A stretch of 64,000 nucleotides of DNA. It comes from Niallia sp. XMNu-256 (GTDB lineage Bacteria > Bacillota > Bacilli > Bacillales > Cytobacillaceae). The DNA is taken from NCBI RefSeq assembly GCF_036670015.1, contig NZ_CP137636.1:3574501-3638500 (forward strand). Direction: 5' to 3'. The notes below the pieces were generated by a model, which saw only the letters and a program-made list of their open reading frames with translations, had not been told where the DNA came from and ran no database searches. Position numbers and translations under genes: made by a program. Each line of letters begins with the position of its first letter. Position 1 is the first letter of the stretch. Below, piece after piece: positions 1-64,000 of the stretch.

Positions 1-8
1 TTTCCCTA

Positions 9-3000
9 TCATTTTAATTCTTTAACATAGCCGCCACTGATCCAACCTTCAGCATTCTTGTAGTTAATCTTATACCAATTACCACTTTTAATAAAATCAC
101 CATTAGAATCAATCACACCACTAACTATTTCACCATTATATATGGTTCCTATAATGGAGCTACTTGTTGTATTAGGTTGATTTCGAACATTTAACGCGGA
201 GGTAGTTATTTGAAGTGCATTTTCTAACGAAACATAATCACCGGATAACCATCCCAGTTCGCCAGATAATCTTACTTTATACCACCCACCATTTTGACCA
301 ACGACTTCTATATTTGTACCGTTATCCAAAGTCCTAATTATTGGTCCAGTAGGATATGTTCTAAGGTTAACATTTTCAGTTGTTTTTCCAGTTATACCCT
401 CTGCTACAGGAAGTACAGCATACTGATCTTCTGCAGCTGGTTTTGTGGAAGTAGCAAGTGAACCATTAAAGTTTGGTACATCATAATTCAATGTAAAAGA
501 ATTAAGCATTCTATAAATGGATGCAATGTTTTTTGTTTGAGCAGTAGCCCAAATTACATGTGTTGCATATTGATGTTCACCAGGATTTGCGGGATTCCAA
601 CGCATCTTATAAAGTGTATCCTGGCCCTGACTAATATAGTTTGCTACTACTTCCTGCGCTCCACCAATAATTGCCAATTCCGGTGAAAACCACCCTCTAT
701 CAAATGCGTACTTAGCCCCGCCATCAATTGGATCATTATCTACGGCACCATATCCGTACATATTATAAACAATTTCGTAAGTTTTTTCTGTCACGCTAAT
801 ATTCCCTAAAGAATCTCTTGTTACATTGCCATTCTCGTCTACCGGAATACCATTTGATAAAGTAGACTCTCCAAATCCAGTTTCATGAAGAGTATGTGCA
901 ATCAAATATGCTTCATTAACCTGATGAATATTCGCTGCATCAATAAACACCTGTCCTTTTCCCTTCAATATCCCTTTATCATAGAGGATATTTTGATTTA
1001 TTTCTGTAGCACTTAAGCCTGCAGGTTTTGACAGTACCAAAAATTGGTAATACTCGTCTGTTCCGAATTCAAAGTTCAAAGGATTAGCATAGTACTCAAC
1101 TAATGACCGACTTGCAATAAACTGTCCAGCTCCATCAACTTTTGGAGTTTTAGTCACTTGAATATCAATCATGTCACTAAAACTATAATCATAGTGTGTA
1201 TTTTTTTTGATCACACTAGGTCCAGATTTTTCCACAGATCCGATATTTGATTTTTTAATATAGCCTACCTGGTTTCTCACCGTAGTCTTATACCAATTTT
1301 TACTGTAATTATAAAACTTTAATGTAGATCCTTTACTATATGTTTTGAGTTTTTGAGCACCAGAAGAAGGGAGCACATGTACACTGGTCTCCGAATTTAA
1401 AGCAATCCCCTGTAATGTTTCTGATGAAGGATTCGCTTCCTCTATATCAGCAGAATGGATAAAAATTGTATTTACTTTTCCATTCACTGTTGTTGAAGAC
1501 TTATACCAATTGTCCGAATAGGTATAATATTTAAGGATGGAGCCCGGACTAAATTTCCTTAGCACTTTTGAATTCCTAGATGGAAGTGCATATACATTGG
1601 TTGGATTAATCCAAGCAATCCCTTCTTCCTTAATGGGTTTGTCCACTAGTAACTCAACATCAGATTCATGAATATAGATAGTATGATCAATACCATTTAC
1701 TTTTACAGTCGAACTGTACCAATTAGGAATATAAGTATAAAACTTGAGTTCTTTCCCTGAATTAAAGGTTCTTAATACCTTTGAATCCCTAGACGGTAAT
1801 GAATACATATTTGTTGGGTTTTTTAAAGCAATTCCCTGAACTAATACAGGATCAGTAACTGGTTCAGCAATACCAACATCCGATTTATGAATATAAATTG
1901 TCCTAATCTTACCGTTTACACTTACCGAGGATTTATACCAGTTTGTTGAAAACGTATAGTATTTTAATACTTTTCCAGAATTGAAGCTCCTTAACACTTC
2001 TGAATCCCTAGTCGGTAGTGCATACAGGTTTGTAGGATCTTTTAACGCAAGTCCTTCTAATAATTCAGGATCTTTGACCTTTTCCTCAACATCAGATTTA
2101 TGAATATAAATTGTCCTGTTTTTTCCATCAATACTAACAGTTGATCTAAACCATTCAGATGAATGATTATAATACTTTAATACTTTACCAGGATTAAAAG
2201 TTCTTAAAACCTCTGAATCTCTTGATGGAGATTCATACATGTTTGTCGGAAACTTAATGGCGATGCCTTCTAAAACTGTTGTTGAACCCGTAACCTCTTT
2301 CGTTGGCTCCATTAGCTCCGTATTAGAACTAAATGTTGTCAATTGAACCTGATTCGTGTTAGAAGTATCATCAAGGGATTTTACGTCATCTTCCATTTCT
2401 TCTTGTTCATTAGTTTGAGATAATTCTGGTTCAACCGCTTGAGTTTCACTTATTTCAGAATTAATTTGAGATGACTCTGGTTCAACTTCTTGTGATTCAC
2501 CAATTTCAGAATTATTTTGAGATGACTCTGGTTCAACTTCTTGTGATTCACCAATTGTAGAATTATTTTGAGATGACTCTGGTTCAACTTCTTGTGATTC
2601 ACCAATTGTAGAATTAGTTTGAGATGATTCTGGTTCAACTTCTTGTGATTCACCAATTGTAGAATTAGTTTGAGATGATTCTGGTTCAACTTCTTGTGAT
2701 TCACCAATTGCAGAATTAGTTTGAGACGATTCTGGTTCAACTTCTTGTGATTCACCAATTGCAGAATTAGTTTGAGATGATCCTGGTTCAACTTCTTGTG
2801 ATTCACCAATTGCAGAATTAGTTTGGTCTACTACTCCCTCATTCTCTACAGGAATCAAATGTTCACTTTTAACATAGCCTTGTAATATTTCTTTACTTTC
2901 GGGCTCTTCGTATTGTACATTTGTATAACCATCATGCTTTTCCAAAACGAAAACTTCAGTACCATTACTAATTTCAGCTATTAGTCTACTATCTATGCTC

Positions 3001-3170
3001 ATTTCTTCATATAACCCAATCTTTGCATTAGCATCTTGAGTATAAACAACCATACTATCAACTTTAGGAAATTGTTCCAAATCAGTAGTAGCAAAAACCT
3101 GTAATGGTATCATTGAAAAAAACAAGCAAATGACTAAAATAGCAATATTCAATTTTTTAAACCGCTTCAT
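9..3170 (-). CDS. Secreted SH3-domain endo-beta-N-acetylglucosaminidase (LytD-like autolysin)
   Basis: Predicted exported peptidoglycan hydrolase that would cut glycan strands in the wall. Residues 1-27 form a signal peptide (KR-rich start, hydrophobic core, VFA cleavage). An SH3-like domain follows (about 30-107), then eight 17-residue Ser/Gln/Glu-rich repeats (115-250). Next come five related 65-70-residue modules (about 300-640) sharing the pattern GIAL-NPTN-Y-LPSR-SKVLR. The glucosaminidase domain lies at about 660-890, with a likely catalytic Glu763 in LHETGFGES and the typical MYGYGAVD and MRWNPANPGEHQYAT stretches. Two SH3 modules close the protein. The start has a perfect site (AAGGAGGTAAC then ATG). 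The stop is at the window edge, so any terminator lies outside. The catalytic part resembles the glucosaminidase at 51.0-54.4 kb. Family assignment is firm; the binding target of the repeats is unknown. Confidence 0.9.
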   Translation of the reverse strand: MKRFKKLNIAILVICLFFSMIPLQVFATTDLEQFPKVDSMVVYTQDANAKIGLYEEMSIDSRLIAEISNGTEVFVLEKHDGYTNVQYEEPESKEILQGYVKSEHLIPVENEGVVDQTNSAIGESQEVEPGSSQTNSAIGESQEVEPESSQTNSAIGESQEVEPESSQTNSTIGESQEVEPESSQTNSTIGESQEVEPESSQNNSTIGESQEVEPESSQNNSEIGESQEVEPESSQINSEISETQAVEPELSQTNEQEEMEDDVKSLDDTSNTNQVQLTTFSSNTELMEPTKEVTGSTTVLEGIAIKFPTNMYESPSRDSEVLRTFNPGKVLKYYNHSSEWFRSTVSIDGKNRTIYIHKSDVEEKVKDPELLEGLALKDPTNLYALPTRDSEVLRSFNSGKVLKYYTFSTNWYKSSVSVNGKIRTIYIHKSDVGIAEPVTDPVLVQGIALKNPTNMYSLPSRDSKVLRTFNSGKELKFYTYIPNWYSSTVKVNGIDHTIYIHESDVELLVDKPIKEEGIAWINPTNVYALPSRNSKVLRKFSPGSILKYYTYSDNWYKSSTTVNGKVNTIFIHSADIEEANPSSETLQGIALNSETSVHVLPSSGAQKLKTYSKGSTLKFYNYSKNWYKTTVRNQVGYIKKSNIGSVEKSGPSVIKKNTHYDYSFSDMIDIQVTKTPKVDGAGQFIASRSLVEYYANPLNFEFGTDEYYQFLVLSKPAGLSATEINQNILYDKGILKGKGQVFIDAANIHQVNEAYLIAHTLHETGFGESTLSNGIPVDENGNVTRDSLGNISVTEKTYEIVYNMYGYGAVDNDPIDGGAKYAFDRGWFSPELAIIGGAQEVVANYISQGQDTLYKMRWNPANPGEHQYATHVIWATAQTKNIASIYRMLNSFTLNYDVPNFNGSLATSTKPAAEDQYAVLPVAEGITGKTTENVNLRTYPTGPIIRTLDNGTNIEVVGQNGGWYKVRLSGELGWLSGDYVSLENALQITTSALNVRNQPNTTSSSIIGTIYNGEIVSGVIDSNGDFIKSGNWYKINYKNAEGWISGGYVKELK
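2421..2828 (-). repeat. 51-bp tandem repeat, 8 copies, inside the glucosaminidase gene
   Basis: Eight in-frame 51-bp units encode the 17-residue pattern SQTNSAIGESQEVEPES with few substitutions (T/N at position 3, A/T/E at position 6). The last copy is the most degenerate. The stretch is acidic and Ser/Gln-rich, like a flexible wall-spanning linker. Near-identity between copies suggests recent slippage or unequal crossing-over, so copy number may vary between strains. Confidence 0.92.
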
Positions 3171-3362
3171 GTTACCTCCTTTTTATCTGCTCATACTATT
3201 CTTGTGTATTTTTCTATGTAGATACTATTAATCTTAAATCTGACACGTTGGTAAAAAACAATTGATTAATTGGTATCTATGGAAAACTATTCCTATCTTA
3301 CCAATATGTCGACAAAGATGCTATACCAATCTAGTAATTCGCCATTAATTTCAGCAAAGTAT

Positions 3363-3421
3363 GTCGGAAAAAAGAAAAGGTATATCAAATTAGACCGCAC
3401 TGAGTCTATTTTGATATACCT
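3363..3421 (-). terminator. Strong intrinsic terminator after the TagF-like gene
   Basis: An 18-bp inverted repeat (3378-3395 and 3404-3421, 17 of 18 positions pairing) has an 8-nt loop. On the minus strand it is followed by a T-rich run (CTTTTCTTTTTT). It lies about 57 bp after the stop of the TagF-like gene and separates it from the glucosaminidase gene. Confidence 0.85.
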
Positions 3422-3478
3422 AAAATAAAACTAAAACATAACAATAGTATGTTTCTTAATTATTTAATAAGACTTTAA

Positions 3479-6160
3479 TTAATTTTTATTTATTTCTTTT
3501 ATTGCATCATACACTCTCTTGGAATTATTACTATCTGTATATGAATAGAATTGATTAACTCTTTCTTTGTACTTATTTTCCATTTCACATTCATTGTTCA
3601 TATATTCAATGATACGATCCGCAACATCCTTACTTTCCTTTAATACAGTACCAAATCCCATTTTTTCATAATCAAAATACCCCTGCTCTAAATGATTTGA
3701 TTCAAATTGATAGTATATTACCGGTTTTTTCATATAAGCAAAGTCAAAAGCAACCGATGAATAATCTGTAATTAGAATACTCGACTGATTAAAATGATTA
3801 CGATAACTGCTGTTTATATCGGCTACTTCAATTGATGAGTCAATTTGATAATCGCTTAATTGCTGCATAATATTTGGATGGGGGAAAAATACAATTTTAT
3901 AATCATTTTCCTTTGCAGCATTTATTAATTCTTTATTTTTTAATAAGTCGTTAAAAGCTTTAAAATAAGTAGACTCTTTAAACAAAGGATTATATTGACG
4001 TTCTCCTGTTATAGGATTAATTTTCGCTACTAAATTACTTCGCCAAGTAGGCATAATTAAGATCCTTTTCTTATCTTCGTCCTTTAATTTATCAAACCGT
4101 GGGAAACCAGACAGAACAACCTCTTTTTTATCATAATCATAGTGTCCATTAACAATTGACTCATATTCTTTATTAGCAGCTGTAATAAATAATCGTATAT
4201 TTTTTTTATATTTATTTAACCAATCTGAAATATCATCTTTTGTAATCCCATGTTGCAAGAATATATAATCGAAATTCAACAAATCCTTATAATACTTTTT
4301 CATTTTTCCAAATGGATTAACTATAAATTCATCTGCGTGAGATGAAATCACTTTGTCAGCTAAAAGCATATACATTTTATGCTTCCTAGATCCGTATGGA
4401 ATAACCTTACCTATTTGCTTTAACCTCACATAATCTTCGCAATCCTTATTTATTACAAAGTACTTCTTTATATCATCATTTTGTTTTATAGAGTATTCAA
4501 ATAAAACCTCGGCATTATCATCTGCCTTATTAACACGATCCATAAATAACCAGATAGGCTGTTTGCTAAAGTATTCCCGTATTAAAAATATTAATCGAAC
4601 TAGCATAGCCTTCCTTGAACCTATTTTATTTATTTTAAATAATTGCTTTTGTAAAGCAAGTTCCTTTCTAAGTAAAAGCCTTAAATTACTTTTTTCAATT
4701 ATAATCTTATTGATTTTGTTGTTATATGAAATTATATAACCATTTTTTTTATAATAAGAATACCCTTTAGCTGATATAAACGACTTACTCGCAAAAATCA
4801 CATTTAACGGAACCTTTGTTTCCTTAATTTGAGCTAGAAATTGAATACTTTCACCATTTTCTTCAACTATACTTAAAGGAATTTTAAACTTAAAACCCTT
4901 CGCTTTATTAATTGTTTCACCGAATACATTTACATCTTTATAAAAGCGATCTACAGATTCTGCTTCGTATAAACGATTACCGAATAAGGCTACTAACTTT
5001 ATTTCTTCATTTTCAAATAGAGAAGTAAAATGTCCTTCTACCAACAACTCATAACCTTCAATGTTTATTAGTTCAATAGCCAAGCGATTGTCACCTAAAA
5101 TGTTCATTACTTTATTATCATGTAATAGAGCTGCATTATTTGGTGAAATAAACTGATGGTAAAACTCATTGTAACTTTGATTGTATTTAATTCTTAATAA
5201 ATAATTTTTTCGCTGTAGGTTTAAATGAGTTTGAGCTAAAATTACCTCATCATTTATAAAGCCCAATAGCTCTCTTAATTTCAACAAAAATTGATTTGTC
5301 TCTTCAGCGTTCATGAGAGTACCAATTTGATTATTATTTAAACGCCATTGTAAGTCATACATTAGCATATACTGTATGTACTCAGGTACAAAGCTTAACT
5401 TTTCAAGAGACACATTTATTAAACTAAAAGAAAAGTTATTTAAACTGTGGAGATAATAATCTTTATCATTTAAAGATCGTTGAGTTGCAGAAGTTTGAGT
5501 ACTCCTTTTACGGTATAAATACCTTGCATTCTTTACTACGCCATACTCGCATTTAGTTAATATAATTTTATTTAGCCATTCAGCATCTTCACCATATTTT
5601 AAAGATTCATTAAAACGTATGTTACCAATCGCACTTTTTCTAACAAATGAACTGGAAGATGACATTTGAATGGATTTATATTCTTTAAGAATATTTATAA
5701 TTCGATTAGATGTATATTTATAATTCAGTAAATGTTTACCCTTTGCTTGATCAAACCAAAAAATAGGTATAGATACTACATCAATCCCATTTCCCTTTTC
5801 CTCAAAAAATTTATATACATTCTCTAATGTTTTAGGTGATAATTTATCATCGGGATCTAAAAAATTAATATATTTTCCTACTGCTTTATCTAAACCCGCA
5901 TTTCTTGCACTACTTACTCCACCATTTTCCTTATCAATAAATACAACATTAGCAGGATATTTTTTCTTGAATTTGATACAGATGTCTTTACTATTATCTA
6001 AACTACCGTCATTAACTAATATTAATTGAACATATTTCTCGAAGTTTAAAGTTTGTTTTAATAAACTTTCAATAGCTTCTTCTAAATATTCTTCCACATT
6101 GTAAACTGCCATAACTATAGAAAAGTAAAAATCCCTTTTAAATTCGTTCATTTCCTCCAT
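3479..6160 (-). CDS. Bifunctional GT2 glycosyltransferase / TagF-like CDP-glycerol glycerophosphotransferase
   Basis: Probable cytoplasmic polymer-building enzyme for a teichoic-acid-like surface polymer. The N-terminal ~230 residues are a GT-A family 2 domain (FSIVMAVYNVEEYLEEAI, LVNDGS, FLDPDDKLSP). The C-terminal ~380 residues match TagF-type glycerophosphotransferases: FLQHGITKDD, SGFPRFDKL, MPTWRSN, FFPHPN and ILITDYSSVAFDFAYMKKPVIYY. The middle part is not assigned. The start at 6160 is chosen because GGGGTGAT lies about 5 nt before this ATG; the ATG 10 codons upstream has no site. It is the last gene of the MBOAT/DHHW operon and ends before a strong terminator. The domain pairing is known in wall and capsule polymer loci; the substrate sugar is inference only. 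Confidence 0.85.
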   Translation of the reverse strand: MEEMNEFKRDFYFSIVMAVYNVEEYLEEAIESLLKQTLNFEKYVQLILVNDGSLDNSKDICIKFKKKYPANVVFIDKENGGVSSARNAGLDKAVGKYINFLDPDDKLSPKTLENVYKFFEEKGNGIDVVSIPIFWFDQAKGKHLLNYKYTSNRIINILKEYKSIQMSSSSSFVRKSAIGNIRFNESLKYGEDAEWLNKIILTKCEYGVVKNARYLYRKRSTQTSATQRSLNDKDYYLHSLNNFSFSLINVSLEKLSFVPEYIQYMLMYDLQWRLNNNQIGTLMNAEETNQFLLKLRELLGFINDEVILAQTHLNLQRKNYLLRIKYNQSYNEFYHQFISPNNAALLHDNKVMNILGDNRLAIELINIEGYELLVEGHFTSLFENEEIKLVALFGNRLYEAESVDRFYKDVNVFGETINKAKGFKFKIPLSIVEENGESIQFLAQIKETKVPLNVIFASKSFISAKGYSYYKKNGYIISYNNKINKIIIEKSNLRLLLRKELALQKQLFKINKIGSRKAMLVRLIFLIREYFSKQPIWLFMDRVNKADDNAEVLFEYSIKQNDDIKKYFVINKDCEDYVRLKQIGKVIPYGSRKHKMYMLLADKVISSHADEFIVNPFGKMKKYYKDLLNFDYIFLQHGITKDDISDWLNKYKKNIRLFITAANKEYESIVNGHYDYDKKEVVLSGFPRFDKLKDEDKKRILIMPTWRSNLVAKINPITGERQYNPLFKESTYFKAFNDLLKNKELINAAKENDYKIVFFPHPNIMQQLSDYQIDSSIEVADINSSYRNHFNQSSILITDYSSVAFDFAYMKKPVIYYQFESNHLEQGYFDYEKMGFGTVLKESKDVADRIIEYMNNECEMENKYKERVNQFYSYTDSNNSKRVYDAIKEINKN

Positions 6161-6204
6161 TAATATCACCCCGACTATATCTATTTCCATCCAAGTTCAA
6201 TCTA

Positions 6205-7407
6205 TTATTGGTTTTCTCCTTGACCAGGATTGTTAAAACTAGTTAATGCAGGTGTTACATAAATAGAATTCACATTGTTTAATAATAGTATGTGTTTAAT
6301 GTCATGTTCCTTCACATATTCCCTGATTGCCTTACCTTTATAATGCCGGAGATCTATTACATGTGTTTCTCTATAATGGGGGGCTAAAAATTGTACAAAC
6401 GCATTGGCATATGAATCCTTAATAACAAGAATATTATCTCTATTTTCATTCTCATCATTATGAATAGATAGATTCGCATAGTCTCCACCTAAATAAGCTT
6501 GATAACGATTTGTATAAGGATCCTCCATATCCAAAAAGGAATACTCATACAAACCCTTTCGCATTTTAGTTCCCCATTTCATTACAAAAGGTTCTGTTTG
6601 TTCTTTTAACGTTGCAACCATAATTTGATCTGATATTTCGGCATTTACACTTGTTGTTTTTCTTGCGTCAGACCCTATAAACGGCTTCCCTTTTAATTCC
6701 CAATTATAATCCTGGTAGGTATATACTTGTTCATTCATATCTTCTTTATCAAAGATATAAGACATTACATTTTGATAAGCATAAAATGCCGCTTTAGCTT
6801 GCCAATGATGATCAGTATAATAAAACATATGGTCTTCATCCATATGTTTTTCAAGGTAATCACGTGAATCAATAGGGTTGGCTACTTTACTCAACTCCTT
6901 GAATAATAAATCCATGTTTTCTTGGCCATAGCTTTGAAAATATGTTGGGAATTTATCTTGCATCATAGTTGACTTATTAGGCATTATAGCAGTATAAACT
7001 GTAACATTTAATTTTCCCATATCCTCCGCAAAGTTATTTATACTCTTTGCTACTCCCTTTGCACTTTCCAATGTCCCTCTTTCTACTTTTGACAATAAAT
7101 AACCATCATCTGCAATATAAACATCATCGTATACATCCTGTCTAAAAACATTCCTTTCAATAAGTGCATTAGACTCTACAAATGATTCTCGTATCGGGAA
7201 TTGGTCATTATAATATGTTTCAAAACGCTTCGAATATTCTCCAGTTGCAAACGATTCTAACGTAAAATCCGGACGTTTTACTAATTGCCTATTTTCTAAA
7301 ACAGATTGGTCCTTATCCGGACTAATAAAATAGTATATAAAGAATCCTATTATAGTTACTAGAAAAAATATACTAATCAAAAGGGTCTGTAACTTAATGC
7401 TATTCAT
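6205..7407 (-). CDS. DHHW-motif / AlgJ-AlgX-like protein, O-acetylation partner
   Basis: Predicted membrane-anchored extracytoplasmic protein of the DHHW/AlgJ family, which works with MBOAT proteins to O-acylate exopolymers. It has one N-terminal membrane segment (about residues 5-27). The hallmark motif is present as YTDHHWQAKAAF in mid-protein, with a later VIKDSYANAF stretch that matches the SGNH-like serine region of AlgJ/AlgX proteins. The ribosome site is GGAGG with 9 nt spacing. It lies 21 bp after the MBOAT stop and 44 bp before the TagF-like gene, so it is almost certainly co-transcribed with both. Acetyl as the transferred group is inferred from the family, not shown here. Confidence 0.85.
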   Translation of the reverse strand: MNSIKLQTLLISIFFLVTIIGFFIYYFISPDKDQSVLENRQLVKRPDFTLESFATGEYSKRFETYYNDQFPIRESFVESNALIERNVFRQDVYDDVYIADDGYLLSKVERGTLESAKGVAKSINNFAEDMGKLNVTVYTAIMPNKSTMMQDKFPTYFQSYGQENMDLLFKELSKVANPIDSRDYLEKHMDEDHMFYYTDHHWQAKAAFYAYQNVMSYIFDKEDMNEQVYTYQDYNWELKGKPFIGSDARKTTSVNAEISDQIMVATLKEQTEPFVMKWGTKMRKGLYEYSFLDMEDPYTNRYQAYLGGDYANLSIHNDENENRDNILVIKDSYANAFVQFLAPHYRETHVIDLRHYKGKAIREYVKEHDIKHILLLNNVNSIYVTPALTSFNNPGQGENQ

Positions 7408-7428
7408 AAATAAGTATCCTCCATTACC

Positions 7429-8856
7429 TTAAAACCTGAAATATATGAACGGATTAAATGTAGTTGACACTAAACTAATTATCGTAATTAAGAAGAGAAT
7501 GTAATAACCAAAGGATATTACAATATCAGCACTTACATTAATAACCGTACCCTTTCCAACTAAAAACTTATTTATTTTATTTTGTACATATGGAAAAACT
7601 GGGATAGATATAATTACAGCAAGCAAAATTATTACTCCGTATTGCGTAAAGTAAAAACTTGCATTAGAATCCCAGATTTGATTTCCGTTTAATCCAAACA
7701 TTGTGCCTAAATAATTAAAAGCATAACTGAACGTTTCCGACCGAAAAAATACCCAACCAATTAGAAAGGCTAAAATAGTATAGATATGTTGTAAAATTAG
7801 TGGGATTTTCTCTAACAATTTTAATAAAAATGCTTTTTCAAGCATTATTAATATACCGTAATAAACTCCCCAGGCTATAAATGTCCATGAAGCGCCATGC
7901 CATATTCCTGTGGCTAACCATACAATGAAAATATTCCGATATAATTGAAATGTAGTTCCTCTATTACCTCCTAATGGGATATAAAGATAGTCACGGAACC
8001 AAGTAGATAATGAGATATGCCATCTTCTCCAAAATTCTGTAACTGAGCGAGAAATATAAGGGTAATTAAAATTCTCGAGAAACTCAAAACCAAACATTTT
8101 CCCCAACCCTATTGCCATATCGGAATAACCCGAAAAGTCAAAGTATATTTGTAATGCATAAGCAATAATTCCAATCCAAGCAAGTCCCATAGACAATTCA
8201 TGCGTTGGTTGTGAAAACACCTGATCTGCAACCCAACCACAATTATTGGCCAATAACATTTTTTTAGCCAATCCCATAATAAACCGTTTACTACCTTCAG
8301 CAAACTTTTTTAAAGTTTCTTTTCTCCTAGTTATTTGTTCGGCAACTGTTTGATAACGAACAATAGGACCAGCAATTAATTGTGGGAACAAAGATATATA
8401 TAGTGCGATGTTCAAAGGGTTTTTTTGAACTTTCCCATCTTTTCTATACACATCAATAACATAACTTAATCCTTGGAAGGTAAAAAAGGAGATACCTAAG
8501 GGTAAGGCAATCATCGGTATATCTATAGATAGATTAAAGATAGAGTTTATATTATCAATAACAAAATTAGCATACTTAAATATCCCCAACAATAGTAAAT
8601 TTGCTATTATTGTAAGTGTGAGTATCCATTTTGTTAATTTCCTCTTATTCCTATTTGAATCAATTATAAGAGCAAAGATATAGTTAATTAATATGGAAAA
8701 AAGCATGATAAGGACAAATACCGGTTCTCCCCATGCATAAAAAAATAGACTTGCGCCCAATAAAATACTATTTTTTAAAAATCTTGGTGATATAAAATAC
8801 AAAATCAGGACAACTGGTAAAAAGAGAAATAAAAAAGTTGTCGAACTAAATAACAC
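7429..8856 (-). CDS. MBOAT-family O-acyltransferase (AlgI/PatA/DltB-like)
   Basis: Polytopic membrane acyltransferase expected to pass an acyl group across the membrane to a surface polymer. It shows the MBOAT landmarks: the N-terminus LFSSTTFLFLFLP, the central FWRRWHISLSTWFRDYLYIPLGGNRG block and the catalytic-His region WLATGIWHGASWTF. A GTG at 8856 is preferred as start because ACGGAGG sits 9 nt upstream and family members begin with exactly this LFSSTTF sequence; the upstream ATG lies within that ribosome site. It is first in an operon with the DHHW protein and the TagF-like transferase. The polymer acted on is probably the one those enzymes build. Confidence 0.9.
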   Translation of the reverse strand: MLFSSTTFLFLFLPVVLILYFISPRFLKNSILLGASLFFYAWGEPVFVLIMLFSILINYIFALIIDSNRNKRKLTKWILTLTIIANLLLLGIFKYANFVIDNINSIFNLSIDIPMIALPLGISFFTFQGLSYVIDVYRKDGKVQKNPLNIALYISLFPQLIAGPIVRYQTVAEQITRRKETLKKFAEGSKRFIMGLAKKMLLANNCGWVADQVFSQPTHELSMGLAWIGIIAYALQIYFDFSGYSDMAIGLGKMFGFEFLENFNYPYISRSVTEFWRRWHISLSTWFRDYLYIPLGGNRGTTFQLYRNIFIVWLATGIWHGASWTFIAWGVYYGILIMLEKAFLLKLLEKIPLILQHIYTILAFLIGWVFFRSETFSYAFNYLGTMFGLNGNQIWDSNASFYFTQYGVIILLAVIISIPVFPYVQNKINKFLVGKGTVINVSADIVISFGYYILFLITIISLVSTTFNPFIYFRF

Positions 8857-8915
8857 TGGTCTTTTCCTCCGTTTCATCTCGGTGTCGAATCATGTTATAA
8901 TTTACACATTTTAAA

Positions 8916-8944
8916 ATTATTTCATAGGAGTATCCGTTTATCAA
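8916..8944 (-). promoter_or_regulatory. Sigma-A-like promoter for the MBOAT operon
   Basis: Minus strand: -35 TTGATA (8939-8944) and -10 AATAAT (8916-8921) with an exact 17-bp spacer. Each box matches consensus at five of six positions. It lies about 60 bp upstream of the GTG start. Confidence 0.6.
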
Positions 8945-9025
8945 GTGTAATGCGAAAATTCCATAAAAACACTAATGTTACCATAAACAACTTTTTAAAA
9001 TAATTTAGGGATATTTTAATATTGC

Positions 9026-9062
9026 ACAAAAAAAGAGCTAAATCCCAAATGATTTAACTCTT
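9026..9062 (-). terminator. Intrinsic terminator after tagH
   Basis: Stem arms 9033-9044 and 9051-9062 pair at 11 of 12 positions with a 6-nt loop. A run of T follows on the minus strand. It begins 8 bp after the tagH stop, so it separates tagGH from the MBOAT operon. Confidence 0.8.
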
Positions 9063-9069
9063 CACTTTC

Positions 9070-9879
9070 TTAGACACTGACTAGTTTACTTTCTCCTTTT
9101 TGACGTTTCATTGCTTCTACCCGAAATTTCTTTTTCTCTTCGGCTGACATTGCTTTATATTTCTTTAGAAACTCCTCATATTTAGGCATAACATCGGTTA
9201 TCAAACCATAATCTTTTACCTCTCCATACTCGAGCCACAATGCTTTTTCGCAGAATTTCTTCATTTGTCCAATAGAATGACTGATAAAGAAAATGGTTTT
9301 TCCTCTTTGTTTAAATTCATTCATTTTATCTAGGCACTTGTCAGCGAAAGTTTGGTCCCCCACAGATAAAGCCTCGTCAATGACAAGGATGTCAGGATCA
9401 ACAGTGACAGAAATTGCAAATCCCAATCTAGATTTCATACCACTTGAATAAGATTTAACAGGTTGATCTATAAAAATACCAATATCAGCAAAATCAATAA
9501 TTTCAGGCTCTAGTTCTTTAATTTGTGCTTTACTAAAACCTAACATTAAACACTTTAATTCAATATTTTCACGACCTGTTAATTGGTTATTTAAGCCAGC
9601 GTTAACAGCTATTAATGCCGGTTTCCCATGGACTTCCATTGTTCCTGTTGTGGGTGGTACGATTCCTGCAATAATATTAGATAGAGTTGATTTACCTGAT
9701 CCATTTACCCCAATAAATCCTACAACATCGCCTTTTTCAGCTTCAAAACTCACATTTTGCAGAGCAAAGAAATCTTGTCCATAACTTTTAGGTAAAATAA
9801 GATCTAAAAGTTTCTCTTTATTTCCATTGTATATTTTATATTGTTTACTTACATTTTTTAAGATGACTGATTTAGTCAT
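9070..9879 (-). CDS. tagH: Teichoic acid export ABC transporter, ATP-binding protein TagH
   Basis: ATPase of the TagGH exporter that moves the finished wall polymer across the membrane. Walker A is GVNGSGKST, the signature is SSGMKSRL (the form typical of polysaccharide/teichoic ABC proteins), Walker B is ILVIDEALSVGD and the switch His is in FFISHS. The protein has about 270 residues and ends soon after the nucleotide-binding domain. Bacillus subtilis TagH is about twice this length, with a C-terminal extension that is absent here. The ATG at 9879 is chosen because AGGAAGTG lies 7 nt before it; the GTG three codons earlier overlaps that site. It follows tagG by 16 bp. Confidence 0.92.
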   Translation of the reverse strand: MTKSVILKNVSKQYKIYNGNKEKLLDLILPKSYGQDFFALQNVSFEAEKGDVVGFIGVNGSGKSTLSNIIAGIVPPTTGTMEVHGKPALIAVNAGLNNQLTGRENIELKCLMLGFSKAQIKELEPEIIDFADIGIFIDQPVKSYSSGMKSRLGFAISVTVDPDILVIDEALSVGDQTFADKCLDKMNEFKQRGKTIFFISHSIGQMKKFCEKALWLEYGEVKDYGLITDVMPKYEEFLKKYKAMSAEEKKKFRVEAMKRQKGESKLVSV

Positions 9880-9895
9880 TGATTTCACTTCCTAT

Positions 9896-10726
9896 TTACA
9901 AAAAGTCTACAAAACGATCCCTGAACTTCACATGTAAAACGGAGCCGATTAATAATAATACTAGAGTAATTCCCCAAAAATATAATGTATATTCCCAATG
10001 CTCAATTGGATACCATGAGATCCCCAAAATAGAAGCTCTATACCCTTCTGCTAAATAATAAAAGGGATTCAACTTCATAATCGTATGAATAATGGTTGGC
10101 TCGATCTGGTATGGCGGCCATAAAAATGGTGTTAAATAAATTAACACTCTAACCAAAGACTGGATAATCATTTGAAAATCACGCACAATCGTCGATAATG
10201 TTGAAGTGATCAGTGAAAATACGACTAAAAATATGACTGTAGATATAATAAAATAAATCAATTGTAAATAATATATATTTATTGGATAACCAAGAAATTG
10301 AAAAATTACAAGTACAACAGCTAAAAGCATTAAATGCTGATAAAGCTTTGCAAATATAACGTAAGTCGGTATTACACTCATCGGAAAGCTCATTTTAGAT
10401 AGCATTCTTATCCGAGTATAAACCGATTTAGATCCTTGTGTAATGGCCTGATTTATAAAAAACCAAACGACCATACCTGAGAGCATCCATGGAAAATAAG
10501 GAATTTGCTCGCCATGTAATGTTACATCTGCTCTCCCTGTACTACTGAAGATTCCAAATCCAAACACAAACCAATAAATCGATATTTGAATCATAGGATT
10601 AATAATTTCCCATAATATCCCCAAGTAATTATTTCGGTTAGCACTTTTCATTTCATAAGCAGATAGACGCCTAACCAAATAGAAATGATTAATCTGCTCC
10701 TTCAAGACTGTTATAACTGAACGCAT
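9896..10726 (-). CDS. tagG: Teichoic acid export ABC transporter permease TagG
   Basis: Membrane partner of TagH in export of wall teichoic acid or a similar polymer. At 276 residues it has the ABC-2 type permease layout: a cytoplasmic N-terminus (YEMKSANRNNYLGILWEIINPMIQ) then about six membrane helices. The start has AGGAAGGA 7 nt upstream. It is the first gene of the tagGH unit; a possible promoter lies at 10784-10813. Confidence 0.92.
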   Translation of the reverse strand: MRSVITVLKEQINHFYLVRRLSAYEMKSANRNNYLGILWEIINPMIQISIYWFVFGFGIFSSTGRADVTLHGEQIPYFPWMLSGMVVWFFINQAITQGSKSVYTRIRMLSKMSFPMSVIPTYVIFAKLYQHLMLLAVVLVIFQFLGYPINIYYLQLIYFIISTVIFLVVFSLITSTLSTIVRDFQMIIQSLVRVLIYLTPFLWPPYQIEPTIIHTIMKLNPFYYLAEGYRASILGISWYPIEHWEYTLYFWGITLVLLLIGSVLHVKFRDRFVDFL

Positions 10727-10783
10727 AAGTTAATCCTTCCTAAGATTTTTATAATTAAGCTATTTTTCATCTATAGCTCAATT

Positions 10784-10813
10784 TTTATACTAAATTAATA
10801 TACTTAACATCAA
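10784..10813 (-). promoter_or_regulatory. Possible sigma-A promoter for tagGH
   Basis: Minus strand: TTGATG (10808-10813) and TATAAA (10784-10789) with an 18-bp spacer, 58 bp before the tagG ATG. The -35 match is moderate, so this is tentative. Confidence 0.4.
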
Positions 10814-10883
10814 AGATTCATTTTATCATCATACCAAAAAAAGATAAAGAAAGCTCTTTTCATTTTTGTTTCAATAGCATTAA

Positions 10884-10934
10884 AGAGATAATAGAAAGGC
10901 TGAAGGAATTTCCTTCAGCCTTTCTATTATCTCT
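10884..10934 (-). terminator. 25-bp perfect inverted repeat overlapping the GT2 stop codon
   Basis: Arms 10884-10908 and 10910-10934 are perfect reverse complements. The 5' arm on the minus strand contains the final AGA-TAA of the GT2 gene, so the stop codon lies inside the hairpin. The T tract after it is weak (TTTAATG), but the stem is very stable and could act as a terminator or 3' stabiliser. Confidence 0.75.
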
Positions 10935-12246
10935 GTTTGACCGGCACTTGTTTGTGCTCAATTTCAGTCTTATTATGTTCTGTCTTTACCCATGTGTGCT
11001 GTTGTCTCCATTTAATTAATCCAACAATTTGTGCATATAAAAAGGTATAGGCGTAAATGAAGACAGAATAGGTTATATGGAAGAATCTAAACTTATGTTT
11101 CGTGTCCACTTTAATTGCATAGTACATACAAAAAACAAATTGGTAGAGATACATCATTAATGTGATGACACTTGCTCCAAAGATCCATGTAACGGCATAT
11201 TCTCCGATGGTCGTATAGATGCTATTATTAAAAAGACCATATCCAAGTGAAACCAATAAACCAATTAGAACGAGACTCACCTGTACGGCTCTTGTCATAC
11301 CAAATAAATAAATTAGTTGGTCGATTATTTTAAATTTTCCTTTTTCGGTGAATAGTTTTTTGACCATCGGTTTAAAATTTGTAAACGCAACAAACCAATG
11401 CCCCTGTGACCATCTTGTCCGTTGTTTCAGACTAATTTTAAAATTATCAGGCTTCTCATCATAAATCCGAACAAAATGATTCCATAATATTCGTCCATTA
11501 TCACGAACGATTTCCATTTCTAGTTCAAGGTCTTCTGTTAAAGAACGGAAACTAAAACCACCATGTTTCATTAAATAGTCTAGTCTCACGATAAAGCCCG
11601 TTCCCCCGATCGCATTAGGAAGTCCTAATCGATATTTTGCCAACTGAAAAAAACGGTTCGTATAATAATAACTCATTGCGTAACCTAATGATAAACTCGA
11701 ATTGGAATTTTTTGAGTCCAAATAAATTTGGATGGCTTCCGGTTTATTTTTTGCGATATATTGAGAGTTCAATTCACGTAACACATCAGGATCGATGTGA
11801 TTATCTGCATCCAGGATCATCAGGCAATCATATTTTTCAGTTAATTTTTCAAATCCTAAATATCGAAGGGCATATTGTAACCCGGCTGGTTTGCCAACCC
11901 CTTCACGAGGAAATAATTTTTCACTTGTATCTACAGTTTTGATGCCTTTTTCTCGGCATATTTCCCCTGTTCGATCAGAGCTATTGTCGTTAACAATATA
12001 AATATCATAGAGGTCTTTTCGATATTTAATATTTCTTAAATTATCAATCGTAGAGCCAATTACCTTTTCTTCATTATGGGCTGCCACTAATATTAGAAAT
12101 TTAGTTTGGTCTTCTACAATTTCATAGTCCCTTTTAGCCTTTTTGAAACCAAAAAAGGTTAGAAACACATAATATAATGTTAAACCATATACATAAAGAG
12201 TTAATATCCCGAGAACCCCGAGGAATATTTCTGCTACAAGTCCCAT
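10927..12246 (-). CDS. Membrane processive glycosyltransferase family 2
   Basis: Predicted membrane beta-glycosyltransferase of the cellulose/hyaluronan/poly-GlcNAc synthase type. It has one N-terminal membrane helix, a GT-A domain with AAHNEE, IVNDNSSDRT, MILDADNHIDP and SLTEDLELE, then the QRTRW acceptor motif, and three or four C-terminal helices. The D, DxD, TED and QxxRW motifs are all present, so it should be active. The gene follows the LtaS-like gene by 81 bp on the same strand and probably shares its transcript. The sugar used cannot be read from sequence. Confidence 0.88.
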   Translation of the reverse strand: MGLVAEIFLGVLGILTLYVYGLTLYYVFLTFFGFKKAKRDYEIVEDQTKFLILVAAHNEEKVIGSTIDNLRNIKYRKDLYDIYIVNDNSSDRTGEICREKGIKTVDTSEKLFPREGVGKPAGLQYALRYLGFEKLTEKYDCLMILDADNHIDPDVLRELNSQYIAKNKPEAIQIYLDSKNSNSSLSLGYAMSYYYTNRFFQLAKYRLGLPNAIGGTGFIVRLDYLMKHGGFSFRSLTEDLELEMEIVRDNGRILWNHFVRIYDEKPDNFKISLKQRTRWSQGHWFVAFTNFKPMVKKLFTEKGKFKIIDQLIYLFGMTRAVQVSLVLIGLLVSLGYGLFNNSIYTTIGEYAVTWIFGASVITLMMYLYQFVFCMYYAIKVDTKHKFRFFHITYSVFIYAYTFLYAQIVGLIKWRQQHTWVKTEHNKTEIEHKQVPVKQR

Positions 12247-12327
12247 TATTTACCTCCGTTTTTTGACAACTTATAGCCTAATCTTTCCACCCCCACCATA
12301 TTTTATACTTCACTTTTTAGATGTCGT

Positions 12328-14157
12328 TCACTTTCGAAGAGGAAGAGAATTTACATATTGATCAGATAGGCTCATTAAAGACATGACTCTTTCAAAATCC
12401 GAGAAATATGGTTGAAACTCACTTAACGGTTGGTTTGTCTCTAGGGATATCGCTTTTCCATCTTGAAAACTCTCTCCAGGGATAAACAAAATATCATTAT
12501 TGAAAAATGTCCCTGTTGGCAGGTAAAAACGATTTCCAACCACATTATTGGGGTAATTGATTAAATCTTGCCCAAAATGAATCTGATCAATGGGTATACC
12601 TAACAACAATGTGATTGTAGGCATGATATCGATCTGTCCACCTACTGTTTGTATTTCTATTCCTTTCGATCTTTCCGGATTAAAGATGATAAGGGGAATA
12701 TTAAAACCATCTAAATGTTGATGGTACTCTCGTCCTAACATTTCATTAACCAAATCTTTATCCTGGTCTGTTTTTAACTGCAAACCATAATGATCCCCAT
12801 AAATAACAAACAATGTATCCTCCCAGATTCCTTTATCCTTTAATCCCCGAATAAATTCACCCAATGCAAAATCAGCATAATAAATGGCTTGTAAGTAATC
12901 TTTGACACTTGTATTTTCAAAGTCATTTGGTAGATTCAATTGTGGTTTATTAGCTGGAATTTTAAATGGATGATGGCTCGACATGGATATCACATGGGCA
13001 TAAAATGGTTCGCCTTCTTGATGTAACTTCTCTAAAGTACTTAATGTTTTCGAATATAAAACCTCATCAGAAGCACCAAATGAGATAACATCCTCCGTAC
13101 CAAAAAAACTTTTTTCATATACGCGATCAAATCCCAATGCCTGGTACATTTCATTTCGATTCCAGAATTCAACATCATTGGTATGGTAGGTTAATGATTG
13201 GTATCCATGTTCCTTTAAGATTTTCGGTAGGCTCGGTATGCTTTTTTCGCTATATTCTTGAGACATTGCTCGATCACCAACAGGATATATCGATGTATTG
13301 ACCATAAATTCGGCATCTGACGTATTCCCTTTTCCAATTTGTTGAAAAATATTAGGGAAATAATAGCTGGTTTTAATCAATTCATTTATAGTAGGGGTGA
13401 TTTCTTGATCGGCTATTTCTTTACCAATAGGAAAATTTTGGAAGGCTTCAAGCTGAACCATAATGATATTCTTACCTTTTGCTTCGCCAAATAACTGTGC
13501 CTGTTGATTCGGATTGATTTCCTTGATTTGATTAATGTGTTCTTGACTTATAACGGTATCTTGTTCTTCGTCTTGATCTGCACTGATGGGCAAAGATAAA
13601 TAAATACTATTATTAATCACCCCTAGATGTTGGGCCATTTTTATTTCATTGATGGCCTCATTCTTCATTTGCAATGTGTAAGAGGTCGTCAATACTGTGA
13701 TGGAAGCTAAGCCTAAAATCAAAGAAACCTTCTTCGATACATTTCTACTTGTCATCTCTTTGTTTTTTATTAAAATCGCAATTAAAATCGGAAAATCAAT
13801 TAAAAATAATAAATAATTTGGCTGTAATAGGGACACAATACTGTCGGTAAGTGCGCCTACTTGTCCAATCTGTTTAAATGCAGAAAACGTTGGAATCGCG
13901 CCATAATATGTATAATACATAAGAATACTTACATAAAGGATAGAAAGGATAAGAGAGCTTATTAAATACAAACTTACTTTTAACGTATAGGCCTTTCTAA
14001 AGAGGATTTCAATAAAAGAAAAGAAGATAAGCACTAGACAAAATTCATTAATCACAAATAAGATATCCACTTTATTAAAAAGTAGCCAATTTAATGCTAT
14101 GATTTTTAATAAAAAAATGATTAAAAATAAAAAAAACAGAGTAATTCCCCTTTTCAT
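12328..14157 (-). CDS. LtaS-family polyglycerolphosphate / phosphoglycerol transferase
   Basis: Predicted membrane enzyme with five N-terminal helices (residues 1-165) and an extracellular sulfatase-fold domain that adds glycerol phosphate from phosphatidylglycerol to lipoteichoic acid. The nucleophile is Thr279 in GKGNTSDAEF, metal ligands include Glu237 (VQLEAF) and the DH pair in YGDHYGL, and YHTNDVEFWNRNEMYQALGF matches the family. Bacilli usually have several paralogues (LtaS, YfnI, YqgS, YvgJ); I cannot say which this is. An AGGTG site precedes the ATG. Confidence 0.9.
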   Translation of the reverse strand: MKRGITLFFLFLIIFLLKIIALNWLLFNKVDILFVINEFCLVLIFFSFIEILFRKAYTLKVSLYLISSLILSILYVSILMYYTYYGAIPTFSAFKQIGQVGALTDSIVSLLQPNYLLFLIDFPILIAILIKNKEMTSRNVSKKVSLILGLASITVLTTSYTLQMKNEAINEIKMAQHLGVINNSIYLSLPISADQDEEQDTVISQEHINQIKEINPNQQAQLFGEAKGKNIIMVQLEAFQNFPIGKEIADQEITPTINELIKTSYYFPNIFQQIGKGNTSDAEFMVNTSIYPVGDRAMSQEYSEKSIPSLPKILKEHGYQSLTYHTNDVEFWNRNEMYQALGFDRVYEKSFFGTEDVISFGASDEVLYSKTLSTLEKLHQEGEPFYAHVISMSSHHPFKIPANKPQLNLPNDFENTSVKDYLQAIYYADFALGEFIRGLKDKGIWEDTLFVIYGDHYGLQLKTDQDKDLVNEMLGREYHQHLDGFNIPLIIFNPERSKGIEIQTVGGQIDIMPTITLLLGIPIDQIHFGQDLINYPNNVVGNRFYLPTGTFFNNDILFIPGESFQDGKAISLETNQPLSEFQPYFSDFERVMSLMSLSDQYVNSLPLRK

Positions 14158-14252
14158 ATAAACACCTACAATATAATTCTTTTCGAGTACTTTATGATCT
14201 ATAAAAGATTATTATTACCATATAAGGGAAATACCATTCTTTTCACCAATAT

Positions 14253-14280
14253 AAAAAAGAAGGGAACCCCCCTTCTTTTT
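14253..14280 (-). terminator. Intrinsic terminator after the SpoIID-like gene
   Basis: An 11-bp perfect stem (14254-14264 / 14270-14280) has a 5-nt loop and a T tract on the minus strand. It lies 24 bp after the stop of the SpoIID/LytB gene. Confidence 0.85.
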
Positions 14281-14304
14281 AGCAAAAGTTAGCTATTATC
14301 CTCT

Positions 14305-15687
14305 TTACTGCACAATTGAACCAGTTGGATCCACTACATCTGAAGTAATTGTTCCAGGGTAGTAGAAGTTAAGGATCTCTTGGAAACCTTTTCCTTCTTT
14401 AGACATTTGATAGGCGCCATATTGGCTCATACCAATGCCATGTCCCCAACCGCTGCCGTTAACGGTAATCTTTGTTCCATCATCTTGAACACTTTTGATA
14501 TTAAGACTTTTCATAATATTGGTGGTAACCATCATTCTAAATGTATGAGCCCTGTCTGTAATGGTTGTTGAAAACAGCCTTATTTGACCATTTTCCATTA
14601 CGTACTGATTTGTTTCTGCATCTCTTAACATATACTGAATGGTCAATTTACCCTTAATTGTTTTGTTTGTAGGAACATTCACATCAAAAGTTAATTCGGG
14701 AATACTTACGATTTTAACCTCATATCTAGGGGCAATATATCCATTTGCCTTTAACCAACTTTTCATATGATTGATAATCACTGTATCTTCATTAACTTCT
14801 TTTTTCTTATTCCACCATAATTCTGGTTGTGTTAGGTTTATGTCTGTTAAATCAATTTGCGTTTTTGTAATAGATAAATTCCAATTTTGATTTTGATTAC
14901 CAATACTTGAACTTTTAGCATCATAAGGGTCTTCTTTCGCTTGTAAGTAAGGCACATGATTCCATGGAGCATCTCCCCATGAATTTACTTTTGAATGAAC
15001 TTTCCCGCCATTACTTGATGAGTATAAGGCGTTCGCTCCAATAATTTGACCGTTGTACTTTAGAACTAAACCTTGTGTTTCTTCTACCGCACGATTTGTC
15101 GTATCATACCAGTAATATCCCGTATACGCCTGGTCAGACTGTCCATCGTCAATGGGACTTACCCCATAGGCATAGGTTCTTGCAGCAACAGCTTGCGCTT
15201 TAAGGGCTCCCATCCCACCTTGATTTCCCCAGCTTGGACTCATCTCTTTAGAAACAACACCTTTTAAGTAATCTTCGACTGGTAACGTATTATAAGGTCT
15301 AACATACCTTTCATTTTCAACTTCGAATTCCATCGACCCCAAATAGTTTCGGCCATTAATTGAAATCACATTTTGAGGATGATAAACAGACGGATTAACC
15401 GTAAAGGATGTTCCATAGTTTTTCACTTCTATGCCATTTTTGTATAAAATTAGCTGACCCGATTCAACTTTTAATACATAGGCACCACTTAAATTTAATC
15501 CATCTTCTTCTACTATAAAGTGGCCAGAAATTGATAAGTTAATAGAATTTTGATTCCCAAGATAAGCTGAGAGTTTTACCCTTATTTGAGAATCACTGTC
15601 CCCTGCTGCTGAAACAGTACCGATTGAAAAACATAAAGCTACAAGTAACTGAGTCGCTATAATAGAAATAATGACTTTTCTCCTCAA
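14305..15687 (-). CDS. SpoIID/LytB domain protein (wall amidase modifier or lytic transglycosylase-like)
   Basis: Secreted protein with a signal peptide ending near VSAAG (about residue 28). The SpoIID domain is complete: YNTLPVEDYLKGVVSKEMSPSW contains the conserved Glu of the SpoIID active site, followed by LKAQAVAARTYA, ANALYSSSNGGKV and the C-terminal GSGWGHGIGMSQYGAY. The family includes sporulation SpoIID, which cuts denuded glycan, and vegetative LytB, which modifies the LytC amidase. Length (460 residues) and place among wall-polymer genes favour a vegetative wall role. It starts with TTG, preceded by AAGGGTG at 7 nt. Confidence 0.87.
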   Translation of the reverse strand: MRRKVIISIIATQLLVALCFSIGTVSAAGDSDSQIRVKLSAYLGNQNSINLSISGHFIVEEDGLNLSGAYVLKVESGQLILYKNGIEVKNYGTSFTVNPSVYHPQNVISINGRNYLGSMEFEVENERYVRPYNTLPVEDYLKGVVSKEMSPSWGNQGGMGALKAQAVAARTYAYGVSPIDDGQSDQAYTGYYWYDTTNRAVEETQGLVLKYNGQIIGANALYSSSNGGKVHSKVNSWGDAPWNHVPYLQAKEDPYDAKSSSIGNQNQNWNLSITKTQIDLTDINLTQPELWWNKKKEVNEDTVIINHMKSWLKANGYIAPRYEVKIVSIPELTFDVNVPTNKTIKGKLTIQYMLRDAETNQYVMENGQIRLFSTTITDRAHTFRMMVTTNIMKSLNIKSVQDDGTKITVNGSGWGHGIGMSQYGAYQMSKEGKGFQEILNFYYPGTITSDVVDPTGSIVQ

Positions 15688-16079
15688 TTGCCCACACCCT
15701 TTTATGATTCTTTTATCCTATATGATTATATTTCAATCATTTTAAGACTAGCAATCTATTATTCATGTAAATGACAGTGTAAGTTTTACCAAAATGGAAT
15801 CTCATTGCTCTTTTAGAAACTTAATCACTTTACTGCTAAAGGGACAGTTGACTGGTAATATTACTAATATTGCATCTATTAAATATTCTATCTTTCGACT
15901 ATTTTTACCTTTAATTAACACTAACTTTAAACTGATGGTTTAACCTATTAATAACAACCTCCGTCAATATAGATTCGAAGGATTGTAATTTTCTTGTGGC
16001 GCAAGAAAGATGATATACTTAGTTGGACATACAGCCTAATACATAAAGATAAAGGATATTAAAAAAATGAGGTGTTCTT
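15688..16079. other. Divergent intergenic region between the SpoIID-like gene and mnaA
   Basis: An AT-rich 392-bp spacer between divergent genes must hold promoters for both. Near 15994-16008 is a short inverted repeat (TCTTG-N5-CAAGA), followed by TATACT about 50 bp before mnaA, a possible -10. I found no reading frame worth calling. Confidence 0.4.
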
Positions 16080-17222
16080 ATGAGTAAAATCAAAGTAATG
16101 ACCATATTCGGGACAAGACCTGAGGCGATTAAAATGGCTCCGTTGGTACTGGAATTAGAAAAATATCCCGATCACATTGAATCCATTGTGACGGTTACCG
16201 CTCAACATAGGGAAATGTTGGACCAGGTATTAGAAGTGTTTAATATTCAACCTGATTATGACTTGAATGTTATGAAAGAACGCCAAACTTTAATTGAGGT
16301 TACACAAAGAGTTTTAGGTGGACTTGACGAAGTGATGAAGGAAGTCAAACCAGACCTTGTTCTTGTTCACGGGGATACATCAACGACCTTTGTTGCTGGC
16401 CTTGCCGCATTCTATAATCAAATTGCCATCGGTCATGTAGAGGCTGGTTTACGTACTTGGAATAAGTATTCACCGTTCCCAGAAGAAATGAATCGACAAC
16501 TTACAGGCGTATTAGCTGATTTACATTTTTCACCAACTGTAAAATCACAGCAAAATTTATTAAACGAAAACAAAAAAGCGGAAACCATTTTCGTAACAGG
16601 AAATACGGCCATTGATGCTTTAAAAACAACCGTTACAGATTCTTATCAAAATGAAATTATCGATAAATTAGGTAACGATAAATTGATCTTACTAACCGCT
16701 CATCGTCGCGAAAACTTGGGAGAACCGATGAGAAATATGTTTAAAGCAATTAAACGTATCATCTCAGAACACGAAGATATTCAAGTCGTGTATCCCGTTC
16801 ATTTAAACCCAGCTGTTCGAGAAGTCGCAGATGAGGTTCTTGGGAACGACCCACGCATCCACTTAATCGAACCACTAGGTGTTGTTGATTTTCATAACTT
16901 CGCTTCAAAAGCCCATATTATTCTAACGGATTCAGGAGGTGTTCAAGAAGAAGCCCCATCACTAGGTGTTCCAGTATTGGTTCTTCGTGATACAACCGAA
17001 CGCCCTGAAGGAATTGAAGCAGGTACTTTGAAGCTTGCTGGTACAGATGAGGAAACGATTTATAACTTAACGAAAGAGTTACTGACAAACCCGCAGGAAT
17101 ACGAAAAAATGTCTAAGGCTTCTAATCCATACGGAGATGGAAAGGCTTCTTATCGGATTGTGCAAGCGATTCTATATCATTATGGAAAGCTAAATGAAGC
17201 TCCAGAGAGTTTCAAAGTATAA
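16080..17222 (+). CDS. mnaA: UDP-N-acetylglucosamine 2-epimerase (non-hydrolysing)
   Basis: Cytoplasmic enzyme that interconverts UDP-GlcNAc and UDP-ManNAc, the donor for the linkage unit of wall teichoic acid. Its 380 residues carry the family landmarks: FGTRPEAIKMAPL, TAQHREMLDQVL, LVHGDTSTTF, GHVEAGLRT, FPEEMNRQL, LLTAHRRENLG and LTDSGGVQEEAP. The start has GAGGTG 5 nt upstream. It is monocistronic, with a terminator after it. Its place beside tagGH and the polymer genes fits a wall teichoic acid role. Confidence 0.95.
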   Translation: MSKIKVMTIFGTRPEAIKMAPLVLELEKYPDHIESIVTVTAQHREMLDQVLEVFNIQPDYDLNVMKERQTLIEVTQRVLGGLDEVMKEVKPDLVLVHGDTSTTFVAGLAAFYNQIAIGHVEAGLRTWNKYSPFPEEMNRQLTGVLADLHFSPTVKSQQNLLNENKKAETIFVTGNTAIDALKTTVTDSYQNEIIDKLGNDKLILLTAHRRENLGEPMRNMFKAIKRIISEHEDIQVVYPVHLNPAVREVADEVLGNDPRIHLIEPLGVVDFHNFASKAHIILTDSGGVQEEAPSLGVPVLVLRDTTERPEGIEAGTLKLAGTDEETIYNLTKELLTNPQEYEKMSKASNPYGDGKASYRIVQAILYHYGKLNEAPESFKV

Positions 17223-17253
17223 TCTTTAACTATATTTTATCTACAAAATTTCA

Positions 17254-17292
17254 AAGCTCAGCCGTATTGTACAGCTGAGCTTCTTTTGTTTG
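17254..17292 (+). terminator. Intrinsic terminator after mnaA
   Basis: A 9-bp perfect stem (17254-17262 / 17274-17282) is followed by TTCTTTTGTTTG, 32 bp after the stop. Confidence 0.8.
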
Positions 17293-17446
17293 TATTAAAC
17301 GAGCTATTTTTTAATATCAAAATAATAAAGTGTAAATTTATTAAGCATCTAATAAAACTATGTTTTTTTGACGTCTGTTTTATATGCCCATGCAATGTTA
17401 GGAATGTATAATAGCGTTCTGACTAAACACAAGCTCCTATTTAAGA

Positions 17447-20400
17447 TTAAGCATTCTTCCTTCTATAAACTAGCAACATCGCCCCACCTACAAGAACTAC
17501 CACTAATCCAACTAAGATCAGATTAAAAGAATTGGTTGCTGTTACAGGGAGTGAATGCCCTTTCTTAGTAGTGTCAGACTCAGCCTTCACTGGGACTGCG
17601 CCTTTTCCATTACTATTAGGTTCACCTTTCGTAGAGCTGCTATTATCCTTCGGAATGGTAACTGTTTCATCTAGATCTTGTTCTTGATCTTGTTCTTGAT
17701 CTTGCTCGTCCTCATCTTTGTCATCTTGACCTGGTTTTTTAATGGCCTCTTTTGTCATGACGACCTCAGATACACGATCGATCAATTCCCCTTTAAAATA
17801 TGCCTCAATGGTAATTTCATATTCCGTATTTGGGGCTAAGTCGTTAATTACATAAGTATTTTGTGAGTTATCAAGTTCAGTAACTAATTCGCCATCGAGA
17901 TAGACCCGATACTCGGTAACTAGTTCATTTAATTCAGAGAACCAGGATACTGCGATTGACCTATCTGTTGATTCAATCGAGGTCAGTTCAAGAAAGCCCA
18001 TACTCACTCCATCATAGGCGACAAATACGTCATTTTCCTCTAATGTTCGGATGATCTCCATCGCCTCTGAGTCTTCTGTTAGGTCTAGCTTGGACATTTT
18101 ATACATACTAACGTAAATAAGGTTTGGCAGTTCTAATAGAATACTAATATCATCTACATTTGTATTACTGATGCTTAAAAAGTAAAGATTTTCAAGATTT
18201 TTTAACGGGGATAAATCTTTAATTGGGTTCCCGCTAATCGATAAAGCCTCTAATCCTGTCATTGATTTTATCCACTCTAAGCTAGTCAAGTTTGTATTCG
18301 GTATTTCCAAACTTGTAAGGTTCAGTTTAGAAAGCGGAGAAAAATCAGAGATTGGATTTTTTCCAAGATGTAAACTGTCTAAATTGGCCAGCTGCTCGAT
18401 CCCATTCAAATTAGAGATGTTGTTATCATAAAGGTCTAAATATACTAAACTTGTTATTTTTGTAAGTTCGGCAATGTTATTCATCTTATTTTTTGAAAGG
18501 CTTAAATACGATAAATTTGAAAGCCCACTTAAAGCTTTGAAGTCTCTCGTTTTTATTTCAGAAAGATCTAGATAATCTAATGCTTCTAAATCCGCTAAAG
18601 GTGAAAGATCTTCAATTGGGTTTTTACTTAAATCTAGTAGTACTAAATTCGTTAAGTTTTTTAATGGTGTGAGATCTTTAATCTTGTTCCCTGATAGGGT
18701 TAAATCCATTAAGTTTGTTGCCTTCTCCAGTCCGGATAAATCACTAATTGAGGATGATGGCAGGCTTAAGGTTTCCAAATTTTCTATATCACTTTCACGT
18801 AGATCTCGATCAAGACCTAAAGTGTCTTTAATAGCTTGTTCCAATTTTGGATCTTTAAAATGAACGACATTTCCTGTTGGTAAATCACGGGTTGTTTCAG
18901 TTAAATAGGCTTTCCCTGCAAGACTGCCGTCGATGTAAGCCTTTAAAACAATTTCATATTCTGTATTTGGTGTTAAATTACTTAAGACTTTTGAAGTTAC
19001 ATCTCCATTGAGAGTTTCCTCTTTTCCATTTACAGATAATACGTACTTATCCGGTGTGATAAACTCATCCTCTTCCGTCCAAACGGTCCAAGATAAGCCA
19101 ATTTTCGATTCATTTACATAATCAGGTGATAGATCAATGTAAATCCCTTCACCAAGTTCTAAATGGACGGTAATTTGATGGCTTTCTAAGAATTCTACTT
19201 CTTCACGGAAACGTTTATTTTCCTCAAGCTCCACTGATCCGTATACATAGACTTCTTGTAAACGAGCCATCTCTGTTAAAAATGTTAGATCATTGAATGC
19301 TGAGTAGGAAATAGATAGTGACTCTACTTGATCCAACTTTTTCAAAACAGCCTTATCTGACAGTGGATTCCCTTCCAAATGAAGAGTTGTTAATTTTTCT
19401 AAACCGATTAGCGGTGTTAAGTCCTCGATATTATTTTCATAAATCATTAATGTCGTTAAATTTTTGGCCTTTTCCAATCCTGTTAATGATCCAATATCCA
19501 TATATCCTAAGTAGAGTTCTGTTAATCCTTCCAGATCGCTCTCATAAACCTCGCGCTCGATCCCTAGTTCTTCTTGAATGCCTAGCTTCAGATTTGGATC
19601 AGGGAATTTTATCGGATTTCCGGTAGGTTTACCTAAAGTAATGAGTTCTACCTCATGAATGTCGACTACTTTAGAGCCAGATATAGCTTTTAATTCAAGT
19701 TGATAAATCGTATTCGGTTCTAAACCTGTTAACCGGTATTCACTTTCATCCGATTTAAATGTTTTTTTCAATTTCCCATCAACATATAGTTCATATTTAT
19801 CGATACTTTCTAAACTATAATGCCCCCACGAAATGGTAGCTGAGGATTCCGAAACTTTATAAAGGTCTATGTAAAGCCCCTCTAAGATTTGAACCTTCAC
19901 CCCTTTTGCTTGAAGGGATTGTATTACAGGGTTTTGCGCCAAATCAACGTCTAGATACCCAATATAAAGGGTTTCTAATGCAGGCAGTTGATCAAGAACA
20001 TCAATATTAGATACCGGCAAATGGGTTAAAGTCAGTTCCGTTATGTGTTGCAGTGAACGTAATACGCTTAAATCATTAATTGAGACACTTTCAATATCTA
20101 AATACGTTAAATTGACCGCATGCTCCAATCCAACTAAACTATTAATATCTCCATATAGGTCGGCAATATAAAGAGATTCTAAATTTTGCAAATCCTGTTT
20201 TGTTATCGGTTTCTTCCTAAGACCTAAATCCTCACGAATCAGCTTTTCAAGGTTTTTGTCTTTAAAAACAACGGTTTCACCCGCTTCTTCTTGAATGGAG
20301 TCTTCTGTCTCTAATTCTTCCTCTTCCACTTTTTGGATTGTGCTTTCTTGATCATTTGTTTCTATACTAACTTCTTTACTACTTTGTTCCTCTTGTACGA

Positions 20401-20692
20401 CAGATGTCTCTTCTGTTATTATTTCTTTTTGAGTTTCAGTCGCCTCAAGTTCTTGTGATACAAGGTTCTCTGTTTCTTCAAGGTCTTTTGGATCTTCAAC
20501 GGTTAACGAATCCTCAACAGCTTTCGGATCTTCAACGGTGGATTCTTCCTCAAGGACATTTACATCATTTTGTAGAGTTTCACCTTGTTGGTTTGATTCG
20601 GTCTCCGTCTCTGACGCAACTGCAGCCGGACTAACTATTGAGAAAATAAAAACGATAATGAGGCATATATAAAGCCATCTTCTCCTACTCAA
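17447..20692 (-). CDS. Leucine-rich-repeat / Fn3-like cell-wall protein with an LPVTA sorting signal
   Basis: Large surface protein of internalin-like build. After a signal peptide (about 1-27) there is an acidic Glu/Thr/Ser-rich region to about 145. Three modules follow, each an entry motif (F-D-L-I-LGL), SDS22-type 22-residue leucine-rich repeats with LT-L-L--N-I-DL-PL, and an Fn3-like beta domain ending in TYEI-L-AY-style text. The third module has the most repeats. A DEDEQDQEQDQEQD acidic stretch precedes the anchor: LPVTA at about residue 1048, a hydrophobic helix and the tail YRRKNA. The TTG at 20692 is chosen because the GTG upstream overlaps the AAGGGGG site. No sortase gene is in the window. 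The role is probably adhesion or protein binding, but the ligand is unknown. Confidence 0.88.
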   Translation of the reverse strand: MSRRRWLYICLIIVFIFSIVSPAAVASETETESNQQGETLQNDVNVLEEESTVEDPKAVEDSLTVEDPKDLEETENLVSQELEATETQKEIITEETSVVQEEQSSKEVSIETNDQESTIQKVEEEELETEDSIQEEAGETVVFKDKNLEKLIREDLGLRKKPITKQDLQNLESLYIADLYGDINSLVGLEHAVNLTYLDIESVSINDLSVLRSLQHITELTLTHLPVSNIDVLDQLPALETLYIGYLDVDLAQNPVIQSLQAKGVKVQILEGLYIDLYKVSESSATISWGHYSLESIDKYELYVDGKLKKTFKSDESEYRLTGLEPNTIYQLELKAISGSKVVDIHEVELITLGKPTGNPIKFPDPNLKLGIQEELGIEREVYESDLEGLTELYLGYMDIGSLTGLEKAKNLTTLMIYENNIEDLTPLIGLEKLTTLHLEGNPLSDKAVLKKLDQVESLSISYSAFNDLTFLTEMARLQEVYVYGSVELEENKRFREEVEFLESHQITVHLELGEGIYIDLSPDYVNESKIGLSWTVWTEEDEFITPDKYVLSVNGKEETLNGDVTSKVLSNLTPNTEYEIVLKAYIDGSLAGKAYLTETTRDLPTGNVVHFKDPKLEQAIKDTLGLDRDLRESDIENLETLSLPSSSISDLSGLEKATNLMDLTLSGNKIKDLTPLKNLTNLVLLDLSKNPIEDLSPLADLEALDYLDLSEIKTRDFKALSGLSNLSYLSLSKNKMNNIAELTKITSLVYLDLYDNNISNLNGIEQLANLDSLHLGKNPISDFSPLSKLNLTSLEIPNTNLTSLEWIKSMTGLEALSISGNPIKDLSPLKNLENLYFLSISNTNVDDISILLELPNLIYVSMYKMSKLDLTEDSEAMEIIRTLEENDVFVAYDGVSMGFLELTSIESTDRSIAVSWFSELNELVTEYRVYLDGELVTELDNSQNTYVINDLAPNTEYEITIEAYFKGELIDRVSEVVMTKEAIKKPGQDDKDEDEQDQEQDQEQDLDETVTIPKDNSSSTKGEPNSNGKGAVPVKAESDTTKKGHSLPVTATNSFNLILVGLVVVLVGGAMLLVYRRKNA

Positions 20693-20833
20693 CTCCCCCA
20701 CTCCCCCTTATATAAAATTAACTTTTACAGGAATATTATACTAATTTTACAGATTTAGGGATATGCCTTTTTTAAAAATATTGTTACTTATTTATATATC
20801 GTGTCAAATTTTCGTTATTTTTAAAAAATTCAT

Positions 20834-20868
20834 TAAAAAATCCCTCTCTACCCGTGCTCAAGAGGGAT
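20834..20868 (-). terminator. Intrinsic terminator of the ger operon
   Basis: An 8-bp perfect stem (20840-20847 / 20861-20868) is followed by TTTTTT on the minus strand. It lies downstream of the small fourth ger gene. Confidence 0.8.
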
Positions 20869-20898
20869 CAAATTTTAGAGGAAGTACAAACAATTGTA

Positions 20899-20918
20899 TT
20901 AATCAAACGATTGATTAA
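20899..20918. promoter_or_regulatory. Palindrome TTAATCAA-ACGA-TTGATTAA, copy 1 (3' end of ger operon)
   Basis: Perfect 8-bp arms around a 4-bp centre, 8 bp downstream of the small ger gene stop and before the terminator. Near-identical sites occur at 25160, 25216 and 49587. The form is that of a TetR-type operator, but the regulator is not in the window. Confidence 0.55.
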
Positions 20919-20926
20919 ATACAAAC

Positions 20927-21085
20927 CTATTTCAATCGAACCATGAATGAAAAAATTCCGATCAACAAACCGACTAAAGCCATTCCTGTGGCTCCTAGCT
21001 TGTTTTTATTTTTTACTAAATAAAAGGCGTACCAAAAACTATAAACGAGACCGAATACAACAATAGTCCAAAAGAGGATTTCCAT
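20927..21085 (-). CDS. Small membrane protein, fourth gene of the ger operon
   Basis: A 52-residue frame beginning MEILFWTIVVFGLVYSFW and ending MVRLK, with two hydrophobic segments separated by KNKNKLG. It starts 3 bp after the gerC-like stop, with AAGGTGA about 10 nt upstream, so translation is probably coupled. Small two-helix membrane proteins accompany some gerA-family operons and can modulate receptor function; that role is inferred from position only. Confidence 0.7.
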   Translation of the reverse strand: MEILFWTIVVFGLVYSFWYAFYLVKNKNKLGATGMALVGLLIGIFSFMVRLK

Positions 21086-21088
21086 TTG

Positions 21089-22348
21089 TTAATCTTTCAC
21101 CTTCTCGATATCCGATTCTCTCAATTGTTTACCGAACCCTGTTAATTCAATATCCATCGTTACTTCGACATCCGCAAAAGGATATTGTTTGTTATTCCAA
21201 TCCCATTCTTCATACTCTTTGACCGAAAGAAATAAGGGACGGACATATAGAGACCAATAGAATGGTTCTGCCTTGTATTCCTGTTGCGTTTTTTTAATGA
21301 GTTTCTCAGCATTTTCTTTCATTTTCCTTTCTAATGCCGCTTTTAACTTTTTTTGATTTTCCAAATTTTCGGCATAGTTGATCATACTAGGAACGGATAG
21401 GACCTTTATTTCAACTGGATAGTTTACTTCTATTTTAGGCGGACCGTTTCTCAACCTGACTTTCACCCTCGTTGGTTTTATTTTCTGGATTCTCACCGTG
21501 ATCTTTGACCTTTTATCCAAGGGGTCTTGAAAGCTGGAAAAAAGATCTCTCGATTTTACAGTGTTATCCAATAATCGTGTGATCCTCGTTTCTTCCCCAT
21601 TTAATTTGCCAATCATTTTTCCTTCCTTAAATACAGCCGAACCGATCAACTGGACAGGATTCCCTCCTCTTTTTGGCACCTGGCCTGCTACATATTGATC
21701 TTCATCTTGGAACTTCATTCCCTTTTTTCCTTCGTTAACTGATCCATACATCGCAAGAAATAGGTCGGCATCGCCATCTGTAATTGCAAAAAATCGATTA
21801 ATCGTTGACTCAGGAACTAATCCTGTTTCCATTGCACGGTCAATCAAAAATTGGTAATAACGATGCGGTCTGATCATCAGTTCAGGAGTATTTTTTTTAA
21901 TAAAGTCAACGGCCTTTCCTTCTGAAACAATAATACTCACTTCTCTCCGAATTTCTCTCTCTTTGATCGCTGTACTTAGTAGCCGATAAAAAACATCCGT
22001 TTTTGCTAACTCTTCTGAGACAATCAATACTTTGTTATGACTAAAGGAGATTTCCCTTGTCACCGAAGAGTTAGCCATGTTTCGAGCAACGACAAAATCC
22101 GGTGCTGTTACCGTGATTACATCCGTGCTTTCTGCTTCCATTGACGGAGACGCTCCTTTAACGTTTAGTTTTGGATTGGAAAATTGAAAGGTGACATCAA
22201 CGGCTTGTTCTTTTTCGATATCGACCCCGCTCGGAAGGTCCAGCCCGATTGCTTCCACATAAGACCTTTCTTCGATCTCTTTTTTGTCCCAACAACCTGT
22301 AAGTATAAACAATGAAAACAATAGAAATAAAAACATCCACCTTATCAT
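21089..22348 (-). CDS. Germinant receptor lipoprotein, GerC (GerAC) family
   Basis: C subunit of a spore germinant receptor, anchored by lipid at the outer face of the inner spore membrane. The signal ends in the lipobox LFILTGCWDKKEIEER, the classic GerAC start. Later blocks such as RPHRYYQFLIDRAMETGLVPES and the C-terminal EWDWNNKQYPFADVEVTMDIELTGFG fit the family, and its length (about 420 residues) is usual or slightly long. The ATG at 22348 is chosen for the GGAGAGAAGGA site before it; it overlaps the gerB-like stop by 4 bp (ATGA). Confidence 0.9.
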   Translation of the reverse strand: MIRWMFLFLLFSLFILTGCWDKKEIEERSYVEAIGLDLPSGVDIEKEQAVDVTFQFSNPKLNVKGASPSMEAESTDVITVTAPDFVVARNMANSSVTREISFSHNKVLIVSEELAKTDVFYRLLSTAIKEREIRREVSIIVSEGKAVDFIKKNTPELMIRPHRYYQFLIDRAMETGLVPESTINRFFAITDGDADLFLAMYGSVNEGKKGMKFQDEDQYVAGQVPKRGGNPVQLIGSAVFKEGKMIGKLNGEETRITRLLDNTVKSRDLFSSFQDPLDKRSKITVRIQKIKPTRVKVRLRNGPPKIEVNYPVEIKVLSVPSMINYAENLENQKKLKAALERKMKENAEKLIKKTQQEYKAEPFYWSLYVRPLFLSVKEYEEWDWNNKQYPFADVEVTMDIELTGFGKQLRESDIEKVKD

Positions 22349-23439
22349 GTTGTCCTTCTCTCCTTGATTTTTGTCATGATCCATAGGAGCAGAGGTAAAG
22401 ATAGTAATAAGTATTTAAAGTAGACGATTGTATTCTTTCGGATCGCGAACATATTAACCTCATTGCTTTCCGGTATCAAAGCTATAATTAATATGAGAAG
22501 CGTAATCGGCATGAGGGCATGTTCAAATTCCTTTATTGAAAAAAGATACCCAAAAATTTTACCGATGACATAAATATAAACGATAAACTTCACAAACACG
22601 CCTATGAGCCAAAAGGTAATAAAAAACGTGTCTATATTGGTAATGGTTCTTCCTAGAGTAACAATCCGAATGGCTTCATTTAAGGGAAACGTAATTCTTT
22701 CAATACTTCTATAGTCAAATACCCACACATACGAGAGATACATTAAAGCCATTAACAAAGCAACAAAGATTAACGAGCTATATAAACTTCTCGTATACGT
22801 TTTATGATTTTTCACATACGGATACATGATCGCAAATACAAATGGGTCTAAATACAAAGAAGTATATCGAAAGCTGGCCTTTGCAATTTCCCACTGCCCC
22901 GTACCAAATAGGGGGAACATTCGATTAAAGGTTGCCTCCCTATACATTAAAAACATTAATAAACCTAATCCCAATAAGACATAAGGAAAGGCCGTCCATG
23001 CAATGGAACCCACCACTTCCCACCCTTTCTTTGCCCCCCACATACAAAGGAATAGAAAAAGTAAGCATAGGATGAACAAGGGGGTATTTGGAAAGTTAAT
23101 TGTAATCAATTGTGTCATATAACTCCTTGAATCAGTTGCTGTATTAAGGGTCGTAAAGAACAGTATAATGAAGGCAATGACAAAAGCGATGGGTCTACCG
23201 AGGGTTAACTCTGCAACCTCCAAAATATGTTTAGACTTGTATTTTTTTAATACATAATTTAATAAAAGCAGAGATGGGATGGTAAGCAAAAAAGAGCCGA
23301 TGACAATTATCCATGCTGCATTAAGCCCCTCTCTAAAAAGGAAGACCGTGCTCATGTCTGCGGACTTTGAACCAGTTGTGAAAAAGATGATTGAAAAAAA
23401 TTCCTTAAATCCCATTTGGTCTTGTTCATCTTTTCTCAA
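22345..23439 (-). CDS. Germinant receptor permease-like subunit, GerB (GerAB) family
   Basis: Predicted 10-helix membrane protein of the APC-like spore permease family, the subunit that binds small germinants in GerA-type receptors. It has the N-terminal FKEFFSIIFFTTGSKS region and the helix pattern of GerAB proteins over about 364 residues. A TTG at 23439 is preferred because GGGTGA lies about 5 nt before it; GTG three codons earlier and ATG eight codons later remain possible. It sits between the A- and C-type genes with very short spacing. Confidence 0.88.
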   Translation of the reverse strand: MRKDEQDQMGFKEFFSIIFFTTGSKSADMSTVFLFREGLNAAWIIVIGSFLLTIPSLLLLNYVLKKYKSKHILEVAELTLGRPIAFVIAFIILFFTTLNTATDSRSYMTQLITINFPNTPLFILCLLFLFLCMWGAKKGWEVVGSIAWTAFPYVLLGLGLLMFLMYREATFNRMFPLFGTGQWEIAKASFRYTSLYLDPFVFAIMYPYVKNHKTYTRSLYSSLIFVALLMALMYLSYVWVFDYRSIERITFPLNEAIRIVTLGRTITNIDTFFITFWLIGVFVKFIVYIYVIGKIFGYLFSIKEFEHALMPITLLILIIALIPESNEVNMFAIRKNTIVYFKYLLLSLPLLLWIMTKIKERRTT

Positions 23440-23463
23440 AAAAATCACCCATCTTTACTGTTT

Positions 23464-24987
23464 TCAACCCTTATCTTTCGTTACATCTTTTGTTTTTGTA
23501 AAAGCAGGTCTAAACCTCTCGTTTGTCAGCAGTTTTCGAAATACCGTATCTTGAGATGATTGGTATTTTGGGGTAAGCGGTGCTAGATAGGGGACTCCGA
23601 AACTTTTTAGGCCTGTTAAATAAATCATACAAGCGACAAAAACAAAAACCATTCCAAAGATCCCAAATAAGCCTGCGGCCAGAAGAAAGATAAACCGTGC
23701 AATTCTGATCATATAACCAAGACTTAAATCACTAATCGCATAGGAGGATAATCCAGATAATGCGACAACAATGACCACAATTGGACTGACGACATTCGCT
23801 TCAACGCCCGCTTGTCCTAAAATTAAAGCCCCTACAATCCCGATGGTCGGACCAATTGGAACAGGGACACGGATTCCTGCCTCTCGGATGAGCTCGAAGG
23901 AAATTTCAAGTAGGATCAGCTCTAATATGGCAGGAAAAGGCACCATTTCCCGTTCCCCTGCAATCGCTAATAATAAATCGGTTGGAAGCATCTCAATGTG
24001 ATAATTCGTAATCGCAATATAGGCAGCAGGCGTAAATAAAGTAATAAACATTGCCAAAACGCGAAGTAATCTCGTAAAATTCCCATAGATAAAACGTAAA
24101 TAATGGTCATCACCTGTATGATAAAAAGACCAAAATGTCGCTGGTGTCACAAGGGCAAACGGGGAATTATTCATAACGACGATGACATAGCCATCCTCTA
24201 TAAAAGAAGCCGCCCGGTCTGGCCGCTCCGTTTGTAAAATGGTTGGAACTAAACTTCTCTTTCGGTCCTCTATATGTTGAATTAACAGACTTAGATTTTG
24301 CACAGCGTCTTTAGTGATGGATCCAATTCGCCCTTTTACTTGGTTTAAGACTTTTTCACTTGCTAGTTCTTTATTGTAAATCAGATAGACCTCATTGTTT
24401 GACCGTGCCCCAATTGTCATTTTTTCGACCATAAAGTCTTCACTGTGAATTTTCTTACGAATCAGAGATATATTTACATCTGCCTTTTCAACAAAGGATT
24501 CTTTAGGCCCCAATAAGGTCGTTTCATTTTGCGGCTTTTCGACACTCCTGCCGGCTACCTTTCCCGTTTTAAAGAGATAGGCTTCAATACGCCCCTCCAC
24601 TAAAAGCAACGTGTCTCCTATATTCACATCTCCAACCGCTTTGTCGATTTCTTTTTCTTCTTTAACACTGCTAATACTGACCAATGAGGGAACATCATGA
24701 ATGACTTCATCGGTTTTTAACAACGGTCTGATGATTTCAGATTCAATCAGCTTCGTATCTGTCAAGGATGGGATATATACTAAGACAGCCTTCTTCCCCA
24801 TCCCATGAATGATAAATTCTCTTACCATAAAATCCATGTTTGATGGGAATGAATAAAGCTGCTTCAACCGAGTTAAATCTTTCTCTAACTCCCCACAAAA
24901 GTACTTTCCCTTTTCAGAATGAGAGAACCTTTCTTGATTGCGATCTATTCGATTAGTTTTTTTGAAAAAAGGATTTGCCATATTCAT
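23464..24987 (-). CDS. Germinant receptor subunit, GerA (GerAA) family
   Basis: A subunit of the receptor: a hydrophilic N-terminal half and a C-terminal half with about five or six membrane helices. Family blocks include DVNIGDTLLLVEGRIEAYLF, VEKPQNETTLLGPKESFVE, GARSNNEVYLIYN, PTILQTERPDRAASFIEDGYVIVVMNNSPFAL and VPIGPTIGIVGALILGQAGVEANVVSPIVVI. At 507 residues it is of usual length. Two ATGs two codons apart could start it: AGGAG is 4 nt from the first and 10 nt from the second (24981). The germinant recognised cannot be predicted. Confidence 0.92.
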   Translation of the reverse strand: MNMANPFFKKTNRIDRNQERFSHSEKGKYFCGELEKDLTRLKQLYSFPSNMDFMVREFIIHGMGKKAVLVYIPSLTDTKLIESEIIRPLLKTDEVIHDVPSLVSISSVKEEKEIDKAVGDVNIGDTLLLVEGRIEAYLFKTGKVAGRSVEKPQNETTLLGPKESFVEKADVNISLIRKKIHSEDFMVEKMTIGARSNNEVYLIYNKELASEKVLNQVKGRIGSITKDAVQNLSLLIQHIEDRKRSLVPTILQTERPDRAASFIEDGYVIVVMNNSPFALVTPATFWSFYHTGDDHYLRFIYGNFTRLLRVLAMFITLFTPAAYIAITNYHIEMLPTDLLLAIAGEREMVPFPAILELILLEISFELIREAGIRVPVPIGPTIGIVGALILGQAGVEANVVSPIVVIVVALSGLSSYAISDLSLGYMIRIARFIFLLAAGLFGIFGMVFVFVACMIYLTGLKSFGVPYLAPLTPKYQSSQDTVFRKLLTNERFRPAFTKTKDVTKDKG

Positions 24988-25159
24988 TTCGCTCCTAGAG
25001 AGGTGATGCGGTTAATTGTTCGGGTCTGATCGTACATTTTTATTTCCTATGTAAATAGACTCCACTTTAGGTATTCTTTGTCAAAGGAACAATTATTATG
25101 AAAGGAATTTGGGGTTGATTTTTAAAAGGGTTTTATTTCGTTATAGGCGAACAAAGGGG

Positions 25160-25179
25160 TTAAACAAACGATTGATTAA
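25160..25179. promoter_or_regulatory. Palindrome TTAAACAA-ACGA-TTGATTAA, copy 2
   Basis: One mismatch from the perfect palindrome at 20899. It lies about 175 bp upstream of the gerA-like start. Confidence 0.55.
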
Positions 25180-25215
25180 ACTGTTAATCCTTATTAAGAA
25201 ATGGGAACATACGGA

Positions 25216-25235
25216 CTAATCAATCGTTTGATTGA
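25216..25235. promoter_or_regulatory. Palindrome CTAATCAA-TCGT-TTGATTGA, copy 3
   Basis: Reverse complement of the same motif with two edge changes, 36 bp from copy 2. The pair looks like tandem operators upstream of the ger operon. Confidence 0.5.
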
Positions 25236-25327
25236 TAAACATAGAGAGGGCAGATAACTCTAGACTAGAGTCGTTTTGAAGAATTGTTTTGGCAGAAGTT
25301 TAAATCAATAAGGGGCTCCAATATCAG

Positions 25328-25558
25328 TTAATCATCACTCCCTCCACCTGAATCACCGCTATCTGTGCTCTCACTTTTCGAGTCGTCATGATGCTCGTAA
25401 AAGTATTGATCGGAATGAGGATCACCAGTATTTGTAAAGCTTGCATTTGGAAACACAAACAATCCTACGACTGCAATGATAATACCGAGGAGTTCTAGGC
25501 CAATAAAGAAAAGGATGATACCAAGTAAGATCACAAGGACACTCATGAACTTTTTCAT
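25328..25558 (-). CDS. Small membrane protein with acidic Ser/Gly/Asp tail
   Basis: A 76-residue protein with two closely spaced hydrophobic segments (about residues 5-22 and 24-38), then a hydrophilic tail rich in His, Asp, Ser and Gly ending GDSGGGSDD. I do not recognise the family. The start at 25558 is set by GGAGGTGG 6 nt upstream; a longer upstream extension of the frame has no such site. It is divergent from the M20 amidohydrolase gene. Confidence 0.65.
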   Translation of the reverse strand: MKKFMSVLVILLGIILFFIGLELLGIIIAVVGLFVFPNASFTNTGDPHSDQYFYEHHDDSKSESTDSGDSGGGSDD

Positions 25559-25746
25559 TCCCTTCCACCTCCTGTTGAAATGTAGTTCATCATATTCATG
25601 AGCTGCATTTTTTATTCTAAAGAATTCTCCTGTTTTGTTTTTTGACCAGGAGCCTTGCGCACCTTTAAATAGAGTTATAATATTATAAAAATAATATGAT
25701 TTTTTTCGAATAGAATGTAACAAATCATAAAGGAGATGAAACGACC

Positions 25747-26877
25747 ATGAAAAATCAATTAAAAGAGCTGGAAAATGAACTCTTTTCCATTTTCAATCAT
25801 CTCCATCAAAATGCGGAAATTAGCTGGGAAGAAGTAAAAACGACTGAATTTATTCGGATGCAATTGGAAAAGGAAGGATTCCGGACCCAGACGTTTGATG
25901 ATTGTACAGGTGTGATTGGAGAGATCGGGGAAGGTGATTTAACTGTTGCCATTCGAGCCGATCTAGATGCCCTCTGGCAGGAAAAGAACGGTGTCTGGCA
26001 GGCAGTTCATTCTTGTGGTCATGATGCTCATTCAACAATGGGGTTAGGGGTTGTAAAACTATTAAATAAAATTGGCTACAAGCCGCCTGGAAAGCTGAAA
26101 ATGATTTTTCAACCGGCTGAGGAAAAAGGAACTGGTGCCTTGAAAATGCTCGAAAAACGAGTACTAGATGATGTTGATTATTTGTATGGGGTTCACTTAC
26201 GGCCGATCCAAGAGGTACGAAGCGGCTATGCCTCCCCTGCGATTTGCCATGGAGCCGCTCAAGTGATCCAAGGGGAAATTAAAGGTTTAACTGCCCATGC
26301 AGCCCGACCTCATTTAGGGATTAATGCAATTGAGGTTGGGAGTAGCTTAATTGGAGCAATTGGCAACATTCATGTGGACCCCCAAATTGCGGCAAGCATT
26401 AAAATGACATCGTTTCATGCAGGTGGCCCAAATGGAAATATTATTCCTGACCGCGCAGAGTTCAACCTTGATTTACGGTCACAAAACAATGAGGTGATGA
26501 ATCAGCTAGAGTACAAACTGACACAAATCGCAGAAGGAATTGCAGCTACATACGATGCGGAGATTCATTTAAAATCAGACATTAAACTCGCTGCTGCTCA
26601 ACCCGATCCGGAGGCGATTAGCTTGATGTCAAGTGCGATTGTCGATACAATCGGCCAGCCGTTCTGTGCCCCGCCTGTTATTACTTCTGGCGGCGAGGAC
26701 TTTCACTTTTATTCGTTAATGAAAAAAGATTTGAAGTCAACGATGCTTGGTCTTGGGTGTGATTTGCAACCTGGCTTGCATCACCCAGATATGACCTTCC
26801 AACGTAAGGACCTGTTGACCGGAATAGAAATTTTAGCAAAAACCGTAATCAAGACTTTTGATAAAGCTCTTTTCTAA
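25747..26877 (+). CDS. M20-family amidohydrolase (AmhX-like; probable N-acyl amino acid deacylase)
   Basis: Zinc-dependent M20 peptidase-family enzyme that removes an acyl group from an N-acyl amino acid. Metal and catalytic landmarks: IRADLDALW, HSCGHDAHSTM, FQPAEEKGTGA, the dimerisation-domain GLTAHAARPHLGINA, SGGEDFHFY and the late LHHPD. The length (376) matches AmhX-type and N-acyl-L-amino acid amidohydrolases. The start has AAGGAGATG 8 nt upstream. It is followed by a GNAT acyltransferase and an N-acylamino acid racemase on the same strand; that trio matches the Geobacillus N-succinyl D-to-L amino acid pathway, where this enzyme would be the L-specific desuccinylase. The pathway role is inference from context. 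Confidence 0.87.
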   Translation: MKNQLKELENELFSIFNHLHQNAEISWEEVKTTEFIRMQLEKEGFRTQTFDDCTGVIGEIGEGDLTVAIRADLDALWQEKNGVWQAVHSCGHDAHSTMGLGVVKLLNKIGYKPPGKLKMIFQPAEEKGTGALKMLEKRVLDDVDYLYGVHLRPIQEVRSGYASPAICHGAAQVIQGEIKGLTAHAARPHLGINAIEVGSSLIGAIGNIHVDPQIAASIKMTSFHAGGPNGNIIPDRAEFNLDLRSQNNEVMNQLEYKLTQIAEGIAATYDAEIHLKSDIKLAAAQPDPEAISLMSSAIVDTIGQPFCAPPVITSGGEDFHFYSLMKKDLKSTMLGLGCDLQPGLHHPDMTFQRKDLLTGIEILAKTVIKTFDKALF

Positions 26878-27117
26878 AAGCTTTTAGAGAAAGAAACAAT
26901 GTTTAATTTTAAAAACGATATTGATTAAAAAAGAGCTGTAAATTAACTTAAAATGCGAAAAATACCTTATCGCAAAGTTAAAATGTCTCTTTGATTTTAA
27001 CAAAAACTTCAACGAAAACTCTGTTGAAAAACACGGGCCTAATCTGTTGGCCTGACGATAATAGAAGAAATAGGGACATCTCACCTTTTCTATACTACTA
27101 AAAGAGGCGATACAACA

Positions 27118-27942
27118 ATGGAATTGACAATCAAGAGATTAAAAGACATAGAAGACTTTGAAAAGGTACATGAGTTAGATTTAAAGATTTGGGGTGCAGA
27201 TCCAGTCCCTACCCACCAAACGATGACAGCGGCAAAAAATGGTGGTTTTGTGATTGGAGCTTTTGACGGGGATACATGTATTGGGTTTCAATATAGCTTT
27301 GCTGGATTTAAAGACGGAGAAGCCTATTTGTGCTCACATATGATGGGGATTGACCCGGACTATCAAAATCAAGGAGTCGGATCTCGCCTCAAACAAAGGC
27401 AAGCGGAGATTGCTAGACAAATGGGGTACAAGAAAATTCGTTGGACCTATGACCCGCTTGAAAGCCGGAATGGGTACTTAAACTTAACGAAGCTTGGGGC
27501 GATTTGTTCTGATTATGTTGAAAATTGCTATGGGGAGATGAAGGATGGCATCAATGCCGGTATGCCTTCCGATCGATTCCATGTAGAATGGTATTTAAAC
27601 GATCCTTATTTGGAAGAACGAAAAAATCGGTTTGCCCATTTGGAGGTTACTGAGAATGGACTTGTGCTCCATTGGAGACAGCGAGCAGATGGGCTTCCAC
27701 AAGCAGCAGAAGTCCGGAACAAAGATTATGTTGATGAACCTTACCTCTTTGTTCCGATTCCGGTTGAAAATCACAAGTTAAAAGAGACAGACCCACAGCT
27801 TGCACTAGACTGGCGTTATAAAACGAGAGAGGTGTTTGTTTCTCTATTTTCACAAGGCTGGGCTGCCTGTCATGTGATCCGCAAAAAGGACGAGCTTTGT
27901 GAGTATTATGTGCTTTGTAAACGGAGCGAATTGGGTTTATAG
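27118..27942 (+). CDS. GNAT N-acyltransferase (probable D-amino acid N-succinyltransferase)
   Basis: A 274-residue GNAT protein with the acyl-CoA binding pattern [24 protein letters not shown] (Q/R-x-x-G-V/S-G-like) in its N-terminal half, then [24 protein letters not shown], characteristic of a longer GNAT subfamily found beside N-succinylamino acid racemases. It starts with GAGGCGA 7 nt before ATG and ends 25 bp before the racemase gene. From the described Geobacillus pathway it would succinylate D-amino acids from succinyl-CoA. The substrate is inferred from neighbours. Confidence 0.82.
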
Positions 27943-27967
27943 ATTAAAACAGTTGGAGGCATACAAC

Positions 27968-29074
27968 ATGAAATTAGATCGTGTCGTTTTAAGACATTTA
28001 CAGATGGAGATGAAATCTCCGTTCGCGACAAGTTTTGGTACGTTTAAAACAAAAGAGTTTATTTTAGTAGAAGCGATTGATGAAGACGGGGTTTCAGGCT
28101 GGGGTGAAGCAACCGCCTTTGATGCTCCGTGGTATAACGAAGAAACGGTAAAGACCAACTGGCATATGCTTGAGGATTTTCTAATCCCATTAAGCCTAAA
28201 AGAAAAGATCCAACATCCAAACGAATTGAACGAGCGCTTTGCGTTTATTCGGAAAAATAATATGGCCAAAGCAGCCATTGAAGGCGCTGTTTGGGATCTC
28301 TACGCAAAAAAACAGCAGCAACCATTAAGTAAGCTGATTGGCGGCAAGAAGAAGGAAATCGAAGTTGGGATTTCGATCGGCATTCAAAAAAATGTGGACG
28401 AACTGCTTTCCTTAATCGACGGGTATGTGGCAGAAGGTTATCGCCGCATGAAGGTAAAAATTAAGCCAGGCTGGGATGTGGATGTGATTGCTGCAATCCG
28501 GAATAAATTCCCTGATATCCAGTTAATGGCAGATGCTAATTCTGCCTATACATTAGCTGATATCGATTTACTGAAGCAACTGGATCCATTCAATTTAACG
28601 ATGATTGAGCAGCCACTCGCATCTGATGATATTATCGACCATGCGACTTTACAAAAGCATGTGAAAACCCCGATCTGTTTAGACGAAAGCATCCATTCTG
28701 TTGAGGATACAAGAAAAGCCATCCAACTAGGAAGCTGCGGGATTATTAACATTAAGATCGGTCGAGTTGGCGGGATTACAGAATCAATTAAAATTCATGA
28801 TCTTTGTAAGGAACATGGAATTCCCGTTTGGTGTGGCGGCATGCTTGAGGCGGGTGTTGGACGAGCCCACAATATAGCGATTACAACATTAGATCAGTTT
28901 ATATTGCCAGGCGATACAGCAGCCTCCTCCCGTTATTGGGAACGAGACATCATTGACCCTGAAGTAACAATGAAGGATGGCATCATCACCGTTCCAGACG
29001 CACCTGGAATTGGCTATAAAGTCAATCGTCAAGTGGTTGATCAATATACAACTTATAGTAAAACGTATCGGTGA
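27968..29074 (+). CDS. N-succinylamino acid racemase / o-succinylbenzoate synthase family enzyme
   Basis: Enolase-superfamily enzyme of the MenC/NSAR branch. Counting from the chosen start, all catalytic residues fall at the standard numbers: the KxK pair Lys162/Lys164 ([10 protein letters not shown]), metal ligands Asp189 (ADANSAY), Glu214 (IEQPL) and Asp239 (CLDES), and general base Lys263 (NIKIGRVGG). The ATG at 27968 is set by GGAGG at 8 nt; the frame continues upstream but overlaps the GNAT gene. No other menaquinone genes are nearby, so the role as racemase with the flanking GNAT and M20 enzymes is more likely than o-succinylbenzoate synthesis, though such enzymes often do both. Confidence 0.9.
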
Positions 29075-29078
29075 AACG

Positions 29079-29421
29079 TGGGGACGGTTCTCGCGTTTCA
29101 TTCCGTAGTTTACTCAGATTAATAGCAGGTGAATCCCTGCTGAGGTCATTAAACCTCGGTATGGCTTATCGGAGGGGTCCCTGTAACGACCCGATTATTT
29201 CGTGGATAATGATGTGTTAGATAAGACGGGGGCGAGGGCGAGGGTCTCCTCCTTTCCATGCTGCCATTATAAGATTGAGATTCCCCAAGCATATGTTAGG
29301 AAACTCATTATTATGCGGTAATACTACTAAATATCTCATATCGAGCTGAAATCCACGGGTTGATATTTCATTTAATCTATGTTTTAATATCATTAACTTA
29401 ATATTAAACTTGTTTTTTGGA
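29079..29421 (+). other. Non-coding leader region upstream of mrp, possibly structured
   Basis: Between the racemase and mrpA is 577 bp without a convincing gene. Several hairpins can be drawn in 29120-29190: AGCAGG/CCTGCT, GAGGT/ACCTC and GGGTC/GACCC. A strong terminator-like hairpin follows at 29422. I could not match this to a riboswitch class I remember (no TPP, M-box, lysine or c-di-AMP signature seen). It also carries the dispersed intergenic words GGGGACGGTTCTC and GACCCGATTATTTCG, so part may simply be repeat debris. A tiny frame (MNFALFLH) with an AAAGGAG site lies at 29539-29565. Confidence 0.3.
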
Positions 29422-29474
29422 GGAGTCTGTCACCAAGGGGATTGTGTGCCCTTTGGTAGCAGGCTCCTTTTTGT
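29422..29474 (+). terminator. Terminator-like hairpin before mrpA
   Basis: GGAG-CTG--ACCAA-GGG pairs with CCC-TTGGT--CAG-CTCC, about 15 of 19 positions plus wobble, followed by CCTTTTTG. It ends the racemase transcript, or acts as an attenuator in the mrp leader. Confidence 0.65.
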
Positions 29475-29651
29475 TTTCACTTGATGGTTGAATATTATGA
29501 ATTCATCAAAAATTAATTCGAAAGGAGTTATTAACAATATGAACTTTGCTTTATTTTTACACTAACTATTAAGGAATAAGACCTTTATCGAAAGAGAAAG
29601 TTACATCTATATAATAAACACTTTTTTAAATAAAAAAAGGAGGTTGGTTCC

Positions 29652-32069
29652 TTGACGTTATTACATTGGGCTGTGGTTTCCCCCTTTATATTTGCCATTA
29701 TCATTCCCTTTTTATATAGATATATAAGAAAAATGCATACGGGCTGGTTTGTACTCATCTTGCCTTTGGTCTTATTTATCTATTTCCTTACCTTCTTACC
29801 TGATACATCCTCAGGTAATGTGATTCAACAGAAGATGAATTGGGTGCCTTCATTGGGCATTAACTTCGATCTTTATGTGGATGGGTTAAGCTTATTATTT
29901 GCCTTGCTCATTACGGGGATCGGAACGTTAGTCGTTCTTTATTCGATTTACTATTTATCAAAAACAAAGGAAAAGCTAAATAATTTCTATGTTTACCTTC
30001 TATTATTTATGGGCGCGATGCTCGGAGTCGTTTTATCGGAAAATTTAATTGTTATCTATGTCTTTTGGGAAATCACAAGTGTTGCTTCAGCTTTATTAAT
30101 TAGTTACTGGTTTGAGCGCGAAAAATCGATTTATGGTGCTCAGAAATCAATGTTCATTACCGTATTTGGTGGACTATCCATGCTTGGAGGCTTTTCTTTA
30201 CTGCATGTGATTACAGGTACGTTTAGTATTCGAGAAATTATTGCCAATGCGGATCTTGTTCTTGCAAGTCCTCTCTTATTACCAGCGATGATTTTGGTCC
30301 TGCTTGGGGCATTTACAAAATCAGCACAATTTCCGTTCCATATTTGGTTGCCGGATGCGATGGAAGCTCCTACACCTGTTAGTGCGTATTTGCATTCGGC
30401 TACGATGGTTAAAGCGGGAATCTATTTAGTCGCTCGTCTCACGGGAGTATTTGGCGGAACACCTGAATGGTTTTGGACGGTTTCACTCGCAGGAATCATC
30501 ACCTTGATTTGGGGATCTGTCTCTGCTGTCCGTCAAAAAGATTTAAAATCCATCTTAGCTTTTTCAACGGTGAGTCAACTTGGGATGATTATGAGTTTAC
30601 TTGGCGTTGGTTCTGCCGCTTATTATTTTGGAGATAGTGACAATGCAATGTACACAACCGCCATTTTGGCAGCCGTCTTTCACTTAATCAACCATGCCAC
30701 CTTCAAAGGTAGCTTATTTATGACGGTGGGAATTATTGATCATGAAACAGGTACGCGGGATATTCGTAAGCTTGGCGGACTTTTAACGATCATGCCAATC
30801 ACAGCAACGATTTCCTTAGTTGGTTTAGCATCGATGGCTGGGTTGCCGCCATTTAATGGATTCTTGAGTAAAGAATTGTTCTTAATTGCCATGGTTAATG
30901 TAACTAAATTTGAATTTTTCAATTTACAAACATGGGGGATTCTTCTTCCGGTTATTGCTTGGATTGCAAGCATCTTTACCTTTGTCTACTGTGCGATTCT
31001 TTTCTTTAAAACGTTCACTGGCAAATTTCAACCGGAAAAACTGTCAGTTAAACACGTACATGAAGCACCTATCGGAATGCTGATTAGTCCTATCATTCTT
31101 GGTTTGCTTGTCGTACTATTTGGATTGTTCCCGAACCTTTTAACTAATTCCATCCTTGAACCAGCAATAACGGCAATTCTGCCAGGAATTTTTGAGGCTG
31201 GTCAACCGTTAAATTTCCATATCTATCATTGGCATGGACCTACATTAGAACTATTCATGACGATTGGGGTCATCGTATTCGGAACCTTGATTTATAAGAG
31301 TATGAAAAAATGGTCAAAGACCTCCTTTTATCAAAAGGAGCGGGATTTATTTAACTATGCATATGATGGCGGTTATGATGGCCTCATTAAAGGATCACAA
31401 TTCATCACCCGTTTACAAATGACTGGAAGGCTTCGCGACTACTTTATTTATATGATCGCCTTCATGATTCTCATTTTAGTCTATACACTCGTTCGCTTTG
31501 ATGCTTTTGCGATCAATACAACAAATTTATCGCCGATTGAGCCATTTATGTGGATTGTTTCGCTTATTTTTATTGCAGCGGTGATTTCTGTACCGTTTAT
31601 TAACAACCGAATTACAGCGATTATCGTTGTCGGTGTTGCAGGTTTCTTGGTCTCCCTGATGTTTGTTCTTTTCCGAGCACCAGATTTGGCTCTAACCCAG
31701 TTGCTTGTTGAAACGGTATCCGTTGTCTTGTTTATGCTGATTTTCTACCATTTACCAAAGCTAAGAAAGGAAAAGATCAAGGCTCGTTTTAATGTCGTTC
31801 ATTTGCTTATTTCTATTGCCGGTGGAGCGATCATTACCCTGATTTCCTTAAGTGCTTATGCATTAGGCTCTGATGCCGGGTTTGCAAGTATTTCAGAATA
31901 TTTCATTGAAAATTCGAAAGTACTGGCTGGAGGCTATAACATTGTTAACGTCATTCTCGTCGATTTCCGCGGATTGGATACGATGCTTGAAATCCTCGTG
32001 TTAGGGATTGCGGCTCTTGCTGTTGTTGCCTTCATTAAACTTCGCATGAAAGGGGATGAGGATGTATGA
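29652..32069 (+). CDS. mrpA: Na+/H+ antiporter Mrp subunit A
   Basis: Largest membrane subunit of the seven-part Mrp cation/proton antiporter, related to complex I NuoL. An 805-residue polytopic protein with [55 protein letters not shown] and [24 protein letters not shown]; the C-terminal part contains the MbhD/E-like extension ([29 protein letters not shown]). It starts with TTG, supported by AGGAGGT 7 nt upstream. Its stop overlaps mrpB by 4 bp. The complex serves Na+ efflux and alkaline pH tolerance. Confidence 0.96.
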
Positions 32070-32503
32070 AGCAAATGAAACCGAACAACAATATGATGAT
32101 CCAAACAATTACAAGAATTGTGACACTGATCATTCTCGCCTTTTCCGTTTATCTTTTCTTGGCGGGGCATAATAACCCTGGCGGTGGTTTTATTGGCGGA
32201 CTCATGACCGCTAGTGCGTTATTACTTTTATATTTATCCTTTGATATGAAAAAAATCAAAAAAGCGATTCCGTTTAATTTTACCCATTTAATCGGGATCG
32301 GATTACTACTAGCTGTTGGTACTGGGGTTTCTACGATGCTTTTCGGTTTTCCTTTTTTAACCCATTTCTTTGATTATTTTCAATTTCCGATTTTTGGGGA
32401 AGTGGAACTTACGACAGCATTAGGCTTTGATCTTGGGGTCTATCTCGTTGTTATTGGAATCGCCTTAACGATCATTTTAACGATTGCGGAGGATGAAAAG
32501 TAA
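32066..32503 (+). CDS. mrpB: Na+/H+ antiporter Mrp subunit B
   Basis: A 145-residue membrane protein with the MnhB pattern: [29 protein letters not shown] and a C-terminal [24 protein letters not shown]. It overlaps mrpA (ATGA) and ends at the first base of mrpC (TAATG), as in other Bacillus mrp operons. Confidence 0.95.
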
Positions 32504-32841
32504 TGGAAATATTAATGTCAGTCATGATCGGTATTGTTTTTACCGTTAGTATCTATTTATTTTTGTCCAAAAGTCTATTACGTGTCATCTTCGGCACGTT
32601 GCTTTTATCACATGGAGTCCATTTGTTATTGATGACGATGTCTGGATTACAAAGGGGAGCTGCACCGCTATTAAGTTCAGGAGCAGAAGCCTATACGGAT
32701 CCGTTGCCGCAGGCCCTTGTTTTAACGGCAATTGTCATCAGTTTCGGGGTAACTTCATTATTACTTGTTCTGGCTTATCGAACCTATAAAGTATATAAAA
32801 CAGACGACTTAGAACAATTAAGGGGTTCTGCTGATGAATAA
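32503..32841 (+). CDS. mrpC: Na+/H+ antiporter Mrp subunit C
   Basis: NuoK-like 112-residue subunit with three membrane helices: SKSLLRVIFGTLLLSHGVHLLLM, GAAPLL, then DPLPQALVLTAIVISFGVTSLLL. It overlaps mrpD by 8 bp. Confidence 0.95.
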   Translation: MEILMSVMIGIVFTVSIYLFLSKSLLRVIFGTLLLSHGVHLLLMTMSGLQRGAAPLLSSGAEAYTDPLPQALVLTAIVISFGVTSLLLVLAYRTYKVYKTDDLEQLRGSADE

Positions 32842-34318
32842 CATAGTCATTCTTCCGATTATCATTCCTTTTATAATCGGAGCCTTATTAATATTTTTTT
32901 CGAAAAACCATCGGGTGCAAAGGGTTATTAGTGGAATAGCTGGCGTTGGTTTACTTGTGCTTTCGATCTACTTAGCATTTTTGGTCTATCCAAATAATAC
33001 CCTTGTTTTAGAGGCTGGAAATTGGCCGGCACCGTTTGGCATTGTCCTTGTTGCTGACTTATTAGCAACACTTATGCTGCTATTAACAAGTATTATTAGT
33101 ACGGCCTGTCTATTCTTTGCTTTTAAAACAATTTCTCCTCAGCGAGAAAAGTTTTATTTCTATCCCTTTTATTTCTTCCTTTTAACAGGAGTAAATGGTT
33201 CGTTTTTAACAGGGGATATTTTTAACTTATTTGTATTTTTCGAAGTAATGCTCATGGCTTCCTATGCGCTGATTGCTCATGGAGGTACAGCCTTACAGCT
33301 TCGAGAATCGTTTAAGTATGTGATTATTAACGTATTTGCATCTGCTCTATTTGTTATTGCTGTTGCTTTACTTTATTCCGTAACTGGAACACTAAATATG
33401 GCTCATATTGCCCAAAGGGTTGCTGAGCTTGAACAAACGGGTATTTTAAATGTAATCGCCATCCTGTTTATGGTTGTGTTTGGCATGAAAGGGGCCTTAT
33501 TCCCTCTTTATTTCTGGCTGCCTCGTTCCTATTATGGACCACCTGCAGCAATCGCTGCTTTATTTGGCGGACTGTTAACAAAAGTTGGAATTTATGCCCT
33601 CATTCGAATGTTTACGTTGATCTTCAATCATGAATCTGATTTTACACATAAAGGGATTATTACGTTACTTGCAGGTCTAACCATGCTTCTTGGCGTATTA
33701 GGTGCAGTTTCGCAATTTAACTTTAAGCGAATTCTTTCTTACCATATTATCAGTCAGGTTGGTTATATGGTGATGGGACTTGGAATTTTCACACCGTTAG
33801 CGGTAGCTGGAGCGATTTATTATATTGCCCACCATATGATTGTTAAAACTGCGCTGTTTTTATACGCTGGAGTGGCGCAAAGAATTACAGGTACCAACGA
33901 CTTGAGACAAATGGGCGGATTGCTTAAAACACACCCTTTGCTCGCATGGATGTTCTTTATCACCGCGATCTCCCTTGCTGGAATTCCACCTTTTAGCGGA
34001 TTCTTTAGTAAGTTTCCAATTATCTTAGCTGGTTTCCAAGAAGGACAGTATGTAATATCCGGTGTCGCGCTGGTCGTTGGACTATTAACTTTATTTTCCA
34101 TGATGAAGATTTTCAGCTATGCCTTTTGGGGAAAACAGAAACATTCAGAAGAGCAAGCTAAATTACCTGTTGGAAAATTACTATTGCCGATTATCCCACT
34201 TGTTGCGTTAACCATTATTCTTGGATTTGGAGCTGAGCCTGCTTTCCAATATTCCATGGTGGTTGCCGAACAAGTCTTAGATCCATCGGTTTATATTGAA
34301 TCTGTTCTTAAGGAGTAG
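32834..34318 (+). CDS. mrpD: Na+/H+ antiporter Mrp subunit D
   Basis: NuoM/N-like 494-residue polytopic subunit, a putative proton-path protein. It contains NLFVFFEVMLMASYALIAHGG with the conserved Glu of this family, and GMKGALFPLYFWLPRSYYGPPAAIAALFGGLLTKVGIYALIR with the helix-breaking Lys region. The stop directly abuts mrpE. Confidence 0.95.
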   Translation: MNNIVILPIIIPFIIGALLIFFSKNHRVQRVISGIAGVGLLVLSIYLAFLVYPNNTLVLEAGNWPAPFGIVLVADLLATLMLLLTSIISTACLFFAFKTISPQREKFYFYPFYFFLLTGVNGSFLTGDIFNLFVFFEVMLMASYALIAHGGTALQLRESFKYVIINVFASALFVIAVALLYSVTGTLNMAHIAQRVAELEQTGILNVIAILFMVVFGMKGALFPLYFWLPRSYYGPPAAIAALFGGLLTKVGIYALIRMFTLIFNHESDFTHKGIITLLAGLTMLLGVLGAVSQFNFKRILSYHIISQVGYMVMGLGIFTPLAVAGAIYYIAHHMIVKTALFLYAGVAQRITGTNDLRQMGGLLKTHPLLAWMFFITAISLAGIPPFSGFFSKFPIILAGFQEGQYVISGVALVVGLLTLFSMMKIFSYAFWGKQKHSEEQAKLPVGKLLLPIIPLVALTIILGFGAEPAFQYSMVVAEQVLDPSVYIESVLKE

Positions 34319-34324
34319 ATGCCA

Positions 34325-34804
34325 TTGGCTTATCAAATATTAATCAATATCGCACTTGCCGTCATTTGGACGTTTTTACAAAACAATTATAGTTTATCCA
34401 GTTTTTTCTTTGGCTATGCAAACGGACTATTGCTGCTTTATATCCTACGTCGCTTTTTAGTTTTTGATTTCTATTTTATTCGTGTCTGGGCCATAATTAA
34501 GCTTCTGTTTCTTTTCCTTAAAGAACTCGTGGTTGCCAATATTGATGTGATTAAAATTGTTCTAAATCCAAATTTGAGTAATTATACTCCAGGGATTGTG
34601 GCGGTTCCAACGAATCTTAATACAAAGTTTGAAATTACGTTATTAGCTTCCCTGATCTCTTTAACACCTGGTACGATATCGATGGACTTTTCAGACGATA
34701 GTAAAATTATTTACATTCATTCCATTCATATCGAGGATCGCGAAGAAATGATTGCTCAAATCCACAATACGTTTGAACGTGCCATTATGGAGGTGACGAA
34801 ATAG
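34325..34804 (+). CDS. mrpE: Na+/H+ antiporter Mrp subunit E
   Basis: Small membrane subunit of about 159 residues, with ELVVANIDVIKIVLNPN and LASLISLTPGTISMDFSDD typical of MnhE. The TTG at 34325 is preferred over the ATG two codons earlier: AAGGAG is 9 nt from the TTG but only 3 nt from the ATG, and the resulting MAYQILIN start resembles the Bacillus subtilis protein. Confidence 0.93.
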   Translation: MAYQILINIALAVIWTFLQNNYSLSSFFFGYANGLLLLYILRRFLVFDFYFIRVWAIIKLLFLFLKELVVANIDVIKIVLNPNLSNYTPGIVAVPTNLNTKFEITLLASLISLTPGTISMDFSDDSKIIYIHSIHIEDREEMIAQIHNTFERAIMEVTK

Positions 34805-35079
34805 TGCTTGATACCGTCGTTCACATTGTTTTAATTATGCTTGGTGTTTCTCTTTTTGCTTGCTTTATCCGAACCATCATCGGCCCTACCCTGCCGGATC
34901 GAGTATTGGCTCTCGATGCGTTTGGTGTTCAGCTTATTGGATTTATTGGAGTTGTGATGATTTTTCAAAACAGCATTGCATACTCTGACGTGGTGCTCGT
35001 ACTAAGTATTCTTTCGTTTATCGGCACTATCGCACTATCAAAATTTATTGAAAAAGGGATGGTGTTTGATCGTGAATGA
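34804..35079 (+). CDS. mrpF: Na+/H+ antiporter Mrp subunit F
   Basis: A 91-residue three-helix protein with RTIIGPTLPDRVLALDAFGVQLIGFIGV, the MnhF signature including the conserved Asp. It starts with GTG after GGAGGTGA at 7 nt. Confidence 0.95.
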   Translation: MLDTVVHIVLIMLGVSLFACFIRTIIGPTLPDRVLALDAFGVQLIGFIGVVMIFQNSIAYSDVVLVLSILSFIGTIALSKFIEKGMVFDRE

Positions 35080-35425
35080 GTGGATTGTAAGCATACTTTT
35101 GATTATTGGTGGATTTTTAACTCTCTTGAGCTCAATCGGGTTAATACGACTTCCTGATGTATACGGACGTGCACATGCGGCTGGAAAAAGTGCGACTCTT
35201 GGCGTCATGTCTTTAATGTTTGCCGCTTTTATCTATTTCGCCGGCTCAGGAATCATGAATGCTAAAATACTATTAGCCATTCTATTCATCTTCATCACAG
35301 CACCCGTATCATCGCTTGTCATCAGTCGTTCAGCCTACCGAATTGGCGTTCCACTATCTAAATACAGCACCCATGATGAGTTAAAGCAAGTAGAAGAAGC
35401 TTCAAAAATGGAAAATGTGCAATAA
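35072..35425 (+). CDS. mrpG: Na+/H+ antiporter Mrp subunit G
   Basis: A 117-residue three-helix subunit with GLIRLPDVYGRAHAAGKSATLGVM, the MnhG hallmark. A GTG at 35072 overlapping the mrpF stop is chosen because it gives the normal N-terminus (MNEWIVSILLIIGGF); the frame extends 8 codons further upstream inside mrpF. It is the last gene of the operon, followed by a terminator. Confidence 0.93.
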   Translation: MNEWIVSILLIIGGFLTLLSSIGLIRLPDVYGRAHAAGKSATLGVMSLMFAAFIYFAGSGIMNAKILLAILFIFITAPVSSLVISRSAYRIGVPLSKYSTHDELKQVEEASKMENVQ

Positions 35426-35452
35426 CTGTTTGTAGATAAGTTCATAAGACGA

Positions 35453-35492
35453 GAAAAGAAGCTGGTATTGGATATCAGCTTCTTTTCTTTTT
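35453..35492 (+). terminator. Intrinsic terminator of the mrp operon
   Basis: A 12-bp perfect stem (35453-35464 / 35476-35487) is followed by TTTTT, 28 bp after mrpG. Confidence 0.88.
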
Positions 35493-35539
35493 GGCCAGAT
35501 CACCGACCAAGTCACTGTGACGACCCGAATTATCCCCTA

Positions 35540-36502
35540 TTATTTCGAATGCCATTTCCAGGCACTTGAGATGATGTCTTCTAAGTTGTATTGGGCTTTC
35601 CAGCCTAGTTCGCGGTAGATTTTATCCGATGATGCGACGAGTTGTGCCGGGTCGCCTTCGCGGCGGTCGGACATAATGGCATTCGCCTTTTTACCGGTTA
35701 CCTTCTCACATGTTTCAATGACTTCTTTGACAGAATAACCTAGCCCGTTTCCAAGGTTGTAAGTCGCGGTTTCTTTTTTCCCGGAAAGCAATGCCTCTAA
35801 GGCTAAAATATGAGCGGTGGCTAAATCGGTCACATGGATGTAATCACGAATACATGTGCCATCGGGTGTGGGATAATCACTACCAAATACAGCAATACTT
35901 TCCCGTTGACCTAATAGATGCTGCAAAATGATTGGGATGAGATGTGTTTCTGGATTGTGGTCCTCCCCGATTTCCGCAGTTTCAAAGGCACCAGCTGCGT
36001 TGAAATACCGAAGTACGACATAATGCAATCCATAAGCCTTAGCATAGTCTGCTAATACTTGTTCGACCATTAATTTCGAACGTCCATATGGATTGATCGG
36101 ATGGGTCGGTGTTTCCTCGGTAATGATGTCTACCTCTGGGATGCCATATGTAGCAGCTGTTGAGGAAAAAATAAAATTTTCTACTCCATATTTTTTCATC
36201 GCTTTCAACAAAGTTAACGTGGCAGATACATTATTTTCATAATACTTCATTGGATCTACAACTGATTCCCCCACCAAACTGTTGGCCGCAAAGTGCATAA
36301 CTGCTTTGATTGGGTAGGTTGAAAATACTTTTTCTAAATCACTCTCATTGCCCAAATCGCCCTGAACAAAAATTGCTTTTTCATCAATCGCCCATTTATG
36401 TCCAGTTGATAAGTTATCAAGAACAACGACCTCTCTATCTTTGACTAACTCTTTAACTAAATGGCTGCCGATATAACCGGCTCCACCGACTACTAAAATC
36501 AT
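35540..36502 (-). CDS. galE: UDP-glucose 4-epimerase
   Basis: Short-chain dehydrogenase-type epimerase for UDP-glucose/UDP-galactose, feeding galactose into surface polymers or the Leloir pathway. It has the NAD site VVGGAGYIGSHLVKEL, FSSTAATYG and the catalytic YGRSKLMVEQ (YxxxK), plus GTCIRDYIHVTDLA. At 320 residues it is normal length. The start has AAGGAG at about 8 nt. No galK/galT is nearby; the divergent GT8 gene suggests a glycan role. Confidence 0.93.
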   Translation of the reverse strand: MILVVGGAGYIGSHLVKELVKDREVVVLDNLSTGHKWAIDEKAIFVQGDLGNESDLEKVFSTYPIKAVMHFAANSLVGESVVDPMKYYENNVSATLTLLKAMKKYGVENFIFSSTAATYGIPEVDIITEETPTHPINPYGRSKLMVEQVLADYAKAYGLHYVVLRYFNAAGAFETAEIGEDHNPETHLIPIILQHLLGQRESIAVFGSDYPTPDGTCIRDYIHVTDLATAHILALEALLSGKKETATYNLGNGLGYSVKEVIETCEKVTGKKANAIMSDRREGDPAQLVASSDKIYRELGWKAQYNLEDIISSAWKWHSK

Positions 36503-36546
36503 CGAAACAACTCCTTTTTCTATTCATATAAAAGTGAAACTTCCAT

Positions 36547-36571
36547 CAGTGGGGTTTCCTGCACCCCACTG
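36547..36571. repeat. Hairpin CAGTGGGGT/ACCCCACTG in the galE-GT8 spacer
   Basis: A 9-bp perfect stem with a 7-nt loop in the divergent promoter region, about 45 bp upstream of galE. It may be an RNA hairpin in the galE leader or a mobile-element remnant; a GGGG-rich inverted pair is also seen near 56480. Confidence 0.4.
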
Positions 36572-36774
36572 TTGGAGAGCTTTAGGCCACGCTTTCTGAT
36601 CACACGGACGTTGCTGTAGGTGTATTTAGTCTATGTTTAACTGTCCGTTAAGCCTGATAAAATTGATTATAACGTTTTTTACTTCAACATCACAGTCAGG
36701 TTATGATTAGCGTTTCATTATAATAAAGGCTAAAATTAGAGCAAAGGGTTTGAGGAGGAAAAAATTTATTTAGA

Positions 36775-37608
36775 ATGAACATACTTGTCACATTGGATTC
36801 GCACTATTTGAAGCCTCTTCGTGTGATGTTGAAGTCTTTATTTTTCAATCATCAAGGAGAGCATTTTGACATTTATTTATTACACTCACGCATTAAGGAT
36901 GAAGAGATTACAGAGTTACAGAATTTTATTCATGAAGAAGGCCATGAACTCTTTGTTATAAAGATTTCAAATGATTATTTTAAAGATGCTCCGATTATTA
37001 AACATTATTCAAGAGAGATGTATTACCGTCTACTCGCCTTTCAATTTCTACCTTCCCATTTAGAAAAAATATTATATCTAGACCCGGATATCCTGATTAT
37101 TAATGAGATCCGATCCCTTTATGACATGGATATTAGCGAGTATATGTATGCGGCTGCCTATCATGACCGGGTTTCTGTAAAAGAAATCAACCGTCTTCGC
37201 CTATGGCCATACGAAATTGATGCTTACTTTAATTCAGGTGTACTTTTGATGAATTTAACTTCACATCGGAAAGAAATCGAGGTTGGGGAAATCTTTGACT
37301 TTGTAGCGAAAAATAAAAAGCGGCTTATCTTACCTGATCAAGATATCCTTAATGCTCTTTATTCCAAGAAAATAAAGCAGGTTGATGAAGTCCTCTATAA
37401 TTATGATCCTCGTTTTTTCCATTTTTATAAACTCGCTAGTGATGGGTTATACGATATGGATTACATTATCCATCACACGTCAATTATTCATTTCTGTGGA
37501 AAACGAAAACCGTGGCATAAGCAATACACGGGTAAATTCCAATCTCTTTATAAGCATTATGAAAGGCTTGCCTTTTCGGAAAGAATAGCAATGAACCCGG
37601 TTTCCTAA
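36775..37608 (+). CDS. Glycosyltransferase family 8
   Basis: Retaining sugar transferase of the LgtC/glycogenin type. It starts with MNILVTLDSHYLKPLRVMLKSLF, has the metal-binding DxD in ILYLDPDILIIN, AYFNSGVLLMNL, LPDQDILNALY and the C-terminal IIHFCGKRKPWHKQY. At 277 residues it is full length. The nearest good ribosome site (GAGGAGG) is about 16 nt from the ATG, longer than usual, and no better start is in frame, so translation may be weak or use another start. Confidence 0.9.
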   Translation: MNILVTLDSHYLKPLRVMLKSLFFNHQGEHFDIYLLHSRIKDEEITELQNFIHEEGHELFVIKISNDYFKDAPIIKHYSREMYYRLLAFQFLPSHLEKILYLDPDILIINEIRSLYDMDISEYMYAAAYHDRVSVKEINRLRLWPYEIDAYFNSGVLLMNLTSHRKEIEVGEIFDFVAKNKKRLILPDQDILNALYSKKIKQVDEVLYNYDPRFFHFYKLASDGLYDMDYIIHHTSIIHFCGKRKPWHKQYTGKFQSLYKHYERLAFSERIAMNPVS

Positions 37609-37626
37609 TGGAGCCGGGTTCTTTTT
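37593..37626 (+). terminator. Intrinsic terminator overlapping the GT8 stop codon
   Basis: An 8-bp perfect stem (37593-37600 / 37614-37621) is followed by TTTTTC. The stop codon lies in the loop. It also separates GT8 from the convergent HesB-like gene. Confidence 0.85.
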
Positions 37627-37634
37627 CTAAAGGC

Positions 37635-37907
37635 CTAGCAGCTGCTTCCGCTTAAAAAGGCGAAATTGCCACGTTCCTTTTTATAATCAAGGACTAATTC
37701 TCCTGTCCAACTTACCATTGTCGCATCCATCGCTACTTGAATTCCGTTAATGGTTTCAACATGATCCCCTGCTTGAGGCTCGTCCAGAGACACTCCAAAG
37801 TTGGGACCGCCTCAACCAAATCCTTTAAAATGAAGACGAATTCCAGGAAGCTTCTCTGACTGAATCAAAGAGATTAATTCATCCCTTGCTGTGTCTGTAA
37901 TTTGCAT
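37635..37907 (-). CDS. HesB/IscA-like protein with in-frame TGA, probable selenoprotein
   Basis: Read from ATG 37907 with AAGGGGAG 9 nt upstream, the frame encodes a 90-residue HesB/IscA-family protein and is interrupted only by TGA at 37812-37814 (codon 32). The text before it is MQITDTARDELISLIQ...HFKGFG and after it GGPNFGVSLDEPQAGD...SGSSC, ending at TAG. The TGA sits exactly at the Cys of the family CGGPxxG motif, a position where selenocysteine is known in HesB-like selenoproteins. A hairpin starting at the TGA (separate entry) fits a bacterial SECIS element. The last residue is Cys, another usual metal/cluster ligand. Alternatives are a recent nonsense mutation or a sequencing error. 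No selA, selB, selC or selD is in the window. Function is probably Fe-S or metal handling, or redox. Confidence 0.8.
37774..37814 (-). promoter_or_regulatory. SECIS-like hairpin beginning at the in-frame TGA
   Basis: On the minus strand TGAGGC (the TGA plus three bases) pairs with GCCTCA 29 nt later. Inside it GTCC pairs with GGAC, and a small GAG-TGT-CTC hairpin forms the tip, about 20 nt after the TGA. Stem size, tip distance and a GU-containing loop agree with the general bacterial SECIS model. The folding was done by eye. Confidence 0.5.
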
Positions 37908-38236
37908 TATAGCTTTCTCCCCTTATCAAATTATTCAACATTATATTATAGAGAATGGAGCTTTAAATAAAGGATTTTGCTCTGTCGCTAGAAAGAACCC
38001 TCTTTTTAGGATGCTTTGATTATATCCTTTTATTCAAATCGGGGGGTCACTGTGACGCCCCCTATTTCGACAATTTCCCGGATCTTTTCCCGGGAAATTA
38101 TGAGTTATTTCCCCTTGTTTCGAGGAAATATGTCTGAGTGCATGACAATTTCACCCCTGTTTATATCAGGAACTTCTATATCCTAATTTCATAAATTATA
38201 ATGAATCATTTTACTGAAGAAAGGTGGAATCCTGTG
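37908..38236. repeat. Spacer with palindromic intergenic elements
   Basis: No gene is seen. Two hairpin elements stand out: GGGGGGTCAC-T-GTGACGCCCCC at 38041-38062, and AATTTCCCGG / CCGGGAAATT at 38072-38099. The word GTCACTGTGACG also occurs at 35513, after the mrp operon, and a variant lies near 29170. The Hsp20 promoter must lie here; I saw no CIRCE element. Confidence 0.5.
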
Positions 38237-38689
38237 ATGAATCACGATCCTAAAAGAAAGGATCCTTTTTCCGAATTAATGAAGCCACTTGATGCCTTTT
38301 TTAATGAAAAGCCAGTGAAGGGTTTTTTGCAATCCATCGATCAGTTATTTAATAAACCATTTCCCTTCCAATCCTCTTTCCATGTCAAGACATCTGAAAC
38401 TGATTCTGAATATGTTTTGATGGCCGAACTACCTGGGGTGAAGAAAGAACAAATTAATATCGATGTATTGGAACGCTACTTAACGATTAGCGTACAAACC
38501 GAGGAGCAAATCATTACAGAAAATGACAAAGGAGAGATATTCAGCAAACAACAGTCATGGGGAAAATCAAGCCAAACGATTCCATTCCCACAGCCAATCA
38601 ACGTAAACCAAGTAAAAGCCTCTTATGAAAATGGACTGCTGCGAATTACAGTTCCAAAGAGGAAAGGGAAACAAGTTTACTTGGATTAA
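38237..38689 (+). CDS. Hsp20/alpha-crystallin family small heat shock protein
   Basis: ATP-independent holdase chaperone. The alpha-crystallin domain covers about residues 50-150 with YVLMAELPGVKKEQINIDV, LTISVQ and the C-terminal KASYENGLLRITVPKR (A-x-x-x-n-G-v-L family signature), preceded by a Phe/Pro-rich N-terminus. At 150 residues it is typical. ATG 38237 is chosen for AAAGGTGG at about 9 nt; the upstream in-frame ATG lacks a site. Confidence 0.9.
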   Translation: MNHDPKRKDPFSELMKPLDAFFNEKPVKGFLQSIDQLFNKPFPFQSSFHVKTSETDSEYVLMAELPGVKKEQINIDVLERYLTISVQTEEQIITENDKGEIFSKQQSWGKSSQTIPFPQPINVNQVKASYENGLLRITVPKRKGKQVYLD

Positions 38690-38726
38690 GTTACAGTTTT
38701 CTTGATAAATCTGGCACCTGTCAATT

Positions 38727-38757
38727 AATAGTCCGAAGTTGATAACTCCGGACTATT
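38727..38757 (+). terminator. Hairpin after the Hsp20 gene, probable terminator
   Basis: AATAGTCCG (38727-38735) pairs perfectly with CGGACTATT (38749-38757), 38 bp after the stop. The T tract is weak (ATCCTTATCTTCTT). Confidence 0.55.
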
Positions 38758-39194
38758 ATCCTTATCTTCTTACTCGTGCTGTCTTAAGCTGAACCGACTT
38801 CGAACCCTTCTTTTACGTTTTCTAACCTATGCTGTTTGAAGCTGATTAACTTCGAACACAACGATAATTCTCTTGGACTACCAAGTTTTAACAGTAGTAC
38901 TACCATATTTCAAGGTTCCTCGCTGTCTTTGGTGCTATTCAAACATAAAACTACCAAACTTCAGGATTCCCCTCAGTTATTGATGTTATTAAAAATAGTA
39001 CGATCTATTTCCCCTAATTCTCCTATTTTTAACCTAGGACTACTTCGGATCTATCCATCAGACTACTAAACCGCGTTTTCCAAAGTTCTCGAGGGTCCCC
39101 TAAGTATGCAATTCCCCAACGCCAATTTGTTTTCAGACAATTCAAAAGGTGATACAATTGCTCTTATGATATCTTGAAGGGTGTTGACCGTGGG
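38758..39194. repeat. Degenerate intergenic repeats between Hsp20 and EamA genes
   Basis: No convincing gene. Two similar blocks (38778-38805 and 38831-38857, both GCTGT-T--AGCTGA----ACTTCGAAC) lie about 52 bp apart. Further imperfect copies of CTACCA---TTCA-G follow to about 38990. The spacing matches the 52-bp array at 61.2-62.0 kb, so this may be a decayed relative. Confidence 0.4.
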
Positions 39195-40139
39195 ATGAGT
39201 GTGAAGAGAGTTTATCTTTTGTTAATGGGACTGATGGTGGCATGGGGGTTTAATGTGTCATTTGTGAAAATTTTAGTTGAGGCTGTGCCTCCTGTAACGA
39301 TCACATCGTTTCGGATTTTTACGGCTGCACTTACAGTTTTTGTCGTATTGAGTTTTATGCGGCAAGTTCGCCTTCCTCGCAAAAATGAACTGATCTACAT
39401 TATTGGAGGAACCTTTACAAGTGTAGCCCTTCACCATTATTTCTTATCAACTGGCTTATCACACACATCGGCAACAAATGCCGGTCTGATTCTCGGAATG
39501 GGACCTTTGTTAACAGTACTTCTCTCCATGATTTTTTTAAAAAAGAAACCTACTCTTATTACAGGGCTAGGTTTTATTGTTGGTAGTGTCGGGGTTAGTA
39601 TTACTGTTTTATTTGGAAGTGGACAATTACAAGGGATAAATATCGGGGATGTGGAAGTCTTTCTGTCTATCCTTTCACAGGCGTTGAGTTTTATTTTAAT
39701 TAATAAGGCTGTAAAAACAATGGATCCACGGTTGTTAACCGGCTATATGCTATTGTTCGGTTCAATTATTCTTTTTATCCTTAGTCTTGGAATGGAACCG
39801 ACCGGATTAACTTCACTCGTTAATAGCATTTCCCCTTCTCTCATAGGTATTTTCTTGCTTTCCGCCGTACTGTCAACGGGGTTGGGACATATGATTTATA
39901 ATTACTCTATCGGCCAAGTTGGAGCTGCTGAGGCATCCATTTTTCTTAATTTAAATACATTCTTCTCTGTCGTTGGAGCAGCTTTGTTTCTTAATGAAGC
40001 GATTGTTCTGGCTCATTACATCGGCTTAGTTTTCATCGTTTCAGGTGTGCTTATGGGGTCAGGAACGCTTGAGGCACTCGTTTTAGAAAAAAGAAAACGA
40101 AGAATCGAAATCGGGACAGGAGCCGGTCATTCGAGGTAA
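39195..40139 (+). CDS. EamA/DMT-family transporter
   Basis: Predicted 10-helix drug/metabolite transporter made of two EamA halves (about residues 5-140 and 150-285): LLLMGLMVAWGFNVSFVKILVEAVPPVTITSFR, SVALHHYFLSTGLSHTSATNAGLILGMGPLLTVLLS and the matching second-half GQVGAAEASIFLNLNTFFSVVGAALFLNEAI. The start is uncertain: ATG 39195 has AAGGGTG 11 nt upstream, and an in-frame TTG at 39174 lies just upstream. Substrate unknown. Confidence 0.87.
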   Translation: MSVKRVYLLLMGLMVAWGFNVSFVKILVEAVPPVTITSFRIFTAALTVFVVLSFMRQVRLPRKNELIYIIGGTFTSVALHHYFLSTGLSHTSATNAGLILGMGPLLTVLLSMIFLKKKPTLITGLGFIVGSVGVSITVLFGSGQLQGINIGDVEVFLSILSQALSFILINKAVKTMDPRLLTGYMLLFGSIILFILSLGMEPTGLTSLVNSISPSLIGIFLLSAVLSTGLGHMIYNYSIGQVGAAEASIFLNLNTFFSVVGAALFLNEAIVLAHYIGLVFIVSGVLMGSGTLEALVLEKRKRRIEIGTGAGHSR

Positions 40140-40164
40140 CTTTTCATACAAAGTTACCTTTTTT
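40134..40164 (+). terminator. Intrinsic terminator overlapping the EamA stop
   Basis: A 10-bp perfect stem (40134-40143 / 40150-40159) with TTTTTT directly after; the TAA stop is inside the 5' arm. Confidence 0.88.
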
Positions 40165-40322
40165 GTTAACCTTTGATAAACTTATGATTTATGCTGATTG
40201 CAGCATCAGGTGATTAGTTGTGAGGATAAAAGGCATTCTGACATTTTGTAGGCTTTTGAACGATGGCAAGCTAAGGTGCATAGGATATGGTGCTTATGTA
40301 TAAATATGAAGGAGGAACTCCC

Positions 40323-40688
40323 TTGTATTATTATCCTAGTCCTTATCCCGTGTATCCTTATTATCAACAGACGGTCCCTTATTACGATCAAAGACAATTT
40401 CCACCAGTGGATACGGAGCAATTAGAGAAATCGGTTCAGCGTTTTCAGGGACTGATTAAGCAAACAGATTTACTGATCAATCGTATGGCAAATGACAAGC
40501 AATTTGCGACTGAGCTCATGAGTGCGGCCCAAGAATCGAAAAAGGATCGTGTCAATCAGTTGATTCGTTCCACAGGAGTTACCATTAAAATTGAAACGAC
40601 TTTTACCCCAACGGGCATTCGAATCGTTCTAGATAATTCAAAGTTTGCAGGTGATTGTTGCCAATTGCTGATTGCTCTTCGTTGGTAG
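40323..40688 (+). CDS. Tyr/Pro-rich N-terminus protein, possibly spore-associated
   Basis: A 121-residue protein starting MYYYPSPYPVYPYYQQ, then a helical region with DTEQLEKSVQRFQGLIKQTDLLINRMANDKQFATELM and a C-terminal beta-like part (TIKIETTFTPTGIRIVLDN, CCQLLIALRW). TTG 40323 is chosen because AAGGAGG lies 8 nt upstream; an earlier in-frame ATG has no site. I cannot name the family. The Tyr/Pro-rich start and final Cys pair resemble small spore-coat or sporulation proteins of bacilli, which is a guess. Confidence 0.7.
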   Translation: MYYYPSPYPVYPYYQQTVPYYDQRQFPPVDTEQLEKSVQRFQGLIKQTDLLINRMANDKQFATELMSAAQESKKDRVNQLIRSTGVTIKIETTFTPTGIRIVLDNSKFAGDCCQLLIALRW

Positions 40689-40696
40689 TTGTGACA

Positions 40697-40720
40697 AGAG
40701 TCCATTTTGGGCTCTTTTTT
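40697..40720 (+). terminator. Intrinsic terminator
   Basis: AGAGTCC / GGGCTCT stem (one G-U pair) followed by TTTTTT, 8 bp after the stop of the Tyr/Pro-rich gene. Confidence 0.75.
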
Positions 40721-40787
40721 CATTTTTTTAAGATTTGCCCAGGTAAATAATTGGACTTCTACGATTAAATACGTTGTTTATTTGAGA

Positions 40788-40892
40788 ATTGCACCAGATT
40801 GAGACGGAATTGCACCAAAATGAAGCATAATTGCACCAAATCGGGAATGAATTGCACCAGATTCACTCTTAATTGCACCTATTCCCATTTAC
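40788..40892 (+). repeat. 21-bp TTGCACC array A (five units)
   Basis: ATTGCACC begins at 40788, 40809, 40830, 40851 and 40872, an exact 21-bp period. Each unit is AATTGCACCA-A followed by about ten variable bases. The last unit reads AATTGCACCTATTCCC and is followed by CATTTACTAGG. Related arrays lie at 46592 and 54596. Confidence 0.85.
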
Positions 40893-40929
40893 TAGGAAAT
40901 CGGCCTATTAATTCTTCCTTTTTCAAGAC

Positions 40930-40959
40930 AAAAAAAAAGGAAAGATCGGCTCTTTCCTT
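40930..40959 (-). terminator. Intrinsic terminator after the first Spo0E-like gene
   Basis: A 9-bp perfect stem (40937-40945 / 40951-40959) followed by a run of T on the minus strand. Confidence 0.85.
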
Positions 40960-40965
40960 AGACAT

Positions 40966-41202
40966 TTATTTTTCAAAACTTCTTGGGATTTTTGTAATGA
41001 AGAAGCTTGTCTTCACTCCCTTGAAAGTTTTGATTTTTTTTTCGATATATTCTTTTTCAAGTAAGTTCAATTGAATCGAGAGGTCAATATACTTGGAGCT
41101 ATTGGGTCCGCTTTGGGCATGGATTTCGCCTAAGCGATCTCGTAAATGAATGATTTTCAACAACATGACATTTTCACTTTGACTCGGCTCGAACGTTTCC
41201 AC
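40966..41202 (-). CDS. Spo0E-like small protein
   Basis: A 78-residue protein with the two-helix layout of Spo0E-type aspartyl-phosphate phosphatases: LLKIIHLRDRLGEIHAQSGPNSSKYIDLSIQLNLLEKEY, where SIQLN takes the place of the family's SQELD. The GTG at 41202 has AGAGGTG 7 nt upstream and is preferred over an upstream TTG. Loss of the Asp in the SQELD-like motif may mean altered activity toward Spo0A-P. A typical Spo0E-like gene lies 0.8 kb away. Confidence 0.55.
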   Translation of the reverse strand: METFEPSQSENVMLLKIIHLRDRLGEIHAQSGPNSSKYIDLSIQLNLLEKEYIEKKIKTFKGVKTSFFITKIPRSFEK

Positions 41203-41420
41203 TCTGATACACCTCTTCGGCAATCCTTGTAATCCGTACAGTTAGAGCGTACCACAGCCTTGGAAGCGTGAAAATACAAAAGTAAATAATAAAACTATTT
41301 ACAAAACTCTCACTTCATATTACTATAATAGTTTTGATTGGTTTACCTAAGAATCAAATGAAAACGATTTATCTTAAAATAATAATTCGACATATTTTCG
41401 AAATAGTATGAAAAATAGGG

Positions 41421-41711
41421 TCAATCATCCTCTTTTCTTCCTTTTGTAAAAAGGGGCAAGCCATTGGTGGCATTTTCAAATATATCTCGGAAAATAACAG
41501 CAGTCCCTGTAACGAGGATTCCTTGGACGACCGATTGAATTTCAAAGGAAAAATATAAGAGACAGGCAAAGACGGCGAAGGTTAATTGAATCCATACATG
41601 GGTCCACACGGGAATATTAGGGGTTTGGCGCAAATACATGCCGAGGAAAATTAGTACAGGGACTAAAATGAACGAGTCAGGCCGTATATATACGGTAAAA
41701 TCCAGTTCCAC
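41421..41711 (-). CDS. Holin-like small membrane protein (phage holin family 5-like)
   Basis: About 96 residues with three hydrophobic segments and a short charged tail (KGRKEDD). The text VYIRPDSFILVPVLIFLGMYLRQTPNIP and the GILVTGTAVIFRD end fit a small holin family found in bacilli outside prophages as well. GTG 41711 is chosen since AGGAAGTGG lies 7 nt upstream. No endolysin or other phage gene is adjacent, so a phage role is unlikely; its function is unknown. Confidence 0.6.
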   Translation of the reverse strand: MELDFTVYIRPDSFILVPVLIFLGMYLRQTPNIPVWTHVWIQLTFAVFACLLYFSFEIQSVVQGILVTGTAVIFRDIFENATNGLPLFTKGRKEDD

Positions 41712-42016
41712 TTGCCGACCACTTCCTAAATCATTTTGGTAAGGAAAAGATTCCACAGTATAATTTATGCATGATCATTTTATTTGGGTGGGCGGATATC
41801 ACGATGGATCCCATTCATTGTGCGTTTATTTATACAGGTGAAACTTTTTATGTAAAAATGGAACGTTATAGGGTCAGAGTCAGAAACTGTTTTCTTCTAA
41901 ATGAAAACGAGCTTTTATTATTGGTTATCCGTATAGGGACCAACAATAAAAGCAGGGGTAAGATCATCATTTGGTTCCATTTACGTGATGTTTTTTTCAT
42001 TTAAACTCCTCTTATT
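41712..42016. other. Intergenic spacer
   Basis: A 305-bp stretch without a supported gene. An open frame at 41771-42004 (+) has no ribosome site and no recognisable motif. Confidence 0.4.
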
Positions 42017-42199
42017 CTATTTAGTTGCCGTTTTTAAAGTAGGATAGACGGATTGTTGATAAATCGTGATATGTTTGTCCAATTCTTGACTGCAATAAAG
42101 GGCATCATAACTATTCAAACCAGTTGCTTCTACAACTTGGATTAATTCTAATTTTAATTGATTAATTTTTTCCTCTAATTTTTCAAAATCTACTTTCAT
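42017..42199 (-). CDS. Spo0E-family aspartyl-phosphate phosphatase
   Basis: A 60-residue protein matching the Spo0E family: helix 1 INQLKLELIQVVEATGLNSYDALY, then the hallmark SQELD in YCSQELDKHITIYQQ. These proteins dephosphorylate Spo0A-P and delay sporulation. The start has AAAGGAG 8 nt upstream. It stands alone. Confidence 0.88.
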   Translation of the reverse strand: MKVDFEKLEEKINQLKLELIQVVEATGLNSYDALYCSQELDKHITIYQQSVYPTLKTATK

Positions 42200-42586
42200 G
42201 TTCCATACTCCTTTAATTCTTTTTTCATTGCATGATGGTAGTGTTGAAAAACTTTTTCATCAGGACGACTCTAGGTGGAACATTTCACACAATTATTTAT
42301 TATATAAGATTTCCTTCATTTATAAAGCAATGTAAATCACTCGAATAAATAATAATACATTTTCCATTTAAAAAGTAATCCTTATGTTATACTATCTATT
42401 CTATCATCTATTTACCAATAAATGGTAATTAAATGGTGGAATATTAACTTAATTCTATTTTAATATAAAAGTCCATAACAAATTGTTGTTTCTTGTCGAC
42501 GATAAAAATAATCTGCATGAAGGTTACTAAAGGTGAATATTGGGGTACTAATCTGTGGACAAAAACTTTTAGGAGAGGTTGATTAA
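42200..42586. other. AT-rich spacer upstream of the 42587 gene
   Basis: A 387-bp non-coding stretch between divergent genes. No inverted repeat or clear promoter stands out by eye. Confidence 0.35.
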
Positions 42587-42928
42587 GTGTCCGCTTTAAA
42601 AAATAAGGTGCGTTATGAATTATTGGCAGATCAGTTTAAGGTAAGAGGGAACATGCGCATTCCACAAGGGTTAGAGCCATCTTTTGAACGTCTATTTACT
42701 TATATTTACGAGGAAACCGACCTATATTATCTAGATTCTATCGATGAACACATTTTGATTGGTTATATTAAATATCATTCCAAAAACCATTTCCAAACCG
42801 TTAGTTTTTTCCAATGCGTGAAGGATATCAAGGTATTTCTTTACTTTTTAGAACATATTAAAGGAATAGAATCCCTCCCAACCATTGATTTATCCTTGAA
42901 AAATCTCACTTTATGGGGGAATTTCTAA
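42587..42928 (+). CDS. Hypothetical protein, about 113 residues
   Basis: A soluble, mostly helical-looking protein with MRIPQGLEPSFERLFTYIYEETDLYYLDSIDEHILIGYIKYH and a C-terminal SLKNLTLWGNF. The repeated aromatic pattern YLDSIDEHILIGYI suggests a small regulatory or adaptor protein, but I do not recognise the family. GTG start with AGGAGAGG 8 nt upstream; terminator after it. Confidence 0.7.
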   Translation: MSALKNKVRYELLADQFKVRGNMRIPQGLEPSFERLFTYIYEETDLYYLDSIDEHILIGYIKYHSKNHFQTVSFFQCVKDIKVFLYFLEHIKGIESLPTIDLSLKNLTLWGNF

Positions 42929-42950
42929 AAGGTTGTCGAACGAAATTTTT

Positions 42951-42989
42951 CAATAAAAAAGAGAGCTTGAGTGGCTCTCTTTTTTATTG
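42951..42989. terminator. Bidirectional intrinsic terminator
   Basis: A 16-bp perfect stem (42951-42966 / 42974-42989) carries A and T tracts on both sides, between two convergent genes. Confidence 0.92.
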
Positions 42990-42993
42990 CGAA

Positions 42994-44763
42994 TTATTTT
43001 AATTCATCAGCGGCTGTTTGACCAGCGATGCGACCGAATACGATGATATCAGCAACTGCATTTCCGCCAATACGGTTCCCACCGTGAACTCCACCTGTAA
43101 TTTCTCCAGCTGCATAAAGTCCTTGGATTGCTTGTCCTTCTTTGTTTAATACATGTGTTTGTGTATCAATTTTTAAGCCACCCATTGTGTGATGAATCCC
43201 AGGTGTTACAGGGATTGCATAATATGGTCCTTCTTCAAGGCTTACTGTTAAGTGTGCTCTTTCAAACTCTTCATCTTTGTCATTTTTCACAAAGCCTGCA
43301 TATTTTTCCAGTGTTTCTTGAAGTGTTGCAGCGTCAAGACCGATTTCTTTTGCTAATGCCGCAATGTCCTCCCCTTTTGTTGCGTAACCATTTTCGATAT
43401 AGCCTTGTAATGATTTGTTTTCATCAGCCATTTCTTGGTTCACAATTAAATAAGCTATTTTATCTGTTTGTTTTAAAATATTTTGGGAAACAACATCACG
43501 AGTTAACAGTTCATTTGTAAAACGTTTGGCTTCTTTATTAACAAGGATCGCTCCATCCCCACGAAGTCCTTCTGTGAAAAGGTAACCTGTTTCAGGATCT
43601 GTTGTTGGGTGAATTTGGATTTGTTCAATTTGCATTAAATCCGCACCCACTTCTTGTGCCATTGTAATTCCATCACCTGTCGCACCATCGTGGTTTGTTG
43701 TTGAGAATCCTTTTAATTCTGGACAATATTGTTCGACCATTTTATAATTCACACCGAAACCACCTGTTGCTAAAATGACGGCTTTTGCGTTCACATTAAA
43801 TGGATTTCCATTTTTATCGGTTGCTTCTACTCCAACAACGGCACCATCTTTTTCAATAAGTTTTGTTGCTGTTGTATTTAACATGATCGTAACATCTAAT
43901 TCTTTCAATCTCTTAGAAAGTACATCGACAATAACTGGGCCGACTGGTGACCCATCAGCTGGATGGTGAATTCTTGGGTTCGTTTGACCACCTGATAAAG
44001 TTACTTTTGTTAATCCTGCACCCATGTCATTGATCCATGTTAAAGCATCTGGTGCATTATCTACTAGTGTTTGGAGTAAGGCTGGATCATTTATGTTTTT
44101 TCCGCCTTTCATTGTGTCTGCATACCAAACTTCTTTTGAATCCGTAATTCCTTGTGCTTTTTGATATTCTGTTCCAGCAACGTTCATCCCGCCTGTTGCA
44201 CGGTTTGTATTTCCGCCAACGATTGGCATTTTTTCTAATACGACAACGGATTTTCCTGCTTCTTTCGCTTTAACGGCTGCTGACATTCCAGCACCGCCTG
44301 AACCGACGACAACTACATCAACATTTAGATCTTCTTGTTTCTCTGCTTCTACGGCTACTTTATTAGCTGGATCCTGTAATGCTGCAATATCCGCTCCTGC
44401 TTTTTCTAAAGCTAAAGTTACCGCTTCGATAATCCCAGCACTTGATTCGCTGGCACCTGATACGACGTCAACAGCTAAGCTTTGTGTAGCAATGATTTCC
44501 TCTGTCAACTGTTCGGTTGCACCGCCACCGATGCTGCCTGTTTCCCCGTCTGCTGTGATTTCAATTTTTTCAATTTTATCAGCCGAAACGGTTACAGATG
44601 CTTTGATTTCCCCGCCATGGCCTGTGGAAACGCCTTCATATGTTCCAGGTGTGAATTTTCCAGCCTCTTCCTTGCTCGCTGTGTCTTGATTTGAGCTACA
44701 ACCAGCAACAACTAGCATGAAAATACCTAGTAAGATTAGACTCATCCAACCTTTTTTCTTCAT
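42994..44763 (-). CDS. Flavocytochrome c / fumarate reductase-like lipoprotein with FMN-binding domain
   Basis: Predicted extracytoplasmic lipid-anchored FAD/FMN oxidoreductase. It has a signal peptide with lipobox LVVAGC (Cys about 22), an FMN-bind domain (about 35-125) with SGASESSAG near the covalent flavin site, and a FAD_binding_2 domain with the dinucleotide motif VVVVGSGGAGMSAAVKAKEAGKSVVVLEK, ATGGFG, NHDGATGDGITMA, HPT and the C-terminal GLYAAGEITGGVHGGNRIGGNA. Members reduce fumarate, urocanate or related enoates, or act in extracellular electron transfer. ATG 44763 is chosen for AGGAG at 9 nt; earlier in-frame ATGs lack a site. No cytochrome partner is adjacent. Confidence 0.9.
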   Translation of the reverse strand: MKKKGWMSLILLGIFMLVVAGCSSNQDTASKEEAGKFTPGTYEGVSTGHGGEIKASVTVSADKIEKIEITADGETGSIGGGATEQLTEEIIATQSLAVDVVSGASESSAGIIEAVTLALEKAGADIAALQDPANKVAVEAEKQEDLNVDVVVVGSGGAGMSAAVKAKEAGKSVVVLEKMPIVGGNTNRATGGMNVAGTEYQKAQGITDSKEVWYADTMKGGKNINDPALLQTLVDNAPDALTWINDMGAGLTKVTLSGGQTNPRIHHPADGSPVGPVIVDVLSKRLKELDVTIMLNTTATKLIEKDGAVVGVEATDKNGNPFNVNAKAVILATGGFGVNYKMVEQYCPELKGFSTTNHDGATGDGITMAQEVGADLMQIEQIQIHPTTDPETGYLFTEGLRGDGAILVNKEAKRFTNELLTRDVVSQNILKQTDKIAYLIVNQEMADENKSLQGYIENGYATKGEDIAALAKEIGLDAATLQETLEKYAGFVKNDKDEEFERAHLTVSLEEGPYYAIPVTPGIHHTMGGLKIDTQTHVLNKEGQAIQGLYAAGEITGGVHGGNRIGGNAVADIIVFGRIAGQTAADELK

Positions 44764-45152
44764 GTTTTTCATCTCCTGTTGTTTGTGATTTGTTACACAT
44801 GTCTTGTGCATTCCTATCATACTACTTTGATAGATGTTTAAAATATGAAATTACGGTTATTCGCCATTTTGTCATAACTTTATGCACTTTTATTGAACAA
44901 TAACCGTGTAGGTAACTTGGGAACTTGCATGGAATTTTTTAGGTAAAAAGGTACTAGTGGATGGAACAGGGATGTTTCGAAAAGTTTGAAAAGGGGGATT
45001 ATTACGATATTACAAGTGTTTGTCTTATGTTTATAAATCTATTGTATAATGAGGATCTACTTAATAGAGCGGTCGATCACTCGATAGTATGAATTGGGAA
45101 TTGAAGGTTAAAATGGATACAAAACAGAACAAGTTTAAAGGGGATCGCTGTC
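44764..45152. other. Divergent intergenic region
   Basis: A 389-bp spacer holding promoters for the flavocytochrome-like gene and the DUF2243 gene. Apart from the TATAAT noted separately, nothing distinctive is seen. Confidence 0.35.
45020..45050 (+). promoter_or_regulatory. Possible promoter for the DUF2243-ctaG pair
   Basis: A perfect TATAAT at 45045-45050, with TTGTCT at 45020-45025; the spacer of 19 bp is long. The -10 is strong, the -35 doubtful. Confidence 0.4.
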
Positions 45153-45659
45153 ATGCATTCAGTTACAAAGTCTGCACAAAACAGAGGTTATTTTAAAAAT
45201 AAACTGTTTAAACGGAATCATTGGTCAGGTATCTTGTTTGGCATTGGAATGGTTGCGTTTATTGATGAGGCCATTTTTCACCAACTCTTACACTGGCATC
45301 ATTTCTATGATCGTTCGACAACGGAAATTGGGTTAATATCGGATGGTTTTTTCCATGCGTTTAGCTGGTTTGCGACGGTGGGTGCATTGTTTATGGTTGC
45401 GGACCTTCGGCGGCATAAGGCCTGGTGGGTAAAGAGGTGGATTGGTGGGGTGTTGCTCGGGGCTGGGGCCTTTCAGTTATACGACGGGACAATTCAGCAT
45501 AAACTGATGGGCTTGCACCAAATCCGCTATGGGGTTGATATTTTTCCCTATGATCTCACTTGGAACGTGATTGCTCTGTTATTGATTATGGGTGGTGCAG
45601 TGCTGCTCTATCAAACACGGCAACGTCCGAAAGCAAAGGAGAATGCGGTTGATGTTTAA
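45153..45659 (+). CDS. DUF2243 membrane protein
   Basis: A 168-residue protein with four predicted helices and His-rich loops: IDEAIFHQLLHWHHFYD, SDGFFHAFSWFATVG and YDGTIQHKLMGLHQIRYGVD. These match DUF2243, of unknown biochemical role but commonly beside CtaG-like genes; the His residues suggest metal or haem handling. Start has AAGGGGA 8 nt upstream; its stop overlaps the next gene by 8 bp. Confidence 0.85.
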   Translation: MHSVTKSAQNRGYFKNKLFKRNHWSGILFGIGMVAFIDEAIFHQLLHWHHFYDRSTTEIGLISDGFFHAFSWFATVGALFMVADLRRHKAWWVKRWIGGVLLGAGAFQLYDGTIQHKLMGLHQIRYGVDIFPYDLTWNVIALLLIMGGAVLLYQTRQRPKAKENAVDV

Positions 45660-46446
45660 CCATAGCTACCATGGAGTACAGATTTTCTTTGGTGTGATCG
45701 CAATCCTTTTTACTGTTGGATATATAACGGCTGTCTTGCTCTCATATCGCCGCCAAAAAAACTGGAAGCTTCATCAAATGTTATTTTTTATCGTTGGGGT
45801 CATACTCTCTACTTTCGCATTAGTCGGCCCTGTCGCAAATCTCGCACATTCCAATTTTACCATTCATATGATTGCGCATTTGCTGCTTGGGATGCTTGGT
45901 CCCTTACTGGTCGCCTTTGGAAAACCAGTTACCCTGCTTTTAAGAACTTTGCCTGTTTCATATGCACGGAGGTTGATTGTTTTTTTGAGAAAGAGGCCTC
46001 TCACCTCTGTGACCCATCCCATTGTTGCCTCACTGCTTAATATCGGGGGACTTTGGGTGCTTTATACGACTCCATTGTTTGATTTGATGCATATGAATCC
46101 GCTTCTTTATTCTTTGATCCATATTCATGTTTTTCTAGCTGGCTATGTTTTTACGATTTCGATGATTGAAATTGAACCTTTGGCCCACCGTTTTAGCTTT
46201 GGTTATCGTGCAGTTGTGATGGTTCTTTCACTTGCAGGTCATGGAATTTTATCAAAATGGATTTATGCCCATCCACCAGTTGGCGTGGCTGCCCGAGATG
46301 CAGAAGTCGGTGCGATGATTATGTATTATGGCGGGGATGCGGTTGATTTGATCTTGGTGATTGTCTTATGTTATCAATGGTATCGGGCTGCTCGACCACG
46401 GGGATTATCGAGAGGTCAACCGGTCAAGCTTGATTCTAATGGGTGA
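45652..46446 (+). CDS. CtaG-like cytochrome c oxidase assembly factor (Caa3_CtaG family)
   Basis: A 264-residue polytopic protein of the Caa3 oxidase assembly family: HMIAHLLLGMLGPLLVAFGKPVTLLLR and a His-containing core (MNPLLYSLIHIHVFLAGYVFTISMIEI, DAEVGAMIMYYGGDAVDLILVIVL). The ATG at 45652 is chosen for AAGGAG 10 nt upstream. It is translationally coupled to the DUF2243 gene. Whether it serves caa3 oxidase copper loading here is not known, as no oxidase genes are in the window. Confidence 0.85.
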   Translation: MFNHSYHGVQIFFGVIAILFTVGYITAVLLSYRRQKNWKLHQMLFFIVGVILSTFALVGPVANLAHSNFTIHMIAHLLLGMLGPLLVAFGKPVTLLLRTLPVSYARRLIVFLRKRPLTSVTHPIVASLLNIGGLWVLYTTPLFDLMHMNPLLYSLIHIHVFLAGYVFTISMIEIEPLAHRFSFGYRAVVMVLSLAGHGILSKWIYAHPPVGVAARDAEVGAMIMYYGGDAVDLILVIVLCYQWYRAARPRGLSRGQPVKLDSNG

Positions 46447-46591
46447 GTGGTGGCAGAGAAAGGCTTGGTTTCTCTGTCTTTATGTTTGTTTATTAGAATG
46501 TGTGCTCATTGTATTTAAAAATAGATTGTTTTTTATAAAAATTAATGCAGAAGTCAACTTATATGATTAATTTTTATTAAAATAAAGGTTA

Positions 46592-46696
46592 ATTGCACCA
46601 AAATGACTGGGATTTGCACCAGATTTAGATTAATTGCACCAGAACAGTTGGTACTTGCACCAAAACGGGCGTTCATTGCACCTACTCCCAAAAACT
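46592..46696 (+). repeat. 21-bp TTGCACC array B (five units)
   Basis: TTGCACC at 46593, 46614, 46634, 46655 and 46676: spacing 21, 20, 21, 21. The last unit again changes to TTGCACCTACTCCC. It fills most of the 339-bp gap between ctaG and the lectin gene. Confidence 0.83.
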
Positions 46697-46785
46697 GAAT
46701 TTTCCTGGCAACCCACGTTTTCTAGGTATGCACCTAGTTCGGGCCTCCTGCATATACTGTTACGTAGGATAAAGGAGGTATGAAA

Positions 46786-47991
46786 ATGTATAGAGATCCA
46801 TATCAGCCCCCGTATTATTTGTACGATCAGCCACAACAAGTACCTTTTTATCAACATACGCGTCAGACGATAACCGTTCAGGAAATGATGAGAATTCTTC
46901 GAATCCAACATAATAATTTATATGTTGAATTAGAACAGGCTGGCTTGAACCGGGCCATTGCGGATTATATTTTTTCAATCTTAGTGGGTTATACGCTTAA
47001 TCAGGCGAACAACAATCAAACTGCTGCTCAACTATATGCTGGGTTTCAGCGTCAAGTTCCGTGGTTACAGTTGTTGTTGAGACAAATGAATGTATCTCAG
47101 GATGTGGCAAATCGAATTTTTACTAGGGTCATTCAGCTTACATTGAATCAGATTGGGCAAGGGAATCAGCAGCCTGGCGATGGTTGGAGTGACTGGGAGA
47201 ACCTTGGTGGAACACTGACTTCGGCTCCAGCTGTGGCATCTTGGCAGACCAATCGACTGGATGTATTTGCGAGAGGAACGGATCAGGCACTTTATCATAA
47301 ATATTGGAATGGCCGCCAGTGGAGTGATTGGCAAAACCTCGGCGGTGTCTTAACTTCAGCGCCTGCAGCCGTTTCTTGGGGACCTAACCGGATTGATGTG
47401 TTTGTGAGGGGAACAGACAATGCGCTCTATCATAAATATTGGGACGGAAACACTTGGAGCAATTGGGAGAGCCTTGGCGGTGATTTAACTTCGGCTCCAG
47501 CCGTCGCGTCATGGCAGCCGAATCGGTTGGATGTGTTTGTAAGAGGGACAGATAATGCGCTCTACCATAAATATTGGAATGGTGCACAATGGTCGGAATG
47601 GGAAAGTCTTGGAGGCACTCTTACATCAGGCCCTGCGGCGGTCTCTTGGGGTCCTAACCGGATTGATGTGTTTGCAAGGGGCCGGAATGAAGAGTTAATC
47701 CATAAATGGTGGGATGGTTCCCGCTGGTCCAATTGGCAAAACCTCGGTGGGACGATCACCTCTGAACCTGCTGTTGCATCGACACGGGCTAATCGCTTAC
47801 ACGTATTTGCGAGAGGACAGAATCAAAATCTGTATGAAATCACATGGAATGGTTCTCGTTGGTCGAATTGGCGAAATCTCGGTGGCACGATTACCTCCGC
47901 TCCAGCAGCTGTGTCTTGGGGCGGCAACCGGATTGACGTGTTTGCGAGAGGACAAAATCAAAATCTCATCCATATGTATCGCGGTCAATAG
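46786..47991 (+). CDS. PLL-type beta-propeller lectin-like protein
   Basis: A 401-residue protein without a signal peptide. An N-terminal ~125-residue helical region (Tyr/Pro-rich start; [24 protein letters not shown]) is followed by six blades of about 44 residues with W---ENLGG-LTSAPA--SW--NR-DVF-RG-D-ALYHK-W-G, the pattern of DUF346/PLL fucose-binding lectins. Alternating LASWQ and VSWG blades imply pairwise duplication. ATG 46786 is chosen because AAAGGAGG is 7 nt upstream; the ATG two codons before overlaps that site. The lack of a signal and the Tyr/Pro start resemble spore-surface proteins; that location is a guess. Confidence 0.85.
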
Positions 47992-47998
47992 AAATTTT

Positions 47999-48030
47999 AG
48001 AGAGGGTTTGCCGAAAACTCTCTCTTTTTG
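47999..48030 (+). terminator. Intrinsic terminator after the lectin gene
   Basis: An AGAGAG--TTT / AAA--CTCTCT stem with a GCCG loop and a T tract, 8 bp after the stop. Confidence 0.8.
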
Positions 48031-48117
48031 CGTTAGGCTCTCCTTTCCTTTTTAAAAAAACAAAATAAATCCAACAAATTGAAGCATCCTATTAAAGTAA
48101 ACGAGGAGGTGTGAAAG

Positions 48118-48255
48118 TTGAAAAAACAACAGCAAAATAAGGAAGTTAACAAAAATAAACAATTTTCAGGCTCTGCTTACCACGAAAAGCATGCAAGTCA
48201 TGTAGCCGATTATGGTGGGAATTTGAAGGACCCTAACGCAAAAGGACAAATATAA
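48118..48255 (+). CDS. Small hydrophilic protein, 45 residues
   Basis: TTG start with AGGAGG 9 nt upstream. The product begins MKKQQQNKEVNKNKQFSG, continues with SAYHEKHASHVADYGG and ends DPNAKGQI. It is rich in Lys, Gln, Asn and His and lacks hydrophobic stretches, like the minor small spore proteins of bacilli; I cannot assign a named family. A terminator follows at once, which supports a real gene. Confidence 0.6.
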   Translation: MKKQQQNKEVNKNKQFSGSAYHEKHASHVADYGGNLKDPNAKGQI

Positions 48256-48277
48256 CAGGTACAGCCATTATTAGAAA

Positions 48278-48318
48278 AAGCGGTTCACCCTGTTGCTAAC
48301 TGGAGAACCGCTTGTTTT
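48278..48318 (+). terminator. Intrinsic terminator after the 45-residue gene
   Basis: A 9-bp perfect stem (48278-48286 / 48305-48313) followed by GTTTTC. It overlaps the end of the convergent serpin gene. Confidence 0.75.
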
Positions 48319-49547
48319 CATGGATTTGTGATGGATCCCATAAATAAGATGGTGTCAGATTCATTTTCTGCTATAGCAAAGAAGAAGGGGCGGTTGACTT
48401 CCATATAGAAGGGTCCATCCATTTGAAATGATTCTGTTACGATTTCGACGGACGTGGCAGCTGCCGCTTCTGTTCCTCTTTCATTTACGTCAATATAGGT
48501 TTTCTGCTTCACCTTACTAATCCACAATGGATCGTCTTCTTGAATCATTTTGCTAAAATTAGCCCCTTTTGTAAAGGCTGTGGTCATGCCGAGCTTTTTC
48601 AGCGTTTCTTTTAAAGATGCTTCATATTCGAGTTGAAATTTAGGAAGCAAGACGGTCCCTTCTTTTACCTCAAATTGTGAATTCCATTCCTGCCAATTTT
48701 CGTCTGTAAGAATGGAATTGAATGGCTCCAGACCGTTTTTTGGCAAAAAGATTTTCATGCTCATTTCCTGATTTTCACCATATGGAAGGGATACCGCTTG
48801 AAAATCCTCATTTTCCATATAAGCCAATTTTTCATGGACGGACATAAGCGGTGTATTCTTAATTGTGCCGTCTGCTAAATAAAAAGGCCTGTCCTCTGTT
48901 TGACTTTCATCAAACTTATACTTCCAATCCCCTTTAAAATAAATCGCATTAATCAGGATTGTAACTAAATCAGGATCTAACGGAGAATCGACTAATTGCT
49001 CGATTTTCCCATTTGTCTGATCCTTCACCCAGTCATTGATCATCTTTGGAGATTGGGAGTCATAAATATCGATTTCCTCAATTTCAGCATGATAGTAATC
49101 CTGATTGTTCCGGGCAAATTCAGGTTGAAAGTGATAGTTTTCATTTAGCCAAATTGAGTTTGCCACATGGAGTTGAATTTGATTTGACCTGTTATGCAAC
49201 AAATTCATGAACGATGCATTGGCAGAGTTCAATTCGTTCGGCTCCATTTCTTCCACCTGCAATACCTTTGCAATTTCGTCTTTCGTCGTTCCATCAGCGC
49301 CATTATAAACCATTGATAAAGCCATAAATAAACTAGTTGGCGATATAAATATGTTCCCATCAGGATTCGGTCCGGCTTCGGGAAACCATGTAAAACCAAG
49401 TTTATTATTTGCTTCGGTGATTTTTTCATAATCCTGTTGTCCATCCTTAACATCTTCAGAAATAGCCGTGTTTCCCTGATTCGTATCCCTTCCACAGCCT
49501 AGAACAAGCAAACTCACGGTTATTAGCAGCAGGATGATCTTTTTCAT
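48318..49547 (-). CDS. Serpin-family protease inhibitor, lipoprotein
   Basis: A secreted, lipid-anchored serpin: signal with lipobox LVLGC (Cys about 18), then the full fold including NIFISPTSLFMALSMVYNGADGTTKDE, ILINAIYFKGDWKYKFD, the hinge DVNERGTEAAAATSVEIV and the closing NRPFFFAIAENESDTILFMGSITNP. The small-residue hinge indicates an inhibitory serpin. Counting from the hinge, the P1 residue falls near Glu in TESF, which would point to a Glu-specific target protease; this is inference. ATG 49547 has AAGGGGA 7 nt upstream. A TetR-like palindrome lies 40 bp before the start. Confidence 0.92.
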   Translation of the reverse strand: MKKIILLLITVSLLVLGCGRDTNQGNTAISEDVKDGQQDYEKITEANNKLGFTWFPEAGPNPDGNIFISPTSLFMALSMVYNGADGTTKDEIAKVLQVEEMEPNELNSANASFMNLLHNRSNQIQLHVANSIWLNENYHFQPEFARNNQDYYHAEIEEIDIYDSQSPKMINDWVKDQTNGKIEQLVDSPLDPDLVTILINAIYFKGDWKYKFDESQTEDRPFYLADGTIKNTPLMSVHEKLAYMENEDFQAVSLPYGENQEMSMKIFLPKNGLEPFNSILTDENWQEWNSQFEVKEGTVLLPKFQLEYEASLKETLKKLGMTTAFTKGANFSKMIQEDDPLWISKVKQKTYIDVNERGTEAAAATSVEIVTESFQMDGPFYMEVNRPFFFAIAENESDTILFMGSITNP

Positions 49548-49586
49548 TTCTGCATCCCCTTTAATTAAATTTACGGAAAACAACTT

Positions 49587-49606
49587 TTAAACAAACGTTT
49601 GATTGA
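49587..49606. promoter_or_regulatory. Palindrome TTAAACAA-ACGT-TTGATTGA, copy 4 (serpin promoter region)
   Basis: Same 20-bp family as the sites around the ger operon. It is placed 40 bp upstream of the serpin ATG, where an operator would act. Confidence 0.55.
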
Positions 49607-49951
49607 AAAAGAGATCAGTCTATTCAACTGTATCCCGCTGAATCTGGTACAATTTTGAAACTGCATAATAGGAATATTTCATCTAAAAATTTTTTCTACT
49701 TATACCATAGCATATGGGACTGTGTTATATAATAGCAACTTAATTATTATCAAGGTAAATAAGGCTGTGATTCAAAGCTGACCTTTAACCTGAATGGCGC
49801 TGTTATTTGGAAAAAAAATAAAAAGGGGTCTAGTTGAGGCTGATACATGATCTGAAATAGAAAAGGCAATGCTGCTAGGATATTGATGTTGACAACCGGG
49901 TTGATTTACAGGCCTACTATTAAAATTAGTTCCCCTTTTTTGTGCAACTCT
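49607..49951. other. Spacer upstream of the serpin gene
   Basis: No gene is seen. A distant inverted pair AAAAGGGG (49821) / CCCCTTTT (49932) brackets about 100 bp just downstream of the DUF3021 stop and could form a long-looped terminator or a structured 3' end. Confidence 0.3.
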
Positions 49952-50344
49952 TTATTTTTTCACCGAATGATTCATTTCTGTTTCGATTTTTTTAAAATAG
50001 AGGTAGGTTCCGTACCAAAATAGAACATACATGATGATAAAGATCCCAATGCCTATTAAGATAGTAACCCATTGAAACGGTAACCAGCCTAACCAGATTG
50101 CAAGTGGCAACCAAACGATTATTGAGATAAGAAAATGGGTCATTGTTTTTTTCAAAGGGCTCCATTCTTCATGGTCAAAAATGAGAGAGGCGCAGCCAAA
50201 ATAAATCCCCATTACCATACTGCCGAGCATATTTTTCCATACAATCGAAACTGATACTTCAACTTCCTGAACCGTCATTACCGTTAAGATCACAAAGGTA
50301 AAAATGGCGGTAAATCCCAGGCCAAGCAAACTCCTTCTCATCAT
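49952..50344 (-). CDS. DUF3021 membrane protein
   Basis: A four-helix membrane protein of about 130 residues (IFTFVILTVMTVQEVEVS, GSMVMGIYFGCASLIFDHEEWS, FLISIIVWLPLAIWLGWLP, IIMYVLFWYGTYLYFKKIE) matching DUF3021. Such proteins pair with LytTR regulators, as here. ATG 50344 is preferred (AAGGATGA 8 nt before). It overlaps or abuts the regulator stop, so expression is coupled; it probably controls the regulator's activity. Confidence 0.83.
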   Translation of the reverse strand: MMRRSLLGLGFTAIFTFVILTVMTVQEVEVSVSIVWKNMLGSMVMGIYFGCASLIFDHEEWSPLKKTMTHFLISIIVWLPLAIWLGWLPFQWVTILIGIGIFIIMYVLFWYGTYLYFKKIETEMNHSVKK

Positions 50345-50345
50345 T

Positions 50346-50807
50346 TCAATGATCATCCTTATCCACCCCTAAAATTAATTTTCGTTTTAATTCATGAACA
50401 TACTTCCGAGTGACATATTCCTTACTGCCAGAATGAAAATACACGCATAGGTTGCCATTAAAAGCCAGCTCAAAATGAGTGATTTTTTGGAGGTTTCCTA
50501 GTGCTGACTTGGATAATCGACTAAATCCATGGCTTTCTAAAAGCGCCTCCGCTTCATACAGTTTTATCGTCAGTTCGATGGATCGTTTGTTAACTGAGGC
50601 ATAGACTTTTCGATTTGAAGCAAATATATACTCAATTTCATTCGGAGACAGAAGTATGGACTTTTCCCCCTCCACTCCGATGATTCGTTTCGGTGCTTGC
50701 TGTCCTAATTTCCTAACCAATTCTTCAAGCTCTTTCGTCCATTCCTTTGCATGGATCGTCACAGATGTTTCATCGTACTTCTCGTTAAGATCAATATTTA
50801 CCTTCAT
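50346..50807 (-). CDS. LytTR-type DNA-binding regulator
   Basis: A 153-residue protein with a C-terminal LytTR domain: ILLSPNEIEYIFASNRKVYASVNKRSIELTIKLYEAEALLESHGFSRLSKSALGNLQKITHFELAFNGNLCVYFHSGSKEYVTRKYVHELKRKL. No receiver domain is present, so it is not a classic response regulator; control is probably through the DUF3021 partner. Strong start site (GAGGAGG). Targets are unknown, and it may autoregulate. Confidence 0.9.
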   Translation of the reverse strand: MKVNIDLNEKYDETSVTIHAKEWTKELEELVRKLGQQAPKRIIGVEGEKSILLSPNEIEYIFASNRKVYASVNKRSIELTIKLYEAEALLESHGFSRLSKSALGNLQKITHFELAFNGNLCVYFHSGSKEYVTRKYVHELKRKLILGVDKDDH

Positions 50808-51023
50808 GCTCCCCCTCCTCTCTTCCCCCTTACTATACTAAAAATAAGACTGAAAGTTTCGAGTATTTGCATAACATTCATGTTTTGGTGGTTATGAGGT
50901 GGTTTTATCAGAATGAAGAACAGTATGTGTGGATTAAAAGTTCGTTGATTCTTTTGAAACACAAAAAGGGACGTCCAGAAGTCGAAATACGACTTTCTTG
51001 ACTGCCCCTTTTCTTTTACAACA

Positions 51024-54000
51024 TTAGAACCTCTTATAAAGTGGGATCTCCAATGTAATGTTATAGGAATCTATTAAACTATAAAGATTGTGAATTTGTT
51101 TGACCTGCTTAGTTGCCCAACGAATGTCTGTTGCGTACTGGTGAGTAGCGACTCCCGTTGATGCTGCCGCTTCTGGATTCCACCTCATTTTGTAGATGGT
51201 ATCTTGCCCTTTTCCGATGTAGCTTGATGAAATGAACCTTGCTCCTCCAATAATTGCTTCAACCGGTGAGAACCAGCCTTGTTCATAGGCAAACTTTGCT
51301 CCACTTTCAACAGCACTTCCATCATAGGCTCCGATTCCAAACATATTATAGACCTTTTTTCCATTGATCTCGACACCGTTTGCTAGTTGAGATGATCCAT
51401 TCCCAGTTTCAAGGAGAGCATGGGAAATCAAGTACATGTCATTGACCCCATATCTTTCACTTGCTGCAATAAAGGATGCAGCATGACCTTCTAGAATGCC
51501 TTTGCCAGCGAGAATTCGTTCATTTACCTCGAATTGGTCGAGACTCGTGGATTCTGACAATTTTAGAAATTGGAAAGAGGTTACTGGGTTATCCGTAAAA
51601 TTGTTTGGATCCAAATAATGGGCGACATCTTCAGGGCTTGCGTTCACCCATGATCGATTGTAGGTAATCTCATACCACTTATAGCCATCATTTCCCGTTG
51701 AGACTGATTTAATGTTTACTTTTTCACCGTTATTTATTTTCCCAACAATCCAAAACTCCGTTCCTGCTCCGCCTCGAACTCTCCAACCGGAACCCTCAAC
51801 GACTCCACTCGTAGGGTTTGTTAGACTATTTACGTTTAGCGCATCTTCACGTATATAAACGGCATAGTTCTGGTCAGTTTGTGGGTTAGCTTTCATTTGA
51901 ATATTCGTTGACTCTTCTAATGTCAGGTCGTATTCTGTATAAACCTTGTTCACGTTTTGACTTGGCAAATTTGCTGGTTTGCTTGTCAAATATTGGGTGC
52001 CTACATAGCCTGTTTTTCCATTTGCCGTGACCCTTGCCCAGCCATTTTCCACTGAAAGAACCGTTACTGCAGTGCCTGCTACGAGCTTTGTTAAAATATT
52101 CGTGCTTGTTGATGGGCCTTCTCGCAAGTTCAAATTCCAGCCTGAAGGAACATCTACATATTGAATGGATGTCGTGTCCGTCTCTTCTTGAGTCTCATCT
52201 CCTACTTCCACTTCAGAACCTGATTCCGATTCATTCGGAACCGTTAAATCTGGCTCGGAAGTTGGTTCCGAATGATTCGGAGCGATTGGATCTGCCTCAA
52301 ACCCCTCTTGATTGGTAGAATTCTGATCAGTTGGCGAATTAGTAGTCGGTGCTTCAGTTTCTTTAGTTGAGCCTGGTTTAGCATTTGATAAATATTCACT
52401 GCTAACATAGCCTTCCTGCCCATAGGCGATTATCTTTGTCCAGCCATTTTCTTCAGAAAGAACCTTCACTTCGATTCCTCTTGCTAGTTTAACCATCACG
52501 GAAGCATTGGTAGTTGGTCTGTTACGCATATTCAAGTTTACACCTTGATCGACATCTACATATTTAACTATGTCTTGTGCAGGTTTGTTTGGAACTTCTT
52601 CTGGCTTTGGATTGGTTTTTGTTAAATATTCCGCACTCACATAGCCTTCTTTTCCACTTGCCTTCACTTTAGCCCAACCGTTTGAAACGGAGTAGACTTC
52701 TACTGCGGTGCCTGCTTTCAGTTTTGCTACCACAGATGTACTTGTGGACGCTCCGGAACGCATATTTAGATGGATGTTTTCATTTACGTCTACATATTGA
52801 ATCGTCGATGATGGCTTGGGTGCTGTTGCGGGTGGTGTGCTTGTCCCCGTTTTACCTTTTGTTAAATATTCAGCACTTACATAGCCTTCTTTTCCACTTG
52901 CTTTCACTTTGGCCCAACCGTTTGAGACGGAGTAGACTTCTACTGCGGTGCCTGCTTTCAGTTTTGCTACCACAGATGTATTTGTGGACGCTCCGGAACG
53001 CATATTTAGATGGATGTTTTCATTTACGTCTACATACTGAGTCGTCGATGATGGCTTGGGTGCTGTTGGGGGTGGTGTGCTTGTCCCCGTTTTACCTTTT
53101 GTTAAATACTCCGCACTCACATAGCCTTCTTTTCCACTTGCCTTCACTTTGGCCCAACCGTTTGAGACGGAGTAGACTTCTACCGCAGTGCCTGCTTTCA
53201 GTTTTGCTACCACAGATGTACTTGTGGACGCTCCGGAACGCATATTTAGATGGATGTTTTCATTTACGTCTACATATTGAGTCGTCGATGATGGCTTGGG
53301 TGCTGTGGGGGGTGGTGTGCTTGTCCCCGTTTTACCTTTTGTTAAATATTCCGCACTTACATAGCCTTCTTTTCCACTTGCCTTCACTTTGGACCAACCG
53401 TTTGAGACGGAGTAAACTTCTACTGGGGTGCCTGCTTTTAGTTTTGCTACCACAGATGTACTTGTGGACGCTCCGGAACGCATATTTAGATGGATGTTTT
53501 CATTTACGTCTACATACTGAGTTGTGATGGTTTGCGCAGGCGTTGACGGTTTGCTTTGTTTAGTGGTTGTCGTCTTGGAATTACTAGATAGATAGAGGGA
53601 ACTCACATACCCTTGTGTTCCAGCTGCTTCAATTTTCGCCCAGCCGTGTTGATCCGAGAGGACCTTTACTTCCGTTCCATGCTTAAGCTTCGTCAACACT
53701 TTTGATGTAGTCGATGGACTGTTCCGCACGTTCAAATTCGTACCAACACCGACATCGACATATTTTATAGAGACAGGGGGATTTGATTTTGGTGCTTGTG
53801 CCGTTTGTTTCTCTTCGGCCCCCTGAACCTTCGTATTTGCCAGATAATTTGTGCTAGCATACCCTTCTTTTCCATTTGCTGCTACCTTTGACCATCCGTA
53901 ATGTTCAGAGTAGACGGTAACCTGTGTTCCACTTGGTAGTTTGGCTACAACCGATGATGAGGTAGTTGCGCTTGCACGTAAATTTAAATTCGTATCTCTA

Positions 54001-54374
54001 GAAACGTTGACATATTTGGTTGTTGCTTCCACCCTTTTTGGAGCTGGGGCAGTGGTTTTACTGGAATGACTTGGTTTTATTTCTGTTATATATGAAGTGC
54101 TGACATAGCCTGTTTTTCCATTTACCCTAATTTTCGCCCAACCATTGCTTATCGATTGAACATTTACTTCCGTTCCATTTGTAAGCTTTGCGAGAATAGT
54201 AGCATTAGTCGAAGCACTTGCTCTCATGTTTAAGCGCCCTGAATCTACATTTACATATTGAATCATATTTGAAACTGTAACGGATGAAACTTTCTCCTCA
54301 GCTTGTACTACTCTTTCAAAAGCCGGGGTGGATAACACCGCTAAGCATAAACCTGGCAAAATTAATTTCTTCAT
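51024..54374 (-). CDS. Multi-SH3 endo-beta-N-acetylglucosaminidase (LytD-like)
   Basis: A secreted wall hydrolase of 1116 residues. A signal peptide (to about 25, VVQAEE) precedes nine bacterial SH3 (SH3_3) domains of about 60 residues with the pattern YVDV--NLNMR-GAST-T-VVAKLKAGT-VEVYS--NGW-KV--GKEGYVS--YL. Four of these (about residues 280-590) are nearly identical. An acidic Ser/Glu/Pro linker separates SH3 8 and 9. The C-terminal catalytic domain (about 900-1116) has LISHALLETGNGSSQLANGV with the probable catalytic Glu, YNMFGIGAYDG and IYKMRWNPEAA. Domain order is reversed relative to the glucosaminidase at 9-3170, where SH3 modules flank the catalytic part. Confidence 0.92.
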   Translation of the reverse strand: MKKLILPGLCLAVLSTPAFERVVQAEEKVSSVTVSNMIQYVNVDSGRLNMRASASTNATILAKLTNGTEVNVQSISNGWAKIRVNGKTGYVSTSYITEIKPSHSSKTTAPAPKRVEATTKYVNVSRDTNLNLRASATTSSSVVAKLPSGTQVTVYSEHYGWSKVAANGKEGYASTNYLANTKVQGAEEKQTAQAPKSNPPVSIKYVDVGVGTNLNVRNSPSTTSKVLTKLKHGTEVKVLSDQHGWAKIEAAGTQGYVSSLYLSSNSKTTTTKQSKPSTPAQTITTQYVDVNENIHLNMRSGASTSTSVVAKLKAGTPVEVYSVSNGWSKVKASGKEGYVSAEYLTKGKTGTSTPPPTAPKPSSTTQYVDVNENIHLNMRSGASTSTSVVAKLKAGTAVEVYSVSNGWAKVKASGKEGYVSAEYLTKGKTGTSTPPPTAPKPSSTTQYVDVNENIHLNMRSGASTNTSVVAKLKAGTAVEVYSVSNGWAKVKASGKEGYVSAEYLTKGKTGTSTPPATAPKPSSTIQYVDVNENIHLNMRSGASTSTSVVAKLKAGTAVEVYSVSNGWAKVKASGKEGYVSAEYLTKTNPKPEEVPNKPAQDIVKYVDVDQGVNLNMRNRPTTNASVMVKLARGIEVKVLSEENGWTKIIAYGQEGYVSSEYLSNAKPGSTKETEAPTTNSPTDQNSTNQEGFEADPIAPNHSEPTSEPDLTVPNESESGSEVEVGDETQEETDTTSIQYVDVPSGWNLNLREGPSTSTNILTKLVAGTAVTVLSVENGWARVTANGKTGYVGTQYLTSKPANLPSQNVNKVYTEYDLTLEESTNIQMKANPQTDQNYAVYIREDALNVNSLTNPTSGVVEGSGWRVRGGAGTEFWIVGKINNGEKVNIKSVSTGNDGYKWYEITYNRSWVNASPEDVAHYLDPNNFTDNPVTSFQFLKLSESTSLDQFEVNERILAGKGILEGHAASFIAASERYGVNDMYLISHALLETGNGSSQLANGVEINGKKVYNMFGIGAYDGSAVESGAKFAYEQGWFSPVEAIIGGARFISSSYIGKGQDTIYKMRWNPEAAASTGVATHQYATDIRWATKQVKQIHNLYSLIDSYNITLEIPLYKRF
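52621..53530 (-). repeat. 240-bp tandem repeat encoding SH3 domains (four copies)
   Basis: Units starting with GTTAAATA at 52621, 52861, 53101 and 53341 are spaced exactly 240 bp and differ at only a few bases each. The linker STPPPTAPKPSSTTQ is copied too. This is recent in-frame duplication within the glucosaminidase gene. Confidence 0.93.
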
Positions 54375-54595
54375 TCTGTCCTCCTGCTATTCTGATAGAA
54401 ATTTTTACCAAAATATCCATATTTAGATAAATTCTACCATATTTTGCAGTTTAATAAGATTACAGATTTATTAATATTTCAAAATCCCACATAAATGTTA
54501 CCTTTTCTTGAACATACATGGAGGAATAGGTCGTATTTTAGCTTTTAGAGGAAAAAAATTGAGTTAACTGGCATAGGTCTCTCCGTTTTAGAGGA

Positions 54596-54701
54596 ATTGC
54601 ACCAAAACGGGTGATAATTGCACCAGAATGGAGCGTAATTGCACCAGATTAATCAATAATGGCACCAAATTAGGCTGAAATTGCACCTATTTCCATTTTC
54701 T
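54596..54701 (+). repeat. 21-bp TTGCACC array C (five units)
   Basis: TTGCACC at 54597, 54618, 54639, 54660 (as TGGCACC) and 54681, exact 21-bp period. The last unit reads TTGCACCTATTTCC followed by TTTTCTAGG, as in array A. It sits between the glucosaminidase gene and the bioY promoter. Confidence 0.85.
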
Positions 54702-54740
54702 AGGGGAAATAAACCTATATTTGAGATTCCATAGAAGGTT

Positions 54741-54773
54741 TATGTTAACCTTCTGTAAATTTAAGTTGACATA
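54741..54773 (+). promoter_or_regulatory. BirA (biotin repressor) operator
   Basis: TATGTTAAC (54741-54749) and GTTGACATA (54765-54773) are inverted half sites matching at 8 of 9 positions with a 15-bp spacer, the arrangement of BirA boxes in bacilli. The second half overlaps the -35 of the bioY promoter, so bound BirA-biotinyl-AMP would block transcription. Known for bioY/bio operons in the family. Confidence 0.8.
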
Positions 54774-54794
54774 GTTAATCATTTCAATTATCTT
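54766..54794 (+). promoter_or_regulatory. bioYB promoter
   Basis: -35 TTGACA (54766-54771) is perfect, -10 TATCTT (54789-54794) is moderate, and the spacer is 17 bp. It lies 32 bp upstream of the bioY ATG and overlaps the BirA operator. Confidence 0.75.
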
Positions 54795-54825
54795 AAAAAT
54801 AAAAACATTCTCAAGGGGGATAGAG

Positions 54826-55422
54826 ATGAAAAGCAAGATTCGAACGCTAGAGTTAACTCTAGCTAGTATGTTTGTCGTATTGATTGCCATTGGAGCAAAT
54901 ATTACCACGCTGATTCCTTTTATGGTGGTTGGCGGTGTTCCGATTACGTTACAAACCTTTTTTGCTCTTTTGGCAGGATTGATCCTCGGAAGTCGGGTAG
55001 GAACGATTGCAACGAGCGCTTATGCATTTATTGGTTTTGTAGGGGTTCCTGTTTTTGCCCAGTTTGGCGGTGGACCAGGTATTTTAATCAAACCTACTTT
55101 TGGATTCATTTTATCTTTTATTCTAGCAGCCTATGTGATCGGCAAAATAGTTGAAGGAAAAAGTAACGTTTCTAGTTATATCATTGCAGCACTTGTGGGG
55201 ACGGCGATTAATTATATCGTTGGCACGAATTGGATGTATTTCGCCTACAAGTTTTGGGCCGATGCACCTGAAGGATTTACATATGGAATGGCTTGGTTAT
55301 GGATGTTAGCTCCGCTGCCAAAGGATCTTATTTTAGGCGTTTTTGCCGGGATGTTTGCCCACCGCTTAAAAGTTACCGTATTCTCCAAAGGTAGATTTAG
55401 AGATTTACAATTAGAAGCTTAA
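54826..55422 (+). CDS. bioY: Biotin transporter BioY
   Basis: Substrate-binding membrane subunit (ECF S component) for biotin uptake. Its 198 residues form about six helices with the signature GVPITLQTFFALLAGLILGSRVGT, VGVPVFAQFGGGPGILIKPTFGFILSF and the C-terminal GMAWLWMLAPLPKDLILGVFAGM. Strong AAGGGGGA site. First gene of a bioY-bioB unit under a BirA-type operator. Confidence 0.95.
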   Translation: MKSKIRTLELTLASMFVVLIAIGANITTLIPFMVVGGVPITLQTFFALLAGLILGSRVGTIATSAYAFIGFVGVPVFAQFGGGPGILIKPTFGFILSFILAAYVIGKIVEGKSNVSSYIIAALVGTAINYIVGTNWMYFAYKFWADAPEGFTYGMAWLWMLAPLPKDLILGVFAGMFAHRLKVTVFSKGRFRDLQLEA

Positions 55423-55445
55423 AAAAATAGGGAGGTTTGATCGAG

Positions 55446-56444
55446 ATGGCAAATTGGAAACAGCTTGCTAACGAGGTTCTTACTGGGAAAGAACTATCAA
55501 ATGAGGAAGCAATGGAAATTTTAAATACACCGGATGAGGAACTGCTTGAGTTACTGAATGGTGCATACATCATTCGACATCATTACTATGGCAATAAGGT
55601 AAAATTAAACAAAATTATTAATACAAAATCAGGTCTTTGCCCGGAGAATTGTGGGTATTGTTCGCAATCTAGCATTTCTACTGCTCCGATTGAAAAGTAC
55701 CGAATGCTTGATAAAAGTTCTATTTTAGAAGGGGCTAAGCAGGCTTATGAAATGAAAGTTGGCACCTATTGCATTGTAGCTAGCGGCCGAGGACCAAGTA
55801 ACAAGGAAATCGATCAAGTGGTCGAAGCTGTTCAAGAAATAAAGGAACACTATCAACTAACAGTCTGTGCTTGCCTAGGGATATTAAAGCCAGAACAAGC
55901 GACTCGATTAAAAGCAGCTGGAGTCGATCGATATAATCATAACCTCAATACTTCTGAGAATCACCACGAAGCCATCACTACCTCCCATACGTATCAAGAT
56001 CGAGTAAATACGGTGAACATTGCAAAAGATGCAGGAATTTCTCCTTGTTCTGGAGTAATTGTTGGAATGAAGGAAAGTAAGCAAGATGTGATCGATATGG
56101 CCTATAGTTTAAGAGCTTTAGACGCAGATTCAATCCCGGTTAACTTTTTAAATGCGATTGATGGAACACCGCTTCAAGGAACAAAGGAGTTGAATCCTCG
56201 CTATTGCTTAAAAGTACTCGCTCTTATGCGTTTCGTCAATCCTACAAAAGAGATTCGTATCTCTGGCGGAAGAGAAGTTAACTTGCGCAGTTTACAGCCA
56301 CTAGGCCTTTATCCTGCAAACTCGATTTTTATCGGTGATTACTTGACAACAGAAGGCCAAGAAAATTCATCAGATTATCAAATGTTAAAAGACCTTGGCT
56401 TTGAAATTGATTTTCGACCAGAGGCAGTTGAAGTAGGAAACTAA
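55446..56444 (+). CDS. bioB: Biotin synthase
   Basis: Radical SAM enzyme that inserts sulfur into dethiobiotin. It has the [4Fe-4S] motif CPENCGYC (CxxxCxxC), YCIVASGRGPSNKE, YNHNLNTSENH and GGREVNLRSLQPLGL, which includes the Arg of the second cluster. At 332 residues it is full length. ATG 55446 is chosen with GGGAGG 10 nt upstream. No other bio genes follow, so the cell either has them elsewhere or imports dethiobiotin. Confidence 0.96.
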   Translation: MANWKQLANEVLTGKELSNEEAMEILNTPDEELLELLNGAYIIRHHYYGNKVKLNKIINTKSGLCPENCGYCSQSSISTAPIEKYRMLDKSSILEGAKQAYEMKVGTYCIVASGRGPSNKEIDQVVEAVQEIKEHYQLTVCACLGILKPEQATRLKAAGVDRYNHNLNTSENHHEAITTSHTYQDRVNTVNIAKDAGISPCSGVIVGMKESKQDVIDMAYSLRALDADSIPVNFLNAIDGTPLQGTKELNPRYCLKVLALMRFVNPTKEIRISGGREVNLRSLQPLGLYPANSIFIGDYLTTEGQENSSDYQMLKDLGFEIDFRPEAVEVGN

Positions 56445-56448
56445 AAAT

Positions 56449-56549
56449 AGGTGCCAGAATTCTTCTTTAATGGTACTGCACCCCCCACTAGTTAGAGTAA
56501 ATAATCTAGCTTTTGGGGTTCAATACCTAATGGAAGGACCCTGGCACCT
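56449..56549. repeat. 101-bp inverted-repeat element, bidirectional terminator or MITE-like remnant
   Basis: The ends AGGTGCCAG (56449-56457) and CTGGCACCT (56541-56549) are perfect inverted repeats, with a nested pair CCCC--AGTTAGA / TCTA-CT--GGGG inside. T-rich runs flank both outer sides, so it can terminate both the bioYB and the ABC-transporter transcripts. The nested ends look like a miniature insertion-element remnant. Confidence 0.55.
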
Positions 56550-56568
56550 CTGTTTTTATCCTCTTTTT

Positions 56569-57597
56569 TTAAAACTCGTTTACCTTTTCCAATAAGCTGG
56601 AGTCTAGATAGTCATCTAGATTCACTTCATTTTTAATGACTGGTTCGTCCCCTTCACTAAACTGTTCGATAAGTTTTGCCCAGGCATCTTCATAAATATA
56701 GCCATATCCTTTTTCAGGCTCAATTGGTTTCGTTAATTCAATAAATGTATCAAGGAATAAACGTCCAATTTCTTCGTCTGTGTATTGTTCAGGAACCGCT
56801 TTTTTCATAACCGCATAGGCTGCATCTGGATCGTTAATCGCAAAGTCTGTTGCTTTTGCGACAGCACGAGAAACTTTCTCGACTACTTCTGGATTTTCCT
56901 TCATGATTTTCCCGTTCGCAATAATTCCTGTTGATGGAAGGGATAAATATTCTTCTGGAAGCAATGATTTCGATTTAAAACCTCTCCCATAAAGGGAAAT
57001 CAAATCGTGAGCCCCTCCACTAAAGGCATCAATTTCACCTTTTTCAAAAGCGGTTATAATGGATGTTCCCTCTGCACCAATGGCACGAATGGTTACATCC
57101 TGGTCCGGATTTAAGCCCGCACTCGATAGAATCGAGCGAACCATTGGAACTTCACCACTACCTAAATCTGTTACCCCAATGACTTTGCCTTTTAGCTGCT
57201 TAATATCGGTTACCTTTGAATTTTCTGGTACCATAAAATCAAACAGATTCGTTACATTTACTTGATAAACCATTTTAATATCAATTCCTTTATCCCAAGC
57301 AGGTAATACGGAATTAACAGCAATAATGCCGAGGTCAATCGTTTCCGCTCCAACTTGCTGAACGACATAGGATCCCCCTTTTCCTGGCAGAAGTTCTACT
57401 TCAATTCCTTCTTCTTCAAAAAATCCCTTATCCCGTGCAACATACGCATAATACATCGCTGTTCCTTCGGCTGCTAGTAAAAGCTTAACCTTTTCTTTCC
57501 CGTCTGAAGTCTTACTTACCTCCGTTGATCCTGAATTTCCACAGGCTGTAAGAACAAGTAATGATAGTAAAATCAAAATCGATGCAATCCTTTTCAA
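56569..57597 (-). CDS. ABC transporter substrate-binding lipoprotein (NMT1/SsuA-like)
   Basis: Extracellular binding protein with lipobox LVLTACGNSG. The fold matches the NitT/TauT/thiamine-precursor class: LLLAAEGTAMYYAYVARDKGFFEEEGIEVELLPGKGG, IDLGIIAVNSVLPAW, GKVIGVTDLGSGE and FEKGEIDAFSG. It begins with TTG, GAGGAGG 7 nt upstream. Last of three genes, 78 bp after the permease. The ligand is undecided (nitrate, sulfonate, pyrimidine precursor or other); no thiamine riboswitch is seen upstream of the operon. Confidence 0.88.
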   Translation of the reverse strand: MKRIASILILLSLLVLTACGNSGSTEVSKTSDGKEKVKLLLAAEGTAMYYAYVARDKGFFEEEGIEVELLPGKGGSYVVQQVGAETIDLGIIAVNSVLPAWDKGIDIKMVYQVNVTNLFDFMVPENSKVTDIKQLKGKVIGVTDLGSGEVPMVRSILSSAGLNPDQDVTIRAIGAEGTSIITAFEKGEIDAFSGGAHDLISLYGRGFKSKSLLPEEYLSLPSTGIIANGKIMKENPEVVEKVSRAVAKATDFAINDPDAAYAVMKKAVPEQYTDEEIGRLFLDTFIELTKPIEPEKGYGYIYEDAWAKLIEQFSEGDEPVIKNEVNLDDYLDSSLLEKVNEF

Positions 57598-57675
57598 ATT
57601 GACTCCTCCTCTTTTTATTTAAAATTCTCATGGTTGACACTTTTTTTTAAAAACAAATTTGCTTGCAGATTAAAG

Positions 57676-58500
57676 TTAAATAATCTTATCGTGATCTCCC
57701 CAGAAAATAAGCTTTCGGTCAAGCCATTCAATAATGAGATAGAGTAATAGTCCAACGACAGATAAAATGACAATTAAGGCATACACTTTGGCCATTTCCA
57801 GTTGGAAATTAAAGGTGTCGAGCAATAAGCCCATTCCTTCATTTGCGCCAACAAATTCACCAACAATCGCTCCAATTAAGGCAAACGTTAAAGAGGATTT
57901 AAGACCGGCAAAAATATTAGGCAAGGCCGTTGGCAATGAAAGCTTGAAAAAGACATCCTTTTTCTTTGCTACCATCGATTGAAATAATAGTCGGCTTTCC
58001 TCATCCACGGATTTCAGTCCGACGACCGTATTAACAAAGGTTGGGAAAAAGCAAATCGCAATGGCCATCACTACTTTTGCTGTTGGTCCAAATCCAAACC
58101 ATGTAACAAAAATCGGGGCAAGCGCAATTTTAGGAATCGCTTGGAAAACAACGATAAATGGATTTAATACTTTATAAAGCATGGCGTTGGATGAGACGAC
58201 AATCCCTAGAATAATAGCTAAAAAGCCTCCAATTAAAAATCCTGCAATCGTTTCATACATCGTGACACCAAAATGTAAGTAGAAAAATGATGACGTTAAC
58301 AATTCCCAGGTTGCCACTGCAACGAGTGATGGTGCAGGAAGAATGAGTTCATGGAACACTCCGATTCGACTAAGAAGCTCCCAAATTGACAAAAGGAAAA
58401 CTAAAAGTCCAAGGGAAATCCATCCTTCTTTTTTCAAAAAGGGTTTAAATGCTTTTTTCTCTTTCGTTATGATTACTTGATCTCCGACTGTTGTTTTCAT
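57676..58500 (-). CDS. ABC transporter permease (NitT/TauT family)
   Basis: A 274-residue BPD-type permease with about six helices and the EAA loop near LPTALPNIFAGLKSSLTFALIGAIVGEFVGANEGMG, plus FQAIPKIALAPIFVTWFGFGPTAKV, typical of SsuC/TauC/ThiX proteins. ATG overlaps the ATPase stop by 4 bp (ATGA); GGTGGG site. Confidence 0.92.
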   Translation of the reverse strand: MKTTVGDQVIITKEKKAFKPFLKKEGWISLGLLVFLLSIWELLSRIGVFHELILPAPSLVAVATWELLTSSFFYLHFGVTMYETIAGFLIGGFLAIILGIVVSSNAMLYKVLNPFIVVFQAIPKIALAPIFVTWFGFGPTAKVVMAIAICFFPTFVNTVVGLKSVDEESRLLFQSMVAKKKDVFFKLSLPTALPNIFAGLKSSLTFALIGAIVGEFVGANEGMGLLLDTFNFQLEMAKVYALIVILSVVGLLLYLIIEWLDRKLIFWGDHDKII

Positions 58501-59291
58501 GATCTTCCCACCCCCAATAGATTACGAATGTGGAGAACATACTCCGAATACTGTGCTAAAGCCATGACCTGATCGGTCCGCGGCTTTGGTATTTCAATGG
58601 TTAAGTTCTCAAGAACATGACCTGGATTAATCCCCATGACAATGACGCGATCTGACATGAGCACCGCTTCGTTAATATTATGGGTAACCAAAATGACGGT
58701 TTTGCCACTTTTCTCGGCAATCTCCATAAGGGAGAAGTTCAAATTTTCGCGAGTGAACTCGTCCAAAGCACCAAATGGCTCGTCTAATAATAAAATATCG
58801 GGATCATTCATCAATGTACGCGCCAGTGAAATCCGCTGCTGCATCCCACCTGAAAGCTCTTTCGTATAATAATTCTCGTACCCTTTCAATCCAACTAAAT
58901 CAAGGAGCTCGCCAATTCTCTTTTTTGCGGCTTCGATGTTGCCTCCCGCAACCTCTACAGGCAGCAGTAAATTTTGTTCAACGGTTCTCCATGGCAGCAA
59001 CACAGCCTTCTGAAACATAAAGCCAATTTCTTTCCTCGGCCCAGTAATCACCTCATCTCCAACCATTAACTGCCCACTAGTCGTTTCCAACAAACCACCA
59101 ATCATTTTTAATAATGTCGATTTGCCGCAGCCACTTGGTCCAAGTAAGGAAATAAACTCTCCCTTTTTAATCTCGAGATTAATGTCTCTAAGAACTAGAT
59201 TTTCTCGATTCCCTTTTGGAAAGGACTTGTACACATCCTCAATTTTTACTTGAACTTCTGACGTCTGGATTGGTTCAACACTTGTGCTCAT
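58497..59291 (-). CDS. ABC transporter ATP-binding protein (NitT/TauT family)
   Basis: A 264-residue ATPase with Walker A GPSGCGKST, Q-loop FMFQKAVLLPWRTVEQN, signature LSGGMQQRISLARTL, Walker B ILLLDEPFGALDE and switch VTHNINEAVLMSDRV. The second of two adjacent ATGs (59291) fits AAGGAGG best (6 nt). First gene of the operon ATPase-permease-binding protein. Confidence 0.93.
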   Translation of the reverse strand: MSTSVEPIQTSEVQVKIEDVYKSFPKGNRENLVLRDINLEIKKGEFISLLGPSGCGKSTLLKMIGGLLETTSGQLMVGDEVITGPRKEIGFMFQKAVLLPWRTVEQNLLLPVEVAGGNIEAAKKRIGELLDLVGLKGYENYYTKELSGGMQQRISLARTLMNDPDILLLDEPFGALDEFTRENLNFSLMEIAEKSGKTVILVTHNINEAVLMSDRVIVMGINPGHVLENLTIEIPKPRTDQVMALAQYSEYVLHIRNLLGVGRS

Positions 59292-59591
59292 CATTAGCCT
59301 CCTTTTTAATGATTTTGAATATTGTAAATATTTAATAGAAAAAAATATAACATTAACGTTATTTGTTTCACTCTGTTAAATAACAATAATATTTTTTTTC
59401 TGTATTATATCAAGTTCTCTATCAATCTACAATGACCGTTTGGTTTATTTCAGAAATATTTTAATATTTTGATTTTAATATAGATCTATAAGAATTCTAT
59501 GTATTGGAATAAATTCCTTCTTTTTCGAAAAAGTTTCTAGTATGATCTTCCCAGTTCCATTTAATGAGCAAGTAAAAAGCCCTGTTACGTT
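59292..59591. other. AT-rich promoter region of the ABC operon
   Basis: A 300-bp AT-rich spacer. A near-palindrome ATAAC-TTAA-GTTAT occurs around 59347-59363 and may be an operator. No riboswitch motif (TPP, SAM, cobalamin) recognised. Confidence 0.35.
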
Positions 59592-59611
59592 TTATTTGTA
59601 ACAAGGCTTTA
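59573..59611 (-). terminator. Intrinsic terminator of the nrd-flavodoxin operon
   Basis: A 13-bp stem (59576-59588 / 59598-59610, one mismatch), followed by TTTTTACT on the minus strand. It overlaps the flavodoxin stop region. Confidence 0.85.
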
Positions 59612-60089
59612 CTCTATTAAGGAGAGCAGAATCGATATTAAGCGAACCAAATGAGGATTCACATCTTTTAAAAAATAACTCCACAAATCGATGGCATTTG
59701 TCGTTATCGCTCGTTTGCGGGGAGAGCTCCACTTTTAACGTGACGGCAAGTTGGGTGTGAACATATAACATGTCTCGAAACCGATCGACTGCCCCGCAGA
59801 AGTGTGCATAAAAGCGATCCCCTGTGCCGATTATGCCTGTTGTTACATGGGAAACGTCCTGATTTTCAAACGCTTGATAGAGGGAGGCCATTTCGGTTGG
59901 AATCTCTCCATCCCCCCATGTATACGTACCCACAATGATTCCATCATAATCAGGCAAGGTATCCAGCGGAAACTCATTGATCTTATATACCTCTACGTTA
60001 ACACCATGCTTTCGAAAAAGTTTATACAGAATATGCACGAGTTCCTCTGTATTTCCTGTTTGTGAAGCATAAACGATCGCGATTTTCAT
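59592..60089 (-). CDS. Flavodoxin
   Basis: A 165-residue FMN protein: phosphate-binding loop YASQTGNTEE near the N-terminus, GTYTWGDGEIP (the 50s loop with an aromatic) and GTGDRFYAHFCGAVDRF (90s loop). It carries low-potential electrons. The ATG overlaps the nrdB stop by one base (TAATG) and has no strong site of its own, so it is translationally coupled to nrdB. It probably supports radical formation or cofactor maintenance in the ribonucleotide reductase, a role filled by NrdI in class Ib systems; no nrdI is seen here. Confidence 0.9.
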   Translation of the reverse strand: MKIAIVYASQTGNTEELVHILYKLFRKHGVNVEVYKINEFPLDTLPDYDGIIVGTYTWGDGEIPTEMASLYQAFENQDVSHVTTGIIGTGDRFYAHFCGAVDRFRDMLYVHTQLAVTLKVELSPQTSDNDKCHRFVELFFKRCESSFGSLNIDSALLNRVKPCYK

Positions 60090-61129
60090 TAAAGTTCATC
60101 AAATCCATTCGACTGGGTCACTTTTGTATAAGTACGGGATTTTTGCTCAAAAAAGTCTGTTTTCGTTTCATTGATCATTTCGTCGCTAAACACATGGATC
60201 CATGGCATCGGATTCTCTCGCTCGGGATAGAGATTTTTCAAGCCAAGCTGGCGAAATCTTTTGTTCGCAAGATATTCCACATAGTTTTCAAATTCTCGCA
60301 AATCGATGCCATCGATATCTTTTAGTATTAGTTGAGACCATTCTTTTTCCAGTTGGACCGCTTTATCAATGGTTTCATACATATAATCGATATTCTCTTT
60401 CGTATTTATTTCCGGATTTTCCGTCAACAAGATCCGAATAAATTGCGATATAAAGTAGGCATGCTGCATTTCATCGCGCTGAATATAACTAATCATCGTA
60501 CTCGTTTTTAACATCTTTTGTCTTCGTGCTAAATTGTAAAAGAAGGCAAAGCCCGCGTAAAAATAAATTCCTTCGAGATTGATTGAATTCACAGCTAGTT
60601 TAAATAGATTAACCGGTGTTGGCTGATCTCGAAATCCGTCATAGGCATCTAATATAAGCGCATTTCGTCTTTGAACCATTGGATCGTTTTTTGCTTGATT
60701 AAAACGATCGTTTTGTTCTTGTAATGGCACAAGTGAACTTAAAATATAGGAGTATGATTCATTATGAACGGCCTCCTGCTGCGAAATCACAGCAAAGATT
60801 GCTTTAAAGCTGGAATCCGTTACATAATCCATCACCCCGCTCATCGTCGGTGTTTGCAAACTATCAAGTGAAGCGAGCTGGGTGTTAATCCGCAGGAAAA
60901 CATCTTGCTCTGTGGGGGTAAGTGAATCCCATTGTTTAATATCATCCTGCATATTGATTTCCTGGGCCTTCCAAAAGTTGGATAGCAACGTTTGATATAG
61001 ATCGTACATTTGTGGATAGGCAATATCATTCCAGTTTAAAATCCCGGAAGATTGTCCATTGATAATGCCAGTAGATTTATTAGGATGCTCTGGGTTTAGT
61101 AATTTAATTTTTGACAGGGTTTCATTCAT
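60089..61129 (-). CDS. nrdB: Class I ribonucleotide reductase beta subunit
   Basis: Radical-bearing small subunit, 346 residues. Iron/manganese ligands and the radical Tyr are in place: Asp in LASLDSLQTP, then EAVHNESY, where His is followed four residues later by Tyr as in Escherichia coli NrdB Tyr122, and the second pair NLEGIYFY and QRDEMQHAYF. So it is not a Tyr-less class Ic type. Strong GAGGAGG start site. It is separated from nrdA by 873 bp mostly filled with a 52-bp repeat array, and followed directly by flavodoxin. Confidence 0.92.
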   Translation of the reverse strand: MNETLSKIKLLNPEHPNKSTGIINGQSSGILNWNDIAYPQMYDLYQTLLSNFWKAQEINMQDDIKQWDSLTPTEQDVFLRINTQLASLDSLQTPTMSGVMDYVTDSSFKAIFAVISQQEAVHNESYSYILSSLVPLQEQNDRFNQAKNDPMVQRRNALILDAYDGFRDQPTPVNLFKLAVNSINLEGIYFYAGFAFFYNLARRQKMLKTSTMISYIQRDEMQHAYFISQFIRILLTENPEINTKENIDYMYETIDKAVQLEKEWSQLILKDIDGIDLREFENYVEYLANKRFRQLGLKNLYPERENPMPWIHVFSDEMINETKTDFFEQKSRTYTKVTQSNGFDEL

Positions 61130-61163
61130 AATAAGGTCCTCCTCTTCTTTAAGCTAAAATGTT

Positions 61164-61995
61164 GTCCGAATGATGCATTGATTCGGACTGGTCAGGCATG
61201 TAACTGATGCTTAGTGTCCGAATGACGACCTAGTTCGGACTGCTCAGGATGATAATTGATGCTCGGGGTCCGAATGTTACCGGGATTCGGACTGCTCTAG
61301 CAGATAATTGATACTCTGTGTCCGAATAACACCTCGATTCGGACTACTCAAGATGATAATCCATGCTCGGGGTCCGTATGTTGCCCTGTTTCGGACATAT
61401 CAAGATGATAGCTGATGCTAGGGGTCCGTATGACGCCTTAATTCGGACTACTCTAGCGGATAACTGATGCTAGGGGTCCGTATGTTGCCCTGTTTCGAAC
61501 ATATCAAGCAGATAACAGATCTCGAGTGTCCGAATGACACCTTAATTCGGACTCGTTAAGACGATAATCCATGCTTAGGGTCCGTATGTTGCCCTGTTTC
61601 GGACATATCAAGCAGATAACTGATGTCGAGTGTCCGAATGACACCTTAATTCGGACTCGTTAAGACGATAATCCATGCTTAGGGTCCGTATGTTGCCCTG
61701 TTTCGGACATATCAAGATGATAACTGATGTCAAGTGTCCGAATGACACCTTAATTCGGACTCGTTAAGACGATAATCCATGCTTAGGGTCCGTATGTTGC
61801 CCTGATTCGGACTAATCAAGCGGATAATCGATGCTAGGTATCCGTATGACACCATAACTCGGACTACTCAAGCGGATAACTGATGCCGAGTGTCCGTATG
61901 ATGCCTTGATTCTGACAAATCAAGTTAATAAATGATGTCGGGTGTCCGAAATGATACCTTGGTTCGAACACCTTCTTTAGTTAAGCCCTCCGCTT
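61164..61995 (+). repeat. 52-bp tandem hairpin array, 16 units
   Basis: GTCCG (once ATCCG) starts at 61164, 61216, 61268 and so on every 52 bp to 61944, 16 times without a slip. Each unit is GTCCGAATGA--CCTTAATTCGGAC or GTCCGTATGTTGCCCTGTTTCGGAC (a self-pairing GTCCG/CGGAC hairpin) plus about 26 bp with AAG--GATAA---ATG-T. From unit 8 to 13 two unit types alternate, giving a 104-bp higher-order repeat. No reading frame or RBS is seen in it. It fills the nrdA-nrdB gap. Confidence 0.93.
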
Positions 61996-62002
61996 TTCAA
62001 AA

Positions 62003-64000
62003 TCAACTATGACAGGCTTCACATTCCTCGATTTCCGTTTGAGATGTACTGCGGACATAATACGTCGTCTTTAACCCGCTTTTCCATGCTTCAAGATGAA
62101 GGTTGAGTAAATCCTTCGCTTTAATATCATGCTTAACGTATAAATTAAAGCTGATGGCCTGGTCAATATGTTTTTGCCTTGCTGCATTTTGTTTAATACT
62201 CCACACTTGATCCAACTCATGTCTGGCGCGGCGATAATAGTCGTACGTAATATGGTTTAAATCTGGGGCGGTTACTTTGAATTTAAAGTTTTTCTTTTCT
62301 TCGGCGTATTCCACTGAATAAATCGGGTCAATTCCATCAGTTGAACCGCCCAATTTTGCTGTTGAAGAATTGGGCGCGACAGCCATCAACCAGCCATTAC
62401 GAAGTCCGTTCTCAGCAACCTCTTGTTTTAACTGGTTCCAGCGATCGGACACATAGCCCTTTCGATCAAAATAACGGCCGGTTTCCCACTCAGATCCTGA
62501 AAATTGACTGTACGATCCTTTTTCAGCTGCCAATTCCTTTGAAGTTCGAATCGTATAATAAGCAATGTCTTCATATAATTGGTCCGCAAAATGAACCGCT
62601 TCCTCAGTCTCCCAGTAAATCCCTTTTATAGCTAAAAGATGGTGCCAGCCAAATGTTCCTAAACCGATCGCGCGATATTTTTTATTCGTTTTCTCCGCTT
62701 GTCCTACCTTGATTGTGTTGATATCAATCACATTATCTAACAATCGTACCTGGATCTGGATGACCCGTTCGAGTACCCCATCTGGAAAAGCTCTCGCTAG
62801 ATTAATAGATGAAAGATTACAAACAACAAAATCGCCTGGCTTTCGTACGATAATGATGTTCCCATGCTTTTCATATTCGTTCACAACCGTCGTTGCAGAC
62901 ATGTTTTGGGCAATTTCGGTACATAAATTGCTGCAATAAATCGATGTGCGCCCTTTCCCGTTTACATGTTTGTTTGGATTTTGACGATTGACTTCATCGC
63001 GGTAAAACATATATGGAGTTCCTGTTTCTAGCTGCGAAATCATGATGCGAGCCATAATATCCATCGCACGATACGTCTTTCGTGGCAGTAAAGGATGATT
63101 GACGGCCTCCTGATATTTTTCTGAAAAATACTTGTGGTCCTTTTCATCATAAAAATCTTCAAGTCCAAGCGGATTTCCGTTTTCATCCTTCCAGCCCATG
63201 ATTTGTTTAACCTCATGCGGACAAAACGTATGCCACCTGCCAATGCTTTTTCCGTTCTCATCTCTTTCCTGTAATTTTTCCATAAATAAATCAGGAATGG
63301 ACACTCCAGTAAAAATATCATGGGCTTTACGGCGCTCATCCCCATTATTTGTTTTCAAATCAAGAAAGCCATTCATAATATCTTTATGAAAAATATCGAG
63401 ATAGACCGCGATTGCACCCTGGCGCTGGCCCAATTGATCAACACTGACAGCGGTATCATTAATGAGTCGGATCCACGGTACAACGCCTGAGGAATTTCCT
63501 TTAAATTTCTTGATGTCCGATCCAAGCGCACGTACCTTGCCATAATAAATCCCAACACCCCCGCCATCTTTACTTAATCGAGCTGTGTCCCAGTTATTTA
63601 AGTAAATCCCATCAAGTGAATCGTCTACCATATCAATGAAACAGGAGGAAAGCTGACCAAAACTTTTCCCGGCATTGGCCAATGTCGGTGTAGCAACAGT
63701 CATATATAAGTTGCTTAGTGCCCAATAAGCCTCCTTTACAAATTGTAATCGTTGGGTTTTTTCCTCATCTTTCATTAAATGCATGCTGATCACCATGAAT
63801 CGTTCCTGTGGCAGCTCGTAAAGATTGCGATCATGGTCTCTCGCCAAATAGCGGTCAGCTAGTAAAAATAGTCCGATGTAATTGAACAGATGATCCCGCT
63901 CCGGATCGATTTCGGAGGCTAGCTCTGTGATTTCTTTTTTCGAATAAGAGAGTAATAGTTCGTTTGAATAGATTCCTTTATCGGTTAAAAGCTTTAATAA
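62003..64000 (-). CDS. nrdA: Class I ribonucleotide reductase alpha subunit, partial (5' end beyond window)
   Basis: Catalytic large subunit reducing ribonucleotides; the frame is open through the last base of the window, so the N-terminus (perhaps with an ATP cone) is missing. Seen: LFNYIGLFLLADRYLARDHDRNLYELPQERFM, ATPTLANAG, the catalytic SSCFIDMVDDSLDGI Cys, KDGGGVGIYYG, YCSNLCTEI with the radical Cys region (NLCTE), VCNLSSINLA, the NSSTAKLGGSTDGIDP finger loop and the C-terminal CEACHS redox pair (CxxC). It is of the NrdA type rather than NrdE. Any internal TTG start near 63847 is an artefact of truncation. Confidence 0.93.
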   Translation of the reverse strand, partial: LLKLLTDKGIYSNELLLSYSKKEITELASEIDPERDHLFNYIGLFLLADRYLARDHDRNLYELPQERFMVISMHLMKDEEKTQRLQFVKEAYWALSNLYMTVATPTLANAGKSFGQLSSCFIDMVDDSLDGIYLNNWDTARLSKDGGGVGIYYGKVRALGSDIKKFKGNSSGVVPWIRLINDTAVSVDQLGQRQGAIAVYLDIFHKDIMNGFLDLKTNNGDERRKAHDIFTGVSIPDLFMEKLQERDENGKSIGRWHTFCPHEVKQIMGWKDENGNPLGLEDFYDEKDHKYFSEKYQEAVNHPLLPRKTYRAMDIMARIMISQLETGTPYMFYRDEVNRQNPNKHVNGKGRTSIYCSNLCTEIAQNMSATTVVNEYEKHGNIIIVRKPGDFVVCNLSSINLARAFPDGVLERVIQIQVRLLDNVIDINTIKVGQAEKTNKKYRAIGLGTFGWHHLLAIKGIYWETEEAVHFADQLYEDIAYYTIRTSKELAAEKGSYSQFSGSEWETGRYFDRKGYVSDRWNQLKQEVAENGLRNGWLMAVAPNSSTAKLGGSTDGIDPIYSVEYAEEKKNFKFKVTAPDLNHITYDYYRRARHELDQVWSIKQNAARQKHIDQAISFNLYVKHDIKAKDLLNLHLEAWKSGLKTTYYVRSTSQTEIEECEACHS

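Follow-up and report, generated by a model that had tools for sequence, protein, structure and literature searches.

We propose that a short hesB-like gene on the minus strand of the window (the whole stretch of 64,000 nucleotides that was analysed) very probably encodes a selenoprotein, with selenocysteine (Sec) inserted at its UGA codon 32. The evidence comes from sequence: the reading frame and its TGA codon, the Sec machinery genes in the genome, a conserved hairpin with synonymous constraint, co-occurrence with selA, and a predicted IscA-like fold. HesB-like selenoproteins are a known kind, to which this gene adds a new, divergent member. The original prediction of a probable selenoprotein is supported.

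In the mechanism that we propose, ribosomes would translate 31 codons and then meet the UGA; SelB, bound to a hairpin 22-40 nt from the UGA, would deliver Sec-tRNA(UCA); and Sec would enter position 32, with translation continuing to a 90-residue protein that resembles A-type carriers (HesB/IscA-like). Sec32 and the C-terminal Cys90 might then bind an Fe-S cluster, another soft metal, a metalloid, or a sulfane or selane group.

The hesB-like frame and its TGA codon

The gene and the features around it are:
37635..37907, minus strand: very probable hesB-like selenoprotein gene, ATG 37907 to TAG 37635, Sec at residue 32 (from the frame, relatives and predicted fold)
37812..37814, minus strand: TGA codon (Sec32), at the first ligand Cys site of IscA/HesB proteins (from the frame, alignment column and relatives)
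37917..37924, minus strand: ribosome binding site AAGGGGAG, 9 nt before the ATG (read by eye)
37940..37967, minus strand: promoter-like site TTTAAA-16-TATAAT, running from 37967 to 37940; graded weak because one was found and 2.5 are expected by chance
37593..37621, plus strand: terminator-like stem of 12 pairs between the convergent glycosyltransferase and hesB-like genes, with a T run on the plus side

The original prediction was of a complete 90-codon HesB/IscA-like frame with its own ribosome site, broken only by a TGA. Both the frame and the site are present; the strand, which had been left unstated, is minus. The frame runs from the ATG at 37907..37905 to the TAG stop at 37637..37635 and encodes 90 residues, with the TGA as residue 32: MQITDTARDELISLIQSEKLPGIRLHFKGFG-U-GGPNFGVSLDEPQ...FLSGSSC. 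It continues for 58 residues after the TGA, the last of which is Cys. A reading of 37635..37907 on the plus strand is ruled out by TAA stops in that frame. In a list of open reading frames (translation table 11, minimum of 50 amino acids), the gene is visible only as a 52-amino-acid fragment (37635..37793), so plain ORF callers truncate it, as had been expected of a standard caller.

The TGA was also said to replace the Cys of the family's motif, and this agrees with the alignment: the Sec32 column corresponds to the GCSG cysteine of PDB chains 2apn, 1nwb and 1s98. The protein contains a HesB/IscA-like domain, and the TGA is in frame at the conserved Cys, in a UxGP context.

The hesB-like gene stands alone. 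A glycosyltransferase family 8 gene (36775..37608, plus strand) is convergent to it, and an HSP20 gene (38201..38689, plus strand) is divergent from it. The HSP20 neighbor is shared with two relatives from the same genus (L045 and L046). After the HSP20 gene, at 38726-38758, is an inverted repeat (15 nt, 93% complementary, 3-nt loop) that is perhaps this gene's terminator. Elsewhere in the window, 40787-40891 holds about five head-to-tail 21-nt units starting AATTGCACC, at a spacing of 21.

Selenocysteine machinery and relatives

The original prediction placed the selenium machinery elsewhere in the genome. The source assembly (4.36 Mb, 99.74% complete), which also carries the hesB-like gene, contains all of it, along with a second TGA-bearing hesB-like gene (hesB2):
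C1:191522: selA
C1:2158919: selB
C1:2181479: selD, with a TGA at ORF codon 23
C1:2246126: tRNA-Sec, anticodon TCA
C1:2355702: hesB2, TGA form MRIGUGGPQLRL

At least four further genes in this genome bear a TGA: selD, hesB2, and two formate-dehydrogenase-like genes, in which the TGA precedes HAPSVAGL or HSSTVAGL. One part of the original prediction, that Sec use is patchy in Bacillaceae, fails for the source organism's family: selA scores over the cut-off in 172 of 193 genomes.

The window's HesB-like protein finds a match in 144 of these 193 genomes (the source genome is one of the 193), and at least 106 have a TGA-bearing match if the paralogue groups are taken together. Among the matches listed, none of the 106 TGA-bearing genomes is one of the 21 genomes that lack selA (P = 1.2e-8, Fisher's exact test on the matches listed, ignoring relatedness). 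Lacking selA means no selA over the cut-off, as read from E-values, which is consistent with the tally of 172; two of the 21 genomes are about 80% complete. When searched individually, eight of the 21 do have a HesB-like match. Seven of these matches carry Cys (GQGCCGP, GAGCCGP or AGCCGP) and mostly belong to clades separate from those of the TGA forms, so they are paralogues and not in-place replacements. In the eighth (L089 from G171), the TGA is present and the hairpin is perfect. The match spans residues 24-86 only, and its N-terminal part was not recognizable in the three frames examined. L089 is a decayed copy, a trace of lost Sec use.

Among 127 parsed loci with a hit, 107 have TGA, 15 have Cys, and 5 were set aside before counting (L089, L134, L054, L047 and L090; of these, L054, from G002, is a TGA form of the hesB2 type). 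Parsing gave no hit for L053 or L004, and it led to one and the same gene for L055 and L049; the tandem copy with an inner TAA, through which L055 had been included, lies outside the parsed set. The TGA sits at codon 32 in every one of the 107 parsed frames that have it, L043 from the window among them, so a chance TGA is excluded. The frame after the TGA is also kept in all 107, in line with the claim that it is well conserved.

The window's gene belongs to a subclade of eight members (L043, L044-L046 and L056-L059; SH-aLRT 98). The original prediction named TGC or TGT in close relatives as evidence against a selenoprotein; instead, all seven other members have TGA at this site and none has a Cys codon. 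If the gene were an ordinary one with Cys at this site, the TGA at 37812-37814 would have to be a sequencing error. This is exceedingly unlikely, since the TGA recurs in independent species, and conservation of the hairpin region argues against it as well. In the source organism's genus, four of five genomes have a TGA form. G003 (same genus, 88% complete, selA present) has no TGA form and just a 29% match.

Two loci illustrate how the site can change. In L164, from the selA-positive genome G031, codon 32 is TGT and the hairpin is ruined, so this is apparently a natural change from Sec to Cys. In L134, from G009 (selA present), codon 32 is TAA, and the hairpin and the downstream frame are intact; this is a fresh loss or an assembly error. 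L134 and the G171 remnant show that broken copies exist in the family, which speaks for the rival reading of the window's gene as a pseudogene, a HesB-like gene of the ordinary kind cut short by a nonsense mutation. This reading is highly improbable, given the same TGA and a conserved frame beyond it in the 107 loci, the synonymous constraint at the hairpin, and the presence of the Sec machinery.

In a tree with 13 Cys and 101 Sec rows, three changes are required, and a single Cys clade is compatible with the data (p-AU 0.522); the tree was built from 92 columns and leaves 54 of its 111 inner branches open. Outside the family, a scan of genome contigs gave 13 loci, 9 of which were placed in alignment A1. 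Nine loci, from Desulfosporosinus and a Peptococcaceae MAG, have Cys (TGT or TGC). In the other four, from Anoxybacillus (L030, L033, L034 and L041), the ligand residue is gone and the site is neither Cys nor TGA, like a carrier turned to another task. The search patterns had Cys at this site, so the scan favors Cys forms and says little about TGA outside the family. The TGA copy in G171 without selA, the missing TGA form in G003, the mostly paralogous Cys forms, and the out-of-family relatives with Cys or no ligand all count against the selenoprotein reading.

The source genome also encodes a Cys form (L051 at C1:1385584, motif AGCCGS). The UGA might mainly be a selenium-dependent switch, with the full-length protein made when selenium is plentiful and this paralogue covering low selenium. 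A switch between Sec and Cys isogenes is described in the accessible text on Methanococcus maripaludis (PMC11097638). We consider this unlikely for the window's gene: L051 falls among other Cys forms in the tree and has an ArsA-type gene 19 bp upstream, so it is no obvious isogene.

Nearly all of the TGA forms (105 of 107) end in Cys, most of them in Cys-Cys, so the Sec...Cys pair is likely to be their working site. In E. coli IscA, Cys35 together with Cys99 and Cys101 binds the Fe-S cluster. We also considered a second, C-terminal Sec. Of the 107 TGA forms, 20 have a further TGA at the end of their coding part, and in 16 of these Cys-TGA is followed directly by TAA or TAG (L080, L081, L097, L101-L110, L116, L117 and L123); many others end in Cys-Cys-stop. 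Beyond the terminal TGA, the frame runs on into unrelated sequence in L060, L120 and L159, and the near-identical rows L111, L112 and L119 have no terminal TGA, so we take it as probably an ordinary stop.

The hairpin downstream of the UGA codon

Two nested structures are predicted on the minus strand:
37775..37793, minus strand: SECIS-like apical hairpin GUGUCUC-UGGAC-GAGCCUC, 5 of 7 pairs; the loop starts 25 nt after the UGA
37774..37814, minus strand: wider fold in which UGAGGC pairs with GCCUCA and the lower stem contains the UGA (single-sequence fold, and alifold of the eight-member subclade)

The hairpin is clear across the relatives. In 96 distinct TGA forms, the region 22-40 nt from the U of the UGA has the form CUGGCUC-UGGAN-GAGCCGG, and 648 of 672 cells pair. 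(L089, L004, L054, L047, L090 and L134 are excluded from the distinct sets.) If the partner strand is slid, 19-47% of cells pair, and in 13 distinct Cys forms, 25 of 91 cells pair. An exact apex CTCTGGANGAG occurs in 93 of the 96 TGA forms and in none of the 13 Cys forms. In the window itself, the hairpin has two mismatches in seven pairs, and the wider fold (-16.5 kcal/mol) has a moderate z of -1.89, with 9 of 200 shuffles as good; these points count against the selenoprotein reading. The two mismatches (U.U and U.C) occur in six of the eight subclade members, and all seven pairs form in L045 and L046.

In a 21-row alignment, 93.2% of hairpin cells pair, and the covariation score exceeds that of all 500 shuffles. 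Just one of the seven pairs changes on both sides (CG in 15 rows, GC in 5), which also counts against our reading; this number of pairs was reached by 417 of the 500 shuffles. A scan of mutual information puts pair 22-40 of the outer stem in second place (C-G to G-C); the top pair and many others are not base pairs, and relatedness dominates.

Synonymous choice, given the amino acid, is near fixed at codons +7, +8, +9, +11, +13 and +14. Most other codons show 0.6-1.1 of the expected synonymous variation, with a few lower. The three codons before the UGA (-3 to -1, GGC-UUU-GGC) show little synonymous variation as well, with ratios of 0.38, 0.25 and 0.16 in 105 TGA forms, which the downstream hairpin does not explain.

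We built a covariance model from the 21 rows, including the window's. Elsewhere in the genome, the only place with E under 0.01 is the TGA region of hesB2 (25.8 bits, E = 0.0013), with part of this score owed to the shared protein motif. The next match has 14.3 bits and E = 1.48 (150 of 1256 candidates scored). In a comparison of 37600-38000 with Rfam, no family reaches its gathering score; at a limit of E = 10 there are four weak, chance-level matches, all to unrelated families.

Possible role and comparison with known systems

We compared gene neighborhoods in 38 loci. An ArsA-type ATPase gene lies 7-19 bp upstream of the TGA forms L066 and L073 and of the source genome's Cys form L051; Pfam supports the assignment for the copy beside L073. 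Another ArsA-type gene is 584 nt from L049, and members of the same homology group occur in the neighborhoods of L050, L055 and L077. Genes downstream of relatives, mainly in one genus, encode proteins of a rhodanese group at 12 loci (the longest of them is TusA-rhodanese), a CsoR-type repressor at 9 loci, and DsrE at 3. An ArsR-type regulator follows L060 and L079. In the source genome, a CsoR-type gene precedes hesB2 by 64 nt, in the same orientation.

From the paralogues associated with ArsA, CsoR, rhodanese/TusA and DsrE, and from hesB2 beside a CsoR-type gene, we tentatively suggest that the family's HesB-like selenoproteins may be Sec-armed carriers of metalloids or of sulfane/selane groups, and not general Fe-S assembly factors, with the window's gene as a stand-alone member. 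Some of these loci nearly duplicate one another, and no ArsA-, CsoR-, rhodanese- or DsrE-type gene adjoins the window's gene, so the neighbor evidence is a lead only. The neighbors do give HesB-like selenoproteins a testable role.

That HesB-like selenoproteins are an established family, as the original prediction had it, agrees with the accessible parts of surveys and reviews from 2006 (PMC1794560), 2016 (PMC5029168), 2022 (PMC9312934) and 2026 (PMC13188914). In the available text of the 2006 survey, Firmicutes/Bacillales had three selenoproteins in all. Our count of at least 106 of 193 species with HesB-like TGA genes in one family compares with 90 HesB-like selenoproteins in 86 organisms, among more than 5200, in the accessible part of the 2016 survey. 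For Methanococcus maripaludis, a HesB-like selenoprotein was identified by mutagenesis and 75Se labelling, and its function is "not clear" in the text available (PMC11097638). In the literature on Bacillaceae selenoproteins, with partial coverage, we recognized no description of this gene group. Plain gene callers shorten such genes, as seen for the window's gene, and the hairpin is a ready SECIS signature for the source organism's family.

The best NCBIfam match of the window's protein is TIGR01911 (HesB_rel_seleno; E = 1.2e-12). Both are small and single-domain, with a TGA at the conserved Cys, and U-G-G-P fits the motif UxGP that is given for HesB-like selenoproteins in the accessible part of the 2026 review (PMC13188914). 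Unlike TIGR01911, the window's protein has a C-terminal Cys and a hairpin that are conserved in its own family. Its score of 48.3 bits is below the curated cut-off of 66.35, so it is a divergent relative, outside of strict TIGR01911. NF038090 (IscA_HesB_Se) is matched by all 16 members of alignment A2 at E ≤ 0.001, and the window's protein scores 41.6 bits, below the cut-off of 85. The A2 members are 39-60% identical to it; one row that was kept (L131) starts 7 residues early and has its end cut. For PF01521 (Fe-S_biosyn) the score is 25.8 bits, below the gathering cut-off of 26.3, and the paralogue hesB2 passes with 39.2 bits. Scoring below all three cut-offs counts against the selenoprotein reading.

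The structure model has a predicted IscA-like fold. In comparison to the A-type Fe-S carriers IscA and SufA (PDB 1r94, 1s98, 2d2a, 2apn and 1nwb), Sec replaces Cys, and there is a terminal Cys without the C-x-C tail, so that the only candidate Cys/Sec ligands are Sec32 and Cys90. Residues 88-90 have pLDDT under 50, which puts a meeting of Sec32 and Cys90 beyond judgement from the model. DsrR of Allochromatium vinosum (PDB 2k4z), which takes part in sulfur oxidation, is 19% identical to the window's protein. In bacterial SECIS elements such as that of E. coli fdhF, a hairpin follows the UGA within the coding region. The hairpin of the window's family is similar in its place after the UGA, in the coding region, with a loop G about 25 nt downstream, and differs in having a UGGAN loop on a CUGGCUC/GAGCCGG stem.
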